This document shows, in pieces, positions 1 through 64,000 of a DNA stretch of 64,000 bases. Source of the stretch: Kaistella jeonii (GTDB lineage: Bacteria; Bacteroidota; Bacteroidia; Flavobacteriales; Weeksellaceae); contig NZ_JSYL01000002.1 in NCBI RefSeq assembly GCF_000812865.1, positions 682,001 to 746,000 on the forward strand, given 5' to 3'. Under the pieces are notes generated by a model. It worked only from the letters and a program-made list of their open reading frames with translations, searched no databases and was not told the DNA's origin. A program made the position numbers and the translations under genes. The stretch's first letter is position 1. Each line of letters opens with the position of its first letter.

Positions 1-704
1 ATTTTTTGTAGCTCTTCTTTCAAAGTAAGTTTTCCCGCATAATTTTCAGAATTTGGGATTTGACTGACCCAATTGTCTAAAGTTTCCACTTCAGAAATCC
101 CACCGCCGAAGAAATAGATCTTATGATTTTTTGAAAGAAGTTTTGCGACCTCAAAAGATTTTTCCAGCGGCAACATTTTTCCGCGGTGTTGTGCAAAGGG
201 AGCAAAACCAATCCCTGATTTCAAAGTACTTTTCGCTCGGTATTGATGCGAAAGAGTAACCGGAAATCCCAGTTCCCGAAAAACATCTGCATATCTTTCT
301 GTCGTGTGTCGAAGTGGTTTTTTTTCCAGATTCCAGATGTCGGTTAGGTGTTCTTTTCCTTCTTTTCCTTTATCGAGCACAGAAACTTTAAATCCTCTTT
401 TTTTAAAAATGGTATCTAATATTTTGGTGCGAATCACATTATGCAGATCTGCAATTAAATCTGGACTAAATTCTTTGATGAGTTCATTGGTCAATTTTCG
501 CATGCCAAAAAAGCCCTTATAGTCGTCGATATCAATTCCTTTGAAAATAAGATTGGGAATTCCTTCAAATAGATCACGAAAGTTATTTCGGGAAACCAAA
601 ATAATTTCGAGGTCAGGATTTTGTTCCAGAACCTCCCGAAAAACCGGCGCAGTCATGGCAACATCACCAAAAGCAGAAAAACGATATGCTAGAATACGAC
701 TCAT
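1..704 (-). CDS. Glycosyltransferase family 9 (heptosyltransferase-like), 3' end outside window
   Basis: About 234 residues are visible; the C-terminus lies beyond the window edge. The protein opens with SRILAYRFSAFGDVAMTAPV, the typical GT9 start with the conserved GDV motif, and later has a GFAPFAQHRGK segment typical of the nucleotide-sugar-binding half. GT9 enzymes transfer heptose or related sugars from ADP-linked donors onto the LPS inner core on the cytoplasmic face of the inner membrane. The start codon overlaps the sufE stop codon (ATGA), so translation is probably coupled. The GT4 enzyme upstream suggests a surface-polysaccharide context. The exact donor and acceptor cannot be assigned. 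Confidence 0.85.
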   Translation of the reverse strand, partial: MSRILAYRFSAFGDVAMTAPVFREVLEQNPDLEIILVSRNNFRDLFEGIPNLIFKGIDIDDYKGFFGMRKLTNELIKEFSPDLIADLHNVIRTKILDTIFKKRGFKVSVLDKGKEGKEHLTDIWNLEKKPLRHTTERYADVFRELGFPVTLSHQYRAKSTLKSGIGFAPFAQHRGKMLPLEKSFEVAKLLSKNHKIYFFGGGISEVETLDNWVSQIPNSENYAGKLTLKEELQK

Positions 705-1120
705 TTTTTTAGCTGAAATGCTACGGCGTAAAACTTAATTTGTTTGGTCATCGCCATTAATCCATTTGCTCTGGAAGGTGATAAAAATTCCTGTAAACCG
801 ATCTGAGAAATAAATTCGAAATCGGAATCAAGAATTTCTTGGGTTGAATGACCACTGTAAATAGAAACCAAAAGCGAGACAATCCCTTTCGGCAAAATCC
901 CATCGGAATCTGCTTGGAAAAATAATTTACCGTCTTTAAATCCAGCATCGATCCAAACTTTTGATTGGCAACCTTTGATCAAGTTCGCATCAATTTTTTT
1001 TTCTTCGGAAAGACCTTTTAATTCCTTTCCTAAATCGATAATGTATTCGTATTTCTGTTCCCAATCTTCAAGAAAGGCGAACTCTTCCACGATTTCCTGC
1101 TGTTTTTCTTTGAGGGTCAT
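701..1120 (-). CDS. sufE: SufE family cysteine desulfuration protein
   Basis: 139 residues, the normal SufE length. The motif KGCQSKVW places the sulfur-accepting cysteine at residue 51. SufE accepts persulfide sulfur from the cysteine desulfurase SufS and passes it to the SufBCD scaffold for iron-sulfur cluster assembly in the cytoplasm. No other suf gene is in the window, so this copy is separated from its usual partners. It lies 37 bases after the GT4 gene and overlaps the following GT9 gene by four bases, so the three genes are probably one transcript. The assignment is firm. Confidence 0.93.
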   Translation of the reverse strand: MTLKEKQQEIVEEFAFLEDWEQKYEYIIDLGKELKGLSEEKKIDANLIKGCQSKVWIDAGFKDGKLFFQADSDGILPKGIVSLLVSIYSGHSTQEILDSDFEFISQIGLQEFLSPSRANGLMAMTKQIKFYAVAFQLKK

Positions 1121-1157
1121 TGTAAAAAATCTTTGTACAAAGATAAGAAATTCGATC

Positions 1158-2255
1158 TTAGGATTTAGATTCCTGAACTTTTTGAAAGAGTGAAACTATT
1201 TTCGGCTCTTCCTTTTCCCAGCAAAGTTCTTTCGCAGCTTTATTTAAAGAATCTTCGTAAAAATGTTTTCCATTTTGCAGGACTGTACTTACTTTTTCGG
1301 CAAGTTCAGAATAATCAGCAATTTTTTCTCCGGCTCCAAAAAAATCAACCACTTTCCGCATTTCTGGGAAATCTGAAACTACTACAGGAACACGACATTG
1401 AATATAATCTGAAATTTTATTAGGCATTGAAAAATAGTAGCTGAGTCCGTTATTTTCTTCGATACTTAAACCAATATCGGCTTTCTGCGTAATGGTTCTC
1501 AATACATCGGGAAATAATTTTCCTAAAAATTTAACATTATTTTCTAAACCTAAAGTTCTAGTTAATTCTAAATATTCTTCTTTTCTTGGTCCGTCGCCAG
1601 CAATCCAAAATTCTGCATTTTCAATATTTTTCATGGCGGGAATCATTTTATCTAATCCTCGGGAAGGATTGATCACCCCTTGATATAGAATAATTTTTTT
1701 TGAATTCGTTTCCGTGTAGTTTTGTGGGTTTTCAGTTTTCTTCGGAAAATTCTGTACAACTACAGGTCTTTCAATTTTGTATGTTTTATGAAACCAATCG
1801 GCGTAGCTTTCACTTGCCGTCATCATATATTTAAGTTTAGGAACAATTTTTCGTTCCAGACTTCGCCAAATTTTTTGTGTAAATCTTCCATTCACTGAAG
1901 GCATTTCAGTAAAAATTTCGTGGCTATCGAAAACGAGTGGAATATTTAATTTTCTGGAGATTAAATAGTTGGGCAAAAGGGTATCGAGATCATTTGAAAG
2001 CAGAATAGTATTCTTATCAGCTTTTTTCAGCAATTCTTTGTAAAGCTTCCTTTGAAATTCTACATAAGCGTAACGAAGAATTTTGGATTTTAAAATAATG
2101 CGGGAGAAAGGATAATTCCTTTTCATTTCGGGTAAACCGCCCCAATTATTTCCGATGAGTTCTATTTCGTAACCGTTTTCCGATAATGTTTGACAAACCT
2201 TTTCTACGCGTTGGTCTGTTACTAAATTATTGAAAACACTAACTAAAACTTTCAT
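1158..2255 (-). CDS. Glycosyltransferase family 4 protein
   Basis: 365 residues with a GT-B layout. The N-terminal half carries FNNLVTDQRVEKVCQTL and DSHEIF, and the C-terminal half has the donor-binding AGDGPRKEEYLEL and an acidic EENNGL segment followed by PNKISDYIQCRVPVV, typical of GT4 (RfaB-like) enzymes. These transfer sugars from nucleotide donors during capsule, O-antigen or glycolipid assembly in the cytoplasm. It precedes sufE and a GT9 transferase on the same strand. The acceptor is unknown. Confidence 0.88.
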   Translation of the reverse strand: MKVLVSVFNNLVTDQRVEKVCQTLSENGYEIELIGNNWGGLPEMKRNYPFSRIILKSKILRYAYVEFQRKLYKELLKKADKNTILLSNDLDTLLPNYLISRKLNIPLVFDSHEIFTEMPSVNGRFTQKIWRSLERKIVPKLKYMMTASESYADWFHKTYKIERPVVVQNFPKKTENPQNYTETNSKKIILYQGVINPSRGLDKMIPAMKNIENAEFWIAGDGPRKEEYLELTRTLGLENNVKFLGKLFPDVLRTITQKADIGLSIEENNGLSYYFSMPNKISDYIQCRVPVVVSDFPEMRKVVDFFGAGEKIADYSELAEKVSTVLQNGKHFYEDSLNKAAKELCWEKEEPKIVSLFQKVQESKS

Positions 2256-2264
2256 TCCCGAAAT

Positions 2265-2483
2265 TTACTTCTTTTTTGCCAAATTGTAAATTTGAATAAA
2301 GCATAAAATACCATTTGGAATAATAATTGGCCAAAGATAGTTACTGAATATACCGTAAAGTACAAATAGAATACATCCAATTAAGTTTACAATTCTCAAT
2401 CTTTTAATGTCTTTCATTATAAAACTCAACACGACGAAGAAGGAAGCGCCGTAGCCGATAAAGTCTGTAATTGCAGGACTCAT
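2265..2483 (-). CDS. Small YgjV/SemiSWEET-like membrane protein
   Basis: 72 residues from the ATG at 2483; an in-frame TTG at 2504 would add seven residues and is less likely. There are about three hydrophobic helices (IGYGASFFVVLSFIM, LIGCILFVLYGIF, IIIPNGILCFIQIYNL) separated by KDIKRLRIVN. This pattern is typical of short flavobacterial proteins related to YgjV or PQ-loop/SemiSWEET half-transporters; similar proteins are, as I recall, sometimes mislabelled as enzymes in databases. It sits nine bases before the GT4 gene. The substrate, if any, is unknown. Confidence 0.6.
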   Translation of the reverse strand: MSPAITDFIGYGASFFVVLSFIMKDIKRLRIVNLIGCILFVLYGIFSNYLWPIIIPNGILCFIQIYNLAKKK

Positions 2484-2558
2484 AGTATTTTTTTTGGGAG
2501 ACAAACCTAATCATTTTGAACGAGATACTCAAATTATTATCTGCCATAAAGTCATTAA

Positions 2559-2587
2559 TTGATTTTGGTAAAGTATTTGTAACTTTG
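2559..2587 (+). promoter_or_regulatory. Candidate clpC promoter, Bacteroidota type
   Basis: TTG at 2559-2561, an 18-base spacer, then TAACTTTG at 2580-2587. This fits the Bacteroidota vegetative consensus TTG-N17-23-TAnnTTTG. The clpC ATG follows 44 bases after the -7 element. No heat-shock (CIRCE or CtsR-like) operator was recognised. Confidence 0.6.
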
Positions 2588-2631
2588 ATAATATCATTAA
2601 AGATTTTTAATTTAAGATTGAGACAAAATAT

Positions 2632-5151
2632 ATGGATCATAAATTTTCAAACGGTTTGGACCAAGTTTTCAAACACAGCAAAAACGAAGCAAGACGTTTG
2701 CAGAGTGAATTTCTGAATACCGAACATTTTCTTTTGGGTATCATAAAATCAGAAAGTTCTGCAAAGGAGATCTTGAATAATCTGGGAGTAGATTTAACGC
2801 AAATAAAAAGAAAAATCGAAACCTTAGCGGTAACGAGTTTAAATCCTTTCGCAGTAGAAAGCGAAAAGATTTCATTTACTAAAATGGCAGATCAAGCCAT
2901 AAAACGTTCTGAACTTGAATGCAGACAGTATCAAAGTTCTGAAATTAATACGGTGCATCTTTTATTAGGCATTTTATATAAATCTGAAGATCCTACTACT
3001 AACATTTTAAGTTCATATGACATTGATTACGAAAGTGTTACAAAATCTTATCAAACGATGCTAAAAAATTCAGGACAAAATCCTAAAATGAGTGCGTACG
3101 ATGACGATGAGGAAAGGGAAGAATTCGGACAGATGCGAAAACCAACCGGAAATCTCGGAACTGGAAAAAGTAAAACTCCAACTTTGGATAATTTTGGTAG
3201 AGATTTAACTTCTCTCGCAAGAGACGGCAAACTCGACCCTGTAATTGGTCGTGAAAAAGAAATTGAAAGGGTTTCTCAGATTTTATCAAGAAGGAAAAAG
3301 AATAACCCTTTGCTAATCGGTGAACCGGGAGTTGGTAAATCAGCTATTGCAGAAGGTTTGGCTCTAAGAATTCAACAGAAAAAAGTGTCACGAGTTCTTT
3401 TCGGAAAACGAGTAATCACTTTAGATTTAGCGAGTTTGGTTGCCGGAACAAAATATCGCGGTCAATTCGAAGAAAGAATGAAAGCAATAATGACGGAACT
3501 TGAAAAAAGTCGGGATGTGATTTTATTTATTGATGAGTTGCATACGATTGTAGGAGCAGGAAGTTCAACCGGAAGTTTAGATGCTTCCAATATGTTTAAA
3601 CCTGCATTAGCAAGAGGCGAAATACAATGTATTGGTGCTACAACTTTAGATGAATACAGACAGTATATTGAGAAAGATGGTGCTTTAGAAAGACGTTTTC
3701 AAAAGGTAATGGTTGAACCGACTTCTGTGGAGGAAACGGTGCAGATTTTAAATCAGATCAAAGACAAATACGAAGATCATCACAACGTAACTTATACCGA
3801 CGAAGCCATTTTGGCTTGTGTAAATTTGACGGCGAGATATATTACAGACCGATTTTTACCGGATAAGGCAATTGATGCGATGGATGAAGCTGGTTCAAGA
3901 GTGTATATCAAAACCATGAAGGTTCCTAGTGAAATCATCGAGTACGAAAAAAACATAGAAGAAGTTAAGGAGGCAAAACAGAAAGCTGTTAAAGCGCAGG
4001 ATTATTTGGAAGCGCGAAAGCTGAAAGACGAAGAAGAAAGATTGCAGATCGAATTAAATTTGGCTCAAGAAATCTGGGATAAAGATATAAAGGAAAAGAA
4101 AGAAGAAGTTTCTGAAGAAAGTGTCGCAGAAGTCGTTTCTATGATGAGCGGAATTCCAGTTACCAAAGTTGGTAAAAATGAGCTTGATAAACTAGCGAAG
4201 ATGGACGCAATGCTGAACGGAAAAGTGATCGGACAGGAAGAAGCAGTAAAAAAAGTAGTAAAAGCCATTCAAAGAAATCGCGCTGGTCTGAAAGATCCTA
4301 ACCGACCAATTGGAACCTTTATTTTCTTAGGTACAACTGGTGTTGGGAAAACAGAACTGGCAAAAGTGATGGCGAGAGAATTGTTCGATTCCGACGACGC
4401 ACTGATCAGAATTGATATGAGTGAGTACATGGAAAAATTTGCGATTTCGCGATTAGTCGGTGCTCCTCCAGGATATGTTGGATATGAAGAAGGTGGTCAA
4501 TTGACAGAAGCCGTTCGTAGAAAACCTTATGCTGTTGTGCTTTTAGATGAAATTGAAAAAGCACATCCTGATGTTTTCAATATTTTATTACAGATTTTGG
4601 ATGAAGGCTTTGTTACCGATTCTTTAGGAAGAAAAATTGATTTTCGAAATACCATCATTATTCTAACTTCTAATATAGGTACGCGAGATTTAAAAGATTT
4701 CGGAGATGGAGTTGGTTTTGGAACAACAGCGAAGAAAACAAATACCGATGCAAGAGCGAGAAGTACGATTGAAAATGCTTTGAAAAAAGCTTTCGCACCA
4801 GAATTTCTAAATAGAATTGATGATATCGTTATCTTTAATAATTTAGAAAAAGATTCTATTGCAAAAATTATCGATTTGGAATTAGCGAAATTATACAGCC
4901 GATTAGAGAAACTGAACTTTAAAGTTGAAATGACAGATGACGCCAAAGAATTCATTGCTGAAAAAGGTTGGGACAAAGACTTCGGTGCGAGACCTCTGAA
5001 ACGGGCCATCCAGAAGTATATTGAGGATTTATTGGCAGAAATGCTTGTCAATAAACAATTGGTAGAAGGCGAAACTGTAGTCTTAAAATTGAACGAAGCG
5101 AAAGACGGATTAGAAGGTACAACTTCAAAAGAGAAATTGAAAGCAAAATAA
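2632..5151 (+). CDS. clpC: ATP-dependent Clp protease ATP-binding subunit ClpC
   Basis: 839 residues, normal for ClpC. The order is an N-terminal Clp repeat domain (about 1-140), AAA+ module 1 with Walker A GEPGVGKS (230-237), a middle UVR-like coiled segment (about 443-476), AAA+ module 2 with Walker A GTTGVGKT (567-574), and the ClpB D2-small domain. ClpC is a hexameric unfoldase that feeds substrates to ClpP for protein quality control and regulated proteolysis. The UVR segment and the lack of a long ClpB coiled coil favour ClpC over ClpB. It is a single gene with its own promoter and terminator. Confidence 0.95.
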
Positions 5152-5171
5152 AATTGCGAATTAATAATAGC

Positions 5172-5205
5172 AAACCTTGTCAATAATATGGCAAGGTTTT
5201 TTGTT
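5172..5205 (+). terminator. Intrinsic terminator after clpC
   Basis: A 10-bp stem (5172-5181 with 5190-5199, one G-T pair) with an 8-base loop, followed by a T-rich tail. It begins 21 bases after the clpC stop. Confidence 0.8.
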
Positions 5206-5250
5206 TTAAAGAATCAGGGAAATCATCCTTTACTGAATAAAACTTCACTA

Positions 5251-5274
5251 AAAAACGCACCTAAAAAGATGCGT
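5251..5274 (-). terminator. Intrinsic terminator after the TPR gene
   Basis: Read on the minus strand, the arms ACGCATC (5268-5274) and GGTGCGT (5255-5261) form a 7-bp stem with one wobble pair and a 6-base loop. A run of T follows. It lies about 20 bases after the stop of the gene at 5297. Confidence 0.7.
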
Positions 5275-5296
5275 CCTTTACTATATTCAAAGAATT

Positions 5297-6667
5297 TTAT
5301 TTTTTTTTCGTTTTTACTTTTTCTGCTTCTTCTCTGATGAAAGGATATTTTTGTTTCATCCCTTCCAATAGATCTTGATCGAGTTCTAGTGCTACGGAAA
5401 GTGATTTTCTTCCGTCTTTTTGATTGTTAAGATGAAAGTAACAATTGCTTAACTGATAGAATAATTCTGCCCGATTATGCATTTTCGTCGCCTTCTTTAA
5501 AATCGCAACCGCATCTTCATAATCACCTATCAACATTAACACTTCAGAATAAGCATACCAATTGTAAAATCTTGTAGGTTCAAAATCAATCAGCGTTTTC
5601 ATGCAGGCCAAACTTTCTTCCAATTTACCCGAATCTATATATAGAAAAGCCAATCTTTTTTGGTAATCCAAATTACTATCGTTCAGCGAAACCGCTTCTT
5701 TTGCAAAATGAAGTGCCTCTTTCATTCCACCCATTTCTTCGTAGATGTAGGATTGCTCCATCATTGAAAGATAAAATTGAGGATCATCTCGCAACGATTT
5801 TTGAAAGGCATTGAGAGCCAAAACGGGTTGCTTATTTTCTTTGTAACACAAACCGATTTTATAGAAAGTATAAGACTTTGTATATTCTAACGCGAGCATT
5901 TCTTCGTAAACATCAACTGCTTTCAACCATTCTCCCATCGCTTCAAAACACGCTGCTTTATTGGCATAAACTCCAACAGACTGCGAATTGATTGCTAAAA
6001 GATAATCAAATCCTTTGATGGCTTCCTCGTAATTTTTGCGGTTGAAATAAAATTGACCATATTCAAACCAGCCCGTTTCTGAGAAGGCAAATTTATCGAG
6101 GTAATTATTTAAAAAATCAATGCCATCTTCACCTCTGTTCAGCAAGTTGTAACAAAACATGGTGTTCTCTAAAGCGTAATCATCATTCTGATCAAAAGTT
6201 AAAGCAAGCTTATAATGTTTCAAAGCTTTAAATGGATCTTCTAAATTTACATATTCATCTGCCATAAAATTGTGCAGAAAATTTTCTTCTTCTTCCAATT
6301 CTAAAGCGGTTTCGCAATACTCAATTGCTCTTCTCGGATTGCCAAGATTTGAATAATATTTTGCACAACATACCAAAAAATCGGTATTTTCCATGGAAGA
6401 TTCTTTCAAATCATCCATGAGTTCTTTTGCAAACGTATAATTTTCGAGCTCCAAAAGAACCTCGAATTTCTTTATTTTTATTTCTAAAGAGGTGGGATGT
6501 AGTTTTAGCGCATATTTTACTGCCGTCTCTGCAAAAGAGATGTCTCCCATTTCTAGATAATATATAATGATGTCCTCATATTCTTCGGTATCGAAGTAGA
6601 GTTCTTCATTATTTTCTATCATTTCTTCGAACTTTGTTACAAGTTCATTTTCAAAAAATTCTTCCAA
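5297..6667 (-). CDS. Tetratricopeptide repeat protein
   Basis: 456 residues made almost wholly of TPR-like helical pairs, for example RAIEYCETALELEEE and EAIKGFDYLLAINSQSVGVY; no signal peptide or membrane segment. It is probably a cytoplasmic scaffold for protein-protein contacts. The first codon is TTG at 6667. The only in-frame ATG nearby is residue 16 (6622), and the segment before it (MEEFFENELVTKFEE) is helical and fits the rest, so I kept TTG. The N-terminus is very acidic and the C-terminus ends in lysines. It is followed by its own terminator. No specific function can be given. Confidence 0.82.
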   Translation of the reverse strand: MEEFFENELVTKFEEMIENNEELYFDTEEYEDIIIYYLEMGDISFAETAVKYALKLHPTSLEIKIKKFEVLLELENYTFAKELMDDLKESSMENTDFLVCCAKYYSNLGNPRRAIEYCETALELEEEENFLHNFMADEYVNLEDPFKALKHYKLALTFDQNDDYALENTMFCYNLLNRGEDGIDFLNNYLDKFAFSETGWFEYGQFYFNRKNYEEAIKGFDYLLAINSQSVGVYANKAACFEAMGEWLKAVDVYEEMLALEYTKSYTFYKIGLCYKENKQPVLALNAFQKSLRDDPQFYLSMMEQSYIYEEMGGMKEALHFAKEAVSLNDSNLDYQKRLAFLYIDSGKLEESLACMKTLIDFEPTRFYNWYAYSEVLMLIGDYEDAVAILKKATKMHNRAELFYQLSNCYFHLNNQKDGRKSLSVALELDQDLLEGMKQKYPFIREEAEKVKTKKK

Positions 6668-6757
6668 TATATTTTCTCACTGTTCTTTACAAAGTATGAA
6701 ATTATCTTGCAAACTTCGTAAAAAACTATTTTAATTAAACTTTACTAAAATAAACAT

Positions 6758-7105
6758 TTACTTTTCTAAATCAAAATAAACTTTATCAATTTTATAATCC
6801 CAGTCTTGCGCTTGCCAATGAACAGAATTAATAGGTTCTGAGGACACTAGTTTATCATTGAAAAAATAGAGCCAATAATCATTAATAGCATTGTCCTTAC
6901 GATAGATTTCAGAAATCTGAAACACTTCCATTGAACCTGTTTTAAATTGTTTGGCACCAATTGTCTTCGTTTGAAATGATTTTGTTTTCATCTGAACTTC
7001 AGATTTCGTCATTCCCAAATTGATGTTCGACATATCAATGCCTTTAATAGCAGTACATGAAGACATTAATAAGATCGCCAACAGGAAAAAGTAATTTTTT
7101 ATCAT
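6758..7105 (-). CDS. Small lipoprotein, BamE/SmpA-like
   Basis: 115 residues from the ATG at 7105. An in-frame upstream start at 7144 exists, but only the 7105 start gives a clean lipoprotein signal: MIKNYFFLLAILLMSSC, lipobox cysteine at residue 17. The mature part has NINLGMTKSEVQ, the motif by which BamE/SmpA-fold proteins are usually recognised, then short strands (DYWLYFFNDKLVSS). It is probably anchored in an envelope membrane. BamE itself belongs to the BAM complex, but in Bacteroidota this fold is used widely, so the role is open. It lies downstream of glmM. Confidence 0.65.
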   Translation of the reverse strand: MIKNYFFLLAILLMSSCTAIKGIDMSNINLGMTKSEVQMKTKSFQTKTIGAKQFKTGSMEVFQISEIYRKDNAINDYWLYFFNDKLVSSEPINSVHWQAQDWDYKIDKVYFDLEK

Positions 7106-7159
7106 ATTTATATTCTTTAAAATTATTGCTTTCCAGTTTTTCATATTTGCTGGAAGATA

Positions 7160-8542
7160 TTAAATCAAACTTTTTATTTTCGCGATCATTTGATCTCCCA
7201 ACTGGTCGGCTTCTTCCTGTGAAAAAGCTTCGGTGTAAATTCTGATGATCGGTTCTGTGTTCGATTTTCGTAAGTGAACCCAATTGTTTTCAAAATCAAT
7301 TTTTACACCATCAACGGTCGAAACCTCTTCATTTTGATACTCTATTTGCATTTTAGTTAAAAGAGAATCAACATTAATATCCGGAGTGAGTTCAATTTTC
7401 TTTTTCCCCATAAAATAACTCGGGTAAGTTGCGCGAAGTTCAGAAACCGTTTTATTTTCTTTTGCTAAATGCGTCAAAAATAGCGCCACACCAACTAAGG
7501 AATCTCTTCCATAATGAAGATCCGGATAGATAATCCCACCATTTCCTTCACCACCGATAACGGCATTTTTTTCCTTCATTAAAGTTACCACGTTCACTTC
7601 TCCAACTGCACTTGCAAAATATTCAGACCCGTGATTTTTCGCAACATCCCTTAAAGCACGACTAGAAGAAAGATTAGAAACTGCAACACCTTTTTTATTT
7701 TTCAATAAATAATCTGCAACTGCAACCAAAGTATATTCTTCCCCAAAAAGATCTCCATTTTCATCGACCAAAGCCAAACGGTCAACATCTGGATCTACCA
7801 CGATTCCGACGTCTGCTTTCTCAGTTTTCATGAGTTCGCAAATATCTCCAAGATGTTCCTTCAATGGTTCTGGATTGTGTGGAAACTGACCATTCGGTTC
7901 GCAATATAATTTCACAACTTCACAACCTAATTCTTCTAATAACTGAGGAATCGCAATGCCTCCTGTAGAATTTACGGCATCAACAACGACTTTAAATTTC
8001 TTAGCTTTAATCGCTTCTGCATCGACCATTGGCAAATCCAGAATCTGTTGAATATGAATATCAAAAGCATCGTCCCGCGTTTCATATTTCCCCAAATCGT
8101 CAACTTGAGCATAATCGAAATCTTCGCTTTCTGCTAAAGCCAAAACTTCGGCACCATTTTCACCGGTAATAAATTCCCCTTTATCATTCAATAATTTCAA
8201 GGCATTCCACTGTTTCGGATTGTGAGAAGCCGTTAAGATAATTCCACCATCAGCATTCAATTCCGGAACCATTATTTCTACCGTTGGAGTTGTAGAAAGT
8301 CCCAAATCAACGACATGAATTCCTAATCCCTGCAAAGTTGCAGTTACCAAAGAATTCACCATCAAACCGGAAATTCTTGCGTCACGACCAACAACTAGGG
8401 TTAAATCTTTTTTATTTTTATTATTCTGAAGCCAGGTTCCAAAAGCGGAGGTAAATTTTACAATATCAAGTGGCGTTAGATTCTCATCAACTTTACCACC
8501 GATGGTTCCGCGAATTCCTGAAATGGATTTTATTAAAGGCAT
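7160..8542 (-). CDS. glmM: Phosphoglucosamine mutase (alpha-D-phosphohexomutase family)
   Basis: 460 residues. It shows the active-site serine loop TASHNP (S106), the metal loop DPDVDR (250-255), a sugar-binding loop GGEGNGG (330-336) and the C-terminal phosphate-binding segment NTEPIIRIYTEA. GlmM converts glucosamine-6-phosphate to glucosamine-1-phosphate for UDP-GlcNAc, feeding peptidoglycan and LPS. The sugar loop differs from the usual GEQSGH, so a phosphomannomutase/phosphoglucomutase role cannot be excluded, but the start ISGIRGTIGG and the length fit the bacteroidotal GlmM group. A possible -7 element TATTTTTG lies at 8610-8617 (minus). Confidence 0.82.
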   Translation of the reverse strand: MPLIKSISGIRGTIGGKVDENLTPLDIVKFTSAFGTWLQNNKNKKDLTLVVGRDARISGLMVNSLVTATLQGLGIHVVDLGLSTTPTVEIMVPELNADGGIILTASHNPKQWNALKLLNDKGEFITGENGAEVLALAESEDFDYAQVDDLGKYETRDDAFDIHIQQILDLPMVDAEAIKAKKFKVVVDAVNSTGGIAIPQLLEELGCEVVKLYCEPNGQFPHNPEPLKEHLGDICELMKTEKADVGIVVDPDVDRLALVDENGDLFGEEYTLVAVADYLLKNKKGVAVSNLSSSRALRDVAKNHGSEYFASAVGEVNVVTLMKEKNAVIGGEGNGGIIYPDLHYGRDSLVGVALFLTHLAKENKTVSELRATYPSYFMGKKKIELTPDINVDSLLTKMQIEYQNEEVSTVDGVKIDFENNWVHLRKSNTEPIIRIYTEAFSQEEADQLGDQMIAKIKSLI

Positions 8543-8725
8543 AAACTGATATTTTTTAAATGATTTTCAAGAACAAATTCGTTCCCGAAACATCTGGTGT
8601 TTCAATCTGCAAAAATACGAATAAATTAAAGAGAAGATTAAAAAATGGAACTTTAAAAAGAACAAGTTAAAAACAATTCATAGTACTGATTATTACTCTT
8701 TTAACTTATTTTTTGAGGATTTTGT

Positions 8726-8878
8726 TTATCCACAACAATCTCTGTCACAACCAGGTTTTCCTTTCTTTTTGAATTTTTTGGAAGAGAAATTTTTAGCGAC
8801 AATTTTAAATAAGGAATAGCCTGCAAACAGAACGATCACAGCGATAATGAGGTATTGAAAAATAAGAGCGTTATCCAT
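8726..8878 (-). CDS. FeoB-associated Cys-rich membrane protein
   Basis: 50 residues: one transmembrane helix (about 5-25, FQYLIIAVIVLFAGYSLF), a lysine-rich stretch, and a cysteine-rich tail GCDRDCCG. This is the typical form of the short peptide found next to feoB, thought to stand in for the cytoplasmic cysteine-rich parts (FeoC-like) of ferrous-iron transport. The ATG overlaps the feoB stop by one base (TAATG), which decides the start. A longer reading frame starting inside feoB (8956) should not be used. Confidence 0.88.
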   Translation of the reverse strand: MDNALIFQYLIIAVIVLFAGYSLFKIVAKNFSSKKFKKKGKPGCDRDCCG

Positions 8879-10914
8879 TATTTTAAAATTTGATAAACAA
8901 TTAAAGACGCAATATAAGCCAGTCCCGACATGCCGAAAAGCTGCGCCATCGTCCATTTCCAGGATTTGGTTTCTTTATATACAACGGCTAAAGTGGAAAC
9001 ACATTGCATTGCAAAAGCGTAAAAGAATAAGATTGAAATTCCCGTCGCAAAACTGTACACTTTCTCTCCATTTGGTTTAACATCGTTCCGCATTTTATCG
9101 ATAATCTTTCCCTCAGGAGCTTTATCATCTAAGCTGTACAATGTTGACATGGTTCCCACGAATACTTCTCTCGCGACAAAACTTGTTAAAATCCCGACAC
9201 CCATTTTCCAGTCGTAACCTAAAGGAGCAATTGCAGGTTCGATGGATCTTCCCATTTTTGCGAGATATGAATGGTCTAATTTCACATCTGTTGCCACAAA
9301 TTCGTCTTTTTTTTGTTTCGGACCAATATAACTGAAGAACCAGATCACGATACTGAAAAAGAAAATAATTTTTCCTGCACCCGTCACAAATTCCCAAACT
9401 TTACCCAGCATAATTTTGAAATCATATCCAAAAAGAGGCATTTTATAAGAAGGCAAATCCATCACCAGGAAAGAAGTTCCTTTGCTTTTGATCACTTTTT
9501 TGAGGATCAGTGAGGCCATTAAAGCAGTGAAAAATCCCAGAAAATACATCGCCATTAAAGCCAGTGCTTTATAACTGATGCCAACGAAATATTTATCAGG
9601 AATAACTAAACCAATAATAATACTGTAAACCGGGAGTCGCGCAGAACACGTCATAAAAGGCGTTACAAGAATTGTAATTAATCTCTCTTTTACATTCTCA
9701 ATATTTCTGGTGGACATAATTGCCGGAATTGCACAGGCTGTTCCCGAAACCAAAGGAACGATACTTTTTCCGTTGAGTCCAAAAGGTTTTAAGAAACGGT
9801 CCATCAAAAAGATTACTCTCGACATGTATCCGGAATCTTCCAGTAAATAAAGAAAGTAAAGCAAAATTCCAATTTGAGGCGCGAAAACCATTATTCCACC
9901 CAAACCAGGAATAATTCCATTTGAGATCAAAGAGTTTATTGGACCTTCCGGAAGATAACTATTTGCTGAAGTTGATAACCACAAGAAAAAATCAGAGATC
10001 CAGTTCATCGGATATTCTGCCAGAAAGAAAACACTCTGGAAAATAAACAGTAAAATCGCTCCAAAAATAATATATCCCCAAAACTGATGTACGAGAACTC
10101 TGTCTAATTTCTCAGTCACCAATTCTTTAAACTGTGGTTTTTTTGATAAAACTTTAGAAATTATTTTATCGATATTTTGATATCGCCGAATAGTTTCCTG
10201 CGTCTGTAATCTTTTGGGAACAAGGCATTTAACCTGATCAGCATTCATCTGATCTTTTACAGTTTCTAATTTTCCGATGTACGTTTCTGAGGAAAGTAAA
10301 GTCCAGACTTTGTACTGATTTTCTTCTTTAGTTTCTGCCAAAATTTTGAAAACCAACCCTTTCTGTTCTAAAGGAATTTCAAAAGAAACCGTCTCGGATT
10401 TTGTGAAAGTATTTTTAAAGATCTCTTCCCGAAGTTCCTCGATTCCCTGATTTTGTTTGGCGTTTGATTTCAAAACGGTAACCTTCAATTCTTTTGAAAG
10501 CTCTTCCAAATTAATGTTTATCCCACGTCTTTCAGCCTGGTCAATTTGGTTGACCACCAATAAAATCGGTATTCCTAGATCTTGAATCTGTTGAAAAAGA
10601 AGCAATCCTCTTTTAATACTCAATGCTTCTAAAATATAAACAACTCCAGAATAATTTTTTTGTTCGTCGATCAAAAATTTAGAGAAAATAGCTTCATCCT
10701 CGGAAGTTGGATAAACACTGTAAGAACCGGGCAAATCGACTACTTCAACAGATTCGCCTTTATAATCGTAGGTCCCAGAATAACTCGCGACAGTAACTCC
10801 GGCGTAATTTCCGGTTTTTTGTTTCTTGTTACACAACAAATTAAAAACCGTAGATTTTCCCACATTGGGATTTCCGACAAGAAGAATTTGTTTATTGATA
10901 GAAGTTTCTGGCAT
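8878..10914 (-). CDS. feoB: Ferrous iron transport protein B
   Basis: 678 residues. The N-terminal G domain has GNPNVGKST (14-22), DLPGSYS and NQID. It is followed by a membrane domain with the conserved gate segments GTACAIPAIMSTRN and FMTCSARLPVYS. FeoB is the inner-membrane Fe(II) transporter whose G protein regulates uptake. It lacks a long cysteine-rich C-terminus; the small peptide encoded next probably supplies this. feoA lies 53 bases upstream on the same strand, and the group appears to be transcribed from the promoter near 11245. Confidence 0.96.
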   Translation of the reverse strand: MPETSINKQILLVGNPNVGKSTVFNLLCNKKQKTGNYAGVTVASYSGTYDYKGESVEVVDLPGSYSVYPTSEDEAIFSKFLIDEQKNYSGVVYILEALSIKRGLLLFQQIQDLGIPILLVVNQIDQAERRGININLEELSKELKVTVLKSNAKQNQGIEELREEIFKNTFTKSETVSFEIPLEQKGLVFKILAETKEENQYKVWTLLSSETYIGKLETVKDQMNADQVKCLVPKRLQTQETIRRYQNIDKIISKVLSKKPQFKELVTEKLDRVLVHQFWGYIIFGAILLFIFQSVFFLAEYPMNWISDFFLWLSTSANSYLPEGPINSLISNGIIPGLGGIMVFAPQIGILLYFLYLLEDSGYMSRVIFLMDRFLKPFGLNGKSIVPLVSGTACAIPAIMSTRNIENVKERLITILVTPFMTCSARLPVYSIIIGLVIPDKYFVGISYKALALMAMYFLGFFTALMASLILKKVIKSKGTSFLVMDLPSYKMPLFGYDFKIMLGKVWEFVTGAGKIIFFFSIVIWFFSYIGPKQKKDEFVATDVKLDHSYLAKMGRSIEPAIAPLGYDWKMGVGILTSFVAREVFVGTMSTLYSLDDKAPEGKIIDKMRNDVKPNGEKVYSFATGISILFFYAFAMQCVSTLAVVYKETKSWKWTMAQLFGMSGLAYIASLIVYQILK

Positions 10915-10967
10915 TTTGTCCTCTCCCTAAATCCCTCTCCAACAGAGAGCAACTTTTTTGGGATTAT

Positions 10968-11222
10968 TTAAATTAATTTTTCCACAATGATGAAGCGAGC
11001 TTCTTCTTCACGAAGTGCAATTCTACTTTTTTCATCGCCAAATTCGATATAAAGAGGTCCTTTGAAGGGAGCCTGATAAAGAATTCTAAATGCTGTTTCT
11101 GGTAAAAGTCCCATTTCGATAATTTTATTAGGCATTCTGAGGTCATCGTTTTCATAACCCACAATTATTCCCGGTTTGTCTTTCGGGAAACAGCATAATT
11201 TATTAGATATATCGCTCTTCAA
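10968..11222 (-). CDS. feoA: Ferrous iron transport protein A (FeoA)
   Basis: 84 residues, an SH3-like FeoA domain with GYENDDLRMPNKIIEMGLLPETAFRILYQAPFKGPLY split by the usual spacing, ending IALREEEARFIIVEK. FeoA is a small cytoplasmic protein that acts with FeoB in Fe(II) uptake. The start is a TTG at 11222; no ATG or GTG lies in frame between it and the promoter, and the next internal ATG would remove the first third of the domain. First gene of the feo operon. Confidence 0.9.
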   Translation of the reverse strand: MKSDISNKLCCFPKDKPGIIVGYENDDLRMPNKIIEMGLLPETAFRILYQAPFKGPLYIEFGDEKSRIALREEEARFIIVEKLI

Positions 11223-11241
11223 TTCTTTAAAATTTGTGATG

Positions 11242-11274
11242 CAAATATAAGTTATTTAAATCTAATCTAAATAA
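11242..11274 (-). promoter_or_regulatory. feo promoter with Fur/DtxR-type palindromic operator candidate
   Basis: On the minus strand, TATATTTG (11242-11249) is a perfect Bacteroidota -7 element, 20 bases before the feoA start codon. Directly upstream, at 11252-11274, lies a 23-base inverted repeat with perfect 7-bp outer arms TTATTTA/TAAATAA. Inside it, a 19-base imperfect palindrome ATTTAGA-N5-TTTAAAT has the look of an iron-responsive operator. No good -33 TTG is present at the normal distance. That this binds Fur is inference. Confidence 0.5.
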
Positions 11275-11366
11275 GGAATGCCACGCAAAATGATTTAATT
11301 CATAAAAAACCCTGAAACAAATGCTGAATCAAGGTTTTAAACAATATAAAATAGGGTATTGAAAGT

Positions 11367-12263
11367 CTATTTCCCAGTTTTTGTAACAACCGGTGTTAAT
11401 TCGATAGGATTATTATTCGAACCGTAAAAATCTTTGAGCATTTTTTCCTGTTGTTTCACCATGTCACCAATCGTAGTTTCGCTTCCCGGCATTTTTTGGG
11501 TCATCATTTCGGGTTTTAACATAGGTCTCACTGAAGCAAATGGATCTTTTTTATATTCAGTAAAGGTTTTATTGAATTTCTCCCGACTTACCTCCTGAAC
11601 TTTTCCGCCACTTCCACCTGGAGAAACTGTTTCGATATAAGTTGTTTCGCTGTAATTAGGCACTTTTTTATTTCCTTTCAGCTCCCAGGAGTAATTTTTA
11701 CCTTCGTCCTCGATTTTAACGATTAAACCAGGAAGTCCGTGAAATTTGTACGGTCCATCCTGAAAAGGAATATCTGAAGTAAACCATGCATTCCATTTTC
11801 TACCACCAAATTCGGTAGTTGCTTTCTGGGTATTGTAGGTTCCGATTTTTGCTTTTTCGTTCGTAATTTTCCAGTCAAATTTAGTGTCATCGTTGTAGCC
11901 AATATTCAAGGGAGTGAATCCGCTAGAAATTCTTTCTACATACTGAACTTTCATGTCTGGGTACGATTTATATATTTTCTCCGAAAATTTCGGCATCGTA
12001 ATGCTTTTCGAAAGATCTTTGAAAACTCCGGCTTTCTGCATTTGCTCAACCTGAATTTTTAAGGTAGAATCCTGTGCAACCAAGGTATAATCGCGGTAAA
12101 GAGATTTGTCTTTGGTGATGTCTAAAATCATCATCACTTTGTCCACTTTTACCGAATCTTTTTTCGGTTTAAAGGTTAATTCATAAAAGAATCTATTAGC
12201 GGTTTCCTGTGCATTTAAAGCAAAAAAAGCCGTGAATAAAAAGAGGGTGAAAATCTTTTTCAT
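11367..12263 (-). CDS. GLPGLI family protein
   Basis: 298 residues with a signal peptide (MKKIFTLFLFTAFFALNAQ) and the family signature GLPGLIVKIED in mid-protein, followed by YSWELKG. GLPGLI proteins are secreted or periplasmic, restricted to Bacteroidota and of unknown function. They are often encoded beside outer-membrane barrels with a carboxypeptidase-regulatory domain; here one starts at 15626 on the same strand, with only a broken DinB-like gene on the other strand between them. The pair may work together at the outer membrane. Confidence 0.9.
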   Translation of the reverse strand: MKKIFTLFLFTAFFALNAQETANRFFYELTFKPKKDSVKVDKVMMILDITKDKSLYRDYTLVAQDSTLKIQVEQMQKAGVFKDLSKSITMPKFSEKIYKSYPDMKVQYVERISSGFTPLNIGYNDDTKFDWKITNEKAKIGTYNTQKATTEFGGRKWNAWFTSDIPFQDGPYKFHGLPGLIVKIEDEGKNYSWELKGNKKVPNYSETTYIETVSPGGSGGKVQEVSREKFNKTFTEYKKDPFASVRPMLKPEMMTQKMPGSETTIGDMVKQQEKMLKDFYGSNNNPIELTPVVTKTGK

Positions 12264-12336
12264 TGTTTAATATTTTCTTATTAGTAATCGAATTAAAATG
12301 TTTGTTACAATATTTTACATTTTTTTTCAGATTAAA

Positions 12337-12344
12337 TACATTTG
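12337..12344 (+). promoter_or_regulatory. Candidate -7 element for the DinB-like gene
   Basis: TACATTTG matches TAnnTTTG exactly and lies 28 bases before the ATG at 12373. No convincing -33 TTG at normal spacing. Confidence 0.4.
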
Positions 12345-12372
12345 TGTTCTTATCTTTATAAAAACAAATAGT

Positions 12373-12869
12373 ATGGAAAGTTTACAAAATCTAAAAAAAG
12401 AATTTAGTGACGAATACAGAGCAACCAAGAAGTTTTTCGAAGTTTATCCTGAAGGAAAAATGAATATGCACCGCACGAAAAAAGCATGAAAATGATGCTT
12501 CTCGCCACTCACATTGCAGAGATTTTCGGTTGGGCAGCAATTATGTTAGAAACTGAAAAACTCGATTTTGCAGCAGGAGATTATATGCCCACAATTCTTA
12601 ACACCAAAGCTGAACTTCAACGGAAGCTGGAAGATGACTACCAAAAAAATAAAGAAACGCTGGAAAAAACTACAGAGAAAGATCTTTATGGAAGATGGAC
12701 CATGAACATGGGCGAAACTGTCTTGATGGATTTTAATAAATATGAAGCACTTCGTCATGCGCTGAATCAAATTACCCATCACAGAGTTCAACTGGGAGTT
12801 TATTATCGTTTAAATGACATTCCACTTCCTGGAAGTTACGGCCCAAGTGCAGACGCTGTAAATTTTTAG
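12373..12869 (+). pseudogene. DinB family protein, frameshifted near 12470
   Basis: The reading frame from ATG 12373 encodes MESLQNLKKEFSDEYRATKK and later YPEGKMNM, then meets a stop at 12487. From about 12471 another frame encodes PHEKSMKMMLLATHIAEIFGW and continues to 12869 with HALNQITHHRVQLGVYYRL and the end PLPGSYGPSAD. Together they make a normal DinB-like metalloenzyme of about 165 residues; PHEKSM, HIAEIFGW and ITHHR carry the metal-ligand histidines. A single missing base in a CCC run (CACCG where CACCCG is expected) explains the break. It is either a recent inactivation or a sequencing indel. Confidence 0.85.
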
Positions 12870-12920
12870 CGCAAAATTTACCTGCATTTATACCACGGGA
12901 TTTTTTGGATTATTTTGAAA

Positions 12921-15626
12921 TTATTTGAAATTAAATTTAACCGTGAACATCACTTGGCTCGGACGCAATTGCATTCTCGTAAAATCCGTCGAAGTTGCGC
13001 TGGTTGCAAATCTTTCAAACACTTTTCGGTTTGCAATATTCAGCCATTTCAGTTCGAAATCGATTTTCTTTTTTGACCAGGTGTATTGGTAAGACAAATC
13101 GTAGAAAGCGTTGCGGTAACTCGTTAAATTACTTCCGGAGTTAATTTGATCCCAGTTAAAACCGATCGTATGATTCGCCAAAGGATAAAAATAAGTACTT
13201 AAATTATGATTGAAGCCTGAGTTTTTAGAATCATTCAGTTTACTCGTTTGGTGACTCCAGTTAAAGGATAAATTATAATCAATGCTCATCCAGGAGAAAA
13301 AAGTATTGTTAAACTTAAATCCGGCGGTTTGAGAATTTACTTTGTTCAAAAAGAAATACTGCACATTATTCTGATCAGTCGTCAAAGCATCTGCTTTTGA
13401 AATCGTATTATTAAAACTCAGTGAAGCATTTGTTTTAAAGGATGGGAAATATTTACCAATTTCTGCGCCCATTGAATTCGAATTACTTTGATTATCCTTC
13501 TCGATAAAATTTGTCAGAATAAAACCTGCTCCATTATTGATGGAATTTCCGATGATATTTCTATTCGTTTTACTGTAGCGGTAAGTCACATTGAAAAATA
13601 AATTATTCAGCGGATTTCTATATTCTAATTTTGAGCCTACCGATTTAGACAGCGTTTCCGGAATTGGATTATTCGCTGACATTGCAGAAGGAGAAGTTGG
13701 TGAGGAAAATATGTAACCTGCGTAAGTGTCTTTCGTATCACCAAAATTATAATTCAGATTTGCACTTGCACTCGCTTTCCAGAAAGAAGCAAAAGAATAC
13801 TGCGTATAAAGTGTAGGTTCGAAGGTAAGCTTATTTATTTTTTTGGAAACATTTCTTTCCGGATCATCTGCTTTAATGTTATTGAAATTAAAAGGCAACT
13901 GAGAATACAATAACCAGGCATCTCCTTTGTAATTGATCCCCAATGAAGCGTAAGGAACGGCATTCGTAAATTTCAAATCATTTTCATAATCCTTTCCATA
14001 AGCAGAAATAACATTATTTGTAATGGTTGAAAACTGGCTGTTTAACTGATCGGTTGAAAAATTAAATCCCACTTCCGGCGTGAAAGTCCATTTTTTTGCA
14101 GAAAATCCTACGCTTGCTGAATGATTAATTTCTAAAGATTTAATTCTGAGATTCTGAGTCACCGCATCGGTATTTTCAAAAAGGAAATGTCCGGAATTCG
14201 TCAAATCATTAAACTTCAAATAAGAAGAAGGGGAAATCTGCAAAGTTTGTTTGTCGTTTTGATAACTCACGTAAGACATTAAATTCACCAGTTTTTCTTT
14301 CCAGGGAATAATGGTACTCAGGGAATTCTGAAACGATGAAGTCGGAGATTCTATCGCTTCTGCTCCGTTTCTGTTTCCATAAATATCATTTCTGATTACG
14401 TCTGCGCGATCAGCATTCCAGAATTGGGAGAAAGTTGTTACGTTTTTGAAAAATCCTTTCTTCGCATTTTTGGTAAAAATGACTTCACCTTTTGCTTTAT
14501 CGGTGTAGAATTTATTGGCGATATTGGTTAAATATTGTGCGCCGTTATTCAGGAAACTCGTCGTTTGGGAGTAAGATTCCCGCGAAACCGCATTGTTCGT
14601 GAAACTCGCATTGGCTTTCAGTTCCCACTCTTTACTTTTAAAAGGATTGGTTAAAAGATTTGCAGAAAAATAATGCACATTGTTCATCAGATATCTTTTT
14701 TCGGGAAGATTTGGCGTGGTCGCATTTTCAACATTGAGCCAGTCGTTTTGGGAAACATTCCCTCGTCGTCCTTCAAATCTATTTCCAAAGGAGAGAATAT
14801 TTCCTTCTTTTTCTACGGTGTCGCCGTTATTATTGGTTTTATAATTAATGACCCACTGATTTTTCTGTCCGAAAAACATCGGAGTCAATTTGACATTCCA
14901 AAGCCACGGTTCTCCAAAACCAGTTCCTACTTCGCCACGACCGGTCATGGTTACGCTATTTTTCAATTTTACATTAATGGCGGCATTTTCCGATGGAACT
15001 TTATCCTGAAGAATTTTTACGGGTTGATGATTTTCCATCACTTCCACTTTTTGTACCGCATCTTTCGGCAACGAATTATTGATGGTTCCATAACCACCTT
15101 CCATCAAATCTTTTCCGTTGACATAAAATTTATTGATGGGTTCTCCCTGATAAAGAATACTTCCATCTGCGTTAACATCGATACCCGGAATTTTCTTTAA
15201 AACATCAGCTAAAGTTCGGTCGGCTTTACTTTCAAAAGCTTTTAAATCATAAGAAATGGTATCGCCTTTTTTGGTGATCATTTTGGTTTTCAGCTTAACT
15301 TCTTTAATTTCAGTCGCGTCAGATTCCATATTAAAATTCAATGTTTGGGTCTGATTTTTAATCGATTGGAAAAGTGGTTTTTGATTAAAGGCTTTTATCT
15401 TCAGATCAACGTTTGAATCAGCTGACGTAAAAGTGACTTTATATTCTCCTTTCGAATTCGAAATAGAAAATGCCATAATCGCATCTTTTCCCTGTTCTTC
15501 AATCGTTACACTTGCACTGGGAATTCCGTGTCCATCGGCATCGGTGATTTTTCCGGTGACCACCGTTTGGGCATGAGAAATAAATGCAAACAAGAAGGTG
15601 ACGATCAAAGTAGAAAGATGTTTCAT
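12921..15626 (-). CDS. Outer membrane beta-barrel protein with carboxypeptidase-regulatory domain
   Basis: 901 residues. A signal peptide (ending ISHAQ) is followed by a carboxypeptidase-regulatory-like domain (VVTGKITDADGHGIPSASV, about 20-105), a TonB-receptor plug-like region with LADVLKKIPGIDVNADGSI and IYVNGKD-type text (FYVNGKDLMEG), then a long beta-barrel ending in alternating hydrophobic residues VMFTVKFNFK. It is located in the outer membrane. The plug resembles TonB-dependent receptors, but I see no TonB box, and this group is usually named outer membrane beta-barrel family protein. The ligand is unknown. The GLPGLI gene downstream on the same strand is a likely partner. A 14-base palindrome (15647-15660) lies just upstream of the start. 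Confidence 0.88.
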   Translation of the reverse strand: MKHLSTLIVTFLFAFISHAQTVVTGKITDADGHGIPSASVTIEEQGKDAIMAFSISNSKGEYKVTFTSADSNVDLKIKAFNQKPLFQSIKNQTQTLNFNMESDATEIKEVKLKTKMITKKGDTISYDLKAFESKADRTLADVLKKIPGIDVNADGSILYQGEPINKFYVNGKDLMEGGYGTINNSLPKDAVQKVEVMENHQPVKILQDKVPSENAAINVKLKNSVTMTGRGEVGTGFGEPWLWNVKLTPMFFGQKNQWVINYKTNNNGDTVEKEGNILSFGNRFEGRRGNVSQNDWLNVENATTPNLPEKRYLMNNVHYFSANLLTNPFKSKEWELKANASFTNNAVSRESYSQTTSFLNNGAQYLTNIANKFYTDKAKGEVIFTKNAKKGFFKNVTTFSQFWNADRADVIRNDIYGNRNGAEAIESPTSSFQNSLSTIIPWKEKLVNLMSYVSYQNDKQTLQISPSSYLKFNDLTNSGHFLFENTDAVTQNLRIKSLEINHSASVGFSAKKWTFTPEVGFNFSTDQLNSQFSTITNNVISAYGKDYENDLKFTNAVPYASLGINYKGDAWLLYSQLPFNFNNIKADDPERNVSKKINKLTFEPTLYTQYSFASFWKASASANLNYNFGDTKDTYAGYIFSSPTSPSAMSANNPIPETLSKSVGSKLEYRNPLNNLFFNVTYRYSKTNRNIIGNSINNGAGFILTNFIEKDNQSNSNSMGAEIGKYFPSFKTNASLSFNNTISKADALTTDQNNVQYFFLNKVNSQTAGFKFNNTFFSWMSIDYNLSFNWSHQTSKLNDSKNSGFNHNLSTYFYPLANHTIGFNWDQINSGSNLTSYRNAFYDLSYQYTWSKKKIDFELKWLNIANRKVFERFATSATSTDFTRMQLRPSQVMFTVKFNFK

Positions 15627-15765
15627 GAAGTCTTTTTAAAATTAGTATTCTATTTAGAATTATTGTTACAGGTTTACTTAAGATGGTCTAAAAGCTTTTA
15701 CGTTAAAACACAGAAAGGAATTGATAAAAACTATTATTTTTTTAGCCGTTAAAAATACTTTTACT

Positions 15766-15773
15766 TAATTTTG
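15766..15773 (+). promoter_or_regulatory. Candidate -7 element for the cupin gene
   Basis: TAATTTTG matches TAnnTTTG, 20 bases before the ATG at 15794. No clear -33 TTG. Confidence 0.4.
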
Positions 15774-15793
15774 CGACTTAACATTTACGTAAC

Positions 15794-16675
15794 ATGGGAC
15801 TTCACTTATCACCGATCGAGGTTATAGAAGACATTTCGAAAGAAGATTTTCGGGAAAAATATTTGCTGCCTCGCAAACCTGTCATCCTTCGAAATATGGC
15901 AAAAAATTGGCCTGCTTACCAGAAATGGACCATGGATTACATGAAGGAAGTCGTGGGAGACGTCGAAGTTCCGCTTTATGATTCTTCGAAAGCTGATCCT
16001 TCCGCACCGATCAACTCTTCTGCTGCAAAAATGAAATTCAGCGATTATATCGATTTAATTAAAAGTACGCCTACAGATTTGCGTATATTTCTTTTCGATC
16101 CCATTAAATCTGCACCAAAGCTTTTAGAAGATTATATTTCTCCGAAAGAATTGATGGGCGGTTTTTTAGATAAATATCCTGCAATGTTTTTCGGTGGAAA
16201 AGGTTCTCAAACCTTCATCCATTTTGATATTGATATGCCGCATATTTTCCACACTCATTTTAGTGGTCACAAACACGTGCTTTTATTTGATTATAAATGG
16301 AAAGAGCGTCTTTATAAACTTCCTTTTGCGACGTATGCTTTGGAAGATTATGATATTTCGAATCCTGATTTCGAAAAGTTTCCGGCTTTAGATGGTGTTG
16401 AAGGAATTGAATGTATTTTGGAACACGGTGACACTTTATTTATGCCGACCGGTTGGTGGCATTATATGAGATATTTAGACGGTAGTTTTTCGATATCGCA
16501 AAGAGCTTGGGATGAATCTTTGGCTGTAAAAGCACACTCTCTCTGGAATCTCGTCGTTCAAAGAAATTTCGACAATTTCATGAAAGGGAAATTCAAAAGT
16601 AAATATATGGACTGGAAGGAGAGGAAAGCAGTCGAACGCGCCAATTATGCTTTGAAAAAAGGTTTACCAAAATAA
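15794..16675 (+). CDS. Cupin-like / JmjC-domain Fe(II)-2-oxoglutarate oxygenase
   Basis: 293 residues with a cupin_8 (JmjC-like) fold. The start PRKPVILRNMAKNWPAYQKW is typical of the family. The metal triad is visible as HFD (H143, D145) and the later histidine of PTGWWHYMRY (H223). Such proteins hydroxylate protein side chains (ribosomal proteins, ankyrin repeats) or small molecules. The substrate here is unknown, and the neighbours give no hint. It ends just before a strong bidirectional terminator. Confidence 0.85.
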   Translation: MGLHLSPIEVIEDISKEDFREKYLLPRKPVILRNMAKNWPAYQKWTMDYMKEVVGDVEVPLYDSSKADPSAPINSSAAKMKFSDYIDLIKSTPTDLRIFLFDPIKSAPKLLEDYISPKELMGGFLDKYPAMFFGGKGSQTFIHFDIDMPHIFHTHFSGHKHVLLFDYKWKERLYKLPFATYALEDYDISNPDFEKFPALDGVEGIECILEHGDTLFMPTGWWHYMRYLDGSFSISQRAWDESLAVKAHSLWNLVVQRNFDNFMKGKFKSKYMDWKERKAVERANYALKKGLPK

Positions 16676-16676
16676 A

Positions 16677-16713
16677 AAAAACGCTTTTAGATATTTATTC
16701 TAAAAGCGTTTTT
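16677..16713. terminator. Bidirectional terminator between convergent genes
   Basis: A perfect 15-bp stem (16677-16691 with 16699-16713) and a 7-base loop. A-rich and T-rich ends suit termination in both directions: for the cupin gene (plus) and the DoxX gene (minus). Confidence 0.9.
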
Positions 16714-16718
16714 CTTGC

Positions 16719-17108
16719 CTATTTCTTTAACTTCTTTAAAGCGTCGGTAGAATAAAGCGCAACAAAAATCAGCACGGGTTGAAACAATAAGCGAATCAAT
16801 CTTTTGGTATCGGTATCTAAACCAAATCCGTCGCGGTGATCGATGTATTGAGCAATGTTTCCCGGGAAAACCAAAACGAAAAATAAGGCAAGAATTAATC
16901 CTACCATTTTCTTTTGTTTTGTCAGAAAAATCATGGCCAATCCAAGTGCAATTTCTACAGCTCCAGAAGCTAAAACCACGAAATCTTTCGAAAGTGGAAT
17001 CCAGTCGGGAACCTGTGCCTGAAAAGTTTCACGTGCGTAAGTAAGGTGACCGATTCCTGCCAAAAGCATGAATGCACCCAAAGCTATTCTTAAAAGAGTT
17101 TTGATCAT
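16719..17108 (-). CDS. DoxX family membrane protein
   Basis: 129 residues with four hydrophobic helices (RIALGAFMLLAGIGHL, VVLASGAVEIALGLAMIFL, LILALFFVLVFPGNIAQY, LLFQPVLIFVALY). The GIGHL...VP.W.P and VEI.LG patterns are typical of DoxX-like proteins. This inner-membrane family has varied, mostly unknown roles; some members are linked to thiosulfate/quinone oxidoreduction or redox stress. A second DoxX-like gene lies at 30902-31261 with the same helix layout. It is 35 bases after an M14 peptidase gene on the same strand. Confidence 0.82.
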   Translation of the reverse strand: MIKTLLRIALGAFMLLAGIGHLTYARETFQAQVPDWIPLSKDFVVLASGAVEIALGLAMIFLTKQKKMVGLILALFFVLVFPGNIAQYIDHRDGFGLDTDTKRLIRLLFQPVLIFVALYSTDALKKLKK

Positions 17109-17143
17109 CGTTAGATATTTTTTATTTAGAAGAACATTTTAAT

Positions 17144-18841
17144 TTACAAAATCCTGAAAATCGGATACGTTCCGACACTGCCTTCCGAATATTCTGAATG
17201 TTTATAAACCCAGTCCAATTGTGCTTTTCCATCTTTTGCAAAATCGGGATTTATAACTTTTTCCATTTCAAAAGCGGTTCTTAAAACCTGATTTTTTTTC
17301 AATAAATTTGCGGCAGTATCTTCGAAAACGTAATCGGAGTAATATTCTTTTTGTCCCAAAATTCCGTCAAAGAAATTCCAGTTAAAGAAGGAGTCGACCG
17401 CTTCGGGTTCTAAAGTTTCGAGTAAATATTTTACGCCGTATTGTTTGGTGGGAACCAAAAGATCTCCTGCGCTGAATTTGATATTTTTCGATTCTGAAAC
17501 TGTTTTTGTGTCGTAATGCAGGTAATGACCTTCGTACGGATTTTTAACCGTTTTATAATCTGAAATTTTATACTGCTGTACCAAAATTGTAGAATCCTTC
17601 CGAATAATTTTACCTGCAATATTGTTCCGTTTTAAATACTCCAGAACTTTATGTTCCGATTTTGGAATAATGTAATAGGACGGAATTACAATTTCTTTGG
17701 TGGGAATGTAAGTGTTGTAATATTTTATTTTTCGGGTGAATGGCTTCGTTTTGTCATAGAAAAGTCTCGGCTTTCCGGAAACTTCACTTGTTTTTTTCTC
17801 GGCTTCGTATCCTTTAAAATCGATCATTTTAAATTGAGTACTATCCACTTTCCACTGGACCGGATATTTCATTTTTGGTTGATAATCCGCAAGTGTTGCT
17901 GCCATTTTATCTTTGATCTCTGTGGCATTTTTTGCAGTATAATTAATAGAGATCAACATGTTTTCGTAAGTCGTCCGAACGCGGTCTTTGTAGGGTTTCA
18001 GCATGTGTGTTTCCGCCACCGTTCCCATGGTGTTAAACAATGTGGTGTAACCGGTTGCATACCGCGGAGAATCCATAAAAGTTGGAAAACCTTCCTCGGG
18101 AGAATCGCCGTGAATATTTACATAAGGTGTGGTTAGAATGCCTTTCTTTTCTAAATTCTGTACAATCTCAGGTTGCATTTTTTCATTGAAATATTGTCCT
18201 AAATTTTTTCCCAATCGTTCTTTGTTTGTGGAAATATAGGTGAATAAATATTGATAATCTGCGCCATTGCTTACATGGTTATCAATAAAATAGATGGGTT
18301 TGAACTGCTGAAAAATCTTTTGAAAAGCAACCGAATTTTCTGTATCATTTTTTATAAAGTCGCGGTTAAGGTCATAATTGCGAATGTTGCCACGGAAACC
18401 ATATTCTTCCGGACCATTTTGATTAGCGCGGCTGTATTTTCCTCTTCGCAACATTCCGGAAATATTGTAAGCCTGAATTGCCACAATTCTCAAATTATTG
18501 ACCACCACTTTCCCCGTTGCTAAATCTCGCATCAACATCATGGTTGCATCAATTCCGTCTGGTTCGCCAGGATGAATCCCGTTATTAATGAGGATCGTTG
18601 GATTACTTTTGTTGACCGTGGCATTATAAATAACCACTTTTATAGGTTCACCATTATCATCGAAACCAAAAGTCACATTGGTAATACTGGGATAATCTTT
18701 GGCGAGATCGTCGTAAAATTTCACCATTTCTGCGTAAGTGGTGGTTTGGTTTCCGTTGCCTTTTTCGAAAGGGGTTTGCGGTTTGGTTTGGGAGAAAATA
18801 AATATTGATGATAAAAGGAAGAGGCTGGTTATGAATTTCAT
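17144..18841 (-). CDS. M14 family zinc carboxypeptidase
   Basis: 565 residues with a signal peptide (MKFITSLFLLSSIFIFSQ). Zinc ligands are visible in NNGIHPGEPDG (H90, E93) and FIDNHVSNG (H189); the catalytic glutamate is likely E277 in GTVAETHML. These define an M14 metallocarboxypeptidase, secreted or periplasmic. The roughly 250-residue C-terminal part is not catalytic and is typical of larger Bacteroidota members. It could trim peptides from outside the cell. The DoxX gene follows on the same strand. Confidence 0.88.
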   Translation of the reverse strand: MKFITSLFLLSSIFIFSQTKPQTPFEKGNGNQTTTYAEMVKFYDDLAKDYPSITNVTFGFDDNGEPIKVVIYNATVNKSNPTILINNGIHPGEPDGIDATMMLMRDLATGKVVVNNLRIVAIQAYNISGMLRRGKYSRANQNGPEEYGFRGNIRNYDLNRDFIKNDTENSVAFQKIFQQFKPIYFIDNHVSNGADYQYLFTYISTNKERLGKNLGQYFNEKMQPEIVQNLEKKGILTTPYVNIHGDSPEEGFPTFMDSPRYATGYTTLFNTMGTVAETHMLKPYKDRVRTTYENMLISINYTAKNATEIKDKMAATLADYQPKMKYPVQWKVDSTQFKMIDFKGYEAEKKTSEVSGKPRLFYDKTKPFTRKIKYYNTYIPTKEIVIPSYYIIPKSEHKVLEYLKRNNIAGKIIRKDSTILVQQYKISDYKTVKNPYEGHYLHYDTKTVSESKNIKFSAGDLLVPTKQYGVKYLLETLEPEAVDSFFNWNFFDGILGQKEYYSDYVFEDTAANLLKKNQVLRTAFEMEKVINPDFAKDGKAQLDWVYKHSEYSEGSVGTYPIFRIL

Positions 18842-18979
18842 TTCTTAAATTTATTCGAAAGTACAAAAAACATTATCTTTAAAAAAATTAAGTAAATTAA
18901 GTTTTAAACTTTCTAAAAGGAAATTCAATTAAATAATTTTTAAAGTATTTATTTTTTTTAAATTTAATAACATCTCATT

Positions 18980-19519
18980 ATGTTTGGTTTATTTAGTAAA
19001 AAAAAGAAGCAATTAATTGTTCATGATAAAATTTGGACAACAGATAAAGCCAAATTCGAGGCTTGTCTGGAATGGGGTAAATCTGATCCAAATATCTTAT
19101 TCGTGGCTTGGTTTGAGGAAACCAGAAATAGTCTTCAACTGTATTTCCAAGAAAATAATCTCGAAAAAGAGATTTATTTAGCAGATCGCTTAGGCTTGAT
19201 GCAAGAGGATAAAAACTTTATTTTTGTGGAACATCATCCTTTGCAAGCAGAAGAAGAGCGGCTGGCGACGCGTTTTGGAAAAAAAGAAATTACCGTTTTA
19301 TCCTCGTTGGCAGAACCTATTTTCGAGTTATTTGGCAGCGCACGAATTATCGATCTGTTGAAAAGCATGGGAATGAAAGAAGATGAGATGATTGAACACG
19401 AGATGATCAGTAATTCGATTCTGAAAGCGCAGGAAAAAATCGCCGCAAAATCTGCCGTAAATATTTCTGCAAAATCGCAGGGAGAGTGGTTGATGAATGC
19501 TGGTATGATTAAACTGTAA
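18980..19519 (+). CDS. Small SecA-related protein (part of motor domain NBD2)
   Basis: 179 residues, no signal peptide. Residues about 104-155 (LAEPIFELFGSARIIDLLKS, then MGMKEDEMIEHEMISNSI and KAQEKIA) match the region of SecA after the helicase motifs, where family members read SLEDNLMRLFGSERI, GLEEGEVI and ISKSIERAQKKVE. The N-terminal half (ILFVAWFEETRNSLQLYF, FIFVEHHPLQAEEERLATRF) could be a degenerate helicase-C fold. There is no Walker A or DEAD domain, so it cannot be an ATP-driven SecA. Homology is by eye. Function unknown; it may be a regulator or adaptor. It ends before a hairpin and a repeat element. Confidence 0.7.
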   Translation: MFGLFSKKKKQLIVHDKIWTTDKAKFEACLEWGKSDPNILFVAWFEETRNSLQLYFQENNLEKEIYLADRLGLMQEDKNFIFVEHHPLQAEEERLATRFGKKEITVLSSLAEPIFELFGSARIIDLLKSMGMKEDEMIEHEMISNSILKAQEKIAAKSAVNISAKSQGEWLMNAGMIKL

Positions 19520-19527
19520 AAAATAAA

Positions 19528-19553
19528 AAATTCCTGAACGAATTCAGGAATTT
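19528..19553 (+). terminator. Hairpin after the SecA-related gene, probable terminator
   Basis: An 11-bp perfect stem AAATTCCTGAA (19528-19538) / TTCAGGAATTT (19543-19553), 4-base loop, starting 9 bases after the stop. The T-tail is short (TTTG), so termination may be weak. Confidence 0.6.
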
Positions 19554-19588
19554 GTAATATATAAATGCTCGTGGAAGAAGCGAAAATC

Positions 19589-19670
19589 TACGCCCCGACT
19601 TGAACGGAGCTCTTTTTGTGCAGCAAAGCGGAACAAAAAAGCGGGAGTGGAAGGCGGAAAAAGGCGCCCA
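19589..19670 (-). repeat. Intergenic repeat element, copy A (after lepA)
   Basis: One of three copies in the window (others at 40523-40600 and 50318-50386). Shared words on the plus strand are GCCCCGA, ACGG, GTGCAGC..AGCGGAACA, AGTGGA and GGCGGAAAAAGG. An inner hairpin pairs 19613-19619 with 19633-19639 and extends past a bulged C (GCT/AGC). The outer arms CCG/CGG are short. Strand is given in the sense of lepA, whose stop codon is about 20 bases from the outer arm. No coding potential. Confidence 0.7.
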
Positions 19671-19677
19671 AATCATT

Positions 19678-21474
19678 CTAATCATTCAACTTCAACACCG
19701 CCATAAATGCGGATTGTGGAACCTCTACTCTACCGATTTGTTTCATCTTTTTCTTACCTTCTTTCTGCTTTTCCAGCAATTTACGTTTACGGGAAATATC
19801 TCCACCGTAACATTTTGCGGTAACGTCTTTTCTTAAAGCTTTGATGGTTTCACGAGCAATAACTTTCGCTCCTAAAGCGGCCTGAATTGCAATATCAAAC
19901 TGTTGTCTCGGGATGAGTTCGCGCAATTTCTCACACATTCTTTTTCCAATATAAAATGCATTGCTGTCGTGAATTAGGGAAGAAAGTGCATCGACCATGT
20001 CGCCATTGATGAGAATATCCATCTTCACTAATTTAGAAGCGCGGAAACCGATCGGATGATAATCAAAAGAAGCATAACCTTTGGAAACGGATTTCAAACG
20101 GTCATAAAAATCGAAAACAACTTCTGCTAAAGGCATATTGAAAACGAGCTCTACTCTATCGGAAGTCAGATAACTTTGGTTAACAATTTCGCCGCGTTTT
20201 TCGATACACAAAGTCATTACGGGACCAACATAATCGGATTTGGTAATGATGGATGCTTTGATAAAAGGTTCTTCAACACGATCCATGGTCATTGGGTCGG
20301 TCATTTCGGACGGGTTGTTGATTAAGATCATCGTGTCCGGATCTTTTTTGGTGTAACCGTGGTAGGAAACGTTGGGAACGGTGGTGATCACGTCCATATT
20401 GAATTCGCGGTCGAGTCTTTCCTGAACAATCTCCATGTGTAGCATTCCGAGGAATCCACAACGAAATCCGAAACCAAGTGCTGCAGAACTCTCCGGTTCG
20501 AAAACCAAAGAAGCGTCATTTAAGCGAAGTTTTTCTAAAGAGAATCTTAATTCTTCGAAATCCTCTGATTCGATCGGATAAATTCCGGCAAAAACCATTG
20601 GTTTTACTTCTTCAAAACCGTCGATCGCTTCTGTTGCGCCATTTTCAAAGGTGGTGATCGTATCGCCTACTTTTACTTCGCGCGCATCTTTAATTCCCGA
20701 AATTATATAACCAACATCGCCGGTTTTAATTTCTTTTTTAGCAACTTGTTTTAGTTTTAAAGTTCCAACCTCATCGGCTTCGTACATTTTGTTGGTCGCC
20801 ATGAATTTGATACGTTGTCCTTTTTTAATGCTTCCGTTGACTACTTTAAAATAAGCTTCAATTCCACGAAAAGGATTGTAAACGGAGTCAAAAATCAAGG
20901 CTTGAAGGGGACCATCTTCATTTCCAACAGGAGCTGGAATTCTGTTCACGATATGTTCTAACAATTCGTGAACACCTTCTCCGGTTTTTCCGGAAACGCG
21001 CAAAACGTCTTCATAATCGCAGCCGATCAAATTCATAATTTCATCGGTAACTTCTTCCGGATTTGCAGAGGGAAGATCAATTTTATTAAGAATTGGAATG
21101 ATGGTCAGATCATTTTCTAAAGCCAAGTATAAATTGCTTATCGTTTGAGCCTGAATACTTTGTGCGGCATCTACAATAAGAAGCGCACCTTCGCAAGCCG
21201 CGATTGAACGAGAAACTTCATAAGAGAAATCTACGTGTCCTGGAGTATCAATTAAATTAAGAATATATTTTTCTCCATTCAATTCATAATCCATTTGAAT
21301 GGCGTGAGATTTAATGGTGATGCCACGTTCTTTCTCAATATCCATATCATCTAAAGTCTGAGACTGAAGTTCTCTGGCTGTAACCGTATTCGTATATTCT
21401 AAAAGTCGGTCGGCCAAAGTAGATTTACCGTGGTCTATATGTGCAATAATGCAGAAATTTCTTATGTTCTTCAT
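19678..21474 (-). CDS. lepA: Elongation factor 4 (LepA)
   Basis: 598 residues, standard length. The G domain has [15 protein letters not shown] (G1), RGIT (G2), DTPGHVDF (G3) and NKIDLPSA (G4); domains II, III and V follow, and the LepA-specific C-terminal domain ends with [22 protein letters not shown]4 is a ribosome-associated GTPase that affects 30S assembly and translocation under stress. Its -7 promoter element lies at 21493-21500. It is convergent with the SecA-related gene, with a repeat element between them. Confidence 0.97.
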
Positions 21475-21492
21475 TCAAATTTTGATAGTTTG

Positions 21493-21500
21493 CAAAGATA
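21493..21500 (-). promoter_or_regulatory. Candidate -7 element for lepA
   Basis: TATCTTTG on the minus strand, an exact TAnnTTTG match, 18 bases before the lepA ATG. No TTG at normal -33 distance. Confidence 0.45.
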
Positions 21501-21579
21501 ATGAAAAGAGAAACAATTCCTTCTCCTAATTTTATTAATGAAGAAATTTAATTTTGAATGCTTTATAAAGTGTTCCGTT

Positions 21580-22572
21580 TTATTTTTCAAAGACGTAATC
21601 ACCTGTCAGAGCATCTACGTATACATTATAAAAACCACTGTCACTGCGATTTTTTCTGCTTTGCGAATCAATCATCAAACTGATAGCAACACCTGCCAAT
21701 CCACCAACAAGCCCTGCTCCTATAATCATCGTACCATTATTTTTTGGAATTAATTCTTCTTTATTGGTAATTAAATACAGTCCTTTTTCATCTTTAAAAA
21801 TCTCTAAATATCCCACCGGAGTTACTTTGTAAGGGATCCCATTATCGACAAAAGCATACAAGTCATTATTTAGTACTTGTAAGTTTTCATTATTTTTTAT
21901 TCTCACAATTTCCTGTTTTTTATTTTTCACTACATGATAATTAACGACAGGTTTTTGTGACCGGAAGCTTTCATAATCGTCATAAACACCTTCTCTTAGT
22001 GGATTCGTGTTGAGGATTGGTAGCGTTTTAGACAAGTATAAATCGTAATTAGAAAGTTCCGTTTCTGGTATACCTATACTTATGGGTAGTTTGCCATAAG
22101 TTTCTTTAATAAAATCTGCGAGAGTTCGGCTGATCTGATCGGAAATAGTCTTCGGCGTAGAACTTTGAATAAATGATTGGGAATTCTGGTATCGATCGAT
22201 GAAGTAAAATTTACCATTTGCCTTCATGAAACTGCTAATTTTCATTGTAAATATCGGAATACCCTTATCAGAATTTTGAATTTTTAAATTTTCGAGTATG
22301 ATATTGATGTCTTTTTTTCCAGTCGTTTTCTTGTTATGGCTTGAAAACCAATTTTCAAAAGCAGATTTAGCATTGTCTGATTCGAAAATCATCTCCACAG
22401 GTTTGCTATGATAAATAACAGTTCCTATATTCCGATCAGTCCTGATATCAATCAGAGTAAGCGATTTTACTTGGTTTTTTCGGTCTTTAATATTTGAGGT
22501 TAGTTCAATAACTTTCGAATTCTGAGCTGCAATGAAATTTGAAAGAAATATAAATAATAAAAGGTTTTTCAT
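21580..22572 (-). CDS. Secreted protein of unknown function
   Basis: 330 residues from the ATG at 22572, which gives a signal peptide (MKNLLLFIFLSNFIAAQ); a longer frame from 22653 runs through a terminator hairpin and is rejected. The middle has SFIQSSTPKTISDQISRTLADFIKE split across helices, and near the C-terminus a glycine-rich hydrophobic stretch (MIIGAGLVGGLAGVAISLMI) looks like a glycine-zipper membrane segment. It ends with FYNVYVDALTGDYVFEK. I do not recognise a family. It is separated from the upstream gene by a strong terminator, so it is probably transcribed on its own. Confidence 0.7.
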   Translation of the reverse strand: MKNLLLFIFLSNFIAAQNSKVIELTSNIKDRKNQVKSLTLIDIRTDRNIGTVIYHSKPVEMIFESDNAKSAFENWFSSHNKKTTGKKDINIILENLKIQNSDKGIPIFTMKISSFMKANGKFYFIDRYQNSQSFIQSSTPKTISDQISRTLADFIKETYGKLPISIGIPETELSNYDLYLSKTLPILNTNPLREGVYDDYESFRSQKPVVNYHVVKNKKQEIVRIKNNENLQVLNNDLYAFVDNGIPYKVTPVGYLEIFKDEKGLYLITNKEELIPKNNGTMIIGAGLVGGLAGVAISLMIDSQSRKNRSDSGFYNVYVDALTGDYVFEK

Positions 22573-22613
22573 TTTTATAATTTTGGATAGGAATATACTA
22601 TAATTTTTTAAAA

Positions 22614-22647
22614 GAGCGACCTCTACAAAAACTTGCAGAGGTCGCTC
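22614..22647 (-). terminator. Intrinsic terminator after the periplasmic protein gene
   Basis: An 11-bp perfect stem GAGCGACCTCT (22614-22624) with AGAGGTCGCTC (22637-22647), 12-base loop. On the minus strand it is followed by TTTTAAAAAATT. It begins 20 bases after the stop at 22667. Confidence 0.85.
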
Positions 22648-22666
22648 AAACATTAAAAATAAACTA

Positions 22667-23182
22667 TTATGGTCTTCTACGCTGCGAACTCGGATTTCCT
22701 TGTCCGTCTTCTTTTTTTTCTATTATTTTGTTTCGCATCTTTCCTTCTGTGTGATACATTTGAAGAACTTGCTGCGGTTTTATTACTTTCAAAAACTTTT
22801 CAGAATACATTTTCCGGTTGTCCAAAAGTTGCTGACCAACTTCAAAACTCTCGTTGAGCTGTTTCTTTGCCTCATCATCACTCATATTTTCGTAATCGCT
22901 ACCAGATTTGAATTTACTTTTAATCAAATTTTGCTTTTCCTGATATTCAGAATACAAAGTTTTAAAATCACCCTGTGTGTTTTGCGGAACAGCCAGTGTT
23001 GAAACCATCATGTTTTCGCGAAATTCCTGCAAAACCGATTTTCTTTCCTGCGGACTCATCTTCTGAATGATCTGCTTCCTTTGGTCTGGTTTCATCTTTT
23101 TCCAATCGTATTTCTGTGCTTGAGCAAAACTGTTTTGTGAGGTTAAAAACAGTGTGACCAGCAAAAATAAAATCTTTTTCAT
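22667..23182 (-). CDS. Periplasmic protein of the sigma/anti-sigma operon
   Basis: 171 residues from the ATG at 23182, which gives a signal peptide (MKKILFLLVTLFLTSQNSFAQ); a longer frame from 23233 overlaps the previous gene and is less likely. The mature part is helical and highly charged (DWKKMKPDQRKQIIQKMSPQ, then ERKSVLQEFRENM), reminiscent of Spy/CpxP or heavy-metal-resistance sensors, though I do not see a clear LTxxQ motif. It ends in a disordered RRRP tail. As the last gene after an ECF sigma factor and a membrane anti-sigma-like protein, it is probably an envelope-stress component; this is inference. Confidence 0.65.
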   Translation of the reverse strand: MKKILFLLVTLFLTSQNSFAQAQKYDWKKMKPDQRKQIIQKMSPQERKSVLQEFRENMMVSTLAVPQNTQGDFKTLYSEYQEKQNLIKSKFKSGSDYENMSDDEAKKQLNESFEVGQQLLDNRKMYSEKFLKVIKPQQVLQMYHTEGKMRNKIIEKKEDGQGNPSSQRRRP

Positions 23183-23195
23183 GTTTGTTTTATTT

Positions 23196-23744
23196 TTAAT
23201 TGTACAAATCCAGATAAACATCCTGTTCAACATTTTTTCCTAAATCTGCCAAATCTGCGGAGGAAAAATTAGCAAGAATCTGATCTACCTGAACATCAGG
23301 ATTCTGAACTACTGCCATTTTTTCCTGATCTCCCATTTTATTTTTATTCTGCTCTACAATTACATTTGGAGCTTTACTTTCTTTTTGATTCGTTGCGACA
23401 ACATTAGTTAAATCTTGGTCTACATTTTGATCGGAAATAACAGCTTCTTTTTGAGGGCTATCACTTGGTAATGACACATTTGCAACAGTGGTTCCATCGT
23501 TCACAATTTGTTTTGTTGCAGCTATAACTTCAGTATCTGTATTTTTCTGATTGACGAAAAAGGTCACTCCAAAAAGTAAAGCAATTGATGCAGCTGCAGA
23601 ATAAGCCCAGTTCATCTTAATAATTTTCGCCTCTTTTTTAGGAGCGGTTTCTGCGAGAACTTTCATCTGCATTTCCTCGAAAAAACGATCAGGAACTCTG
23701 TAAACGTTTTGACGTTCTAATTTTTCTATATCTAAATTTTTCAT
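23196..23744 (-). CDS. Single-pass membrane protein, probable anti-sigma factor
   Basis: 182 residues. A cytoplasmic N-terminus of about 45 residues (ERQNVYRVPDRFFEEMQMKV) precedes one transmembrane helix (about 46-64, AYSAAASIALLFGVTFFV) and a low-complexity periplasmic region rich in Asn, Gln, Asp and Val. The end has VDQILANFSSADLADLG. This layout, 65 bases after an ECF sigma factor gene, is that of a membrane anti-sigma factor, although no ZAS (HxxxCxxC) motif is present. A short periplasmic protein follows. Confidence 0.7.
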   Translation of the reverse strand: MKNLDIEKLERQNVYRVPDRFFEEMQMKVLAETAPKKEAKIIKMNWAYSAAASIALLFGVTFFVNQKNTDTEVIAATKQIVNDGTTVANVSLPSDSPQKEAVISDQNVDQDLTNVVATNQKESKAPNVIVEQNKNKMGDQEKMAVVQNPDVQVDQILANFSSADLADLGKNVEQDVYLDLYN

Positions 23745-23809
23745 CTGTCAATTTTTATTTCCTTTAATGGTCATCTGCAATCATGCAATTTTATTAGAGA
23801 AAAAATATT

Positions 23810-24361
23810 TTATTCGGTGTAATTTAATTTTATATAATCTTCCACTTTCTGTTTGGCGTAATGGTAATTGGTTTTCAAAGTTCCAACGGACATGTCCACA
23901 ATTTTAGAAATTTCTTCATACGGCAGATCTTCGTAATATCTCAAAGTAAAAACCAGTTTCTGCTTTTCCGGTAATGATTGAATGGCTTTCTGTAACAAGA
24001 TCTGAATTTCATCGGCATCTGCGGTAACATTTTCTGCAACTAAATTCTGAAGGTGATATTCTGAACCTTCATCACTTTTTTGCATTTTTTTCATCTTATT
24101 GAGCTGTTGCAAAGCTTCATTGGTAGCAATTCTATATAACCACGTATAAAGTTGACTGTCTTGCTTAAACTGATGAAAATTCTGATACGCTTTGATAAAC
24201 GTGTCTTGTAAAACGTCTTGCGCCAGATCGTGATCAACAATTAATCTCCTGATATGCCAATATAACCTACTCTGATAAGCATCCATCATCGAACGAACTC
24301 CTTTTTCACGGGTTTTCTCGCTCGACATCAACTCGATAATTTCGGTTTCATTAATCTTCAT
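23810..24361 (-). CDS. ECF-type RNA polymerase sigma factor
   Basis: 183 residues. Region 2 shows HDLAQDVLQDTFIKAYQNFH and YTWLYRIATNEALQQL; region 4 shows LPEKQKLVFTLRYYEDLPYE followed by EISKIVDMSVGTLKTNYHYA, the helix-turn-helix that reads the -35 element. It directs RNA polymerase to a small regulon, usually held in check by the membrane protein encoded next (23196-23744). Such groups in Bacteroidota respond to envelope signals; the signal here is unknown. Confidence 0.92.
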   Translation of the reverse strand: MKINETEIIELMSSEKTREKGVRSMMDAYQSRLYWHIRRLIVDHDLAQDVLQDTFIKAYQNFHQFKQDSQLYTWLYRIATNEALQQLNKMKKMQKSDEGSEYHLQNLVAENVTADADEIQILLQKAIQSLPEKQKLVFTLRYYEDLPYEEISKIVDMSVGTLKTNYHYAKQKVEDYIKLNYTE

Positions 24362-24421
24362 TGCGATGCTTTCGTTGTTTTGATGGTAAATTTAATTAAA
24401 AGTTAAATAAGTATTTCAATA

Positions 24422-24450
24422 TTGAGTCCAAACCAAAATAATTATCTTTG
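24422..24450 (+). promoter_or_regulatory. Candidate promoter of the DUF2520-KdsC-Maf-PorW group
   Basis: TTG at 24422-24424, 18-base spacer, TATCTTTG at 24443-24450; exact fit to the Bacteroidota consensus. The ATG at 24466 follows 15 bases later. Confidence 0.6.
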
Positions 24451-24465
24451 TTTATATTTAATTTA

Positions 24466-25218
24466 ATGAAGATCGTTATTCTAGGTTCCGGAAATGTAGC
24501 TTATCATCTCGCTAAAGCTTTCAAGGAAAAAAATATTGCTGTTTCCCAAATTTTCGGCAGGAACGAAAATGACTTGAAGGAAATTTCAGAAAAATTCAAT
24601 ATTCCTTTTTCTACTACTGAATTGTTAGATGCAGATTTCTATCTGATTGCGGTAAATGATGATGCAGTCGCAACAATTTCAAAACAAATTACGAAAGAAA
24701 ATTGCGTGGTCGCCCATACTTCCGGTTCTTTACCAAAAGAAATTTTGGAAGGTAAATTTAGAAAAGCAAGTTTTTATCCTTTACAAACTTTTTCCAAATC
24801 GAAAGAATTGAAATATTCAGAAATTCCTTTTTTTGTAGAAGCTGAAAATGAAAATGATTTAAAAACGCTCGAAAATCTGGCTTCGAAAATTTCTGAAAAT
24901 GTAATGAAAAGCGATTATGAAAAAAGAAAATATATTCATCTTACTGCAGTTTTTGCCTGCAACTTTGTGAATCATCTTTTTGCCCGTGCGAAAGAAATTT
25001 CAGATTCTCAGCAAATTCCATTTCAATACTTTTTGCCTTTAATCAAAGAAACTACTTCGAAGATCAATACAATAGATCCTAAATTAGCGCAAACTGGACC
25101 AGCAATAAGAAATGATGAAAAAATCTTACAACTTCATGAAGCTTTAATTAACGACGAGGAACATCTCAAAATCTACAAAGTAATGAACGAATCAATAAAA
25201 AAAATGTATGAGTTATAA
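24466..25218 (+). CDS. Rossmann-like and DUF2520 domain protein
   Basis: 250 residues from the ATG at 24466, which places the dinucleotide-binding motif VILGSGNVAYHLA at the N-terminus; an upstream start at 24448 overlaps the -7 element. The N-terminal half is an NAD(P)-binding Rossmann fold (FGRNENDL, VAHTSGSLP). The C-terminal half is an all-helical DUF2520 domain (HLTAVFACNFVNHLFARAKE, TGPAIRNDE). The family resembles pyrroline-5-carboxylate and ketopantoate reductases, but its substrate is unknown. The gene overlaps the KdsC-like gene by 11 bases, a conserved pairing in Bacteroidota as far as I recall. Confidence 0.87.
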   Translation: MKIVILGSGNVAYHLAKAFKEKNIAVSQIFGRNENDLKEISEKFNIPFSTTELLDADFYLIAVNDDAVATISKQITKENCVVAHTSGSLPKEILEGKFRKASFYPLQTFSKSKELKYSEIPFFVEAENENDLKTLENLASKISENVMKSDYEKRKYIHLTAVFACNFVNHLFARAKEISDSQQIPFQYFLPLIKETTSKINTIDPKLAQTGPAIRNDEKILQLHEALINDEEHLKIYKVMNESIKKMYEL

Positions 25219-25726
25219 AACGAAACTTAAAAATATAAAAGCCTTTGTATTCGATGTTGACGGCGTTTTTACCGATGGCAGCATTTACCTTTTACCTGGT
25301 GGAAATATGTGCAGAGTCATGAATGTTTTAGACGGCTATGCAGTGGTAAAAGCAATTAAAAATAATTATATCATTGGGGTAATTACAGGCGGAAATGATG
25401 AAGAAGTTCGACACAGAATCAACTATTTAGGAATTAAAGATTACTACGCCAAATCGTCCAACAAACAAATAGATTTTGAGGATTTTAAGTCGAAATATAA
25501 TTTAAAAAACGAGGAGATCTTAACAATGGGTGATGATCTTTCGGATATGAGAATTATGAAAGTGTCGGGAATTTCAGCATGTCCCAAAAATGCAGTTCAA
25601 GAAGTAAAAGAGATTTCAGAATATATTTCTCCGATTGAAGGTGGAAAAGGCGCAGTTCGTGACGTTATCGAACAGGTTATGAAAATTCAGGGAAACTGGA
25701 TTGAAGATAATACTCAAAGTGTTTAA
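25208..25726 (+). CDS. KdsC-like HAD phosphatase
   Basis: 172 residues, a C0-type HAD enzyme without a cap. Motif I is FDVDGVFTDG, motif II VITGG, motif III lysine in YYAKSSNKQ, and motif IV MGDDLSDM. Length and motifs match KDO-8-phosphate phosphatase, which releases 3-deoxy-D-manno-octulosonate for the LPS inner core. Related tetrameric phosphatases act on other sugar acids, so the substrate is a family-level inference. It overlaps the DUF2520 gene and is followed 40 bases later by maf. Confidence 0.88.
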   Translation: MSYKTKLKNIKAFVFDVDGVFTDGSIYLLPGGNMCRVMNVLDGYAVVKAIKNNYIIGVITGGNDEEVRHRINYLGIKDYYAKSSNKQIDFEDFKSKYNLKNEEILTMGDDLSDMRIMKVSGISACPKNAVQEVKEISEYISPIEGGKGAVRDVIEQVMKIQGNWIEDNTQSV

Positions 25727-25766
25727 TGTTTAAAGTAACAATCTTTTACAATTCTAAAAATCATTC

Positions 25767-26324
25767 ATGAAATTATTATTAGCCTCTAATTCCCCTCGTC
25801 GAAAAGAATTACTGCAAAATTTAGGATTTACTTTTGAGGTTGTTTCCATCGACTGTGAAGAAATTTATCCAGAAAATCTAGAGGTTGAAGAAATTGCGGA
25901 ATATCTTTCGGAATTGAAAGCAAATGCTTTCCGCGGTCTAGAAAAAGACGAGATTTTAATAACTGCAGATACGATTGTAGCTTTAGAAAACGAAATCCTG
26001 GGAAAACCTAAAGATGAGGCAGAAGCAAGAAAAATGTTACGAAAACTTTCTGGGAAAACGCATCAGGTTTACACGGGTTTTACGATCAGAAGTTTAGAAA
26101 AAAATATTTCAAAAACAGATGTAGCTTCTGTAGAGATTGATGAATTAACAGATTTCGAAATTGATTTCTATATCAAAAATTACAAACCTTTTGACAAAGC
26201 AGGAAGTTATGGTGTTCAGGAGTGGCTTGGAATGGCAAAAATCAAAAAAATTGAGGGAAGTTATTATACGATAATGGGCTTTCCGACGCATTTGGTCTAC
26301 TCCGTTTTAAAAGATTTTGAATAA
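25767..26324 (+). CDS. Maf family nucleotide pyrophosphatase
   Basis: 185 residues. It starts with the family signature LLASNSPRRKELL and includes TADTIVALEN, GKPKDEAEARKMLRKLSGKT and DKAGSYGVQE. Maf/YhdE enzymes hydrolyse non-canonical or canonical dTTP/UTP or m7GTP to the monophosphate and have been linked to septum inhibition. It lies between the KdsC-like gene and PorW/SprE on the same strand. Confidence 0.93.
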   Translation: MKLLLASNSPRRKELLQNLGFTFEVVSIDCEEIYPENLEVEEIAEYLSELKANAFRGLEKDEILITADTIVALENEILGKPKDEAEARKMLRKLSGKTHQVYTGFTIRSLEKNISKTDVASVEIDELTDFEIDFYIKNYKPFDKAGSYGVQEWLGMAKIKKIEGSYYTIMGFPTHLVYSVLKDFE

Positions 26325-26416
26325 GTAGCTTTCAAAAATAAAAAATCATTATTTTTACAACAAATTAATTGGCATTTTCTATACTAAAGTGCCGATTTCA
26401 AAGTTATTATGAAATA

Positions 26417-28963
26417 ATGAAAAAAACGATACTCTTTCTTTTAGCAATCACGGTTCTCAGTTCCTGTTCTTCTCGTAAAAAGACGAATAGTTCTACCTTT
26501 ATGAAGGGATTTTTCGCGTACTACAATACTCTTTTTAACAGTAAAGATGCTCTGGAAACTGAACTAAAAAATCGTGATAAAGCACACAGAGATAATTTTT
26601 ACGCTCCATATATTCAATTATTGACTTACGATGAGCAACCTCTTGGAACGGAACTTGGATCTGCAAAAATGTTCAGCGATGACCCCGCTCCGACTGGAAA
26701 AATGGGCAATAGCGGACCAGGAACTCCGGGTGCAAACAACTTTGGAACTCCAGGTAGATCACAAAATTCTAATAATCCCGGAGTAAAAACGGGAGCCACC
26801 ATTTTAGAAATTTCCGAAGCAAAAGCACTTCAAGCCATCGCGAAATATTCTGTAATGAAAGGCGGTGTAGAAAAGAACAAGGAAATTTTTAATGCAAATA
26901 TATTATTGGCTCAAGCGAGAATTTATCAAAATAAACCTCTAGAAGCTTTAGATGGATTGAATTATATTTTTTCGAATATGCCGAAAGATAAAAGAATTCG
27001 TTTAGCGAAAATTTACCAAGGTCTCGCTTATTCAAAAATGGAAGACTACACAAGAGCCGAAGAGGTTTTTGCAGATCTGAAAAAAGAAAAACTCAAAAAA
27101 GATCAACGCAAATTACTTAGTATATATTACTCAGAAATGTTGCTTCACGCTGGGAAAAAAGAAGATGCGGTTGATGAACTGAGCGACGCTTATGCCATCA
27201 ATAAAAACAGAAAACTTCGCAGTAGAATTGCTTTCCTTCGCGGACAGATTTTAGCCAATTTAGGAAAGAACGAAGAAGCGAGAGAAAGTTTTGTTTCCGC
27301 TTACAAAAATGCGAACAATTTCGAGTTCGAAGTAAAATCGCAAATTGAAATCGCCAAAACCTTTAATGGAAAAGGTGATGATTATGAAGGAGCCAAAGAT
27401 TACTTGGCAAAAATCAGTAAAAAAGGAACTTATGCTTCCAGAAAAAATGAGTTTTATTATGCTTTGGGTTTAATGGCCAATAAAGCGGGAAAAAAAGAGG
27501 AAGCTAAAGCTTATTTTGCACAATCGTTAAAAGAAAAGATTTCCGATCCACAAATTCGTGGACTGAATTATTTTGAAATTGGAAAAGCCTATTTTGAAGA
27601 CAGCGATTATCTTTCTGCCGGTGCTTATTACGATTCTGCTTTGGCCGTAATGAATTATGAACCTTCAAAAATATTGTTGACAGAACAGTCAAAAAACATC
27701 AAACAAGTTTCTAAAAATTATTATTTAATCAAGAAAAATGACAGCATTTTGGCGTTAGCAAGTATGCCGGAAACTGAAAAAATCGCTTATTTCACCAAAT
27801 ATATTGAGGGAATTAAATCAAAGGAAGCAAAAGAAGAACTGGAGAAAAAAAGAGCCGAACGCAGTAAAGGATTTGATACAGGAGATTATTCTGCTAATTC
27901 ACCTTTCGCGGGAAATACCGGAGGATTTCAGGATTTTGGGGAAAGTAAGGGTGGCTTTTATTTTGCGAATCTGAGCACCGTTGCAAAGGGAGAATCCAGC
28001 TTTAAACAGTTGTGGGGAAATCGTTCCCTAAATGATAACTGGCGCACCTCTGCAAGAAGCAACACCATTGAAGATATGAAAAGTCAGGCGATGGGAATTA
28101 CAAATGCACCTGACCCAAGAAGATTAGAACCTTCTTTTTACATTGAAAAAATTCCGACAGATCAAAAAGATATTTTTGCCTTGAAAAAAGCACGAGATAC
28201 CGCAAGCTTAGGTTTAGGAAGAATGTATGAATCGTATTTTTCTGATGCGCCTCTTGCGACCAAAACACTTTATAATCTAGTAGATTCGAAACCCGAAGAC
28301 GATTTAAAACTTCAGGCGCTTTATCAGATTTTTGCCATTAATTATGAAAAAAGTCCGAGTGCTGCTGATCGCGCAAAACAAATGATCCTTACTGAATATC
28401 CGTACACTTCTTATGCGGAATTTGTGAAAAACCCTAAAAATAATTCTTTCGCCAAGTCCTCTGAAGAAGTTGAGAAAGTATATGCAGAAGCTTTTGATCT
28501 GTATGCTAAAGAAAAATATGCGGAGAGTAAAGTTTTGATAGAATCATCTTTAGAAAAATATCCGAAAGATGCACTTGTTCCGAAATTTGCTTTGTTAAAT
28601 GCCTTTAATGCAGGAAAAATTGCCGGAAAAGAAATTATGATTCTTCAGCTGGAGCAGATCGCGCTCAATTACGCCAGAACTCGGGAAGGTGAAAAAGCCA
28701 TCGAAATGCTGAAATATTTGAAAAGTGACCTGGCTATTGAAACCACTGATGAAACTGGTAATAAATTGAATAATGGTGGTCCAGGAACGCCGGAGAATAA
28801 AGCTGATCAGGAAAACGGCGCACCAGTTCCAAGAGAACCTGTTGCAGAACCAATTCCGCGACGCCGCCCGCAGAATGATGGGAAAAATGAAATACAATCT
28901 CCAAAAACAAATCAGCTAGACATGGGAAGACCCATAGAAAAAACAGTTGACACGAAACTCTAA
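26417..28963 (+). CDS. porW: Type IX secretion / gliding motility lipoprotein PorW/SprE
   Basis: 848 residues from the ATG at 26417, which gives a lipoprotein signal MKKTILFLLAITVLSSC (lipobox Cys 17); a longer frame from 26369 lacks this. The mature protein begins with STFMKGFFAYYNTLFNSKDA, the typical start of SprE/PorW, and contains many TPR-like repeats (EEARESFVSAYKNANN, KEEAKAYFAQSLKEK), a Gly/Pro/Asn-rich linker near residue 110 and a disordered proline-rich C-terminus. PorW/SprE is an envelope lipoprotein needed by the type IX secretion system and, in gliders, for motility. No other T9SS gene is in the window. Confidence 0.87.
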   Translation: MKKTILFLLAITVLSSCSSRKKTNSSTFMKGFFAYYNTLFNSKDALETELKNRDKAHRDNFYAPYIQLLTYDEQPLGTELGSAKMFSDDPAPTGKMGNSGPGTPGANNFGTPGRSQNSNNPGVKTGATILEISEAKALQAIAKYSVMKGGVEKNKEIFNANILLAQARIYQNKPLEALDGLNYIFSNMPKDKRIRLAKIYQGLAYSKMEDYTRAEEVFADLKKEKLKKDQRKLLSIYYSEMLLHAGKKEDAVDELSDAYAINKNRKLRSRIAFLRGQILANLGKNEEARESFVSAYKNANNFEFEVKSQIEIAKTFNGKGDDYEGAKDYLAKISKKGTYASRKNEFYYALGLMANKAGKKEEAKAYFAQSLKEKISDPQIRGLNYFEIGKAYFEDSDYLSAGAYYDSALAVMNYEPSKILLTEQSKNIKQVSKNYYLIKKNDSILALASMPETEKIAYFTKYIEGIKSKEAKEELEKKRAERSKGFDTGDYSANSPFAGNTGGFQDFGESKGGFYFANLSTVAKGESSFKQLWGNRSLNDNWRTSARSNTIEDMKSQAMGITNAPDPRRLEPSFYIEKIPTDQKDIFALKKARDTASLGLGRMYESYFSDAPLATKTLYNLVDSKPEDDLKLQALYQIFAINYEKSPSAADRAKQMILTEYPYTSYAEFVKNPKNNSFAKSSEEVEKVYAEAFDLYAKEKYAESKVLIESSLEKYPKDALVPKFALLNAFNAGKIAGKEIMILQLEQIALNYARTREGEKAIEMLKYLKSDLAIETTDETGNKLNNGGPGTPENKADQENGAPVPREPVAEPIPRRRPQNDGKNEIQSPKTNQLDMGRPIEKTVDTKL

Positions 28964-28969
28964 TACTTA

Positions 28970-29000
28970 AAAAGCGAAGAATGATCTTCGCTTTTTTTAT
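28970..29000 (+). terminator. Intrinsic terminator after porW/sprE
   Basis: An 11-bp perfect stem AAAAGCGAAGA (28970-28980) / TCTTCGCTTTT (28985-28995), 4-base loop, running into TTTTATT. It starts 6 bases after the stop. Confidence 0.9.
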
Positions 29001-29049
29001 TCGTTCAATTTATGGAGAACAGCATTTCAAAATGCTTTCACAGTTTAAA

Positions 29050-29727
29050 TTATTCTGATTTCTTTTTCTTAACGCCTTGAAAATCCTTTAAGTAAAACGG
29101 TTCAAAGTAAGCAACATCCTCAAATTCTTTTTTATTTAATTTATCGCAGGTTTTTTTTATTAAATATTTCGCGGAGGGAAATATCGTATCATCGTACTCG
29201 GCGGTAGAAATTTCAAGAATTTCCTTTGCCTTTTTGGCTCCGTCACCAACAAAGATTATTTTTTTCCCTTCAAATTTTTGAAAAGAAGATCCATCTAAAA
29301 TTTTAGCTTCTGTCACTGTGACCATTTCGCCGGATTTTCCATCAAAATTAGCACAGTAAACCTCCATTCTTCTGGCATCAATTAACGGGATAATCAAATC
29401 GTACCCTTTATTTAAAAAAGGTTCGATCATCGTTTCTAAGGAATTTACAGCAAGAAGCGGAATTTGTAAACCGAAGCAGAAACCTTTCGCAGAAGAAGCG
29501 CCGATTCGCAATCCTGTGTACGATCCCGGTCCTTTTCCTAAACTTATTGCATCTAAATCCTGCAACGTGATTTTTGCGCCTTCTAAAGCCCATTGTACAA
29601 AAGTGTGCAAACTTTCAGACTGCTTATAATTTTCGGAAACTTCTTCGCACAAACATAACAATTCATCGCCATCAGAAATAGCAACAGAACAGTTTTTGGA
29701 GGAAGTTTCGATATGAAGTATTTTCAT
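29050..29727 (-). CDS. tsaB: tRNA threonylcarbamoyladenosine protein TsaB
   Basis: 225 residues from the ATG at 29727. The start MKILHIETSSKNCSVAIS and GKGPGSYTGLRIG are the TsaB/YeaZ signatures of the ASKHA fold. TsaB pairs with TsaD and TsaE to make the t6A modification at position 37 of ANN-reading tRNAs, in the cytoplasm. An ATG four codons earlier also exists but adds nothing. It is the last gene of a minus-strand run reaching back to rpiB. Confidence 0.93.
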   Translation of the reverse strand: MKILHIETSSKNCSVAISDGDELLCLCEEVSENYKQSESLHTFVQWALEGAKITLQDLDAISLGKGPGSYTGLRIGASSAKGFCFGLQIPLLAVNSLETMIEPFLNKGYDLIIPLIDARRMEVYCANFDGKSGEMVTVTEAKILDGSSFQKFEGKKIIFVGDGAKKAKEILEISTAEYDDTIFPSAKYLIKKTCDKLNKKEFEDVAYFEPFYLKDFQGVKKKKSE

Positions 29728-29757
29728 TTTTGAAAACAAATTAAAGGTATAAATTAA

Positions 29758-30516
29758 TTACAAGCCAGCGTTTTTATAAACGGTGCGTGATTCAGCTTGC
29801 GCGCTCGGATAAATGGTTAAATCTGAAATACAAACGTGTTTCGGAGCATTGACACAATAGGAAATTGCATCGGCAATATCGGTGGGTTTTAAAGCTTGAA
29901 AACCTTGATAAACCATTTTTGCACGTTCTTCATCTCCTTTGAATCGAACCTTTGAGAAATCGGTTTCTGTTAATCCCGGTTGAAGATTAGTGACTTTGAT
30001 ACCAAATTCTGTAAGTTCCAAGCGCATTCCTTCTGAAATTACGTCAACGGCTTTTTTAGAGGCGCAGTATACTACTCCATTTGCGTAAGTTTGTCTTGCT
30101 GCGGTTGACGAAATATTTACAATATGACCGGATTTCTCGCTTTTCATTCTAGGAATAAAAAGTTTAGAAATGTAGAGAATTCCTTTTACGTTTCCATCTA
30201 ACATCGCATCCCAATCATCAATGTTTCCGTTTTCTAATGAATCCATTCCATGAGCGTTTCCGGCATTATTGACTAAAACATCAATTTTTTTCCAGTTTTC
30301 CGGGAGAGAATGAATGGCTTTTTCAACTTGTGAAAATTCCCGAATATCGAAATTTAATGTGAATATTTCAGTATTTGCAGAAAGGTCAGTTTTCATTTGA
30401 TTCAAAACTTCTACATTTCGACCACATATAATGAGTCTATAATTTTGTTTTGCGAGTAATTCTGCGGTAGCTTTCCCTATTCCGGAAGTTGCTCCAGTTA
30501 TTAATGCTGTTTTCAT
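29758..30516 (-). CDS. Short-chain dehydrogenase/reductase, YdfG-like
   Basis: 252 residues. Motifs: cofactor loop GATSGIGKA, NNAGNAHG, catalytic S137, Y150 and K154 (YCASK). The sequence pattern VKGILYISKLFIPRM and LQPGLTETDFS resembles YdfG-type NADP-dependent 3-hydroxy acid (serine/L-allo-threonine) dehydrogenases. It acts in the cytoplasm; the substrate is an inference. It is closely linked to yraN upstream (14 bases) and tsaB downstream. Confidence 0.85.
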   Translation of the reverse strand: MKTALITGATSGIGKATAELLAKQNYRLIICGRNVEVLNQMKTDLSANTEIFTLNFDIREFSQVEKAIHSLPENWKKIDVLVNNAGNAHGMDSLENGNIDDWDAMLDGNVKGILYISKLFIPRMKSEKSGHIVNISSTAARQTYANGVVYCASKKAVDVISEGMRLELTEFGIKVTNLQPGLTETDFSKVRFKGDEERAKMVYQGFQALKPTDIADAISYCVNAPKHVCISDLTIYPSAQAESRTVYKNAGL

Positions 30517-30530
30517 TTTGATTGATATTT

Positions 30531-30902
30531 TTAATTCGCATCGAAACTCTGAAAGGCGTCTTCGATGTGATTGATTTGTAATTTTCCTGATGCATCCGGA
30601 AGAACCGTAATAATGTCAAAACGGACTTCTTTGTCAATAGAATTTTCGTTCATGAAAAAGTCTGAGCAAAGTAAAATGGCTTTTATTTTCTTTTTAGTCA
30701 CCGCTTCTTGAGGTTCAATAAGCGTATCATAACTTCTTGCTTTTACTTCTACAACCACGATCAGATTTTCAAATTCTGTTACAATGTCTATTTCTGCTCT
30801 CTGATAACGAAAGTTTCTGACCAAAATTTTATAATTTTTTTTGGTCAAATAATCAGCAGCTAAATCTTCTGCAAGGTTTCCGAAATCATTGTGTTCTGCC
30901 AT
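30531..30902 (-). CDS. YraN family protein (UPF0102, endonuclease-like fold)
   Basis: 123 residues. GNLAEDLAADYLTKKNYKIL, then YQRAEIDIVTE and VVVEVKARS show the restriction-endonuclease-like core with the E-x-D and E-x-K residues seen in YraN. It may be a Holliday-junction-resolvase-like nuclease, but the family function is not settled. Its ATG overlaps the stop of the preceding DoxX gene by one base (TAATG). Confidence 0.9.
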   Translation of the reverse strand: MAEHNDFGNLAEDLAADYLTKKNYKILVRNFRYQRAEIDIVTEFENLIVVVEVKARSYDTLIEPQEAVTKKKIKAILLCSDFFMNENSIDKEVRFDIITVLPDASGKLQINHIEDAFQSFDAN

Positions 30903-31261
30903 TATTTAATAAATTGATAAGCCCACCAAATCATCAAAAACTGAAGTGGTAAACGCAATAAAGTGAACCAAAATCCTTTCTTTTTCTTAACATAATATTT
31001 ACGGGACATTTCAATATTGGCTGGAAAAACCGCTATTAATAAAACTATAGTTAAATAAGCGCCGAGATTAGTTGTTGCTGGAAAAAGCAATAAAATACCA
31101 CAAATTATTTCTGCAATGCCACTTAAAATTATTAAAGTACGATGCGCCGGAAGATAAGCCGGCATTATTTTTATGTAGAAATTTGGCTTTAGGAAATGCA
31201 AAATTCCTGCGATTATAAGCAATATCGCAAAGATATATTTTGAAATTTCCAGCATTTCCAT
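30902..31261 (-). CDS. DoxX-like membrane protein
   Basis: 119 residues with four hydrophobic helices (FAILLIIAGILHFL, LIILSGIAEIICGILLLF, LTIVLLIAVFPANIEM, LLRLPLQFLMIWWAY). It has the same pattern as the DoxX protein at 16719-17108 (ILHF, AEI..G, FPANI), so the two are distant paralogs. Inner membrane, unknown substrate. Start and stop each overlap the neighbouring genes by one base, so expression is tied to the LD-carboxypeptidase and yraN. Confidence 0.82.
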   Translation of the reverse strand: MEMLEISKYIFAILLIIAGILHFLKPNFYIKIMPAYLPAHRTLIILSGIAEIICGILLLFPATTNLGAYLTIVLLIAVFPANIEMSRKYYVKKKKGFWFTLLRLPLQFLMIWWAYQFIK

Positions 31262-32190
31262 TAGAATTCGATTGTTGTTTTTTCAGCGACTTTCATTTTA
31301 ATACTTGCACCGATAATTAAAGGGCGGTTATCACGAATATGTCCGTTCGGAAAACCAAATGCAGTGGGGAAATCATATTTTGAAATTCGCTCGGATACGA
31401 TTTTGTAAGCAAAATTATCGAAACTTTCTTCGTAGCTTTTATTGTCTTCTTCATCGCCCATATTGGTCATTCCTCCTATAATTAAACCTTTAATATTTCG
31501 AAAAACTCCTGCCAGATCTAAACTGATCAACATTCGGTCTAAAGCATAAAAATTCTCGCCGATATCTTCAATAAAAAGGATTTTATCTTTAAAATTAAAA
31601 GAATAATTCGTGCCCAAAAGTGCATAAACTAACGCTAGATTTCCGCCTACCAAAGTGCCTTCTGCAAATCCATCTCTATTAAATTGCGTTTTATCAATTA
31701 CATATTTGGGTCTTTTACCTTCTAAAACATCAAAGATTAAATTATAACTTTCATCAGTTACTCCAAAACTGGATGTTTTGATGGTTTGACCATGAATTGA
31801 CACGAAATTATTTTTTAATAAAAAACTCTGAACAACGGTGTTATCAGAATATCCAATATACCATTTCGGATTTTGTTTGAATTTGGAAAGTTTTAAATGT
31901 CGCAATAAATGTTGACAACCATAACCACCTCTTGAAGCCCAAATTGCTCCAATTTTTTCATTATTAAACGCCCAGTTCACCTCCTGAATTCGTTCCTTTT
32001 CAGTTCCCGCATAATTGTAACCGTTGGAAAATTTGGTATAAAGATGTTTTCCGAGTACGGGTTCATACCCTTTTGATTCAATCAGTTTTAATCCTTTTTC
32101 CAATTGGGATTCTTCAACTGCACCTGCAGGAGAAATGATCGCAATTTTATCTCCTTTTTTTAAAGATGTAGGGAAAATTACTTTTTTCAT
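31261..32190 (-). CDS. LD-carboxypeptidase (S66 family)
   Basis: 309 residues. The catalytic serine is S115 in YIGYSDNT, with E208 (FIEDIGE) and H284 (FPNGHIRDN) completing the Ser-Glu-His triad. S66 enzymes cut the L,D bond of murein tetrapeptides (removing the terminal D-Ala) in cytoplasmic cell-wall recycling; some members instead process microcin-like peptides. There is no signal peptide, which fits recycling. It overlaps the LysE gene by four bases and the DoxX gene by one. Confidence 0.9.
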   Translation of the reverse strand: MKKVIFPTSLKKGDKIAIISPAGAVEESQLEKGLKLIESKGYEPVLGKHLYTKFSNGYNYAGTEKERIQEVNWAFNNEKIGAIWASRGGYGCQHLLRHLKLSKFKQNPKWYIGYSDNTVVQSFLLKNNFVSIHGQTIKTSSFGVTDESYNLIFDVLEGKRPKYVIDKTQFNRDGFAEGTLVGGNLALVYALLGTNYSFNFKDKILFIEDIGENFYALDRMLISLDLAGVFRNIKGLIIGGMTNMGDEEDNKSYEESFDNFAYKIVSERISKYDFPTAFGFPNGHIRDNRPLIIGASIKMKVAEKTTIEF

Positions 32191-32870
32191 TTGTGCATCA
32201 TTTTTTGCTCCGTTTTTTCTGCATCTTCAAGCCTTCTGTCGAACTGGTTGAATTTTTTGAAACTCTGCAAGAATATAAAAATACTGAATGCAATTAAAAT
32301 AAACCCCACCAGTTTCCGAATTTGATTGGTCAATCTTTGGGTAAGACGATCATGGAATTGTTTCGCCAGATAAATTTTGAAAAAATCAATGACCAGATAA
32401 GTTCCCACTACCAATGCCATATACAAGAGAAAATCATCGAGTCCCGGATACGCATTTCGCACCGAAATGACAGTAACCAACCAAAATAAAACGACTCCAA
32501 TATTGAGAATATTAAAGAAAAAACCATTGAAAAAAGTTTTCATATAGTTTTGGTTGATCATTTTTTCTTCACTTACTAAGTGCATTTTGGTTTTGGAAAC
32601 AATCATATAAACCGCATAAATCAGAATAATAAAAGCGGTGATCCGATAAAAACCGGGGTGTTTATCGATGATTTCAACCAAATCACCGCTCGCAAAAAAT
32701 GCTGCAGTGATACATAAAATATCTGCACAAATCACACCCAAATCTAAGGCTAAAGCATGTTTAGGACCTCTGGAAAAACTTGTTTCAATCAACAGGAAAA
32801 ATATGGGTCCAATAAAAACCAGACTTAACATAATTCCTAAACCGATCGCGGAGAAAATGAGTTCTAACAT
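32187..32870 (-). CDS. LysE family transporter
   Basis: 227 residues with about six transmembrane helices. The N-terminus GIMLSLVFIGPIFFLLIETS and GPKHALALDLGVICADI resemble the LysE/RhtB signature (PGP...G...GLG...AD). These inner-membrane proteins export amino acids or related compounds; the substrate is unknown. The C-terminus is charged and cytoplasmic. The gene overlaps the LD-carboxypeptidase start by four bases, so a link to cell-wall peptide or amino-acid handling is possible. Confidence 0.83.
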   Translation of the reverse strand: MLELIFSAIGLGIMLSLVFIGPIFFLLIETSFSRGPKHALALDLGVICADILCITAAFFASGDLVEIIDKHPGFYRITAFIILIYAVYMIVSKTKMHLVSEEKMINQNYMKTFFNGFFFNILNIGVVLFWLVTVISVRNAYPGLDDFLLYMALVVGTYLVIDFFKIYLAKQFHDRLTQRLTNQIRKLVGFILIAFSIFIFLQSFKKFNQFDRRLEDAEKTEQKMMHK

Positions 32871-32927
32871 AAAGAAATTATCTTAACGTTTTTTTGTTAT
32901 TCCTTTAACTATTTATAGAAGAAGGAT

Positions 32928-35084
32928 TTATGAATTGATAATTTTGAAATCTAATTGTTTTTGAATTAAATTAGCTTTCATTACTTTGATGGTTACTTTG
33001 TCACCTAATTGGTATTGATTTCCTGTTCGACTTCCTTGAACTAAATGATTTTTTTGATCATAAGTATAAGAATCATCCATTAAATCACGAAGTTTAATCA
33101 AACCTTCTGCTCCATTTTCTGGAATTTGCACCCAGAAACCAAAATCAGCAACACCCGAAATAACGCCAGTAAAATCTTCGCCCAAATGTTTCTCCATAAA
33201 TTTCACCTGCATAAACTTTATAGAATCTCGCTCTGCATCTGCAGCCAAACGTTCCATAGAACTGCAATGTTTGCATTTTTCTTCGTATTCCTGTTTGCTC
33301 GGTGATTTTCCTCCATCTAAATAATGTTGTAAAAGTCGGTGTGCAATTAAATCAGGATATCGTCGAATTGGTGAGGTAAAGTGTGAATAATAATCGAATC
33401 CTAAACCGTAATGTCCGATCGGATTTGTAGAATAAATTGCTTTACTCATAGATCTCATCGCTAAAGTTTCGATCATGTTTTCTTCCCCTTTTCCTTTTAC
33501 TTCGCTCAATAATTTATTTAAAGATTGTGCTACTTTCTTAGTGTTTGCGAGATCCATTTTATAACCAAATGTTCCTACAAAATCGCGCAAAGCTTCTAAT
33601 TTAGTTGGATCTGGATCATCGTGAATTCTATAAATAAAAGTAAGATCTGTTGGAGCACCACCTTTTTTAAGAGAAACAAATTCGGAAACTTTACGGTTTG
33701 CCAACAACATAAATTCCTCAATTAAATGATTGGAATCTTTGCTTACTTTAAAGTAAACACCGATTGGTTGGCTGTTTTCATCTAAATTAAAACGAACTTC
33801 GCTTCTGTCAAAAGTAATAGCGCCTTCATCAATTCTTCTTTTACGGAGAATTTTTGCCAAACGATCTAAAACTAAAATTTCTTCCGTCAGATCTCCGGTT
33901 TGAGTTTCAATCCTTTCCTGTGCATCTTCGTAAGAAAATCTGCGATCGGAGTGTGTAACTGTTCTACCAAACCATTCGTTTTGAACTTCAGAATTTTCAT
34001 TCAGTTCAAAAACTGCGGAGAACGTATATTTATCTTCATTAGGACGAAGCGAACACACCTCGTTACTCAGAACTTCGGGAAGCATCGGAACAACGCGATC
34101 GACCAAATAAACGGAAGTTGCGCGATCATAAGCTTCATCATCGAGCAAAGTTCCGGGAACAACATAATGCGAAACATCGGCAATATGAACACCGATTTCC
34201 CAGTTTCCGTTGTCTAGTTTTTGTATGGAAAGTGCATCATCAAAATCTTTGGCATCTTTTGGATCAATGGTAAAAGTGCAGACATTTCGCATGTCGCGCC
34301 TTTTTTCTACTTCTTTTCCGCCAATTGATTTATCAATATTTTGAGCTTCATTTTCTACCTCTTCGGGGAATGCATAAGGCAAACCGTATTCGGCTAAAAT
34401 AGAGTGAATTTCTGTTTCGTGATCTCCGGGAATTCCAAGAACTTTGATGATTTCTCCTGTCGGATTTTTTTCTCCCGCTCTCCACTCTGTCATTTTTACA
34501 ACGACTTTATCCCCGTCTTTTGCACCGCCTATTTTTCCAAGTGGTACAAAAATATCAGTATTGATGTGCTTTTTATCACAAACTACAAAACCGAATTCCT
34601 TATGTTTGATGAGCTGAAAAGTTCCGACAAATTGATCGCGTTTTCTTTCCAAAACTTCCAAAACGGAACCTTCCATTTTTTTACCTTTGAAATTATAGGT
34701 AACAATCAATACTTTATCACCTTGTATTGCATCCTTCACATTTTTGGAATGAATGAATACATCATCTTCAATTCCATCGATTCTTACATAAGCATTTCCG
34801 GCTTGGTTGAAATCGATTGTTCCGGTTAAAGTTCCTTCTATATTAAGATTCAGGATATATTTTCCTTTTTCAGTTTCAATGATTTTTTTCTCAGAGAGCA
34901 GTTTGTGCAAAGACTGAATTACCTGTTCTCTTTGTCTCGGATTTTTATAATCGATGCCATCTGCAATTTGCTTGTAGTTGTAGATCTTCTCCGAATTTTT
35001 GTTCATAAAATTAAAAATCAAACTACCAATTTCCTGGAGTTTGTTGTTGTTTTTTGATGATATGAATTTGCTTTTTTTAGCCAT
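32928..35084 (-). CDS. rnr: Ribonuclease R
   Basis: 718 residues. Layout: N-terminal winged-helix-like region (IFNFMNKNSEKIYNYKQIAD), two cold-shock OB domains, the RNB catalytic domain starting at CTFTIDPKDAKDFDDAL (catalytic aspartates) and containing RRYPDLIAHRLLQHYL, and a C-terminal S1 domain (DFTGVISGVADFGFWVQIPE). RNase R is a processive 3'-5' exoribonuclease that degrades structured RNA and acts in rRNA quality control. It lies between rpiB and the LysE gene on the same strand. Confidence 0.95.
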   Translation of the reverse strand: MAKKSKFISSKNNNKLQEIGSLIFNFMNKNSEKIYNYKQIADGIDYKNPRQREQVIQSLHKLLSEKKIIETEKGKYILNLNIEGTLTGTIDFNQAGNAYVRIDGIEDDVFIHSKNVKDAIQGDKVLIVTYNFKGKKMEGSVLEVLERKRDQFVGTFQLIKHKEFGFVVCDKKHINTDIFVPLGKIGGAKDGDKVVVKMTEWRAGEKNPTGEIIKVLGIPGDHETEIHSILAEYGLPYAFPEEVENEAQNIDKSIGGKEVEKRRDMRNVCTFTIDPKDAKDFDDALSIQKLDNGNWEIGVHIADVSHYVVPGTLLDDEAYDRATSVYLVDRVVPMLPEVLSNEVCSLRPNEDKYTFSAVFELNENSEVQNEWFGRTVTHSDRRFSYEDAQERIETQTGDLTEEILVLDRLAKILRKRRIDEGAITFDRSEVRFNLDENSQPIGVYFKVSKDSNHLIEEFMLLANRKVSEFVSLKKGGAPTDLTFIYRIHDDPDPTKLEALRDFVGTFGYKMDLANTKKVAQSLNKLLSEVKGKGEENMIETLAMRSMSKAIYSTNPIGHYGLGFDYYSHFTSPIRRYPDLIAHRLLQHYLDGGKSPSKQEYEEKCKHCSSMERLAADAERDSIKFMQVKFMEKHLGEDFTGVISGVADFGFWVQIPENGAEGLIKLRDLMDDSYTYDQKNHLVQGSRTGNQYQLGDKVTIKVMKANLIQKQLDFKIINS

Positions 35085-35111
35085 ATATTAAGTTGTGTTT
35101 TGAATAGTGAG

Positions 35112-35543
35112 TTAGCAAAAAGCAATTTTATCTACTCTATTTTGATGTCTTCCACCTTCGAAATCGGTCGTAAGAAATTTTTCAACGATATCAATTGCCA
35201 ACTCGCTTGATATAAAACGTGCAGGAAGTGCGATCATATTTGCATTATTATGTTGTCTTGCTAATTCTGCCAGTTCTGTTTCCCAGCATAAAGCACATCG
35301 AATTCCCTGGTGCTTGTTCGCTGTAATCGCAACTCCTTCGCCACTTCCACAGATAAGAATTCCCAGTTCATTCTCTTTATTTTCTACAGAGGTTGCAGTT
35401 GGATGGACGAAATCTGGATAATCTACAGAGTCTTTAGAAAAAGTCCCGAAATCCTGCACTTCATATTGACCTTTCAGATGTTTTTTGATGATTTCCTTGT
35501 ATTCGAATCCTGCATGATCGCAAGCAATAGCAATTTTTTTCAT
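35112..35543 (-). CDS. rpiB: Ribose-5-phosphate isomerase B
   Basis: 143 residues from the ATG at 35543 (MKKIAIACDHAGFEYKE); an in-frame codon at 35564 would add seven residues. CDHAG, the active-site CGSGEGVAITANK, and RCALCWETELAELARQHNN define the RpiB/LacAB family. It interconverts ribulose-5-phosphate and ribose-5-phosphate in the pentose phosphate pathway. It is the first gene of the minus-strand run down to tsaB and diverges from pgk across a long AT-rich gap. Confidence 0.94.
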   Translation of the reverse strand: MKKIAIACDHAGFEYKEIIKKHLKGQYEVQDFGTFSKDSVDYPDFVHPTATSVENKENELGILICGSGEGVAITANKHQGIRCALCWETELAELARQHNNANMIALPARFISSELAIDIVEKFLTTDFEGGRHQNRVDKIAFC

Positions 35544-36185
35544 TTTTAAATGTAATTTTATCAATTTACAATTCTTACAAATTTAATACTATTAATATAA
35601 ATAGGGTTTGATTGAATCTTAAAAATTTCGCTATTGAATGAAATTTAATTAAAACTTTTGTTGCTAAAAATAGAAATATTCGGAAAGTTCACTAAAAAAT
35701 CTAGACGTAGGACCGTAAATAGAGTGAAACTTCACGCCAAAAAAAAATCATTATAAAATGTTAGCATAATCTCGAATTGATGTGGATAAGTAAATAAAAC
35801 AAATCCTTTTCGCATTCATTTTTAATTCATACTGCAATTACTTTTTAGATTACGACCAAAATAGTTAGATAAAGTTTAAGAACTAAAATGAAGGTCTTTT
35901 CAATACTTAAATTATTAATAGAGTAAAAAATCATGTGTTATTGACAATAGTGTAAAAGCTAAGTAAATACTTATAAACCAATTTATTAACTTGTTAGTAA
36001 AATATGAAATACACTGCTACTACTTGTGGTAAAATATTTGCAATTTATTTCTCCCCAAATACACAAACTACAACAACACTATTCATTTTCTTTTTTTAAT
36101 AAAAGAAGATAATGTAGATAAAATGAGTTAATGGGGATTGTGGAATTTTAAGGGAAATTAAATTTTTATTCGAGCAAATTAATCC
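35544..36185. other. Long AT-rich gene-free region, candidate replication-origin region
   Basis: About 640 bases with no credible reading frame, between divergent rpiB and pgk; this is the longest gene-free stretch in the window. It is very AT-rich, has one perfect DnaA-box sequence TGTGGATAA at 35781-35789 and several weaker look-alikes (for example near 35940 and 36025). A small hairpin GTGA/TCAC sits near 35728-35739. With two parS sites 2.4 and 4.3 kb away and a change of gene-strand bias nearby, an origin role is possible but unproven. It could also hold an untracked small RNA. Confidence 0.35.
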
Positions 36186-36193
36186 TAAATTTG
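36186..36193 (+). promoter_or_regulatory. Candidate -7 element for pgk
   Basis: TAAATTTG, an exact TAnnTTTG match, 25 bases before the pgk ATG at 36219. No clear -33 TTG. Confidence 0.45.
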
Positions 36194-36218
36194 TGAAACT
36201 TAAAAGCAGGAAAAAACT

Positions 36219-37409
36219 ATGAAAACAATTAACGATTTTAATTTTAAAGATAAAAAAGCATTGGTGAGGGTCGATTTTAACGTTCCGCAAAGTGCAGACT
36301 TGAAAGTTACGGATAATAGCCGGATTCAGGCTGTAAAACCAACTATTGATAAGATTTTGAACGATGGAGGTTCTGTTATTTTGATGACCCATTTGGGTAG
36401 GCCAAAAGGTAAAGTTTCTGAAGAATTTTCTTTGAAAAATATTGTCCCCGAAATTGAAAAAGTTTTAGGTAAACAAGTTCAGTTTTGTCCAGATTGCATT
36501 GGAGCAGACGCTGAAAATATGACGAGAAATTTAAAACCAGGAGAAATTCTTTTGTTAGAAAACCTACGTTTTTATAATGAGGAGGAAAATGGTGATGTGC
36601 AGTTTGCAGAAAAATTATCAAAATATGGAAACGCCTATGTGAATGATGCCTTTGGAACTGCGCACAGGGAACATGCTTCTACTGCTGTAATTGCACAATT
36701 TTTTCCTTCAACTAAATTTTTCGGTTTATTGATGGAAAAAGAATTAAATGCGATTGATAAAGTACTGAAAAGTGGAGAGAAACCTGTTCTTGCGATTTTG
36801 GGAGGATCAAAAGTTTCAACAAAAATTACTATTATTGAAAATATTTTGCCTGCAATTGATCATTTAATTATTGGTGGTGGTATGGCTTTCACCTTTGTCA
36901 AAGCTCTGGGTGGACAAATTGGAAACTCATTGGTTGAAACAGATAAATTACAGTTAGCGCTAGAAATTTTGGAAAAAGCAAAAGTGCAGAACGTAAAAGT
37001 TCATTTGCCTGTAGATATTATTATTGCCGATGAATTTGGCAATGATGCAGAAACTAAAGAAGTTGATGTTTACGATATTCCTGATGGTTGGATGGGATTA
37101 GATGCTGGTAGGAAAACAAGATTATTGAATCATGACGTGATTATGAATTCGAGAACAATATTGTGGAATGGACCGATTGGCGTTTTTGAAATGCCTAATT
37201 TTTCTTCTGGTACAATCGCGTTGGGTGACAGTATTGCCGAAGCAACCGAACAAGGAGCTTTCTCATTAGTTGGGGGAGGAGACAGTGTAGCGTTTGTAAA
37301 ACAATTCGGTTATGAAGATAAAGTAAGTTATGTTTCAACCGGTGGAGGAGCAATGCTTGAGAGTTTAGAAGGAAAAGAACTTCCGGGAGTAAAAGCAATT
37401 AATCATTAA
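36219..37409 (+). CDS. pgk: Phosphoglycerate kinase
   Basis: 396 residues, normal length. The start has KKALVRVDFNVPQ, followed by THLGRPKG, VNDAFGTAHREHAS, LGGSKVSTK and the nucleotide-binding GGGDSVAFVKQFG near the C-terminus. It transfers phosphate from 1,3-bisphosphoglycerate to ADP in glycolysis (and the reverse in gluconeogenesis), in the cytoplasm. Single gene with its own -7 element and terminator. Confidence 0.97.
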   Translation: MKTINDFNFKDKKALVRVDFNVPQSADLKVTDNSRIQAVKPTIDKILNDGGSVILMTHLGRPKGKVSEEFSLKNIVPEIEKVLGKQVQFCPDCIGADAENMTRNLKPGEILLLENLRFYNEEENGDVQFAEKLSKYGNAYVNDAFGTAHREHASTAVIAQFFPSTKFFGLLMEKELNAIDKVLKSGEKPVLAILGGSKVSTKITIIENILPAIDHLIIGGGMAFTFVKALGGQIGNSLVETDKLQLALEILEKAKVQNVKVHLPVDIIIADEFGNDAETKEVDVYDIPDGWMGLDAGRKTRLLNHDVIMNSRTILWNGPIGVFEMPNFSSGTIALGDSIAEATEQGAFSLVGGGDSVAFVKQFGYEDKVSYVSTGGGAMLESLEGKELPGVKAINH

Positions 37410-37435
37410 ATAACTAAAATTTTAGTTTAGTAGAT

Positions 37436-37475
37436 AAAAAGGTTTCCAAGTTTCGGGAACCTTTTTTATTTAATT
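37436..37475 (+). terminator. Intrinsic terminator after pgk
   Basis: A 12-bp stem (37436-37447 with 37455-37466, one wobble), 7-base loop, followed by a T-rich tail. It starts 27 bases after the stop. Confidence 0.85.
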
Positions 37476-37671
37476 TTTTTGTGAAGTATTTTTTCTAAAA
37501 TATATTTTTACAATTAGTATTATATTTTTTAATGTTTGAGAATAATATATTCTGAGAAAATGTATATCTAATATTTACTAAATGTTACTTTCGATATATT
37601 TTTTTGAAAAGTTACGATTTTCGGAAAAGTAAGAGAAATTGGCCTTCAGAAATAGCTTTAAAATCAAAAAA

Positions 37672-38490
37672 CTATTTTTTTTCGATTACGTATATCAAAC
37701 TTGAATATTCGCCAGTTTTTAAAGCTTTAAAATTAGAAATGCTTCCGAAAATCATTCCTTTAATCCAAAATAAGCTTGACTTCTTGTATTTTTCACTGAG
37801 CATGGAAATATAAAAGGAATCGAGTAGGAGAGGTTTGATTTTTTTTATTTTCCAATTTTCATTATTCATTAATTTTTCCATTCCTAATTTTGTGAAATGA
37901 TAAATATGTCGCGGTACATCATAAGCAGCCCAAAATTCTTTATAATGTTGCGCATCGAATGAAGTAGGATTAGGAATTGCAATAATTAATAAACCGTTGA
38001 TTTTCAGTTTATTATGAAATATTTTTAAGATATCTTCTTGATTATCAATATGTTCAAATACATGCCATAAAGTGATTGCATCTAAACTTCCGTTTTCGAT
38101 AGAATTTAAATCACTTAAAATTTTTGTTTTTGATAATTTCTCAGAGGCAAAATTTCTTGCTGAATTATTAGGTTCTAAGCCTAAGGTTTTAAAATCGTTT
38201 TCAATGAACTTTAGAAATTCACCAGCACCACATCCATAGTCCAGAACTTTTGCGTTTGAAGGTAACTCATTTTTTAAGATATCTTTTTTATATTTTAAAT
38301 TAAAACCTTGTAAGAACTTATAGAGTTTTTCTTTTAGACTTCCCGAATCCTGATGGTGCGAAATGTAATCTACACTATCATAATATTTATCCAGGTTGGT
38401 AGGAATTGGAAATGTTTTGTAAACACCTTTTGCTTCCGTTTCCTTTATTTCGAATATTTCCTGGGTTAAAAAATGATCTTTAATTTTCAT
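37672..38490 (-). CDS. Class I SAM-dependent methyltransferase
   Basis: 272 residues. Motif I is VLDYGCGAGEFL; DAITLWHVFEHI and GLLIIAIPNPTSFD are typical post-I and motif IV/VI segments of methyltransferase type 11/23 proteins. The N-terminus (TKxxF-like KTFPIPTNLDKYY) resembles methyltransferases acting on sugars or small molecules in envelope synthesis. Cytoplasmic; substrate unknown. It lies downstream of mnmG on the same strand, with a parS site between them. Confidence 0.85.
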   Translation of the reverse strand: MKIKDHFLTQEIFEIKETEAKGVYKTFPIPTNLDKYYDSVDYISHHQDSGSLKEKLYKFLQGFNLKYKKDILKNELPSNAKVLDYGCGAGEFLKFIENDFKTLGLEPNNSARNFASEKLSKTKILSDLNSIENGSLDAITLWHVFEHIDNQEDILKIFHNKLKINGLLIIAIPNPTSFDAQHYKEFWAAYDVPRHIYHFTKLGMEKLMNNENWKIKKIKPLLLDSFYISMLSEKYKKSSLFWIKGMIFGSISNFKALKTGEYSSLIYVIEKK

Positions 38491-38549
38491 TTAATAGTCG
38501 TCTGTTTTTGGAATTGATTTCTTTAAGTTTGATCTTAATCGGTGATTGC

Positions 38550-38581
38550 ATTTAGAATGTTTCACGTGAAACATTCTAAAT
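38550..38581. promoter_or_regulatory. parS site 1 (ParB-binding), extended 32-bp palindrome
   Basis: The 16-base core TGTTTCACGTGAAACA (38558-38573) is identical to the canonical bacterial parS. It sits in a perfect palindrome extended to 32 bases (outer arms ATTTAGAA / TTCTAAAT). It abuts the mnmG stop codon at 38582. parS sites load ParB for origin segregation and cluster around oriC. Confidence 0.9.
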
Positions 38582-40444
38582 TTATCTTCCTAAAAAGATA
38601 AGAAGAACATTAATATCTGCCGGCGAAACTCCACTGATTCTTCCTGCCTGTGCAATGGATTGTGGTTTCACTTTATTTAGTTTTTGTTTGGCTTCAGATG
38701 ATAAGGAATTGATGTTGGTGTAATCAAAACCCTCTGGAATCTTAATCGTTTCTAAACGGTTTAGTTTTGCAACGTTTTCCCTTTCTTTTTCGATGTAACC
38801 TCTGTATTTAATATTTATTTCTGCCTGCTCTTTTACTTCTTGCGAAAAATCACCTATCTTTTCATTGATAAAATCAATTTCCTCTAATTTATCTAAGGTC
38901 ATATTTGGTCTCGTTAAAATCTGTGAAGCACGATAAGCCTGATCAACAGGAGAGGATTCTATACTTGCTAAGATAGGATTTATAATGCCAGGTTTTAAAG
39001 AGGTTTCTTTTAAATAATCTTCTAACTGATTGCTTTTAGCAATTTTCTCTTCTACATTTCTAAGTCTCGTTTCATCAGCTAAACCTAATTGATATGCTTT
39101 TTCGGTTAAGCGAATATCTGCATTATCCTGTCTTAAAAGCAATCGATATTCTGCTCGGGAAGTAAACATTCTGTAAGGTTCTTCGGTTCCTTTTGTAATT
39201 AAATCGTCAATTAAAACTCCAATATAAGCTTCATCGCGGTTTAATATAAATTCACCTTTATCATGCACCTTATTGTGCGCATTAATTCCTGCCATTAAAC
39301 CTTGTCCTGCCGCTTCTTCATAACCAGTTGTACCATTTATCTGTCCGGCAAAGTATAGATTTTGAATTAATTTCGTCTCTAAAGTATGATATAATTGAGT
39401 AGGAGGGAAGTAGTCATATTCTATTGCATATCCTGGTCTGAACACCTTCACATTTTGGAAACCCGGAATATATTTCATCGCTTTGATTTGAATATCTTCA
39501 GGAAGAGAAGAACTAAATCCATTAACGTAGATCTCAACGGTTCTCCAACCTTCTGGTTCTACAAATAATTGATGGCGATTCCTCTCTGCAAAACGATTGA
39601 TTTTATCCTCAATACTAGGACAATATCGTGGACCAGTACTTTGTATTGTTCCATTAAACATGGGGCTTCTATCGAATCCTTCCCGTAAAATATCGTGTAC
39701 CGTTTCATTGGTATATACAATATGACAACTTAGTTGTTTTGTGAGTTTTGGGGTATCTGAATAGGAGAATTTATGAGGTTTTTCGTCGCCTTTTTGTTCT
39801 TCCATTTTTGAATAATCTAAACTTCTGCCGTCAACTCTTGGTGGAGTTCCAGTTTTCATTCGACCAGATTCAAAACCTAGTGATACGAGCTGTTCTGTGA
39901 TCCCAGAAGCTTTTGGTTCTCCCATTCTTCCCCCGCCTAGCTGTTTATCACCTACGTGAATTAAACCGTTTAAGAAGGTTCCATTGGTTAGAACGACGGA
40001 TTTTGCTTTGATTTTTATTCCTAAACTCGTAATTACTCCAACTACTTTGTGATTTTCTATGATAAGGCTTTTAACCATATCCTGAAAAAAGTCGAGATTA
40101 TTCGTATTTTCCAAAGCGTATCTCCATTCTTCAGCAAATAACATTCTATCATTTTGTGTTCTTGGAGACCACATTGCAGGACCTTTTGATAGATTTAACA
40201 TCTTGAACTGGATCGCTGATTTGTCTGCAATTATTCCGGAATAACCTCCCATTGCATCAATTTCCCGAACGATTTGTCCTTTTGCAATTCCGCCCATCGC
40301 AGGGTTGCAAGACATTTGTCCGATTGTTTGCATGTTCATTGTAATTAGTAAGGTTTTGGAACCCAAATTTGCGGCTGCTGCTGCTGCTTCAGATCCTGCG
40401 TGTCCTGCTCCTACTACGATAACGTCGTATATTTCGCTTATCAT
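38582..40444 (-). CDS. mnmG: tRNA uridine-5-carboxymethylaminomethyl modification enzyme MnmG (GidA)
   Basis: 620 residues. N-terminal FAD-binding motif VVGAGHAGSEAAAAAANLG, then CNPAMGGIAKG, GTPPRVDGRS, the middle RAEYRLLLRQDNAD, and the helical C-terminal MnmE-binding domain (YRGYIEKE, AGRISGVSPADI). With MnmE it makes cmnm5U34 at the tRNA wobble position. The gene is often near oriC in bacteria; here it is bracketed by two parS sites. Confidence 0.97.
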   Translation of the reverse strand: MISEIYDVIVVGAGHAGSEAAAAAANLGSKTLLITMNMQTIGQMSCNPAMGGIAKGQIVREIDAMGGYSGIIADKSAIQFKMLNLSKGPAMWSPRTQNDRMLFAEEWRYALENTNNLDFFQDMVKSLIIENHKVVGVITSLGIKIKAKSVVLTNGTFLNGLIHVGDKQLGGGRMGEPKASGITEQLVSLGFESGRMKTGTPPRVDGRSLDYSKMEEQKGDEKPHKFSYSDTPKLTKQLSCHIVYTNETVHDILREGFDRSPMFNGTIQSTGPRYCPSIEDKINRFAERNRHQLFVEPEGWRTVEIYVNGFSSSLPEDIQIKAMKYIPGFQNVKVFRPGYAIEYDYFPPTQLYHTLETKLIQNLYFAGQINGTTGYEEAAGQGLMAGINAHNKVHDKGEFILNRDEAYIGVLIDDLITKGTEEPYRMFTSRAEYRLLLRQDNADIRLTEKAYQLGLADETRLRNVEEKIAKSNQLEDYLKETSLKPGIINPILASIESSPVDQAYRASQILTRPNMTLDKLEEIDFINEKIGDFSQEVKEQAEINIKYRGYIEKERENVAKLNRLETIKIPEGFDYTNINSLSSEAKQKLNKVKPQSIAQAGRISGVSPADINVLLIFLGR

Positions 40445-40474
40445 TTGTTTATTGATAAATGAGTTAATTTTTGA

Positions 40475-40494
40475 AATGTTTCACGTGAAACATT
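40475..40494. promoter_or_regulatory. parS site 2 (ParB-binding)
   Basis: The core TGTTTCACGTGAAACA (40477-40492) is identical to site 1 and to the canonical parS; the perfect palindrome extends to 20 bases. It lies 31 bases upstream of the mnmG start codon, so bound ParB could also affect mnmG transcription. Confidence 0.9.
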
Positions 40495-40522
40495 AATTTT
40501 TGTTCATAATTAGTTGTGTTTT

Positions 40523-40600
40523 TAGCCCCGATGGGAACGGTATCCTATTGTGCAGCGGAGCGGAACAATAGATATAGTGGACAGCGGGAAAAAGCTCCTA
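40523..40600 (-). repeat. Intergenic repeat element, copy B (after ybeY)
   Basis: Second copy of the element. On the plus strand: TAGCCCCGAT, GGAACGG, GTGCAGCGGAGCGGAACA, AGTGGACAGCGGGAAAAAGC. The inner stem pairs 40545-40551 with 40565-40571 and continues (TAT/ATA) past one bulged C; the outer arms CCCG (40527-40530) and CGGG (40585-40588) pair. Its end overlaps the ybeY stop codon. Strand is given in the sense of ybeY. Confidence 0.75.
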
Positions 40601-41005
40601 AAAAATAGACAAATAATAATCTTCTTTACTGCGCATTTCGGAAATTTCTTCTTCCGTTTTATCCTTATAACCGCAGAGATGTAAAATACCATGAGCTAAA
40701 ACGCGAAGTAATTCAGAATCAAACGCTTTGGATAACGAAGAAGCGTTCTCTAAAATGCGGGGCAAAGATACAAAAATATCTGCTGAAATGGTTTTGCCCT
40801 TCACATAATCAAATGTAATCACATCTGTATAATAATCGTGCTGGAGAAAATCACGATTTACCTTTAGAAGGTGCTCGTCATCACAAAATATGTAATTAAT
40901 TTCACCTGGTTTCTTATGTTCTGATATAATAAGTTGCTCCAACCAAATTTCTGTATTTGTTGGGAGAGGAATTTCATTTAAATTTTCGAAGAAAAATTGT
41001 ATCAT
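40598..41005 (-). CDS. ybeY: Endoribonuclease / rRNA maturation factor YbeY
   Basis: 135 residues. The core VLAHGILHLCGYKDKTEEE matches the YbeY metal site HGxxHLxGY; the third histidine usually found as GYDH is replaced by GYKDK, a difference I believe is common in Bacteroidota. YbeY takes part in 16S rRNA 3'-end maturation and ribosome quality control. The stop codon lies inside the end of a repeat element. It is three bases from the patatin gene upstream. Confidence 0.92.
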   Translation of the reverse strand: MIQFFFENLNEIPLPTNTEIWLEQLIISEHKKPGEINYIFCDDEHLLKVNRDFLQHDYYTDVITFDYVKGKTISADIFVSLPRILENASSLSKAFDSELLRVLAHGILHLCGYKDKTEEEISEMRSKEDYYLSIF

Positions 41006-41008
41006 ATA

Positions 41009-43174
41009 TTAAAAATAGTGTCCCATTACAACACTGAAAATATTGTTATTGATCGATAGTGAACGGCTATAATTAATTTTGATCTGACCGAGTGGTGATT
41101 TGTAACCTAAAGTAATTCCCGCAGAAGACGCGTTGATATGGAACACATCGTCAACTTTTATATCAGTGAATAAATTAGCAATACTCAAACTTCCTTCTAC
41201 GTAATAATTTTTGTAAACATTGAACTGGAAGCTGTTTATATTAGTTAATAGATTTTTCGCACTTAATTGTCCAAATTCGTAACCTTGGAAACTAGTAAAG
41301 TTACCTAAATTCTGGGCGAAAATTCCGCCGATTCTATATTGATAATAGCTCGGAAGGGTTTTTCCTACAGTAAAACCTCCAAATAACCCCAATCGATAAG
41401 TGAACCAACTTGTAATAGGAAAGTTGAGTTGAGCCGTTATTTTTGCCTGCAAAGTTCGTCCTTCCTGGTCTTTATTTAGGAGGTCTAAAATTTTTCCTTC
41501 AACATTTAGAAGTATTCCTTTTGTGGGAAAACTTTTTTCATCCTGCGTATCACTTTTAATGAAAAGGTAAGGATTGATAAAATTAGTAGCGTTTGTATAA
41601 TTTGGTGTGCCGGTAAATTTAGTTTCAAAGTAGTCGTGACTTATCCCACCACCAATTGCGTATTTATCTCGCCAAACAGATTGTATGAAGGCTTCATTTC
41701 TGAACCAGGTCCATTTTTCATAAATATTGGAATCGCGGTCATTCAAGTTGAGAGACATTCCCGATGCGTAGAGTCCAAATCCCGGAATATAACCATTGTC
41801 TATGAAATAATTTAAGTAATATCTAGTTTGATCTCCCACCACAACATCTAACGAAACAATGGAATTTCTAAACAATAATCTTTTGGCAGTCATATTAAGA
41901 AGTAAACCTGTTTTAAAGATTTCGTCGTAATGCAAACCAAATTTTAGGAAAAAACGGGTGTCATCCTCGGTGACATTTAGTTTTAAGTAATTTTCATTAT
42001 TCTTCTGAATAATATCGTAATTTATTAAGGTGTAATTGTTCGTTGCATAGAGAGCATCAATCATTTTATTGATTCCGCCGTAGGTTTGTAGCGACGGAAT
42101 TCTGAGATTCATTTTACCTTTCACATAATTTTTGCCAAAAATGTGATTGTTTTCAAGAATCAAACTGTCGATTTTGTAAACGTTGGAGTAAATGGAACTG
42201 ATTGGTGCATGAAGAGCAGTAAGGTCTTTTTTCGGAAGGAGTGAGAGAGGCTCAATGTATTTCTGTGCTTCGACGTAACCCGAATCTAAAATTGCTCTTT
42301 TAAAATCATAACTGGTTGCACCCATTCCTTTTAAATTAGGACGAATATTGATGTCAGTATATTGATACTGATTTTTTGTCTCGTTCTGAATCCCGAAATC
42401 AATAACTTGGTTCAGAATGTCAATTGCACTTATTAGATTTTTTGCACTGACTAGACCCTGACTTAAATCTACGCCGATTACAATATCCATTCCTTTGTCT
42501 TTCAGAGGTTTAGATGGGTAATTGATGGTCATAGCTCCATCAATATATAATGAATCACCAATTTTAACAGGATCCATTAGAGAAGGAAATGCGGAACTCG
42601 CCATGATTGAACTAACCAGATCTCCCTTTTCAAAAACTTCTATTTTTCCGCTTTCTAAATTTGTACCAATGCAAAGAAAAGGAATCGGAAGTTTGGAAAA
42701 ATCACTTATTGTAGCAACATTTTTGAAGAGTTCCTTTAACAGGTAAATGTTTTTTTGACCAGTAGAAATCGCTTTTGGTAGAACATTAATTTTACCATCT
42801 TTCATTGGAACTGTAATAATATATTTATCAACAGATTTACTAAAAAAAGAGGTTTCCTGCCTTGTTTTTTCGTTAGCGATAATGGTATAGAAATCAGTAT
42901 CCATAACTATTTTTTCAATTTCTTTACCAGTGTAACCTGAAGCGTAAAGTCCACCTACAATTGCACCCATACTTGTCCCGGAAATATAATCGATCTTCAC
43001 TCCCAAGGAATCAAGAACTTTTAAAACACCAATGTGAGCGAAGCCTTTTGCACCACCACCAGAAAGTGATAGTCCAATTTTGGCATTTTTAGGCACTCTG
43101 AATCCTTCTTTCACCTGAGCTTTCAGGAAAAAACTACACAAAACAGTAATGATGAGAATAAGTTTTATTTTCAT
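41009..43174 (-). CDS. Patatin-like phospholipase fused to an outer-membrane beta-barrel
   Basis: 721 residues. Signal peptide (MKIKLILIITVLCSFFLKAQ), patatin domain with oxyanion loop SGGGAKGFAHIG, nucleophile GTSMG and the aspartate of YIDGAMTINYP, then a POTRA-like linker and a C-terminal barrel of the bacterial-surface-antigen (BamA/TamA) type ending NNIFSVVMGHYF. The layout is that of type Vd (PlpD-like) proteins: a lipase passed to the periplasm or surface by its own barrel. It abuts murF-alr upstream and ybeY downstream. The lipid substrate is unknown. Confidence 0.92.
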   Translation of the reverse strand: MKIKLILIITVLCSFFLKAQVKEGFRVPKNAKIGLSLSGGGAKGFAHIGVLKVLDSLGVKIDYISGTSMGAIVGGLYASGYTGKEIEKIVMDTDFYTIIANEKTRQETSFFSKSVDKYIITVPMKDGKINVLPKAISTGQKNIYLLKELFKNVATISDFSKLPIPFLCIGTNLESGKIEVFEKGDLVSSIMASSAFPSLMDPVKIGDSLYIDGAMTINYPSKPLKDKGMDIVIGVDLSQGLVSAKNLISAIDILNQVIDFGIQNETKNQYQYTDINIRPNLKGMGATSYDFKRAILDSGYVEAQKYIEPLSLLPKKDLTALHAPISSIYSNVYKIDSLILENNHIFGKNYVKGKMNLRIPSLQTYGGINKMIDALYATNNYTLINYDIIQKNNENYLKLNVTEDDTRFFLKFGLHYDEIFKTGLLLNMTAKRLLFRNSIVSLDVVVGDQTRYYLNYFIDNGYIPGFGLYASGMSLNLNDRDSNIYEKWTWFRNEAFIQSVWRDKYAIGGGISHDYFETKFTGTPNYTNATNFINPYLFIKSDTQDEKSFPTKGILLNVEGKILDLLNKDQEGRTLQAKITAQLNFPITSWFTYRLGLFGGFTVGKTLPSYYQYRIGGIFAQNLGNFTSFQGYEFGQLSAKNLLTNINSFQFNVYKNYYVEGSLSIANLFTDIKVDDVFHINASSAGITLGYKSPLGQIKINYSRSLSINNNIFSVVMGHYF

Positions 43175-45619
43175 TTAATCTTTAATATAAATTCTTTTTA
43201 CGCGACGAGAAATAGAGGTTAAAACCTCATAAGGTATTGTATTACAATAAATTGAAAATTCTTCCAGTGAAGGTTTGTCGTTAAAAATGATAACTTCTTC
43301 ACCTTCGTTTACGGGTTCGTTTTCAATATTAATCATCATCATATCCATACAAATGTTTCCGATGATGGGGAAAAGTTTTTGGTGTATTCCTACTTTGCCG
43401 ACTTCATTTCCTATCATACGTGGAATTCCATCTGCATAACCAACGGGAATGGTGGCGATTTTTGTGCGATTTTGAACTAGAAATTTTCTGTTGTAACCAA
43501 CTGAATCACCATTTTCAACTTCTGAAATCTGTGAAATCACGGTCTTAAAACTTACTGCATTTCGAAGTTGCTTCTTGATTTTTGGATCTGACGAAATGCC
43601 AACCATTCCAATACCAATTCTAACCATATCAAACTGAAAATCAGCATAACTAACGATTCCGGAAGAATTTAAAATATGGCGGATAGGATGATATTGTAAA
43701 CCTTTAATTAATTTTTCAGAATTAACTGTAAAAATTTTAATTTGATCTAAGGTATATTCCTTCCCCACAGGATCATCAGCAGAAGAAAGATGACTAAAAA
43801 TCGATTCCACTTTCACATTCATTTTGTTCAACTTTTGAATCAGATCATCTAACTCATCTCCTTTAAAACCAAGACGATGCATTCCAGTTTCCAATTTGAT
43901 ATGGATCGGATATTTTCGCTGAATCCCTTTGTGTAAAAGCTGCTCATTAAAAAGTTGAAGCACCCTGAAACTGTAAATTTCGGGTTCCAAATTGTAATCG
44001 ATGATACTGTTATAGCTATGCTGCTCCGGATTCATCACCATTATTGGCGTTGTAATTCCGTTTTTTCGCAGATCAATACCTTCATCTGCATACGCAACTC
44101 CAAGATAATCAATATGATGATGTTGTAAAAATTCTGCGATTTCATAGCCTCCCAAACCGTAAGAATAAGCTTTAACCATCGCCATCATTTTTGTCTCAGG
44201 TTTTAATAAAGACTTATGGATGTTGATGTTATGAATAATTGCGTTTAAATTAACCTCTAACACAGTGTCATGTTTCTGTAATTCTAAAAAAGTTTTTAAA
44301 CGGTCAATTTCGAATTTACGAGCTCCTTTTAAAAGAATCAACTCATCTTCTATTTGGTTAAGTTGAGTGCTTTCAATGAGTTCTTTTGTATTACTAAAGG
44401 TATAAGTTTGACTATTAAAAAGAATTTCAAAATTTGAAATTTCGTCACCGATGAGGAATATTTTACTGAAATCTTGTTGATTTGTTAATTCGGCGACGGC
44501 ATGATATAATTTTTCGGAATCTTTCCCTTCCACAAAATCAGTTATAATCAAAGTCTTTTTAGGCTTATTATATTGATGAATAAATTGAAAGGCGATTTTC
44601 AAAGAATCCATGTCTAAATTATAGGAATCGTTGATCACCAAATTATTACGCAGTCCGTTTACGCTTTCCAGACGCATTTCAACCGCTTTTAATGCATTTA
44701 TCTTTTCAATAATTTTTGCATTATCTATTTTGAATTCCTTTAATACAGCAATAACACACATCGCATTACTTAGCGTTGCTTCATCTCTTTGAGAAATTGG
44801 TATTTTAATTTCCTCGTTGAAATATTCAAGAACAAGCTCTTCGGAATTTCCTTGCCAATCATTTTTTAGGTGAAGATTATTATGATTTTTAAAACCGTAA
44901 GATATTAGATTTTTACTTGAATAAATGTCATTTATTAAATTGTAAATCAATTCATTATCACCATTAAAAATAATAGTTTTGGAATCTTTAAAAAGTATCA
45001 ATTTTTCTTTAATGAGCTGTTCTTCAGTTTCAAAATTCGAAGAATGAGCAGCACCAATATGAGTAAGAACACCGATTTCTGGAGAGAAAATACTTTCTAA
45101 AATTTTCATTTCTCCAGGTCTGGAAATCCCTACTTCGAAAATCCCGAGTTCATGAGTTTTGTTAATTTCCAGTATTGAGATCGGAAGTCCAATTTGTGAA
45201 TTGAAACTTTTAGGACTCTTCACGGTAATGAACTCATCAAAAATACTCTGATAAAGCCATTCTTTAACAATGGTTTTTCCGTTGCTGCCTGTAATTCCTA
45301 TGGTTTTCAGAGAAAATTGATGAAGATGAAATTTTGCCAGTTTCTGAATAAATTGAATTGAATTTTCAACAATGATCCAGGTAATATCTTGATTTTGAGG
45401 AAATTGGTGTTCGCTTATGATGATATTCACGCCTTTCTCAACTGCAGACTGAATATATTTTTCCCCGGAATTTTTTGAAGTATTAATTGCAAGAAAAGCA
45501 GTGTTTGAGCTGGAAAAAATATTCCGACTGTCAAATTCGATTGTTTTGACAAGAAGATCTTTTTTACCAATGAGTTTTGAACCGGTGATTTCTGCAATTT
45601 GCTGCGTAGTGTAATTCAT
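43175..45619 (-). CDS. murF: Bifunctional UDP-MurNAc-tripeptide D-Ala-D-Ala ligase / alanine racemase
   Basis: 814 residues, about twice a single enzyme. The first half is MurF (GITGSNGKTIVKEWL P-loop, HIGAAHSSNF, NDSYNLDMDSLK). The second half, from about residue 455 (VLEVNLNAIIHNINIHKSLL), is a PLP alanine racemase with the lysine in MVKAYSYG and GYADGIPRMIG. The fusion makes D-alanine and adds D-Ala-D-Ala to the peptidoglycan precursor; it is typical of Bacteroidota. It is translated in tandem with tdk upstream (3-base gap) and the patatin gene (no gap). Confidence 0.95.
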   Translation of the reverse strand: MNYTTQQIAEITGSKLIGKKDLLVKTIEFDSRNIFSSSNTAFLAINTSKNSGEKYIQSAVEKGVNIIISEHQFPQNQDITWIIVENSIQFIQKLAKFHLHQFSLKTIGITGSNGKTIVKEWLYQSIFDEFITVKSPKSFNSQIGLPISILEINKTHELGIFEVGISRPGEMKILESIFSPEIGVLTHIGAAHSSNFETEEQLIKEKLILFKDSKTIIFNGDNELIYNLINDIYSSKNLISYGFKNHNNLHLKNDWQGNSEELVLEYFNEEIKIPISQRDEATLSNAMCVIAVLKEFKIDNAKIIEKINALKAVEMRLESVNGLRNNLVINDSYNLDMDSLKIAFQFIHQYNKPKKTLIITDFVEGKDSEKLYHAVAELTNQQDFSKIFLIGDEISNFEILFNSQTYTFSNTKELIESTQLNQIEDELILLKGARKFEIDRLKTFLELQKHDTVLEVNLNAIIHNINIHKSLLKPETKMMAMVKAYSYGLGGYEIAEFLQHHHIDYLGVAYADEGIDLRKNGITTPIMVMNPEQHSYNSIIDYNLEPEIYSFRVLQLFNEQLLHKGIQRKYPIHIKLETGMHRLGFKGDELDDLIQKLNKMNVKVESIFSHLSSADDPVGKEYTLDQIKIFTVNSEKLIKGLQYHPIRHILNSSGIVSYADFQFDMVRIGIGMVGISSDPKIKKQLRNAVSFKTVISQISEVENGDSVGYNRKFLVQNRTKIATIPVGYADGIPRMIGNEVGKVGIHQKLFPIIGNICMDMMMINIENEPVNEGEEVIIFNDKPSLEEFSIYCNTIPYEVLTSISRRVKRIYIKD

Positions 45620-45622
45620 TTC

Positions 45623-46204
45623 TTATTTATTCAGAAATTCGTCGTTGAAAACTCTTCTGCTTACTGCTTCATAACTTTCGGTTTCTCCAAGCTCTACTAA
45701 GTCTTTACTCGTTGAAATTCTCATCGAATAATTAGCAAGATTTCCGGTTCTTTTACAAATTGCATGAACCTTGGTCACATATTCTGCAGTCGCCATTAAA
45801 TTAGGAATAGGCCCAAAAGGGCGACCCATAAAATCCATATCTAACCCTGCAATTACAACACGTATTCCACTGTTCGCCAATTTATTAGCAACTTCTACAA
45901 TGCTCTCATCGAAAAATTGTGCTTCATCAATTCCTACGACATCACAATTAGATCCTAATAGTAAAATTTCGTTCGGACTGTCAACGGGAGTGCTCCGAAT
46001 TTTGTTCTGATTGTGAGACACCACTTCTTCAGCAGCATAACGCACATCTAATTTTGGCTTAAAAATTTCCACATTTTGTCCTGCCATTTCTGCACGCCGA
46101 AGTCTCCGTATCAATTCTTCCGTTTTACCGGAAAACATTGAGCCGCAGATCACTTCCATCCAGCCGCTTTGTTTTGCGTGATTAATTGTATTTTCTAAAA
46201 ACAT
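45623..46204 (-). CDS. tdk: Thymidine kinase
   Basis: 193 residues, type II thymidine kinase. P-loop [19 protein letters not shown], the DEAQFFDE segment with the catalytic glutamate, and the substrate lasso near [18 protein letters not shown]. It phosphorylates thymidine in the salvage pathway, in the cytoplasm. First gene of the run tdk, murF-alr, patatin, ybeY. Confidence 0.95.
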
Positions 46205-46264
46205 TTGTTAAATTAGCCGTAATATTTAAAGCTCAAAAATAAGGAAATTTAATAAGACTTTATT

Positions 46265-47332
46265 ATGCAAAACCTTCAAGATCTACAAGAAAAAATTTTT
46301 TTTGAATCAAAGAATATTCTCGATACCCTTTCAAAAATTAATTCTAAAGAAGAACTACTCTCTAAGCAAGATCTATTTGCGGAAGTAGCCGACAGGATTG
46401 CCTTTCTAAGAATTTTAGAGAAAAATAAAGAGAGTTTTCAACAAACTGTTGAAGAATCTGACAATCAAGAAATTAACAACAATATTATTGAATCCGGTAA
46501 TGAAGATTATTTATCCGACTCACCTCTTTCCGAAGATGTGATTGAAGAGGAAGTTATTTTCACGAACGAAATTAACGAGATCGACAATTCTCCCGACCAT
46601 CCCGTTCATGAACTAAGACCCGAAATTGAAGACCCATTTATTGAGTATAACAATCCTGAATTATCTACGGAAGAAGATTCAGATTTTGAAGAGGTCAGTC
46701 ATGACTTAGAAGATTTTGTGGTCAACGGTAATTTTGCCTCTGATAAAGAAATTCCCTTAGTAGTCGAACAGGAAGAAGCAGACTATGCAGAACGTATTTC
46801 TCAGAAAGAAAAAGATTTTTTAGATTCTGAAGAAAGACGGAGAAAAATTGTAGAATTTGGCAAAGTGGAAACTCCTCATCCTGTGAGTACGGAAGCCTTT
46901 TCAGAAGAAAAAATAACAGATAGCAATCCTGAAAAGAAATTTAAACTTGCCAACATCAAAGGTTTGAAAGCAGTTCAAAATTTATTTGATGATGACCCGT
47001 TGGAAAATATCGAAGAAAATTCTCCCGAAATTACCACTAAAACAGTAGATCCCGGAAGTCTATTAAAATCGAACATTCCGACAGATTTTATGGAAGCTCC
47101 GAAAAAGCAACACGAATTTAAATTAGATTTTAACGATAAGATCGCATTTACGAAATTGCTTTTCAACGGAGATGAAACTGATTTAAAGAATACGATCGAC
47201 AGATTAAATTCTTACCAAAAGTTAGAAGATGCCCGACAATATTTGAGTGAAGTTTATTACCAAAAAGACTGGAGTAAAGCCGATGAATACGCTCAAAGAC
47301 TGTGGGATTTGGTTGAAAGTAAATTTTTATAG
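46265..47332 (+). CDS. Acidic protein of unknown function
   Basis: 355 residues, no signal peptide or membrane helix. The N-terminal 60 residues are helical (LQDLQEKIFFESKNILDTLS); residues about 65-260 are strongly acidic and probably disordered (EEDSDFEEVSHDLEDF); the C-terminal 70 residues form a conserved-looking helical block (DKIAFTKLLFNGDETDLKNT, then SEVYYQKDWSKADEYAQRLW). I do not recognise a family. It diverges from tdk and precedes the MurC-like ligase by 65 bases, so a role linked to the envelope is possible but unsupported. Confidence 0.78.
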   Translation: MQNLQDLQEKIFFESKNILDTLSKINSKEELLSKQDLFAEVADRIAFLRILEKNKESFQQTVEESDNQEINNNIIESGNEDYLSDSPLSEDVIEEEVIFTNEINEIDNSPDHPVHELRPEIEDPFIEYNNPELSTEEDSDFEEVSHDLEDFVVNGNFASDKEIPLVVEQEEADYAERISQKEKDFLDSEERRRKIVEFGKVETPHPVSTEAFSEEKITDSNPEKKFKLANIKGLKAVQNLFDDDPLENIEENSPEITTKTVDPGSLLKSNIPTDFMEAPKKQHEFKLDFNDKIAFTKLLFNGDETDLKNTIDRLNSYQKLEDARQYLSEVYYQKDWSKADEYAQRLWDLVESKFL

Positions 47333-47397
47333 TACCTTTTTTTCGTGATATTGATGAAACTTGTTTTTCATTAAAGGTCAGAATCAACAAATTTAAA

Positions 47398-48774
47398 ATG
47401 ACAAAAAGTATTTCAGATTTTCAAAATGTCTTTTTCATTGGAGTCGCAGGAGTTGGAATGAGCGCGATCGCCCAATATTTAAAAGGAATTGGTAAAGAAG
47501 TTTCAGGCAGCGACCGGTATTTTCATCCTAATGAATATAATAAAACCAAAGAGCAGTTAGAAGCAGAAGGGATTCACTGTTTTCTGCAGGACGGGAGCGG
47601 AATTAATGACAAAACGGATCTGATAGTAGTTTCTACAGCAATTGAAGACACCGTTTTTGAAGTTCAGAAAGCCAAAGAGCTCGGAATTCCAATCATTAGA
47701 AGGAGCGAACTTTTATCGATCATTGCTAAAAGCAAAAAGACAATTGCTGTTGCGGGAACTTCCGGAAAGTCCACAACTTCAGCAATGCTTTATCAAATCT
47801 TATTGGATGCGAAACTGGAGCCGAGTATTATTTCCGGAGCTGGTTTAACCAGCATTATTAAGCAGGGAAAAATCGGAAATGCAGCAGTCTTAAAAGGAGA
47901 TTGGCTAATCATTGAAGCTGATGAAAGCGACGGTTCCGTTGTTCAATATGAACCGGAAATCGGTTTGCTTTTAAACATTGATAAAGACCATCAGGAAATT
48001 GATGATTTGATCGATTTATTTACCATTTTTAAAAATAATACTAAAAGCTTATTTGTTGTAAATCAATCAAATACATTGGCGAAATCTTTGTCGGCAAACT
48101 CTAAAAATGATTTCGGATTTGAAGATAGAAATGCTGGATATTCTGCCGAAAATTTTGATCAAGATGGACTTTCCTTGACATTTGAAGTTTTGAATCAGAA
48201 ATTTCAAATGAACTCTTTAGGAAAACATTCGGTCGAAAATGCAACAGCAGCAATTGCAGTCGCACATCAAATTGGAATTGATCTAAAAACCTGCGCAGAA
48301 AGTTTAGCAACTTACGAAGGAATTTATCGCCGGCACCAGATCCTCGGACAGAAAAACGGCGTTTGGGTGATTGACGATTATGCTCATAATCCAGCGAAAT
48401 GCGCAGCTTCAATAAAAGCATGTCAACCTTTAGCAGAAAAAGTAATTGCCTGGTTTCAACCACATGGTTACAAACCGACGAGATTTCTGAAAGATGATTT
48501 TATTCAAGAAATTGCCGATTCATTAAGACCTCAAGATGAAATCTGGATGAGCGAAATTTTCTATGCAGGCGGCACTGCCGTAAAAGATATTTCAGCCAAC
48601 GATTTAATTGAAGGCATTAAAGCAAAAGGGAAAAATGCCCATTTCGTTGAAGATCGAAATAATTTGGTAGAAGTTTTAAAACCGGAATTAAAGGAAGGAA
48701 CGGTTTTGCTTTTAATGGGCGCAAGAGATCCGAGTTTGGAAACCTTTTGCAAAAACTTATATGAAAATCTATAA
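47398..48774 (+). CDS. MurC-like Mur ligase, substrate uncertain
   Basis: 458 residues. It has the MurC start FFIGVAGVGMSAIAQYLKG with GSDRYF, a P-loop GTSGKSTTSAML (MurC and Mpl usually read GTHGKTTT), the EADESDGS segment and the C-terminal DDYAHNP. MurC adds L-Ala to UDP-MurNAc; Mpl recycles murein tripeptide. The changed P-loop and the place outside a division/cell-wall cluster suggest a paralog rather than the housekeeping MurC, so no symbol is given. The rsmI ATG follows the stop directly. Confidence 0.8.
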   Translation: MTKSISDFQNVFFIGVAGVGMSAIAQYLKGIGKEVSGSDRYFHPNEYNKTKEQLEAEGIHCFLQDGSGINDKTDLIVVSTAIEDTVFEVQKAKELGIPIIRRSELLSIIAKSKKTIAVAGTSGKSTTSAMLYQILLDAKLEPSIISGAGLTSIIKQGKIGNAAVLKGDWLIIEADESDGSVVQYEPEIGLLLNIDKDHQEIDDLIDLFTIFKNNTKSLFVVNQSNTLAKSLSANSKNDFGFEDRNAGYSAENFDQDGLSLTFEVLNQKFQMNSLGKHSVENATAAIAVAHQIGIDLKTCAESLATYEGIYRRHQILGQKNGVWVIDDYAHNPAKCAASIKACQPLAEKVIAWFQPHGYKPTRFLKDDFIQEIADSLRPQDEIWMSEIFYAGGTAVKDISANDLIEGIKAKGKNAHFVEDRNNLVEVLKPELKEGTVLLLMGARDPSLETFCKNLYENL

Positions 48775-49509
48775 ATGAGCGGAATCCTATATTTTGTTCC
48801 GACACCCGTTGGAAACTTAGAAGACATGACTTTCAGAGCTGTAAAAATTCTGAAAGAAGTCGATTATATTTTATGTGAAGATACCCGGACTTCGGGTTTT
48901 CTTTTGAAACATTATGAGATATCTAAACCGTTGAAATCGTATCATTTACACAACGAACATCAGACTACGCAGAAAGTAATCGATGATTTGAAAAACGGAC
49001 AAACCATCGCAATTATAACCGATGCGGGAACTCCCGGAATTTCAGATCCCGGATATCTTTTATCAAAAGCAGTTTCAGATGAAAAATTAGAAATGCAGTG
49101 TTTACCTGGAGCAACAGCTTTTGTTCCGGCTTTGGTTGTTTCAGGATTGCCAAATAATGAATTTTTATTTGCCGGATTTTTACCGCAGAAAAAAGGCCGC
49201 CAAACCAAACTGAAACAGTTGGCGGAAGAGAAAAAAACAATCATCATTTACGAAAGTCCGCACAAGATCAACACGACATTAGAACAGATCAAAGAATTTT
49301 TCGGCGAGGAAACCAAAGTGAGTTTGAGCCGCGAAATATCCAAAAAATTTGAAGAAACTAAACGCGGAACAATCAATGAGTTAATTGACTTCTCCAGAAG
49401 CAAAACTTTAAAAGGAGAAATCGTATTAATCATCAATAATGTGGTGAGTAAAGAAGACGAAGAAGAAAAACCTTTGTCCAAAAACAAATACAAAAACTTA
49501 GAAAAATAA
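48775..49509 (+). CDS. rsmI: 16S rRNA (cytidine-1402-2'-O)-methyltransferase RsmI
   Basis: 244 residues. YFVPTPVGNLEDMTFRAVKIL and CEDTRTSGFLLKHYEI open the protein, and TDAGTPGISDPGYLL is the tetrapyrrole-methylase-fold signature. It methylates the ribose of C1402 in the 16S rRNA decoding centre. It starts at the base after the MurC-like stop and is followed 11 bases later by fabG. Confidence 0.95.
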   Translation: MSGILYFVPTPVGNLEDMTFRAVKILKEVDYILCEDTRTSGFLLKHYEISKPLKSYHLHNEHQTTQKVIDDLKNGQTIAIITDAGTPGISDPGYLLSKAVSDEKLEMQCLPGATAFVPALVVSGLPNNEFLFAGFLPQKKGRQTKLKQLAEEKKTIIIYESPHKINTTLEQIKEFFGEETKVSLSREISKKFEETKRGTINELIDFSRSKTLKGEIVLIINNVVSKEDEEEKPLSKNKYKNLEK

Positions 49510-49520
49510 ACGACAACGAT

Positions 49521-50264
49521 ATGGGATTATTAGAAGGAAAAGTTGCCCTCATTACCGGAGCGACACGCGGAATCGGAAAAGGAATTGCAGAAGTTTTTGC
49601 AAAAGAAGGCGCTCATGTTGCTTTCACCTACGCCGGTTCTGTCGATAAGGCGAAAGCTTTGGAGGAAGAATTAGGAAAAATAACAAAAGTAAAATCTTAC
49701 CAATCGGATGCTTCAGATTACGATGCTGCTCAACAATTGGCGGCAGATGTGATCGCTGATTTCGGTAAAATCGATATTTTGATCAATAATGCCGGAATTA
49801 CGCGTGATAATTTAATGCTCAGAATGTCCAAAGACGATTGGGACACGATCATCAAAGTGAATTTAGATTCTGTTTTTAATCTCACAAAAGCGGTGATCAA
49901 GCCGATGATGAAAGCGAGAGCAGGTTCAATCATCAATATGACTTCAGTTGTTGGTGTGAAAGGAAATGCGGGACAAGCAAATTATGCTGCGTCAAAAGCG
50001 GGCGTGATTGGTTTTTCAAAATCGATTGCGTTGGAGCTAGGTTCCAGAAATATCCGTTGCAACGCGATTGCTCCCGGATTTATCGAAACTGAAATGACGG
50101 CAGCTTTAGACGAAAAAACTGTGCAGGGTTGGAGAGATTCGATTCCTTTAAAACGTGGCGGTCAACCGGAAGATGTCGCAAATGCGTGTGTTTTCTTAGC
50201 AAGCGATATGTCAACTTATATCACAGGTCAGGTTTTGAATGTTGATGGCGGAATGTTGACCTAA
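49521..50264 (+). CDS. fabG: 3-oxoacyl-[acyl-carrier-protein] reductase
   Basis: 247 residues, an SDR enzyme. Cofactor loop GATRGIGKG, NNAGITRDNL (the typical FabG form), catalytic S142, Y155 and K159 (YAASKAG), and the end TGQVLNVDGGM. It performs the NADPH-dependent reduction step of fatty-acid elongation. It is probably the last gene of the plus-strand run from 46265 or 47398, followed by a repeat element and terminator. Confidence 0.94.
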   Translation: MGLLEGKVALITGATRGIGKGIAEVFAKEGAHVAFTYAGSVDKAKALEEELGKITKVKSYQSDASDYDAAQQLAADVIADFGKIDILINNAGITRDNLMLRMSKDDWDTIIKVNLDSVFNLTKAVIKPMMKARAGSIINMTSVVGVKGNAGQANYAASKAGVIGFSKSIALELGSRNIRCNAIAPGFIETEMTAALDEKTVQGWRDSIPLKRGGQPEDVANACVFLASDMSTYITGQVLNVDGGMLT

Positions 50265-50317
50265 TTCAAATTTTCTTTTTAGAAGCCCCAAGATTTTAGC
50301 ATATTTCGAAGATCAGA

Positions 50318-50386
50318 CCAGCTTTCCGCTCTATCTTTTCCTCGTCGTACCTCCTCAAAAAAGGATGCCGCTACAATCTGGGCTAA
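50318..50386 (+). repeat. Intergenic repeat element, copy C (after fabG)
   Basis: Third copy, in the opposite orientation to A and B. On its other strand the shared words are TTTAGCCCAGAT, AGCGG, ATCC, and AGAGCGGAAAGCTGG. Outer arms CCAG (50318-50321) and CTGG (50378-50381) pair, changed together relative to CCCG/CGGG of copy B. The inner stem pairs 50335-50339 with 50359-50363, with one bulged base and two more pairs. The fabG stop is 53 bases before the outer arm. Confidence 0.65.
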
Positions 50387-50403
50387 AATAAAAAATATTT
50401 CTT

Positions 50404-50445
50404 CTTACTAACAATTTGAGAAACCGGATTGTTAGTAAGTTTTTG
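50404..50445 (+). terminator. Intrinsic terminator after fabG and repeat C
   Basis: A perfect 12-bp stem CTTACTAACAAT (50404-50415) / ATTGTTAGTAAG (50428-50439), 12-base loop, then TTTTTG. It separates the fabG group from egtB. Confidence 0.85.
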
Positions 50446-50530
50446 TACTAATATTTTTAAATTAGTTGGTTAACTGACAATTCGGAATATTTTTTGTAGT
50501 TTAGTTCTACTATAATTATTTTTAATTATT

Positions 50531-51682
50531 ATGAGCGAACTATTTCAACTATTTAAAAACACAAGATCGCACTCATTTGCGCTCTGTAAACCTCTCGAAA
50601 TCGAGGACTACATTCCACAACCTGTGGATTTTGCAAGTCCACCGAAGTGGCATCTAAGTCACTCAACCTGGTTTTTCGAGGAGATGATTCTTAAAAACTT
50701 CGTTCCTGATTACCAAGTTTTCAATCCTCATTTTGCGTTTTTATTCAACAGTTATTACCAGACTTTAGGCGAAAGAGCCATCCGAACAGAACGTGGAACG
50801 ATTACCCGTCCAACGATTGCTGAAGTCTATGAATACCGCAATTACGTTGATGAACACATCGAAAACTTATTAAAAACAAACTCGACGCCGGAATTAGAAG
50901 AATTGATCATTCTAGGAATTAATCACGAGCAGCAACATCAGGAGCTTTTAATTACCGATCTTAAACATACTTTCTCCTACAATCCAATTTTCCCTGTTTA
51001 TAAAGAAGGTTTTAATTTAACTGCTCAAGAAAACGCAGACGAAGGTTGGTTAGAAATAAAAGAAGGAGTTTACGAAATCGGTTATGAAGGAACTGACTTT
51101 CATTTTGACAATGAAAAAGGCAGACACAAAGTATTTCTACACGATTTTCAAATTTCAAAATCTTTAGTAACCAACGGCGAATATATAGAATTTATGGAAG
51201 CTGGAGGTTACGACAATTTCAAACTCTGGCTCGATGAAGGTTGGAGTTGGGTGAATGATAATCAGATAAAATCACCTCTCTATTGGAAGAAAGTTGACGG
51301 GACTTGGCATTCCTATACTTTAGAAGGCCTAAAACCAGTTCAACCCAAGCATATTTTAACACATATTTCTTTTTACGAGGCCCAAGCTTTTGCTAATTGG
51401 AAAGGCATGAGATTACCGAGCGAATTCGAATGGGAAATTGCCTCCGACCAATTGGATTGGGGAAAACGCTGGGAATGGACCTATTCGGCTTATTTACCTT
51501 ATCCAAATTTCCACATTGCTGAAGGAGCCGTTGGCGAATACAACGGTAAATTCATGATCGGTCAAATGGTATTGCGCGGAAGTTCTACTGCAACTCCAAA
51601 AGGTCACGAAAGAAAAACATATCGAAATTTTTTTCAACCCAAATACAGGTGGCAAATCACCGGAATAAGATTAGCAAAATGA
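50531..51682 (+). CDS. egtB: Ergothioneine biosynthesis protein EgtB (sulfoxide synthase)
   Basis: 383 residues. An N-terminal DinB-type helical domain supplies the iron ligands: HLSHSTWFF (H44) and HEQQHQELL (H132, H136). A C-terminal formylglycine-generating-enzyme-like domain has KGMRLPSEFEWEIAS, WEWTYSAY and YRWQITGIRLAK. EgtB is a non-heme iron enzyme that joins a thiol (gamma-glutamylcysteine or cysteine) to trimethylhistidine as a sulfoxide. No egtA, egtC or egtE gene is nearby, so the sulfur donor could be free cysteine. It overlaps egtD by four bases. Confidence 0.92.
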   Translation: MSELFQLFKNTRSHSFALCKPLEIEDYIPQPVDFASPPKWHLSHSTWFFEEMILKNFVPDYQVFNPHFAFLFNSYYQTLGERAIRTERGTITRPTIAEVYEYRNYVDEHIENLLKTNSTPELEELIILGINHEQQHQELLITDLKHTFSYNPIFPVYKEGFNLTAQENADEGWLEIKEGVYEIGYEGTDFHFDNEKGRHKVFLHDFQISKSLVTNGEYIEFMEAGGYDNFKLWLDEGWSWVNDNQIKSPLYWKKVDGTWHSYTLEGLKPVQPKHILTHISFYEAQAFANWKGMRLPSEFEWEIASDQLDWGKRWEWTYSAYLPYPNFHIAEGAVGEYNGKFMIGQMVLRGSSTATPKGHERKTYRNFFQPKYRWQITGIRLAK

Positions 51683-52632
51683 CGAAAAACGACACTTTTT
51701 TAAAAGATATTGAAGCAGGATTGAGTCAAAATCCAAAATATATTTCTTCGCATTATTTTTACGACAAAGCTGGGGATGAACTTTTCCAGCAGATCATGGA
51801 AATGCCAGAATATTATCTGACCAATTCTGAACTGGAGATTTTTAGTCAGCAAAGTGAAGCCATTATAGAATCTTTCCAGATAAATCCGGATGAGGAATTT
51901 GAATTGATAGAGTTAGGAGCAGGCGATGGAAAGAAAACACTGCATCTGTTAAAAACTTTGCTCGAAAAAAGTTACCGCTTTAAATTTATTCCTGTTGATA
52001 TTTCTCACAACAGCCTTGCAGTGATTACGGAACGCATGGAAGATTTATTTCCGGATCTAGAAATTGATCCTCAACAAGGAGATTATTTTCAGGTTTTAGA
52101 TGAACTCTTTACTTCAGATAGACCAAAAGTAATTTTGTTCATCGGCTCCAATCTTGGTAATATGCAGGACGAAGTTGCAAGAAGTTTTCTTCATAAAATT
52201 GCGGATCATTTAAAACCCAATGAAAAGTTGCTTTTAGGAGTAGATCAAATTAAATCTAAAGATATTGTTCTTCCTGCATACAATGATGCAGCTGGAATAA
52301 CACGAGATTTTAACCTTAATTTATTGAAAAGGATCAATCGGGAATTAGGTGCAGATTTTGACTTAGAGAATTTCGAACATGATCCAGAATATACTGAAGA
52401 AGAAGGTATTGCAAAAAGTTTTTTGAAAAGCACTAAAAAGCAATCAGTTTATATTAAAGAACTCGGTAAATCTTTTGAGTTTGCTGAAAATGAACTGATT
52501 CATACAGAGATTTCCAGGAAGTACAATGATACAATTTTGCAAAATCTTATTGATGATTCAATGCTTGAAATCACCCATAAATTTCTGGATTCAAAAAAAT
52601 ATTTTGCAGATTACATTCTGACTAAAAAATGA
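51679..52632 (+). CDS. egtD: L-histidine N(alpha)-methyltransferase EgtD
   Basis: 317 residues from the ATG at 51679, which overlaps the egtB stop (ATGA); an earlier in-frame start at 51649 lies inside egtB and is unlikely. SSHYFYDKAGDELFQQIMEM and PEYYLTNSELEI are typical EgtD text, and IELGAGDGKKT is the SAM-binding motif. EgtD trimethylates histidine to hercynine, the substrate of EgtB. It overlaps the following racemase-family gene by four bases. Confidence 0.94.
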   Translation: MTKNDTFLKDIEAGLSQNPKYISSHYFYDKAGDELFQQIMEMPEYYLTNSELEIFSQQSEAIIESFQINPDEEFELIELGAGDGKKTLHLLKTLLEKSYRFKFIPVDISHNSLAVITERMEDLFPDLEIDPQQGDYFQVLDELFTSDRPKVILFIGSNLGNMQDEVARSFLHKIADHLKPNEKLLLGVDQIKSKDIVLPAYNDAAGITRDFNLNLLKRINRELGADFDLENFEHDPEYTEEEGIAKSFLKSTKKQSVYIKELGKSFEFAENELIHTEISRKYNDTILQNLIDDSMLEITHKFLDSKKYFADYILTKK

Positions 52633-53291
52633 TTAATGACTCCACTTTAAAGGGAGTTTTAGGTTTAGGTAATGCTTCAACCGAATACTACTTGAAGAGA
52701 ATCCACGAAAAATATAAGTTAAAAAACAAAGAATTTTCAACCTGCCCATTGCTTTTGTACCAAATTGATTTTCAGGAAATAAACCTTTATTTACCCGATC
52801 AATTTTCAGTCTTAATTCCTAAGCTGGAAAATTACTTTTCGAAGATTTTAGAGTTAGGTATTTCAAAACTATTAGTTCCAAATATTACCATTCATGAAAC
52901 TTTGGATCAGATGAAATTACCGTTTGATATTTTTCATCCCGTAAACCTCACCTTAGATTATTTAAAGAAAAATGAAATTTCAGAAGCAACGCTTTTGGGG
53001 ACTTTATATACCATGAACTCCGAATATTTAAAAGCTAAATTTCAGAAAGAAGGAATTTCTCTATTAAAACCCGCAGCATCCGACCAAAAATGGATTGATA
53101 ATTTTAGAAAGAAAATCTACAACGAAGAAGAATCTCCCTCAGAAATATTAGTTTTTCAAGATTTGATCAAGAAATATATCGTCGAAAGTAATGTTATCAT
53201 TGCTTGTACAGAACTTTCGCTTTTTGCTTTAAAAAACGATTCTTCCTGCATCGATATGGCTAATTTACAAATTGAAGAGTTTTTAAGATAA
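52629..53291 (+). CDS. Aspartate/glutamate racemase superfamily protein with one catalytic cysteine
   Basis: 220 residues. The start GVLGLGNASTEYYLKRI matches the racemase opening (GxxGGMGxxATxxYxxxI). The first catalytic site, normally CNTxH, reads VPNITIHE and has no cysteine; the second, IIACTELSLF, keeps its cysteine. A one-cysteine protein may be an isomerase, a lyase or inactive. The gene overlaps egtD by four bases, so it is expressed with the ergothioneine genes, but no role for a racemase there is established to my knowledge. Confidence 0.75.
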   Translation: MINDSTLKGVLGLGNASTEYYLKRIHEKYKLKNKEFSTCPLLLYQIDFQEINLYLPDQFSVLIPKLENYFSKILELGISKLLVPNITIHETLDQMKLPFDIFHPVNLTLDYLKKNEISEATLLGTLYTMNSEYLKAKFQKEGISLLKPAASDQKWIDNFRKKIYNEEESPSEILVFQDLIKKYIVESNVIIACTELSLFALKNDSSCIDMANLQIEEFLR

Positions 53292-53318
53292 ATAGATTAA
53301 TGAGATTTCCATAGTTCT

Positions 53319-54359
53319 TTAGCCGCCAAAAATCTGATTTTCCTGCTCAGAAACTCGAATAAAAGTGGTTCTTTTTGACAGTTCCCGCAATTGTGAAGCA
53401 CCGACGTAAGTACAGGTAGACCGAACGCCGCCCAAAATATCTTTCACCGTTTCAGCAACTGCACCTTTATACGAAACTTTCACCGTTTTCCCTTCAGAAG
53501 CACGATATTCTGCGATTCCTCCCGAATGTTTATCCATAGCAGTTTGAGAACTCATGCCATAAAAAAGACGGTATTTTTTTCCATTTTCTTCTACGATTTC
53601 ACCACCGCTTTCGTCATGTCCCGCGAACATTCCGCCTAACATAACGAAGTCTGCGCCTCCTCCGAAAGCTTTTGCCACATCACCGGGAATTTTGCAACCA
53701 CCATCAGAAATAATATGTCCGCCAAGTCCGTGAGCAGCATCTGCACATTCTATAATTGCAGAAAGCTGTGGATAACCAACACCTGTTTTAATTCTTGTTG
53801 TACAAACTGATCCGGGACCAATTCCTACTTTGATAACATCTGCTCCGGCTAAAATAAGTTCTTCAACCATCTCGCCTGATACTACGTTCCCTGCGATGAT
53901 CGTTTTGTCAGGAAAAATAGTTCGCATTTTTTTTACGAATCCCACGAAATGTTCAGAATACCCATTGGCAACATCAATACACAAAAAATTAATTTTTGGA
54001 TGTGCTTCAACTATTTTCTGAATTTTTTCTTCATCACTTTTTCCTATTCCAGTGCTTAACGCGATATAATCATAGATAGAATCAGGTTGCTGATTTAAAA
54101 ATGAACTCCACTCTTCTAAAGTGTAATGTTTATGAACCGCCGTAATAATTTTATATTTTGACAGCGCTTCAGCCATTTCAAAAGTTCCCACCGTATCCAT
54201 ATTTGCGGCGATAATTGGAACACCGCTCCATTTTTTCTGAGAATTGACAAAAGTGAAATTTCGTTCTAAACTTACTTGGGAACGAGATTTTAAAGTGGAT
54301 CGTTTTGGACGGATCATAACGTCTTTGAAACCTAATTTGAGTTCGTTTTCTATGCGCAT
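53319..54359 (-). CDS. guaC: GMP reductase
   Basis: 346 residues, IMPDH/GMPR barrel without CBS domains. The N-terminus [20 protein letters not shown] is typical of GMPR; the catalytic cysteine is C186 in [11 protein letters not shown], and [11 protein letters not shown] and [11 protein letters not shown] complete the pattern. It converts GMP to IMP with NADPH for purine balance. It lies 44 bases after surE and is probably co-transcribed with it. Confidence 0.95.
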
Positions 54360-54403
54360 CTTTTGAGAGTAAAATTTATTAAAATAAAATAGGAAGCTGA
54401 AAA

Positions 54404-55168
54404 TTATTCCATCATCTTCCGAAGGTTTTCCAGTTCTTCATGAGCAGTAAGATCAAATTTAACGGGAACAATAGAAATATAACCATTTGCCAAAGCAGTT
54501 TCATCAGCATCTTCACCCGAATCCATATTGTTGAAATAACCCGTTAACCAATAATATTTTTTACCGTGTGGATTGATTCTTTCATCGAAATTTTCTTCCC
54601 ATTTTGCTTTTGCTTGTCGGCAAACTTTTACGCCTTTAATTTCATCTTTCAGCAATTTTGGGATATTCACGTTGAGAACAATTCCCTTTGGTAAAGGATT
54701 TTCTAAAACTTTTTTTACGATATTCTGAATGTATTCTTTCGCCTGAGAAAAATCGGCATCCCAAGAAAAATCGAGTAATGAAAATCCAATTGCCTGCAAA
54801 CCTTCAACACCTGCTTCTACAGCAGCACTCATCGTGCCTGAATAAATAACATTAATGGATGAATTCGCACCGTGATTAATTCCAGAAACAACGAGATCTG
54901 GTTTTCTAGGCAAAATCTTATCTAAAGCAAATTTTACACAATCTACCGGAGTTCCGCTCAATGAATAATCTTTCTGCGGTCCTTCTAAACTAATTTCTTC
55001 GAAAGTTAAAGTTTGATTGATGGTAATTGCGTGACCTTTTCCAGATTGTGGTGAGTTCGGCGCTACTACGATAACTTCCCCAATTTCATTCATAAATTCT
55101 ACAAGATGTCTAATTCCAGGCGCTGTAATTCCGTCATCATTCGTTACTAAAATCAAAGGTTTTTGCAT
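54404..55168 (-). CDS. surE: 5'/3'-nucleotidase SurE
   Basis: 254 residues. [17 protein letters not shown] holds the metal-binding aspartates (D11, D12), SGTPVDCV and [19 protein letters not shown] complete the SurE active site. It is a metal-dependent phosphatase acting on nucleoside monophosphates in stationary-phase or stress conditions. Its promoter candidate is at 55188-55215, and guaC follows. Confidence 0.95.
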
Positions 55169-55187
55169 ATAATTTCTAGGGTTTCCA

Positions 55188-55215
55188 CAAATTTACTTAA
55201 AATAATAGTGTGCAA
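55188..55215 (-). promoter_or_regulatory. Candidate surE promoter
   Basis: On the minus strand TTG (55213-55215), a 17-base spacer and TAAATTTG (55188-55195), fitting the Bacteroidota consensus. The ATG follows 19 bases after the -7 element. Confidence 0.55.
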
Positions 55216-55302
55216 ATATAAATAAGGTATTAATTTTGATACTTTGTAAAATCCTGTAACAAATGGGGAAAATTCTTAACAAATTAGATATTAATTAATT
55301 AT

Positions 55303-57423
55303 ATGTTCAAAAACCTAAAACTCAATACATTATTGCTTTTCATACCACTCACAAGTTTGGTGTTCTGTTTTAATACTCCGAAAAATGATGATGAAAAAAT
55401 GTCGACAATAATGGTGAGTGTAAAAAATACACTCAGTTATTTACATTATTCTCCCAAAACCATAAATGATGCGTATTCGAAGGATGTTTACAAGCATTAT
55501 TTTGAAATGGTAGATTCTTCAAAAAGATATTTTCTGCAGTCTGATATGGATGAATTTGCAAAACATGAAACCAAACTCGATGACTATCTGAATCAGGGAG
55601 ATCTTACTTTCTATAAGCTGACGGTAGATCGTTTGTATCAAAGAGTTGATGAAATCGATAAGATCACTCAGGATATTTTGAGTAAACCTATCAATTTGAA
55701 TGAAGATGAAACTTTGATCTTAGAACCGAAGATTAAAAAGAATGCGAAAAATCAAGCTGAACTTTCTCAGGAATGGAAAAAATACATCAAGTATAATATT
55801 TTGCAGGAAATGGAATCTTTGACAGCAAAAGAAGAAATGCAGAAAGAGAAAAAAGATTCTGTACAAAAATTTAATTTAAAAGATACCATTAAACTTGAAA
55901 TTCTAACGCCGGAAGCGAAGAGAATTAAAGCAACTTCGGAGGTGAAAGATCTGGTTACCGATACATTCAGAAGATTTAAGAAAAGAAATAAAATGGACTG
56001 GTTTACAGTTTATATGAATGCTTACACCGAAGTTTTCGATCCGCACACGAATTATTATTCGCCGAAAAATAAGGAAGATTTCGATACTCAGTTCACTGGA
56101 AAGGTAATCGGAATTGGAGCCATTATTCAGGAAAAAAGAGGATATCTTTATTTAGGTGCACTCACGATCGGTGCTCCCGCCTGGAAATCTAAACAACTGT
56201 CGGAAGGTGATAAAATATTAAAAGTTAGATCAAAACCTGGTTTAGATGCTGTGAATGTGGTTGGAATGCTTTCTGATGAAGCAGTTCGATTGATCCGGGG
56301 CGAAAAGGGAACTAAAGTAACTTTGACCGTTGAGAAAAAAGACAAATCAATCAAGGAAGTTACCATGACTCGGGAGGAAGTTGCGATTGAAGATACTTTT
56401 GCAAGAAGTATTATCGTAAACGCTCCGGATGGTAAAAAATACGGACTGATCAATTTGCCAAGTTTTAATGCTGACTTTGCAGATGCTAAAGGAAGAAATG
56501 CTTCTGATGATATTAAAAATGAGATACTCAAGTTAAAACCTCAAAATGTAGACGGGATCATCCTTGATCTTCGAAATAACGGTGGTGGAAGTTTAACGGA
56601 AGTTGGCGATATTATGGGCTTATTTATAAACGCCGGTCCTTATGTTCAGGTGAAAGATGGCAACGGAAAAGTGCAGACTTTGAAAAATAAAACCAACGCA
56701 CCAATCTGGACTGGTCCTTTGTTGATCATGCAAAACGAACTTTCAGCATCGGCTTCAGAGATTTTAGCCGGAGCAATGCAGGATTATGGTAGAGCTGTAA
56801 TTCTTGGTTCGCCACAGTCTTTTGGGAAAGGAACGGTACAAACTTTTGTTGATTTGAATAGATTTTTGAACACAACCGATGACTTTGGTTCTTTGAAATT
56901 AACCATTCAGAAATTCTATAGAATTACAGGGGAATCGACACAAAGAAAAGGAATTGAATCCGACATTAAAATGAAAGATTTCTTCACTTACGCTGAAATT
57001 GGGGAACGGTATGATGATTACGCTTTAGCCTGGGATAAAATTCCGGCAGTGCCCTTTCAAGCACTAAATACATTCTCAGTTCAGGCTTTACAAAAAGGGA
57101 TTGAAGCGCGTCTTGCTAATAATAAAAACTACCAGTTGATTCAGGAATCTGCTCAATGGAAGGAAAAATTAGACAAAGAAGAAACCATTTCTTTAGAGCA
57201 AAGCAAATTTAATGAAGTGATGCAGGCAAGAAAAGCCCAGATCAAAAAATTTAAAGGTCTGGATAAATTTAACAATGGACTTAAATTTACGCTGAATCCT
57301 GATGAAGCGATTCGCGAAAAAACAGATGAACCTTTCACTAAGAAAACAGAAAACTGGACGAAAAATCTACAGCGCGATCTGTATCTTCAGGAAGCAGTAA
57401 CTGTTGTGGGTGAAATGAAATAG
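55303..57423 (+). CDS. Carboxy-terminal processing protease (Prc/Tsp-like, S41)
   Basis: 706 residues with an N-terminal signal or membrane anchor (LLLFIPLTSLVFCF). A helical N-terminal region (residues 30-230) precedes a PDZ domain (GAPAWKSKQLSEGDKILKVR) and the S41 protease with the catalytic serine in NELSASASEILAGAMQ and the lysine in QSFGKGTVQ; a C-terminal DUF3340-like segment follows. Tsp/Prc enzymes degrade or trim periplasmic proteins. Length and order match Prc rather than the shorter CtpA. Confidence 0.93.
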   Translation: MFKNLKLNTLLLFIPLTSLVFCFNTPKNDDEKMSTIMVSVKNTLSYLHYSPKTINDAYSKDVYKHYFEMVDSSKRYFLQSDMDEFAKHETKLDDYLNQGDLTFYKLTVDRLYQRVDEIDKITQDILSKPINLNEDETLILEPKIKKNAKNQAELSQEWKKYIKYNILQEMESLTAKEEMQKEKKDSVQKFNLKDTIKLEILTPEAKRIKATSEVKDLVTDTFRRFKKRNKMDWFTVYMNAYTEVFDPHTNYYSPKNKEDFDTQFTGKVIGIGAIIQEKRGYLYLGALTIGAPAWKSKQLSEGDKILKVRSKPGLDAVNVVGMLSDEAVRLIRGEKGTKVTLTVEKKDKSIKEVTMTREEVAIEDTFARSIIVNAPDGKKYGLINLPSFNADFADAKGRNASDDIKNEILKLKPQNVDGIILDLRNNGGGSLTEVGDIMGLFINAGPYVQVKDGNGKVQTLKNKTNAPIWTGPLLIMQNELSASASEILAGAMQDYGRAVILGSPQSFGKGTVQTFVDLNRFLNTTDDFGSLKLTIQKFYRITGESTQRKGIESDIKMKDFFTYAEIGERYDDYALAWDKIPAVPFQALNTFSVQALQKGIEARLANNKNYQLIQESAQWKEKLDKEETISLEQSKFNEVMQARKAQIKKFKGLDKFNNGLKFTLNPDEAIREKTDEPFTKKTENWTKNLQRDLYLQEAVTVVGEMK

Positions 57424-57443
57424 CCTCCAAAAATAGACCTACT

Positions 57444-57476
57444 AAAACCATCGGAATTCCGGTGGTTTTTTGTTTT
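57444..57476 (+). terminator. Intrinsic terminator after the Prc gene
   Basis: An 11-bp stem (57444-57454 with 57459-57469, one wobble), AATT loop, followed by TTTTTGTTTTTT-type tail. It starts 21 bases after the stop. Confidence 0.9.
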
Positions 57477-57518
57477 TTACAACTCGGTGTATAAAATTGA
57501 CCCTTCGGTTATAATTAG

Positions 57519-57549
57519 TTGAAAAGTGATGTTGGAGCAAATACCTTTA
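57519..57549 (+). promoter_or_regulatory. Candidate promoter of the 2TM-LytS-LytTR cassette
   Basis: TTG at 57519-57521, a 20-base spacer and TACCTTTA at 57542-57549, one mismatch from TAnnTTTG. The first ATG of the cassette follows at 57587. Confidence 0.45.
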
Positions 57550-57586
57550 CACCATCAAATAACAACAACTACAAAAATTTTATAAA

Positions 57587-57877
57587 ATGGAAACTTACAA
57601 TTTTAATCAGGAAGCAAAATTTTCACAAGCTCAAAGAAGAGTGAAATGCATCAAAGGATTTTATGTTCACGCCACGATTTATCTCGCCGTAAACGTAATT
57701 ATCATTGCAGGATGTGCGGTTGATAACGTAAGCAGTTTATTAACTTCTGATCCGTACATGACCGCATTATTCTGGGGAATCGGTTTGGCTGCACACGGAA
57801 TGTCAGTTTTTGGACAGGACTTTATTCTGGGAAAAAACTGGGAGGAAAAAGAAATTCAGAAAATATTAAATAAATAA
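57587..57877 (+). CDS. 2TM domain protein (first in cassette)
   Basis: 96 residues forming one 2TM domain: a charged helix AQRRVKCIKGFYVHATIY leading into the first membrane segment (LAVNVIIIAGCAV), a short loop, a second segment (MTALFWGIGLAAHGMSVFG), and the signature GKNWEEKEIQKIL. The same pattern recurs three more times within the next 2 kb. Inner-membrane protein, function unknown. It is 33 bases before the LytS-type kinase. Confidence 0.85.
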   Translation: METYNFNQEAKFSQAQRRVKCIKGFYVHATIYLAVNVIIIAGCAVDNVSSLLTSDPYMTALFWGIGLAAHGMSVFGQDFILGKNWEEKEIQKILNK

Positions 57878-57910
57878 TTTAGAATTTTCTTTTATTATTA
57901 AATTTACAGA

Positions 57911-59239
57911 ATGGATTTTAAAGACGTTAGAAAGCAGGCAACAATTTCTCTCTGGATCTCTTTCGGAACAGGCCTTTTCTTTTTTACTTTTTTTACAGAT
58001 GAAAAAAGTGTTAATAATTTGTTGATCAGCTTTTTAGTTTCTTCTATTTATTCCTTCGTTTTTGTTTTCGGGAATTTTTATACCAACTGCTATCTCAATT
58101 CAAAATATTCCTGGATCGATGATACCAGAACGCGAATCATCCTCGGAATTGTGGCAACCATTTTTGTTAATATCATTTTAGTCCTATTTTGCAACTACTT
58201 GAATTTCATTGTTCTTCAGAAAAACAGTCCAGATCATTTTTTCACCGGTCAAATGGGATTTGTCAATTGGGTCATCATTAATATTGCACTTTTGGTTTCT
58301 GCGATCATACATGCGAAAGGCTTTATGGAAGAATGGAAAAAATCCTCCAGAAAAGAAGTTGTAGAACAGAAATTAATCGCGAAATCGGCCAACGCACAAT
58401 TTGAAAGTTTAAAGAACCAACTCGATCCACATTTTCTTTTTAATTCTTTGAATGTTTTAAGTGCTTTAATTGATGAAAACCCGAATCAGGCGCAAAGGTT
58501 TACGGCTTCGATGTCTAAAATTTACCGCTATGTTTTGGAGCAGAAAGACAAAGAACTCGTTACCGTGGAAGAGGAAATTGAATTTGCTAAAACCTATTGC
58601 AATCTTTTGAAAACGCGTTTTGAAGATAGTGTGAGCTTTGATTTTAATGTTAACGAAACGGCTTTGAAATCTTACGTAGTTCCACTTTCTTTACAACTGC
58701 TTTTAGAGAACTGTATCAAACATAATTTTGCAACTTCAAGCAAACCTTTACACATTAAAATATACTCAGAAAACGGATTTCTTTTTATAGAAAATAATTT
58801 ACAGCAAAGAGAACAGGTCAAAGAAAGCGCAGGAATTGGCCTTTCAAATATCGTTCAACGTTATTCATTACTGACGAAACAAAATGTTTTCATCGAAAAA
58901 TCAGATGATTTTTTCAAAGTGAAAATACCAATGTTAACCAAAAAAATTACCGCCATGACCACACAACCTACTAAAGAATCAATATCCTACCAAAGAGCAG
59001 CCAAAAGAGTTGATGAACTGAAAGGATTCTACAGCAATTTGATTTCTTACTGTCTCGTCATTCCATTTTTACTGTTTATTAATCTATACACATCGCCAAA
59101 ACACTTATGGTTTTACTGGCCGATGTTAGGATGGGGTTTTGGATTATCGATACACGCCTTGAAAACATTTGGCATCGGTAAAAACTGGGAAGAAAAACAA
59201 ATTCAGAAAATTTTAGATAGAGAAAATTCAAAAAAATAA
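57911..59239 (+). CDS. LytS-type sensor histidine kinase with C-terminal 2TM domain
   Basis: 442 residues. Four transmembrane helices (about 11-30, 37-57, 75-98, 115-135) are followed by a His_kinase domain with the phosphoacceptor H174 in LDPHFLFNSLNVLSALI, and an ATPase domain with N-box LLENCIKHNF and G-box GIGLSNIVQRY. From about residue 357 a complete 2TM domain is fused (YQRAAKRVDELKGFYSN, GKNWEEKQIQKIL). The kinase should phosphorylate the LytTR regulator at 60378. The C-terminal 2TM may pair with the separate 2TM proteins of the same operon; this is inference. Confidence 0.92.
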   Translation: MDFKDVRKQATISLWISFGTGLFFFTFFTDEKSVNNLLISFLVSSIYSFVFVFGNFYTNCYLNSKYSWIDDTRTRIILGIVATIFVNIILVLFCNYLNFIVLQKNSPDHFFTGQMGFVNWVIINIALLVSAIIHAKGFMEEWKKSSRKEVVEQKLIAKSANAQFESLKNQLDPHFLFNSLNVLSALIDENPNQAQRFTASMSKIYRYVLEQKDKELVTVEEEIEFAKTYCNLLKTRFEDSVSFDFNVNETALKSYVVPLSLQLLLENCIKHNFATSSKPLHIKIYSENGFLFIENNLQQREQVKESAGIGLSNIVQRYSLLTKQNVFIEKSDDFFKVKIPMLTKKITAMTTQPTKESISYQRAAKRVDELKGFYSNLISYCLVIPFLLFINLYTSPKHLWFYWPMLGWGFGLSIHALKTFGIGKNWEEKQIQKILDRENSKK

Positions 59240-59244
59240 ATAAT

Positions 59245-59544
59245 ATGGAAAATTTAACCGACAATGAAACTGATTATTCTATCGCAAAGGAAAGAGTAAA
59301 TCAAATGAAAAAGTTTTACGCAAGCGTATTCATTTATATTCTGCTATTTGCAATCTATAGTTTTCACAGATATTATAAAACGGGTGAAATTACATTTTTA
59401 GACTACAATGGTTTCTCCGTTATTTTCTGGATTTGGGGAATTGTTTTAGCGACAAAAGCTTTCAAAATATTCTTTTTTAACCACAGTTGGGAAAGAAAAA
59501 TGATCGACAGAGAACTTAATAAAGAACATGATGGAAAATTTTAA
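59245..59544 (+). CDS. 2TM domain protein (second separate copy)
   Basis: 99 residues, one 2TM domain: IAKERVNQMKKFYASVFIYI, second segment GFSVIFWIWGIVLATKAFK, and a variant signature HSWERKMIDRELNK in place of GKNWEEK. It is the most diverged of the four 2TM units. It begins 5 bases after the kinase stop, and its last codons overlap the start of the next gene by 17 bases, so the genes are translationally coupled. Confidence 0.85.
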   Translation: MENLTDNETDYSIAKERVNQMKKFYASVFIYILLFAIYSFHRYYKTGEITFLDYNGFSVIFWIWGIVLATKAFKIFFFNHSWERKMIDRELNKEHDGKF

Positions 59545-59821
59545 CGGAAACAATATCAAGTATTTAGAAGCACAAAAAAGAGTAAAAAGGTTGAAAGGAT
59601 TTTACATTCATGCCGTAGTTTATGTTCTGGTAAATCTTTTTATCATTGCACAAAATGTAGAATCCGGTGCCTCCCTTTCCAATATGGAAAATTACTGGAC
59701 TGCCATTTTCTGGGGAGTTGGTTTACTCGGTCATGCAACCAGCGTTTTCCTGCCGAATATGTTGATGGGAAAAGACTGGGAAGAGAGAAAAATTCGGGAG
59801 TTAATGGATAAAAATAAATAA
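59528..59821 (+). CDS. 2TM domain protein (third separate copy)
   Basis: 97 residues with AQKRVKRLKGFYIHAVVYVL, the second segment AIFWGVGLLGHATSVF and GKDWEERKIRELMDK. It is closest to the first copy (57587) by eye. Either ATG at 59528 or 59531 could be used. It overlaps the previous gene and is one base from the methyltransferase-like gene. Confidence 0.85.
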   Translation: MMENFNGNNIKYLEAQKRVKRLKGFYIHAVVYVLVNLFIIAQNVESGASLSNMENYWTAIFWGVGLLGHATSVFLPNMLMGKDWEERKIRELMDKNK

Positions 59822-59822
59822 G

Positions 59823-60368
59823 ATGAATGCTGCAACCAATATCATTATGATCTTGTGGGGATTTTCAGAAATTTTTCTCCTCTTAAAAATGCGCTCTGGA
59901 AATGCAGATGCGAAAGGAAAAGATAAAAAATCGCTTTCGTATTTGTGGATGGTGATTGGCTTCAGTATTCTCTTCGGAATTTTTATTTCCAAAGCGACTC
60001 AGTTTCCTTTTTACGCCAGCAGTAAAATACAGATCTTAGGATTAGCTATTCTTTTTTTAAGTGTCGTTTTGCGAATGATCGTCGTTTATAATTTAGGGAA
60101 ATACTTCACCGTTGATGTGACTTTTAAAAAAGACCATCAATTAAAAACCGATGGGTTTTACAAATATGTAAGACATCCTTCTTACCTTTTTTCTTTGCTC
60201 ACTTTCGTTTTAAACAATTACATTTCTGCAGTTTTACTATTTATTCCAGTATTTCTAATGTTTTTTTACCGCATCAACATTGAAGAAAAAGTATTGACAG
60301 AGCAGTTTGGAAAAGATTATACCGATTATATGAAAAAAACCAAAAGACTTATCCCTTTTATTTATTAA
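59823..60368 (+). CDS. Isoprenylcysteine carboxyl methyltransferase (ICMT/PEMT) family protein
   Basis: 181 residues with about five hydrophobic helices. The C-terminal catalytic-type core reads KKDHQLKTDGFYKYVRHPSY, ending with EKVLTEQFGKDYTDYMKKTK; the RHPSY and glutamate segments are the ICMT/PEMT signature for binding SAM and a membrane substrate. Bacterial members modify lipids, quinones or unknown small molecules; protein prenylation is not expected here. Its place inside a two-component operon is notable. Substrate unknown. Confidence 0.85.
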   Translation: MNAATNIIMILWGFSEIFLLLKMRSGNADAKGKDKKSLSYLWMVIGFSILFGIFISKATQFPFYASSKIQILGLAILFLSVVLRMIVVYNLGKYFTVDVTFKKDHQLKTDGFYKYVRHPSYLFSLLTFVLNNYISAVLLFIPVFLMFFYRINIEEKVLTEQFGKDYTDYMKKTKRLIPFIY

Positions 60369-60377
60369 TTTTAGAAC

Positions 60378-61121
60378 ATGATAAAAACCGTCATCATCGA
60401 AGATGAAAAACCTGCTGCACGAAAACTTGAAAGATTAATTGGTTTGTTTCCTGATTTAGAATTAGTTGCAACCCTAAATTCTGTAGAAGATGGTTTAGAG
60501 TGGTTTCAGAATAATTCACATCCAGATTTGATATTTTCAGATATTGTTTTAGGCGATGGATTGTCTTTTGATATTTTCGAAAAGGTTCCTACGAAGAGTT
60601 TTATGATCTATACAACGGCGTTCGATCAATATACTTTAAAAGCATTTAAACTAAATTCTATCGACTATCTTTTGAAGCCAATAATGGAAGAAGATCTGGA
60701 GAAAGCAATCAATAAGTTCAAGAGTTTCTTACCTTCAGAATCGTCTAATAATTCATTGGAAATCAAATCTTTAATTAAAGAAGAGAAACAAAAATTATCC
60801 CGAATTTTAGTGAAGATCGGCTACAATTTAAAGATTGTGCAGACCAATGAGGTTTCATGTTTTTACAGTGAAAATAAGATCGTTTATCTTCAAACCAAAG
60901 AAAGAAATTACCCGACCGATTTTACTTTAGATGAACTTCAGGAAGTTCTCGACGAGAAGAAATTCTTCCGCGTGAACCGACAGTTTATGATCAATTCTAA
61001 CTTCATTAAAAATATTCATACTTCGCCTTATTATAAAGTAGAAATGGAATTTCAGCCAGAAGAAGAAATTACGGTAAGTCGTGATCGTGTTAAGGATTTT
61101 AAAGATTGGTTGAGTAATTAA
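60378..61121 (+). CDS. LytTR family response regulator
   Basis: 247 residues. The receiver domain has acidic EDEKPAARKLERL and the phosphoacceptor D55 in LIFSDIVLGDG; KP is present in YLLKPIMEEDLE. The C-terminal LytTR DNA-binding domain (about 135-247) includes FFRVNRQFMINSNFIKNI. It is the natural partner of the LytS-type kinase at 57911. LytTR regulators bind short direct repeats; none was recognised upstream of the operon. Confidence 0.94.
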   Translation: MIKTVIIEDEKPAARKLERLIGLFPDLELVATLNSVEDGLEWFQNNSHPDLIFSDIVLGDGLSFDIFEKVPTKSFMIYTTAFDQYTLKAFKLNSIDYLLKPIMEEDLEKAINKFKSFLPSESSNNSLEIKSLIKEEKQKLSRILVKIGYNLKIVQTNEVSCFYSENKIVYLQTKERNYPTDFTLDELQEVLDEKKFFRVNRQFMINSNFIKNIHTSPYYKVEMEFQPEEEITVSRDRVKDFKDWLSN

Positions 61122-61295
61122 AAAAAATCAGGTACGAATTGCATTTTAATTTTTTAAATTGATAACTACTTTTCAAACAAATCATCTTTCAATTTTTAAA
61201 AATAATCGCAGAATTAATATTGAAATCGAATCCTGACTTTACCGCCAGAAAAATGTTCAGTTTATTGAGAAGATGATAACGTTGATTTGGCGTGT

Positions 61296-61326
61296 GCTTT
61301 AAGTTTCTTACACTTAAAGCTTTTTT
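61296..61326 (+). terminator. Intrinsic terminator after the LytTR operon
   Basis: A 9-bp stem (61296-61304 with 61312-61320), 7-base loop, followed by TTTTTT. It lies about 170 bases after the stop, leaving a longer-than-usual 3' region. Confidence 0.75.
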
Positions 61327-61404
61327 GAGTTCAAGTCAATAACTCCGACTTTCATCATTCAACAAAAATGAGTACTTTTAATTCAACCTTTAAAATTCTA
61401 TTTG

Positions 61405-62709
61405 ATGCAAAAATATTTTACCGCTTTCGTTCTCACTTTATGTTCCCTTCTTTTTCAGGTGCACGCTCAGAAAGATTCTACCGTTTACCTGGAAAAAATA
61501 CCACACGCGAGCGAAATGCCGCCTCCGCCGCCAGATTCAAGGCATAGTTCTGTTCGGAGAGAAGGTAAAAGATCGTGCGAAGAAAATTATGCGGAAGTTT
61601 GGGATCTTTATCAAAGTGAGGATTACAAAAAATCTTTGACTTTAATTGATAAAGTTTTAAAATCCTGTGATCAGCAAAGTGCTTATTACGAGATGAAAGC
61701 CTACATTCTTATCAAACTGGACCGTAAAAAAGAAATCATCGAAACGACCACAAAAGGTCTTGCGATTTCTCCTCAAAATGCTTCTTTATATGAGATGCGG
61801 GGAAATACGTATTATTTCGATTTCCAGCCGGAAAAAGCGCTTTCCGATTTTCGTGAAATGTTTAAATATGATAAGAAAAACGGACGCTACTACAATAATT
61901 ATCTGAAGCTCCTCAATGAGATGCGAAAAGACACCGAGATGATTTCCGTTTTCTCCGCTTTTTTAAAGGAAGATACAAAGGCAAACGATTTTAAGGAAAA
62001 GGAAATAATTCCGGAGATTTATTTTTATAGTTCTTTGGCTTATCAGCGTCAAAAAAACACGAAAAAAGCCGTTGAATTATTGGATCAAGCTTTAAAATTA
62101 AGCCCGGATGCAGAACCTTATTTGAATAACCGTGCGCTGTTTCTGCAAGAATTGGGGCAGTCTGAAAAAGCGCTTGCCGATATGAACAGATCGATTGAAC
62201 TGAATCCCAAGGTCGCCCAAAGTTATATTCACCGCGCCAATCTTTATCAGGAGAAAAAGGAATTCGAGAACTCAAGAAAGGATTATTTAAAAGCTTTGGC
62301 ATTAGGAAGTGGTGACAATGGTATTTATGCAGATCTGGCAAATGTTTATCTCCAGTTGAATGATTATACTAAAGCGAGACAAAATTTTGAAATTTTCCTC
62401 ACTAAGAATAAAGAAAGTCCTTCCGCGTACAGCAATTATGCTTATGCGCTGTTTGACATGAAAGATTATAAAAAATCTCTGGAGAATTTTGAAAAAGCCT
62501 ATGCTCTGGAAAATAACGAAATAGATACTTTGGTTGGAATGGCCGTTTTATACAAACTGAACGGAAATGAGAAGAGATCTGAAGAAATGAAAAAAGAAAT
62601 TGCAGCGAAAACAGAATACAAAGCTGAGAAAAAACTGCTGAAAACATTAGAAAATTCTCACTATTTCTACACGGATAAATTTAAGAAAGAGTGGGAAAAT
62701 TTATTTTAA
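61405..62709 (+). CDS. Secreted tetratricopeptide repeat protein
   Basis: 434 residues from the ATG at 61405 (an adjacent TTG at 61402 is not needed). Signal peptide MQKYFTAFVLTLCSLLFQVHAQ, a short proline-rich segment (MPPPPPDS), then about nine TPR-like repeats (KKAVELLDQALKLSPDAEPY, EKALADMNRSIELNPKVAQS). It is probably periplasmic or outer-membrane associated and mediates protein contacts. No specific function can be given. Confidence 0.85.
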   Translation: MQKYFTAFVLTLCSLLFQVHAQKDSTVYLEKIPHASEMPPPPPDSRHSSVRREGKRSCEENYAEVWDLYQSEDYKKSLTLIDKVLKSCDQQSAYYEMKAYILIKLDRKKEIIETTTKGLAISPQNASLYEMRGNTYYFDFQPEKALSDFREMFKYDKKNGRYYNNYLKLLNEMRKDTEMISVFSAFLKEDTKANDFKEKEIIPEIYFYSSLAYQRQKNTKKAVELLDQALKLSPDAEPYLNNRALFLQELGQSEKALADMNRSIELNPKVAQSYIHRANLYQEKKEFENSRKDYLKALALGSGDNGIYADLANVYLQLNDYTKARQNFEIFLTKNKESPSAYSNYAYALFDMKDYKKSLENFEKAYALENNEIDTLVGMAVLYKLNGNEKRSEEMKKEIAAKTEYKAEKKLLKTLENSHYFYTDKFKKEWENLF

Positions 62710-62756
62710 AAACGAGATAATAAATGAGGCTGTTTTTTAGCCAGTCTCTTTGTTTT

Positions 62757-63448
62757 TTATGAAACTAATTCGGCCTGCCAATACTCAAAAGTCTTTTTCT
62801 CACCAGTATCTAAAGTAAAATCAAATGAGGTTTTAAGGGTTTCAGGAATTGAAAACGCAACTTCTTTATTAAACAAACCTCCGGCATAGGATAAAGTATG
62901 ATACTCACCGTTTTCTCCGCATAAATCAATTCCCTTAGGAAATAACTTGATCACATTAGCATCTAAATCTTTTCCGATATAGGTTTCATCTAATAAATCA
63001 GCTTGAGTAACAATGATTTTTGACTTGATTCCTGAACTTAAAAAATCGTCGATAACTTCCTGAGATGTTTTTTCCCAAAGTGGTTCTACAACTTCAATTC
63101 CCACCGGATTCAATTTGCTTTCCCGATACGCTTTTACGTCGGATAAAAAGATATCGCCAAAAATGAAATGCTTTACCCCTTGTTCTTTAAAATGCTGAAC
63201 AGCTTCAGACATTTTCTCCTCGTAATTTTTTAATGCGGTAGATGATCCGACCTTGTAAAGAGGAATACCAATGCTTTCCGCCTGTCTTTCTAAAATCGCC
63301 AAAGGAACAGCATGCATGGAAGATTTTGACTTTCTTCATTCATCGTGGTCAATAATGCAATGACTTCAAATTCTTTTTCTTCCAAAACTTTCTGAAGTGC
63401 TAAAGCAGAATCTTTTCCGCCACTCCAGTTGAATACTGCTTTTTTCAT
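62757..63448 (-). pseudogene. Dph6-like ATP pyrophosphatase (diphthine-ammonia ligase family), frameshifted near 63345
   Basis: From ATG 63448 the frame encodes MKKAVFNWSGGKDSALAL, the PP-loop SGGKDS motif, to TTMNEE, and then runs out of frame to a stop at 63290. A second frame continues with SMHAVPLAILERQAESIGIP, FIFGDIFLSD and GENGEYHTL, as expected for the MJ0570/DUF71 family, to 62757. One missing A in a run (GAAGAAAG where GAAGAAAAG would fit) restores the frame. The intact protein would be about 230 residues. Bacterial members are of unknown function, since diphthamide is absent. Either decay or a sequencing indel. Confidence 0.85.
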
Positions 63449-63496
63449 TGAATTTTCTATATCTCGAGTATATGATTGCACGATGGCTGATATTGA

Positions 63497-63751
63497 TTAA
63501 TTGCGACCGAGATCCCTTTCCTTTAATTCTTTTTCAAGGGCTTTTTTATAAGACCATTTTTTAGCAAACATTGGGATGAAAAACAAGGGAAACGCGGTAA
63601 GAATTCCGAAGCCATTTTCCACCGTGCTGTATATGGCAACTCCAATCATTACGCCCACCAATACGGCATTGATGATGTTGGTGGATTTGATCTTTTGTAA
63701 TTCGATCAACAATTCTTTGGCGGTCATTTCGGCGGGTTCTTTTTGTTTCAT
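63497..63751 (-). CDS. Small membrane protein of unknown function
   Basis: 84 residues. The N-terminal helix MTAKELLIELQKIKSTNIIN is followed by two hydrophobic segments (AVLVGVMIGVAIYSTV and ILTAFPLFFIPMFA) and a lysine-rich tail. The family is not known to me, but the layout is common among flavobacterial small inner-membrane proteins. It is 48 bases upstream of the Dph6-like gene. Confidence 0.68.
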   Translation of the reverse strand: MKQKEPAEMTAKELLIELQKIKSTNIINAVLVGVMIGVAIYSTVENGFGILTAFPLFFIPMFAKKWSYKKALEKELKERDLGRN

Positions 63752-63819
63752 TTTGATAGGTTAATTTTCATTTCTGCCGAACGCGTGAGTTGGTCACTTA
63801 TATTTTTATTGATGACTTT

Positions 63820-63993
63820 TTAATTAATTGGAAAGCAGGTCGCGAATTTTTGTTCCAATTCAGCAATTTTCTCTTTGTTGCTGCTTGAACGGACGAGAAC
63901 GCGAACTTCAACATCTTTTTTCAGTAATTCCTTGATGATTCTGCCACCACGATTTCCGGTTTCGCTGGCGATGATTATTGTTTTGTTGGGCAT
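63820..63993 (-). pseudogene. Truncated NmrA/SDR-like N-terminal fragment
   Basis: A frame of 57 residues from ATG 63993 begins MPNKTIIIASETGNRGGRII and continues KELLKKDVEVRVLVRSSSNK, the Rossmann start of NmrA-like NAD(P)-binding proteins (family pattern GATGNLGGRI), and stops after KFATCFPIN. Normal members have about 280-300 residues; nothing resembling the remainder is present downstream in any frame. It is probably a gene remnant. The expected G-A-T-G loop reads SETGNRGG, a further sign of decay. Confidence 0.6.
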
Positions 63994-64000
63994 TGGGTTT

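Follow-up and report, generated by a model that had tools for sequence, protein, structure and literature searches.

The window analysed here, a 64-kb stretch of Kaistella jeonii DNA (C2:682001-746000 of the draft genome), carries mnmG (gidA) at 38582-40444 on the reverse strand. The ORF encodes a tRNA U34 modification enzyme (NCBIfam TIGR00136, 869.5 bits against a cut-off of 524.85), and the closest MnmG among the best 80 named relatives is that of Kaistella gelatinilytica (97%). The gene is bracketed by two copies of the 16-base palindrome TGTTTCACGTGAAACA, at 38558-38573 (site 1) and 40477-40492 (site 2). A scan of the window found both without a mismatch, exactly as the first-pass annotation had described them, one on each side of mnmG. 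Site 1 lies 8 bp past the mnmG stop codon and forms the core of a perfect 32-bp palindrome (38550-38581). Site 2 lies 32 bp upstream of the mnmG ATG, at the end of the intergenic gap, and forms the core of a 20-bp palindrome (40475-40494). The upstream neighbor of mnmG is ybeY (40598-41005, reverse strand; TIGR00043, 90.7 bits against a cut-off of 45), and the downstream neighbor is an ORF for a class I SAM-dependent methyltransferase (37672-38490, reverse strand) whose NCBIfam matches are weak and all under cut-off. This ybeY-mnmG-methyltransferase order is kept in 77 of the 81 loci of our mnmG set, which consists of 80 named loci and the window. Farther along are pgk, encoding phosphoglycerate kinase (36219-37409, forward strand; a full-length match to the kinase half of NF010569, under the cut-off of that fusion model), and rpiB (35112-35564, reverse strand; TIGR01120, 159.4 bits against a cut-off of 138.65).

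The gap between mnmG and ybeY also holds a Flavo-1 RNA-like element next to site 2 (40520-40595, forward strand; Rfam RF01705, 58.6 bits against 42), which is probably a bystander. An exact 16-base probe for this GC-rich repeat had no match in 262 loci, and its name came from Rfam; a second RF01705 copy lies at 50311-50388 on the reverse strand. Two other regions of the window were read by eye. Positions 57587-59821 hold several short, mutually related membrane proteins in a row, which have a C-terminal W-E-(E/R)-(K/R) motif in common; one of them sits behind a histidine-kinase-like region, and a LytTR-like response regulator adjoins at 60378-61121. Positions 50531-52632 hold two overlapping ORFs whose translations resemble an EgtB-EgtD-type pair of an ergothioneine-like pathway.

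Both palindromes match the 16-bp parS consensus perfectly, the same consensus that is used in a study of gut bacteria (PMC10197239). The genome-wide search for the 16-mer proposed by the first-pass annotation returned only these two perfect copies of TGTTTCACGTGAAACA in the 3,261,282-base draft (35 contigs), clustered about 1.9 kb apart and not numerous or evenly spread. The third-best match in the genome is a single further site with two mismatches at C2:256700. Base composition predicts about 0.001 perfect copies in 3.26 Mb, and the control pattern, the 16-mer reversed and uncomplemented, has no match in this genome. Within the window, three matches with up to three mismatches were found against 0.53 expected, and none of 100 shuffles reached three. 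A chance match to parS was rejected. Judged from their sequence, the two palindromes are very probably real chromosomal parS sites.

The first-pass annotation had remarked that the window contains neither parA nor parB, and both were located on contig C8. Its reading of the palindromes as places where ParB would load hinged on a ParB homolog in the genome, and one is present with an adjoining ParA. The genome encodes one ParB_N protein (PF02195, 107.9 bits); it scores 171.3 bits with the ParB model TIGR00180 (cut-off 58.45), and the parA ORF, whose product has the KGGVGKT motif, lies 40 bp upstream in the same direction. Alignment with solved Spo0J/ParB proteins shows that ParB carries the CTP motif GERRFRA. 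Residue positions were assigned through the GKxR and GHxR motifs in the numbering of PMC7383237. The protein has R, S, R, and G at the positions equivalent to 173, 179, 184, and 201, and the R204 equivalent is also present. Every ParB orthologue retains R173 and G201, at which Noc has Q and R (PMC7383237), and the base-reading residues at these two positions are thus of the ParB type and not of the Noc type. Five of the six conserved DNA-contact residues given in that study match, and position 172 is E versus S in Caulobacter.

A canonical SMC was not found in the genome with TIGR02168, whose cut-off is 567.35 and whose best score here was 22.3 bits; of 14 control genomes, 10 scored above that cut-off. 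The only SMC_N matches over cut-off are ORFs of 554 and 375 amino acids, which by size resemble RecN and RecF. This condensin search consisted of the SMC models TIGR02168 and SMC_N. Because no canonical SMC was found here and no known condensins are reported in two gut Bacteroidetes (PMC10197239), the role of parS in this genome is probably partition by ParA and not condensin loading.

Conservation was followed in the family and then in the phylum. Exact TGTTYCACGTGRAACA occurs in 53 of 60 family genomes, the present one included: 41 have two copies, 12 have one, 7 have none, and no genome has more than two. A perfect site is present in 36 of the 60 (again with our own), and the reversed control pattern has no match in any of them. 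In 38 of the 41 two-site genomes the pair lies on one contig with a spacing of 1888-1951 bp, which corresponds to one mnmG; of the remaining three, G047 has its pair split over two contigs, and for G018 and G051 only the first coordinate was listed. In each of the 29 family loci extracted around a site, that site adjoins mnmG. In the mnmG locus set, a site was counted if it lay within 600 bp of the gene and had at most two mismatches. Every one of the 25 Kaistella/Chryseobacterium-type loci, window included, has sites on both sides of mnmG, with a perfect copy at the site 1 place in 23 and at the site 2 place in 24. The other 56 loci have an upstream site in 51 cases, a downstream site in 46, both in 42, and at least one in 55; the locus with a site on neither side is L065. 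Their commonest form is TGTTCCACGTGGAACA (57 of 130 sites). In total, 180 sites with up to two mismatches fall in the mnmG flanks (about 97 kb) versus 25 in the 1,444 kb elsewhere in the loci. Throughout the set the 16-base core hardly varies, in contrast to its drifting flanks. Extended palindromes as a property of all sites were rejected, flank pairing being equal to that of shuffles in three of four site groups. Some loci differ in detail. The same-genus genome G026 (L029) has a downstream site without a complementary-arm palindrome. In place of two parS-like sites within 600 bp of mnmG, Flavobacterium and Neptunitalea loci (L084, L085, L086, L103, L109, and L110) have four to seven, many of them asymmetric variants with a final T, C, or G. 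In some Chryseobacterium (L040 at 3736, L054 at 3140, and L058 at 3737), parS-like sites with a single mismatch are present upstream of mnmG at a distance of about 6-7 kb, possibly as extra weak sites.

A degenerate parS pattern is found in 72 of 99 phylum genomes and is absent from 27; the reversed control matches one. Coordinates were compared by eye for the 41 genomes that remain when three family members are set aside from the 44 listed among these 72. In 38 of these 41 examined parS-bearing non-family genomes the mnmG match has a site no more than about 155 bp away, with sites at both ends in 13, a count that holds only for those examined because the 27 pattern-free and 28 unlisted genomes fall outside the mnmG comparison. 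The exceptions are G083 and G122, in which the exact site is on another contig than mnmG, and G130, in which it is 25 kb off. Twenty of the 41 belong to a single family (f15) of another class. The dnaA gene was located in 15 of the 41. It is less than 10 kb from mnmG in G121, G110, G114, and G090 (all f15) and in G145, and near the other end of a one-contig record in G133 (f15). The distance is 150 kb to 1 Mb in G117, G066, G115, G126, and G064; in G083, G075, G130, and G099 the two genes are on different contigs. These distances, read outside any tree, suggest that dnaA once stood beside mnmG and parS and later moved away in the lineage of the window.

The first-pass annotation took the sites as a mark of origin proximity, and this was measured by GC skew. 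Thirteen family genomes are single contigs, and six of these were sampled in twenty 20-kb stretches each and fitted to a two-level skew step, with gene-strand bias still included in the signal. A switch placed at parS gave R2 values of 0.54, 0.81, 0.27, 0.56, 0.54, and 0.75, compared with 0.04-0.25 for an origin at dnaA and 0.03-0.33 for an origin at parB in the same six genomes. The best-fit origin falls within 5% of the chromosome from parS in five of the six and is 5-10% off in G027, where R2 is 0.27 at parS versus 0.44 at the best fit. When the stretches of the six relatives were pooled, 53 of 62 to the left of parS were not positive and 50 of 58 to the right were positive. In these six, dnaA lies 27-42% and parB 20-33% of the chromosome away from parS, and across the twelve single-contig family genomes with listed parS coordinates dnaA is about 27-45% away. 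Skew in the present genome is weak. Of the C2 stretches, 9 of 11 to the left of the window are negative; the contig ends 62 kb to the right, and the two stretches on that side have skews of -0.016 and +0.006. Third-position skew, calculated to remove gene-strand bias, was too noisy. The claim of origin proximity is thus shown in the relatives, six of six of which switch skew at or near parS, and the present genome's own skew, in which no switch is visible, speaks neither for nor against it. The skew in relatives supports mnmG, and not dnaA, as the gene that marks the origin.

The best guess for oriC itself is the 654-bp gap between rpiB and pgk (35565-36218, 76% A+T), about 2.3 kb from site 1, a candidate proposed from the enrichment of DnaA boxes in the same gap of 25 related loci. 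The gap holds the DnaA box TTATCCACA at 35781-35789 on the reverse strand; this is its one exact box, two are counted with up to one mismatch, and as an oriC it is thin. The box is unremarkable by itself because the whole window has four TTATNCACA boxes against 2.82 expected. Over the 25 Kaistella/Chryseobacterium-type loci, TTATNCACA occurs 26 times in 21.1 kb of pgk-rpiB gap and 8 times in 512.8 kb elsewhere; the gap has at least one such box in 21 of the 25 and all the boxes of the locus in 14, and these are not 25 independent events because the gap was chosen with knowledge of the boxes and the loci are related to one another. Boxes with up to one mismatch to TTATCCACA number 70 in these gaps compared with a mean of 7.0 in 60 shuffles (maximum 13), and the one-mismatch box density is 3.32 versus 0.33 per kb in other A+T-rich windows, a tenfold difference. 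Of the sampled stretches, the one with the densest cluster of boxes is the short stretch next to mnmG in G032. The corresponding stretch of G026 has three one-mismatch boxes, a number also reached by several stretches elsewhere, and lacks any TTWTNCACA box.

The position of the palindromes immediately outside mnmG would also be expected of regulatory or RNA elements of that gene, an upstream operator and a downstream hairpin or terminator, whose likeness to parS is incidental. The 32-bp and 8-bp distances in the window belong to a tight spacing: among the 25 Kaistella/Chryseobacterium-type loci the upstream site precedes the start by 21-63 bp and the downstream site follows the stop by 3-9 bp. 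In the window, L036, and L037 the downstream parS is embedded in a perfect palindrome of 32-36 bp, and the arms differ among the three yet stay complementary in the manner of an RNA hairpin. The flanks in one of the four site groups show more complementarity than after shuffling (4 of 2000 shuffles). The spacing is looser in the other 56 loci, with the nearest site at 6-314 bp on the upstream side or 0-476 bp on the downstream side and as many as seven sites. Pairing of the flanks is at shuffle level in the other three groups, no T run follows the hairpin on the mnmG strand, and the part that is conserved is the 16-mer known as parS. We consider a regulatory origin of the palindromes very improbable.

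The two remaining alternatives accept the sites as targets of a ParB-like protein and differ on the place or the protein. If the chromosome origin were at dnaA, the parS sites would merely be far from it. The dnaA gene is the usual origin marker and is found within the first 200 bases of 7 of the 13 single-contig family records, but the skew fits given above are poor at dnaA in the very genomes that fit at parS, and seven dnaA loci have no 600-bp window with more than two DnaA-box-like sites. The oriC of Bacteroidetes is commonly far from dnaA (PMC4755523), and in Mariniflexile dnaA conflicts with GC skew (PMC11278836). An origin at dnaA is very unlikely here. A Noc-like nucleoid-occlusion protein in place of a segregation ParB is suggested by the best-scoring NCBIfam model of the protein, Noc TIGR04285 at 240.2 bits. 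This score is under the model cut-off of 315, whereas TIGR00180 is above its own. R and G, and not Q and R, occupy the two base-reading positions, the gene adjoins parA, and no other ParB_N protein was found in the genome; Noc binding is extremely unlikely.

The two palindromes are best read as the chromosomal parS sites, and the sole perfect ones, of a ParABS system with its parA-parB genes at another place in the genome. ParB dimers would bind CTP, load on each parS, and close as clamps, which would slide over mnmG and its surroundings to build a partition complex, and ParA would move these complexes apart after replication. Replication probably starts a few kb away, with the pgk-rpiB gap as the likeliest place, so that the mnmG region would be copied first and segregated first. 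In evolution, mnmG and parS appear to have stayed at the origin, and dnaA and parAB now lie elsewhere; the order of these moves is conjectural. A broader and tentative proposal is that mnmG of the Bacteroidota is a centromere gene that was kept next to ParB-loading sites at the origin from a time before the classes split, as dnaA and parAB drifted. Its two facing sites might trap a dense row of ParB clamps over mnmG without SMC, possibly coupling mnmG expression to segregation.

Several parts of this picture are already published, namely origins far from dnaA in the phylum and an oriC at mnmG in two species. The parts are known singly because PMC4755523, PMC11278836, PMC12843772, and PMC10197239 each give one of them. 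In the available text of the literature matches listed, no description of parS flanking mnmG in the phylum was present, and parS beside mnmG across the phylum seems to be new. Livny and colleagues reportedly surveyed parS in 2007, and that survey may already list such sites. The arrangement offers a sequence-only origin marker for Bacteroidota chromosomes, where dnaA misleads. Phylum records that start at dnaA and replication-rate estimates that take dnaA as the origin would benefit. It also raises the testable question of why a single housekeeping gene has kept its place next to centromere sites throughout a phylum, here in a genome in which no canonical SMC condensin was found.

Chromosomal ParABS systems of Bacillus subtilis, Caulobacter, and others combine a 16-bp parS at the replication origin with ParB and ParA. 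The present system has the same 16-bp parS, the same kind of ParB and ParA, and sites at the origin, and it differs in that the sites bracket mnmG far from dnaA and parAB and that no canonical SMC was found. In many phyla a mnmG-rsmG-parA-parB gene group lies beside oriC. Here too mnmG adjoins the origin and parS, but parA and parB are on another contig and no rsmG was noted among the ORFs read beside mnmG. In Mariniflexile litorale (PMC11278836) and Algorimicrobium (PMC12843772), oriC was predicted at mnmG by Ori-Finder with GC skew in agreement; a figure legend of PMC11278836 inverts what its text says, with mnmG labeled ter and leuB/dnaA labeled oriC. In those Flavobacteriaceae, as here, mnmG marks the origin, unlike our case by Ori-Finder prediction and, in the available text, without mention of parS. 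Also related are the parS clusters at the origins of twelve gut bacteria, two of them Bacteroidetes, whose origins were placed by parS together with GC skew and did not always match dnaA (PMC10197239). Shared with that work are the clustering of parS at the origin, an origin not always at dnaA, and the lack of a known condensin in its two Bacteroidetes; the locus described here differs in having exactly two sites that bracket one gene, mnmG, which the accessible part of that study does not name. The element is of an ordinary kind, parS, in an unusually conserved setting.
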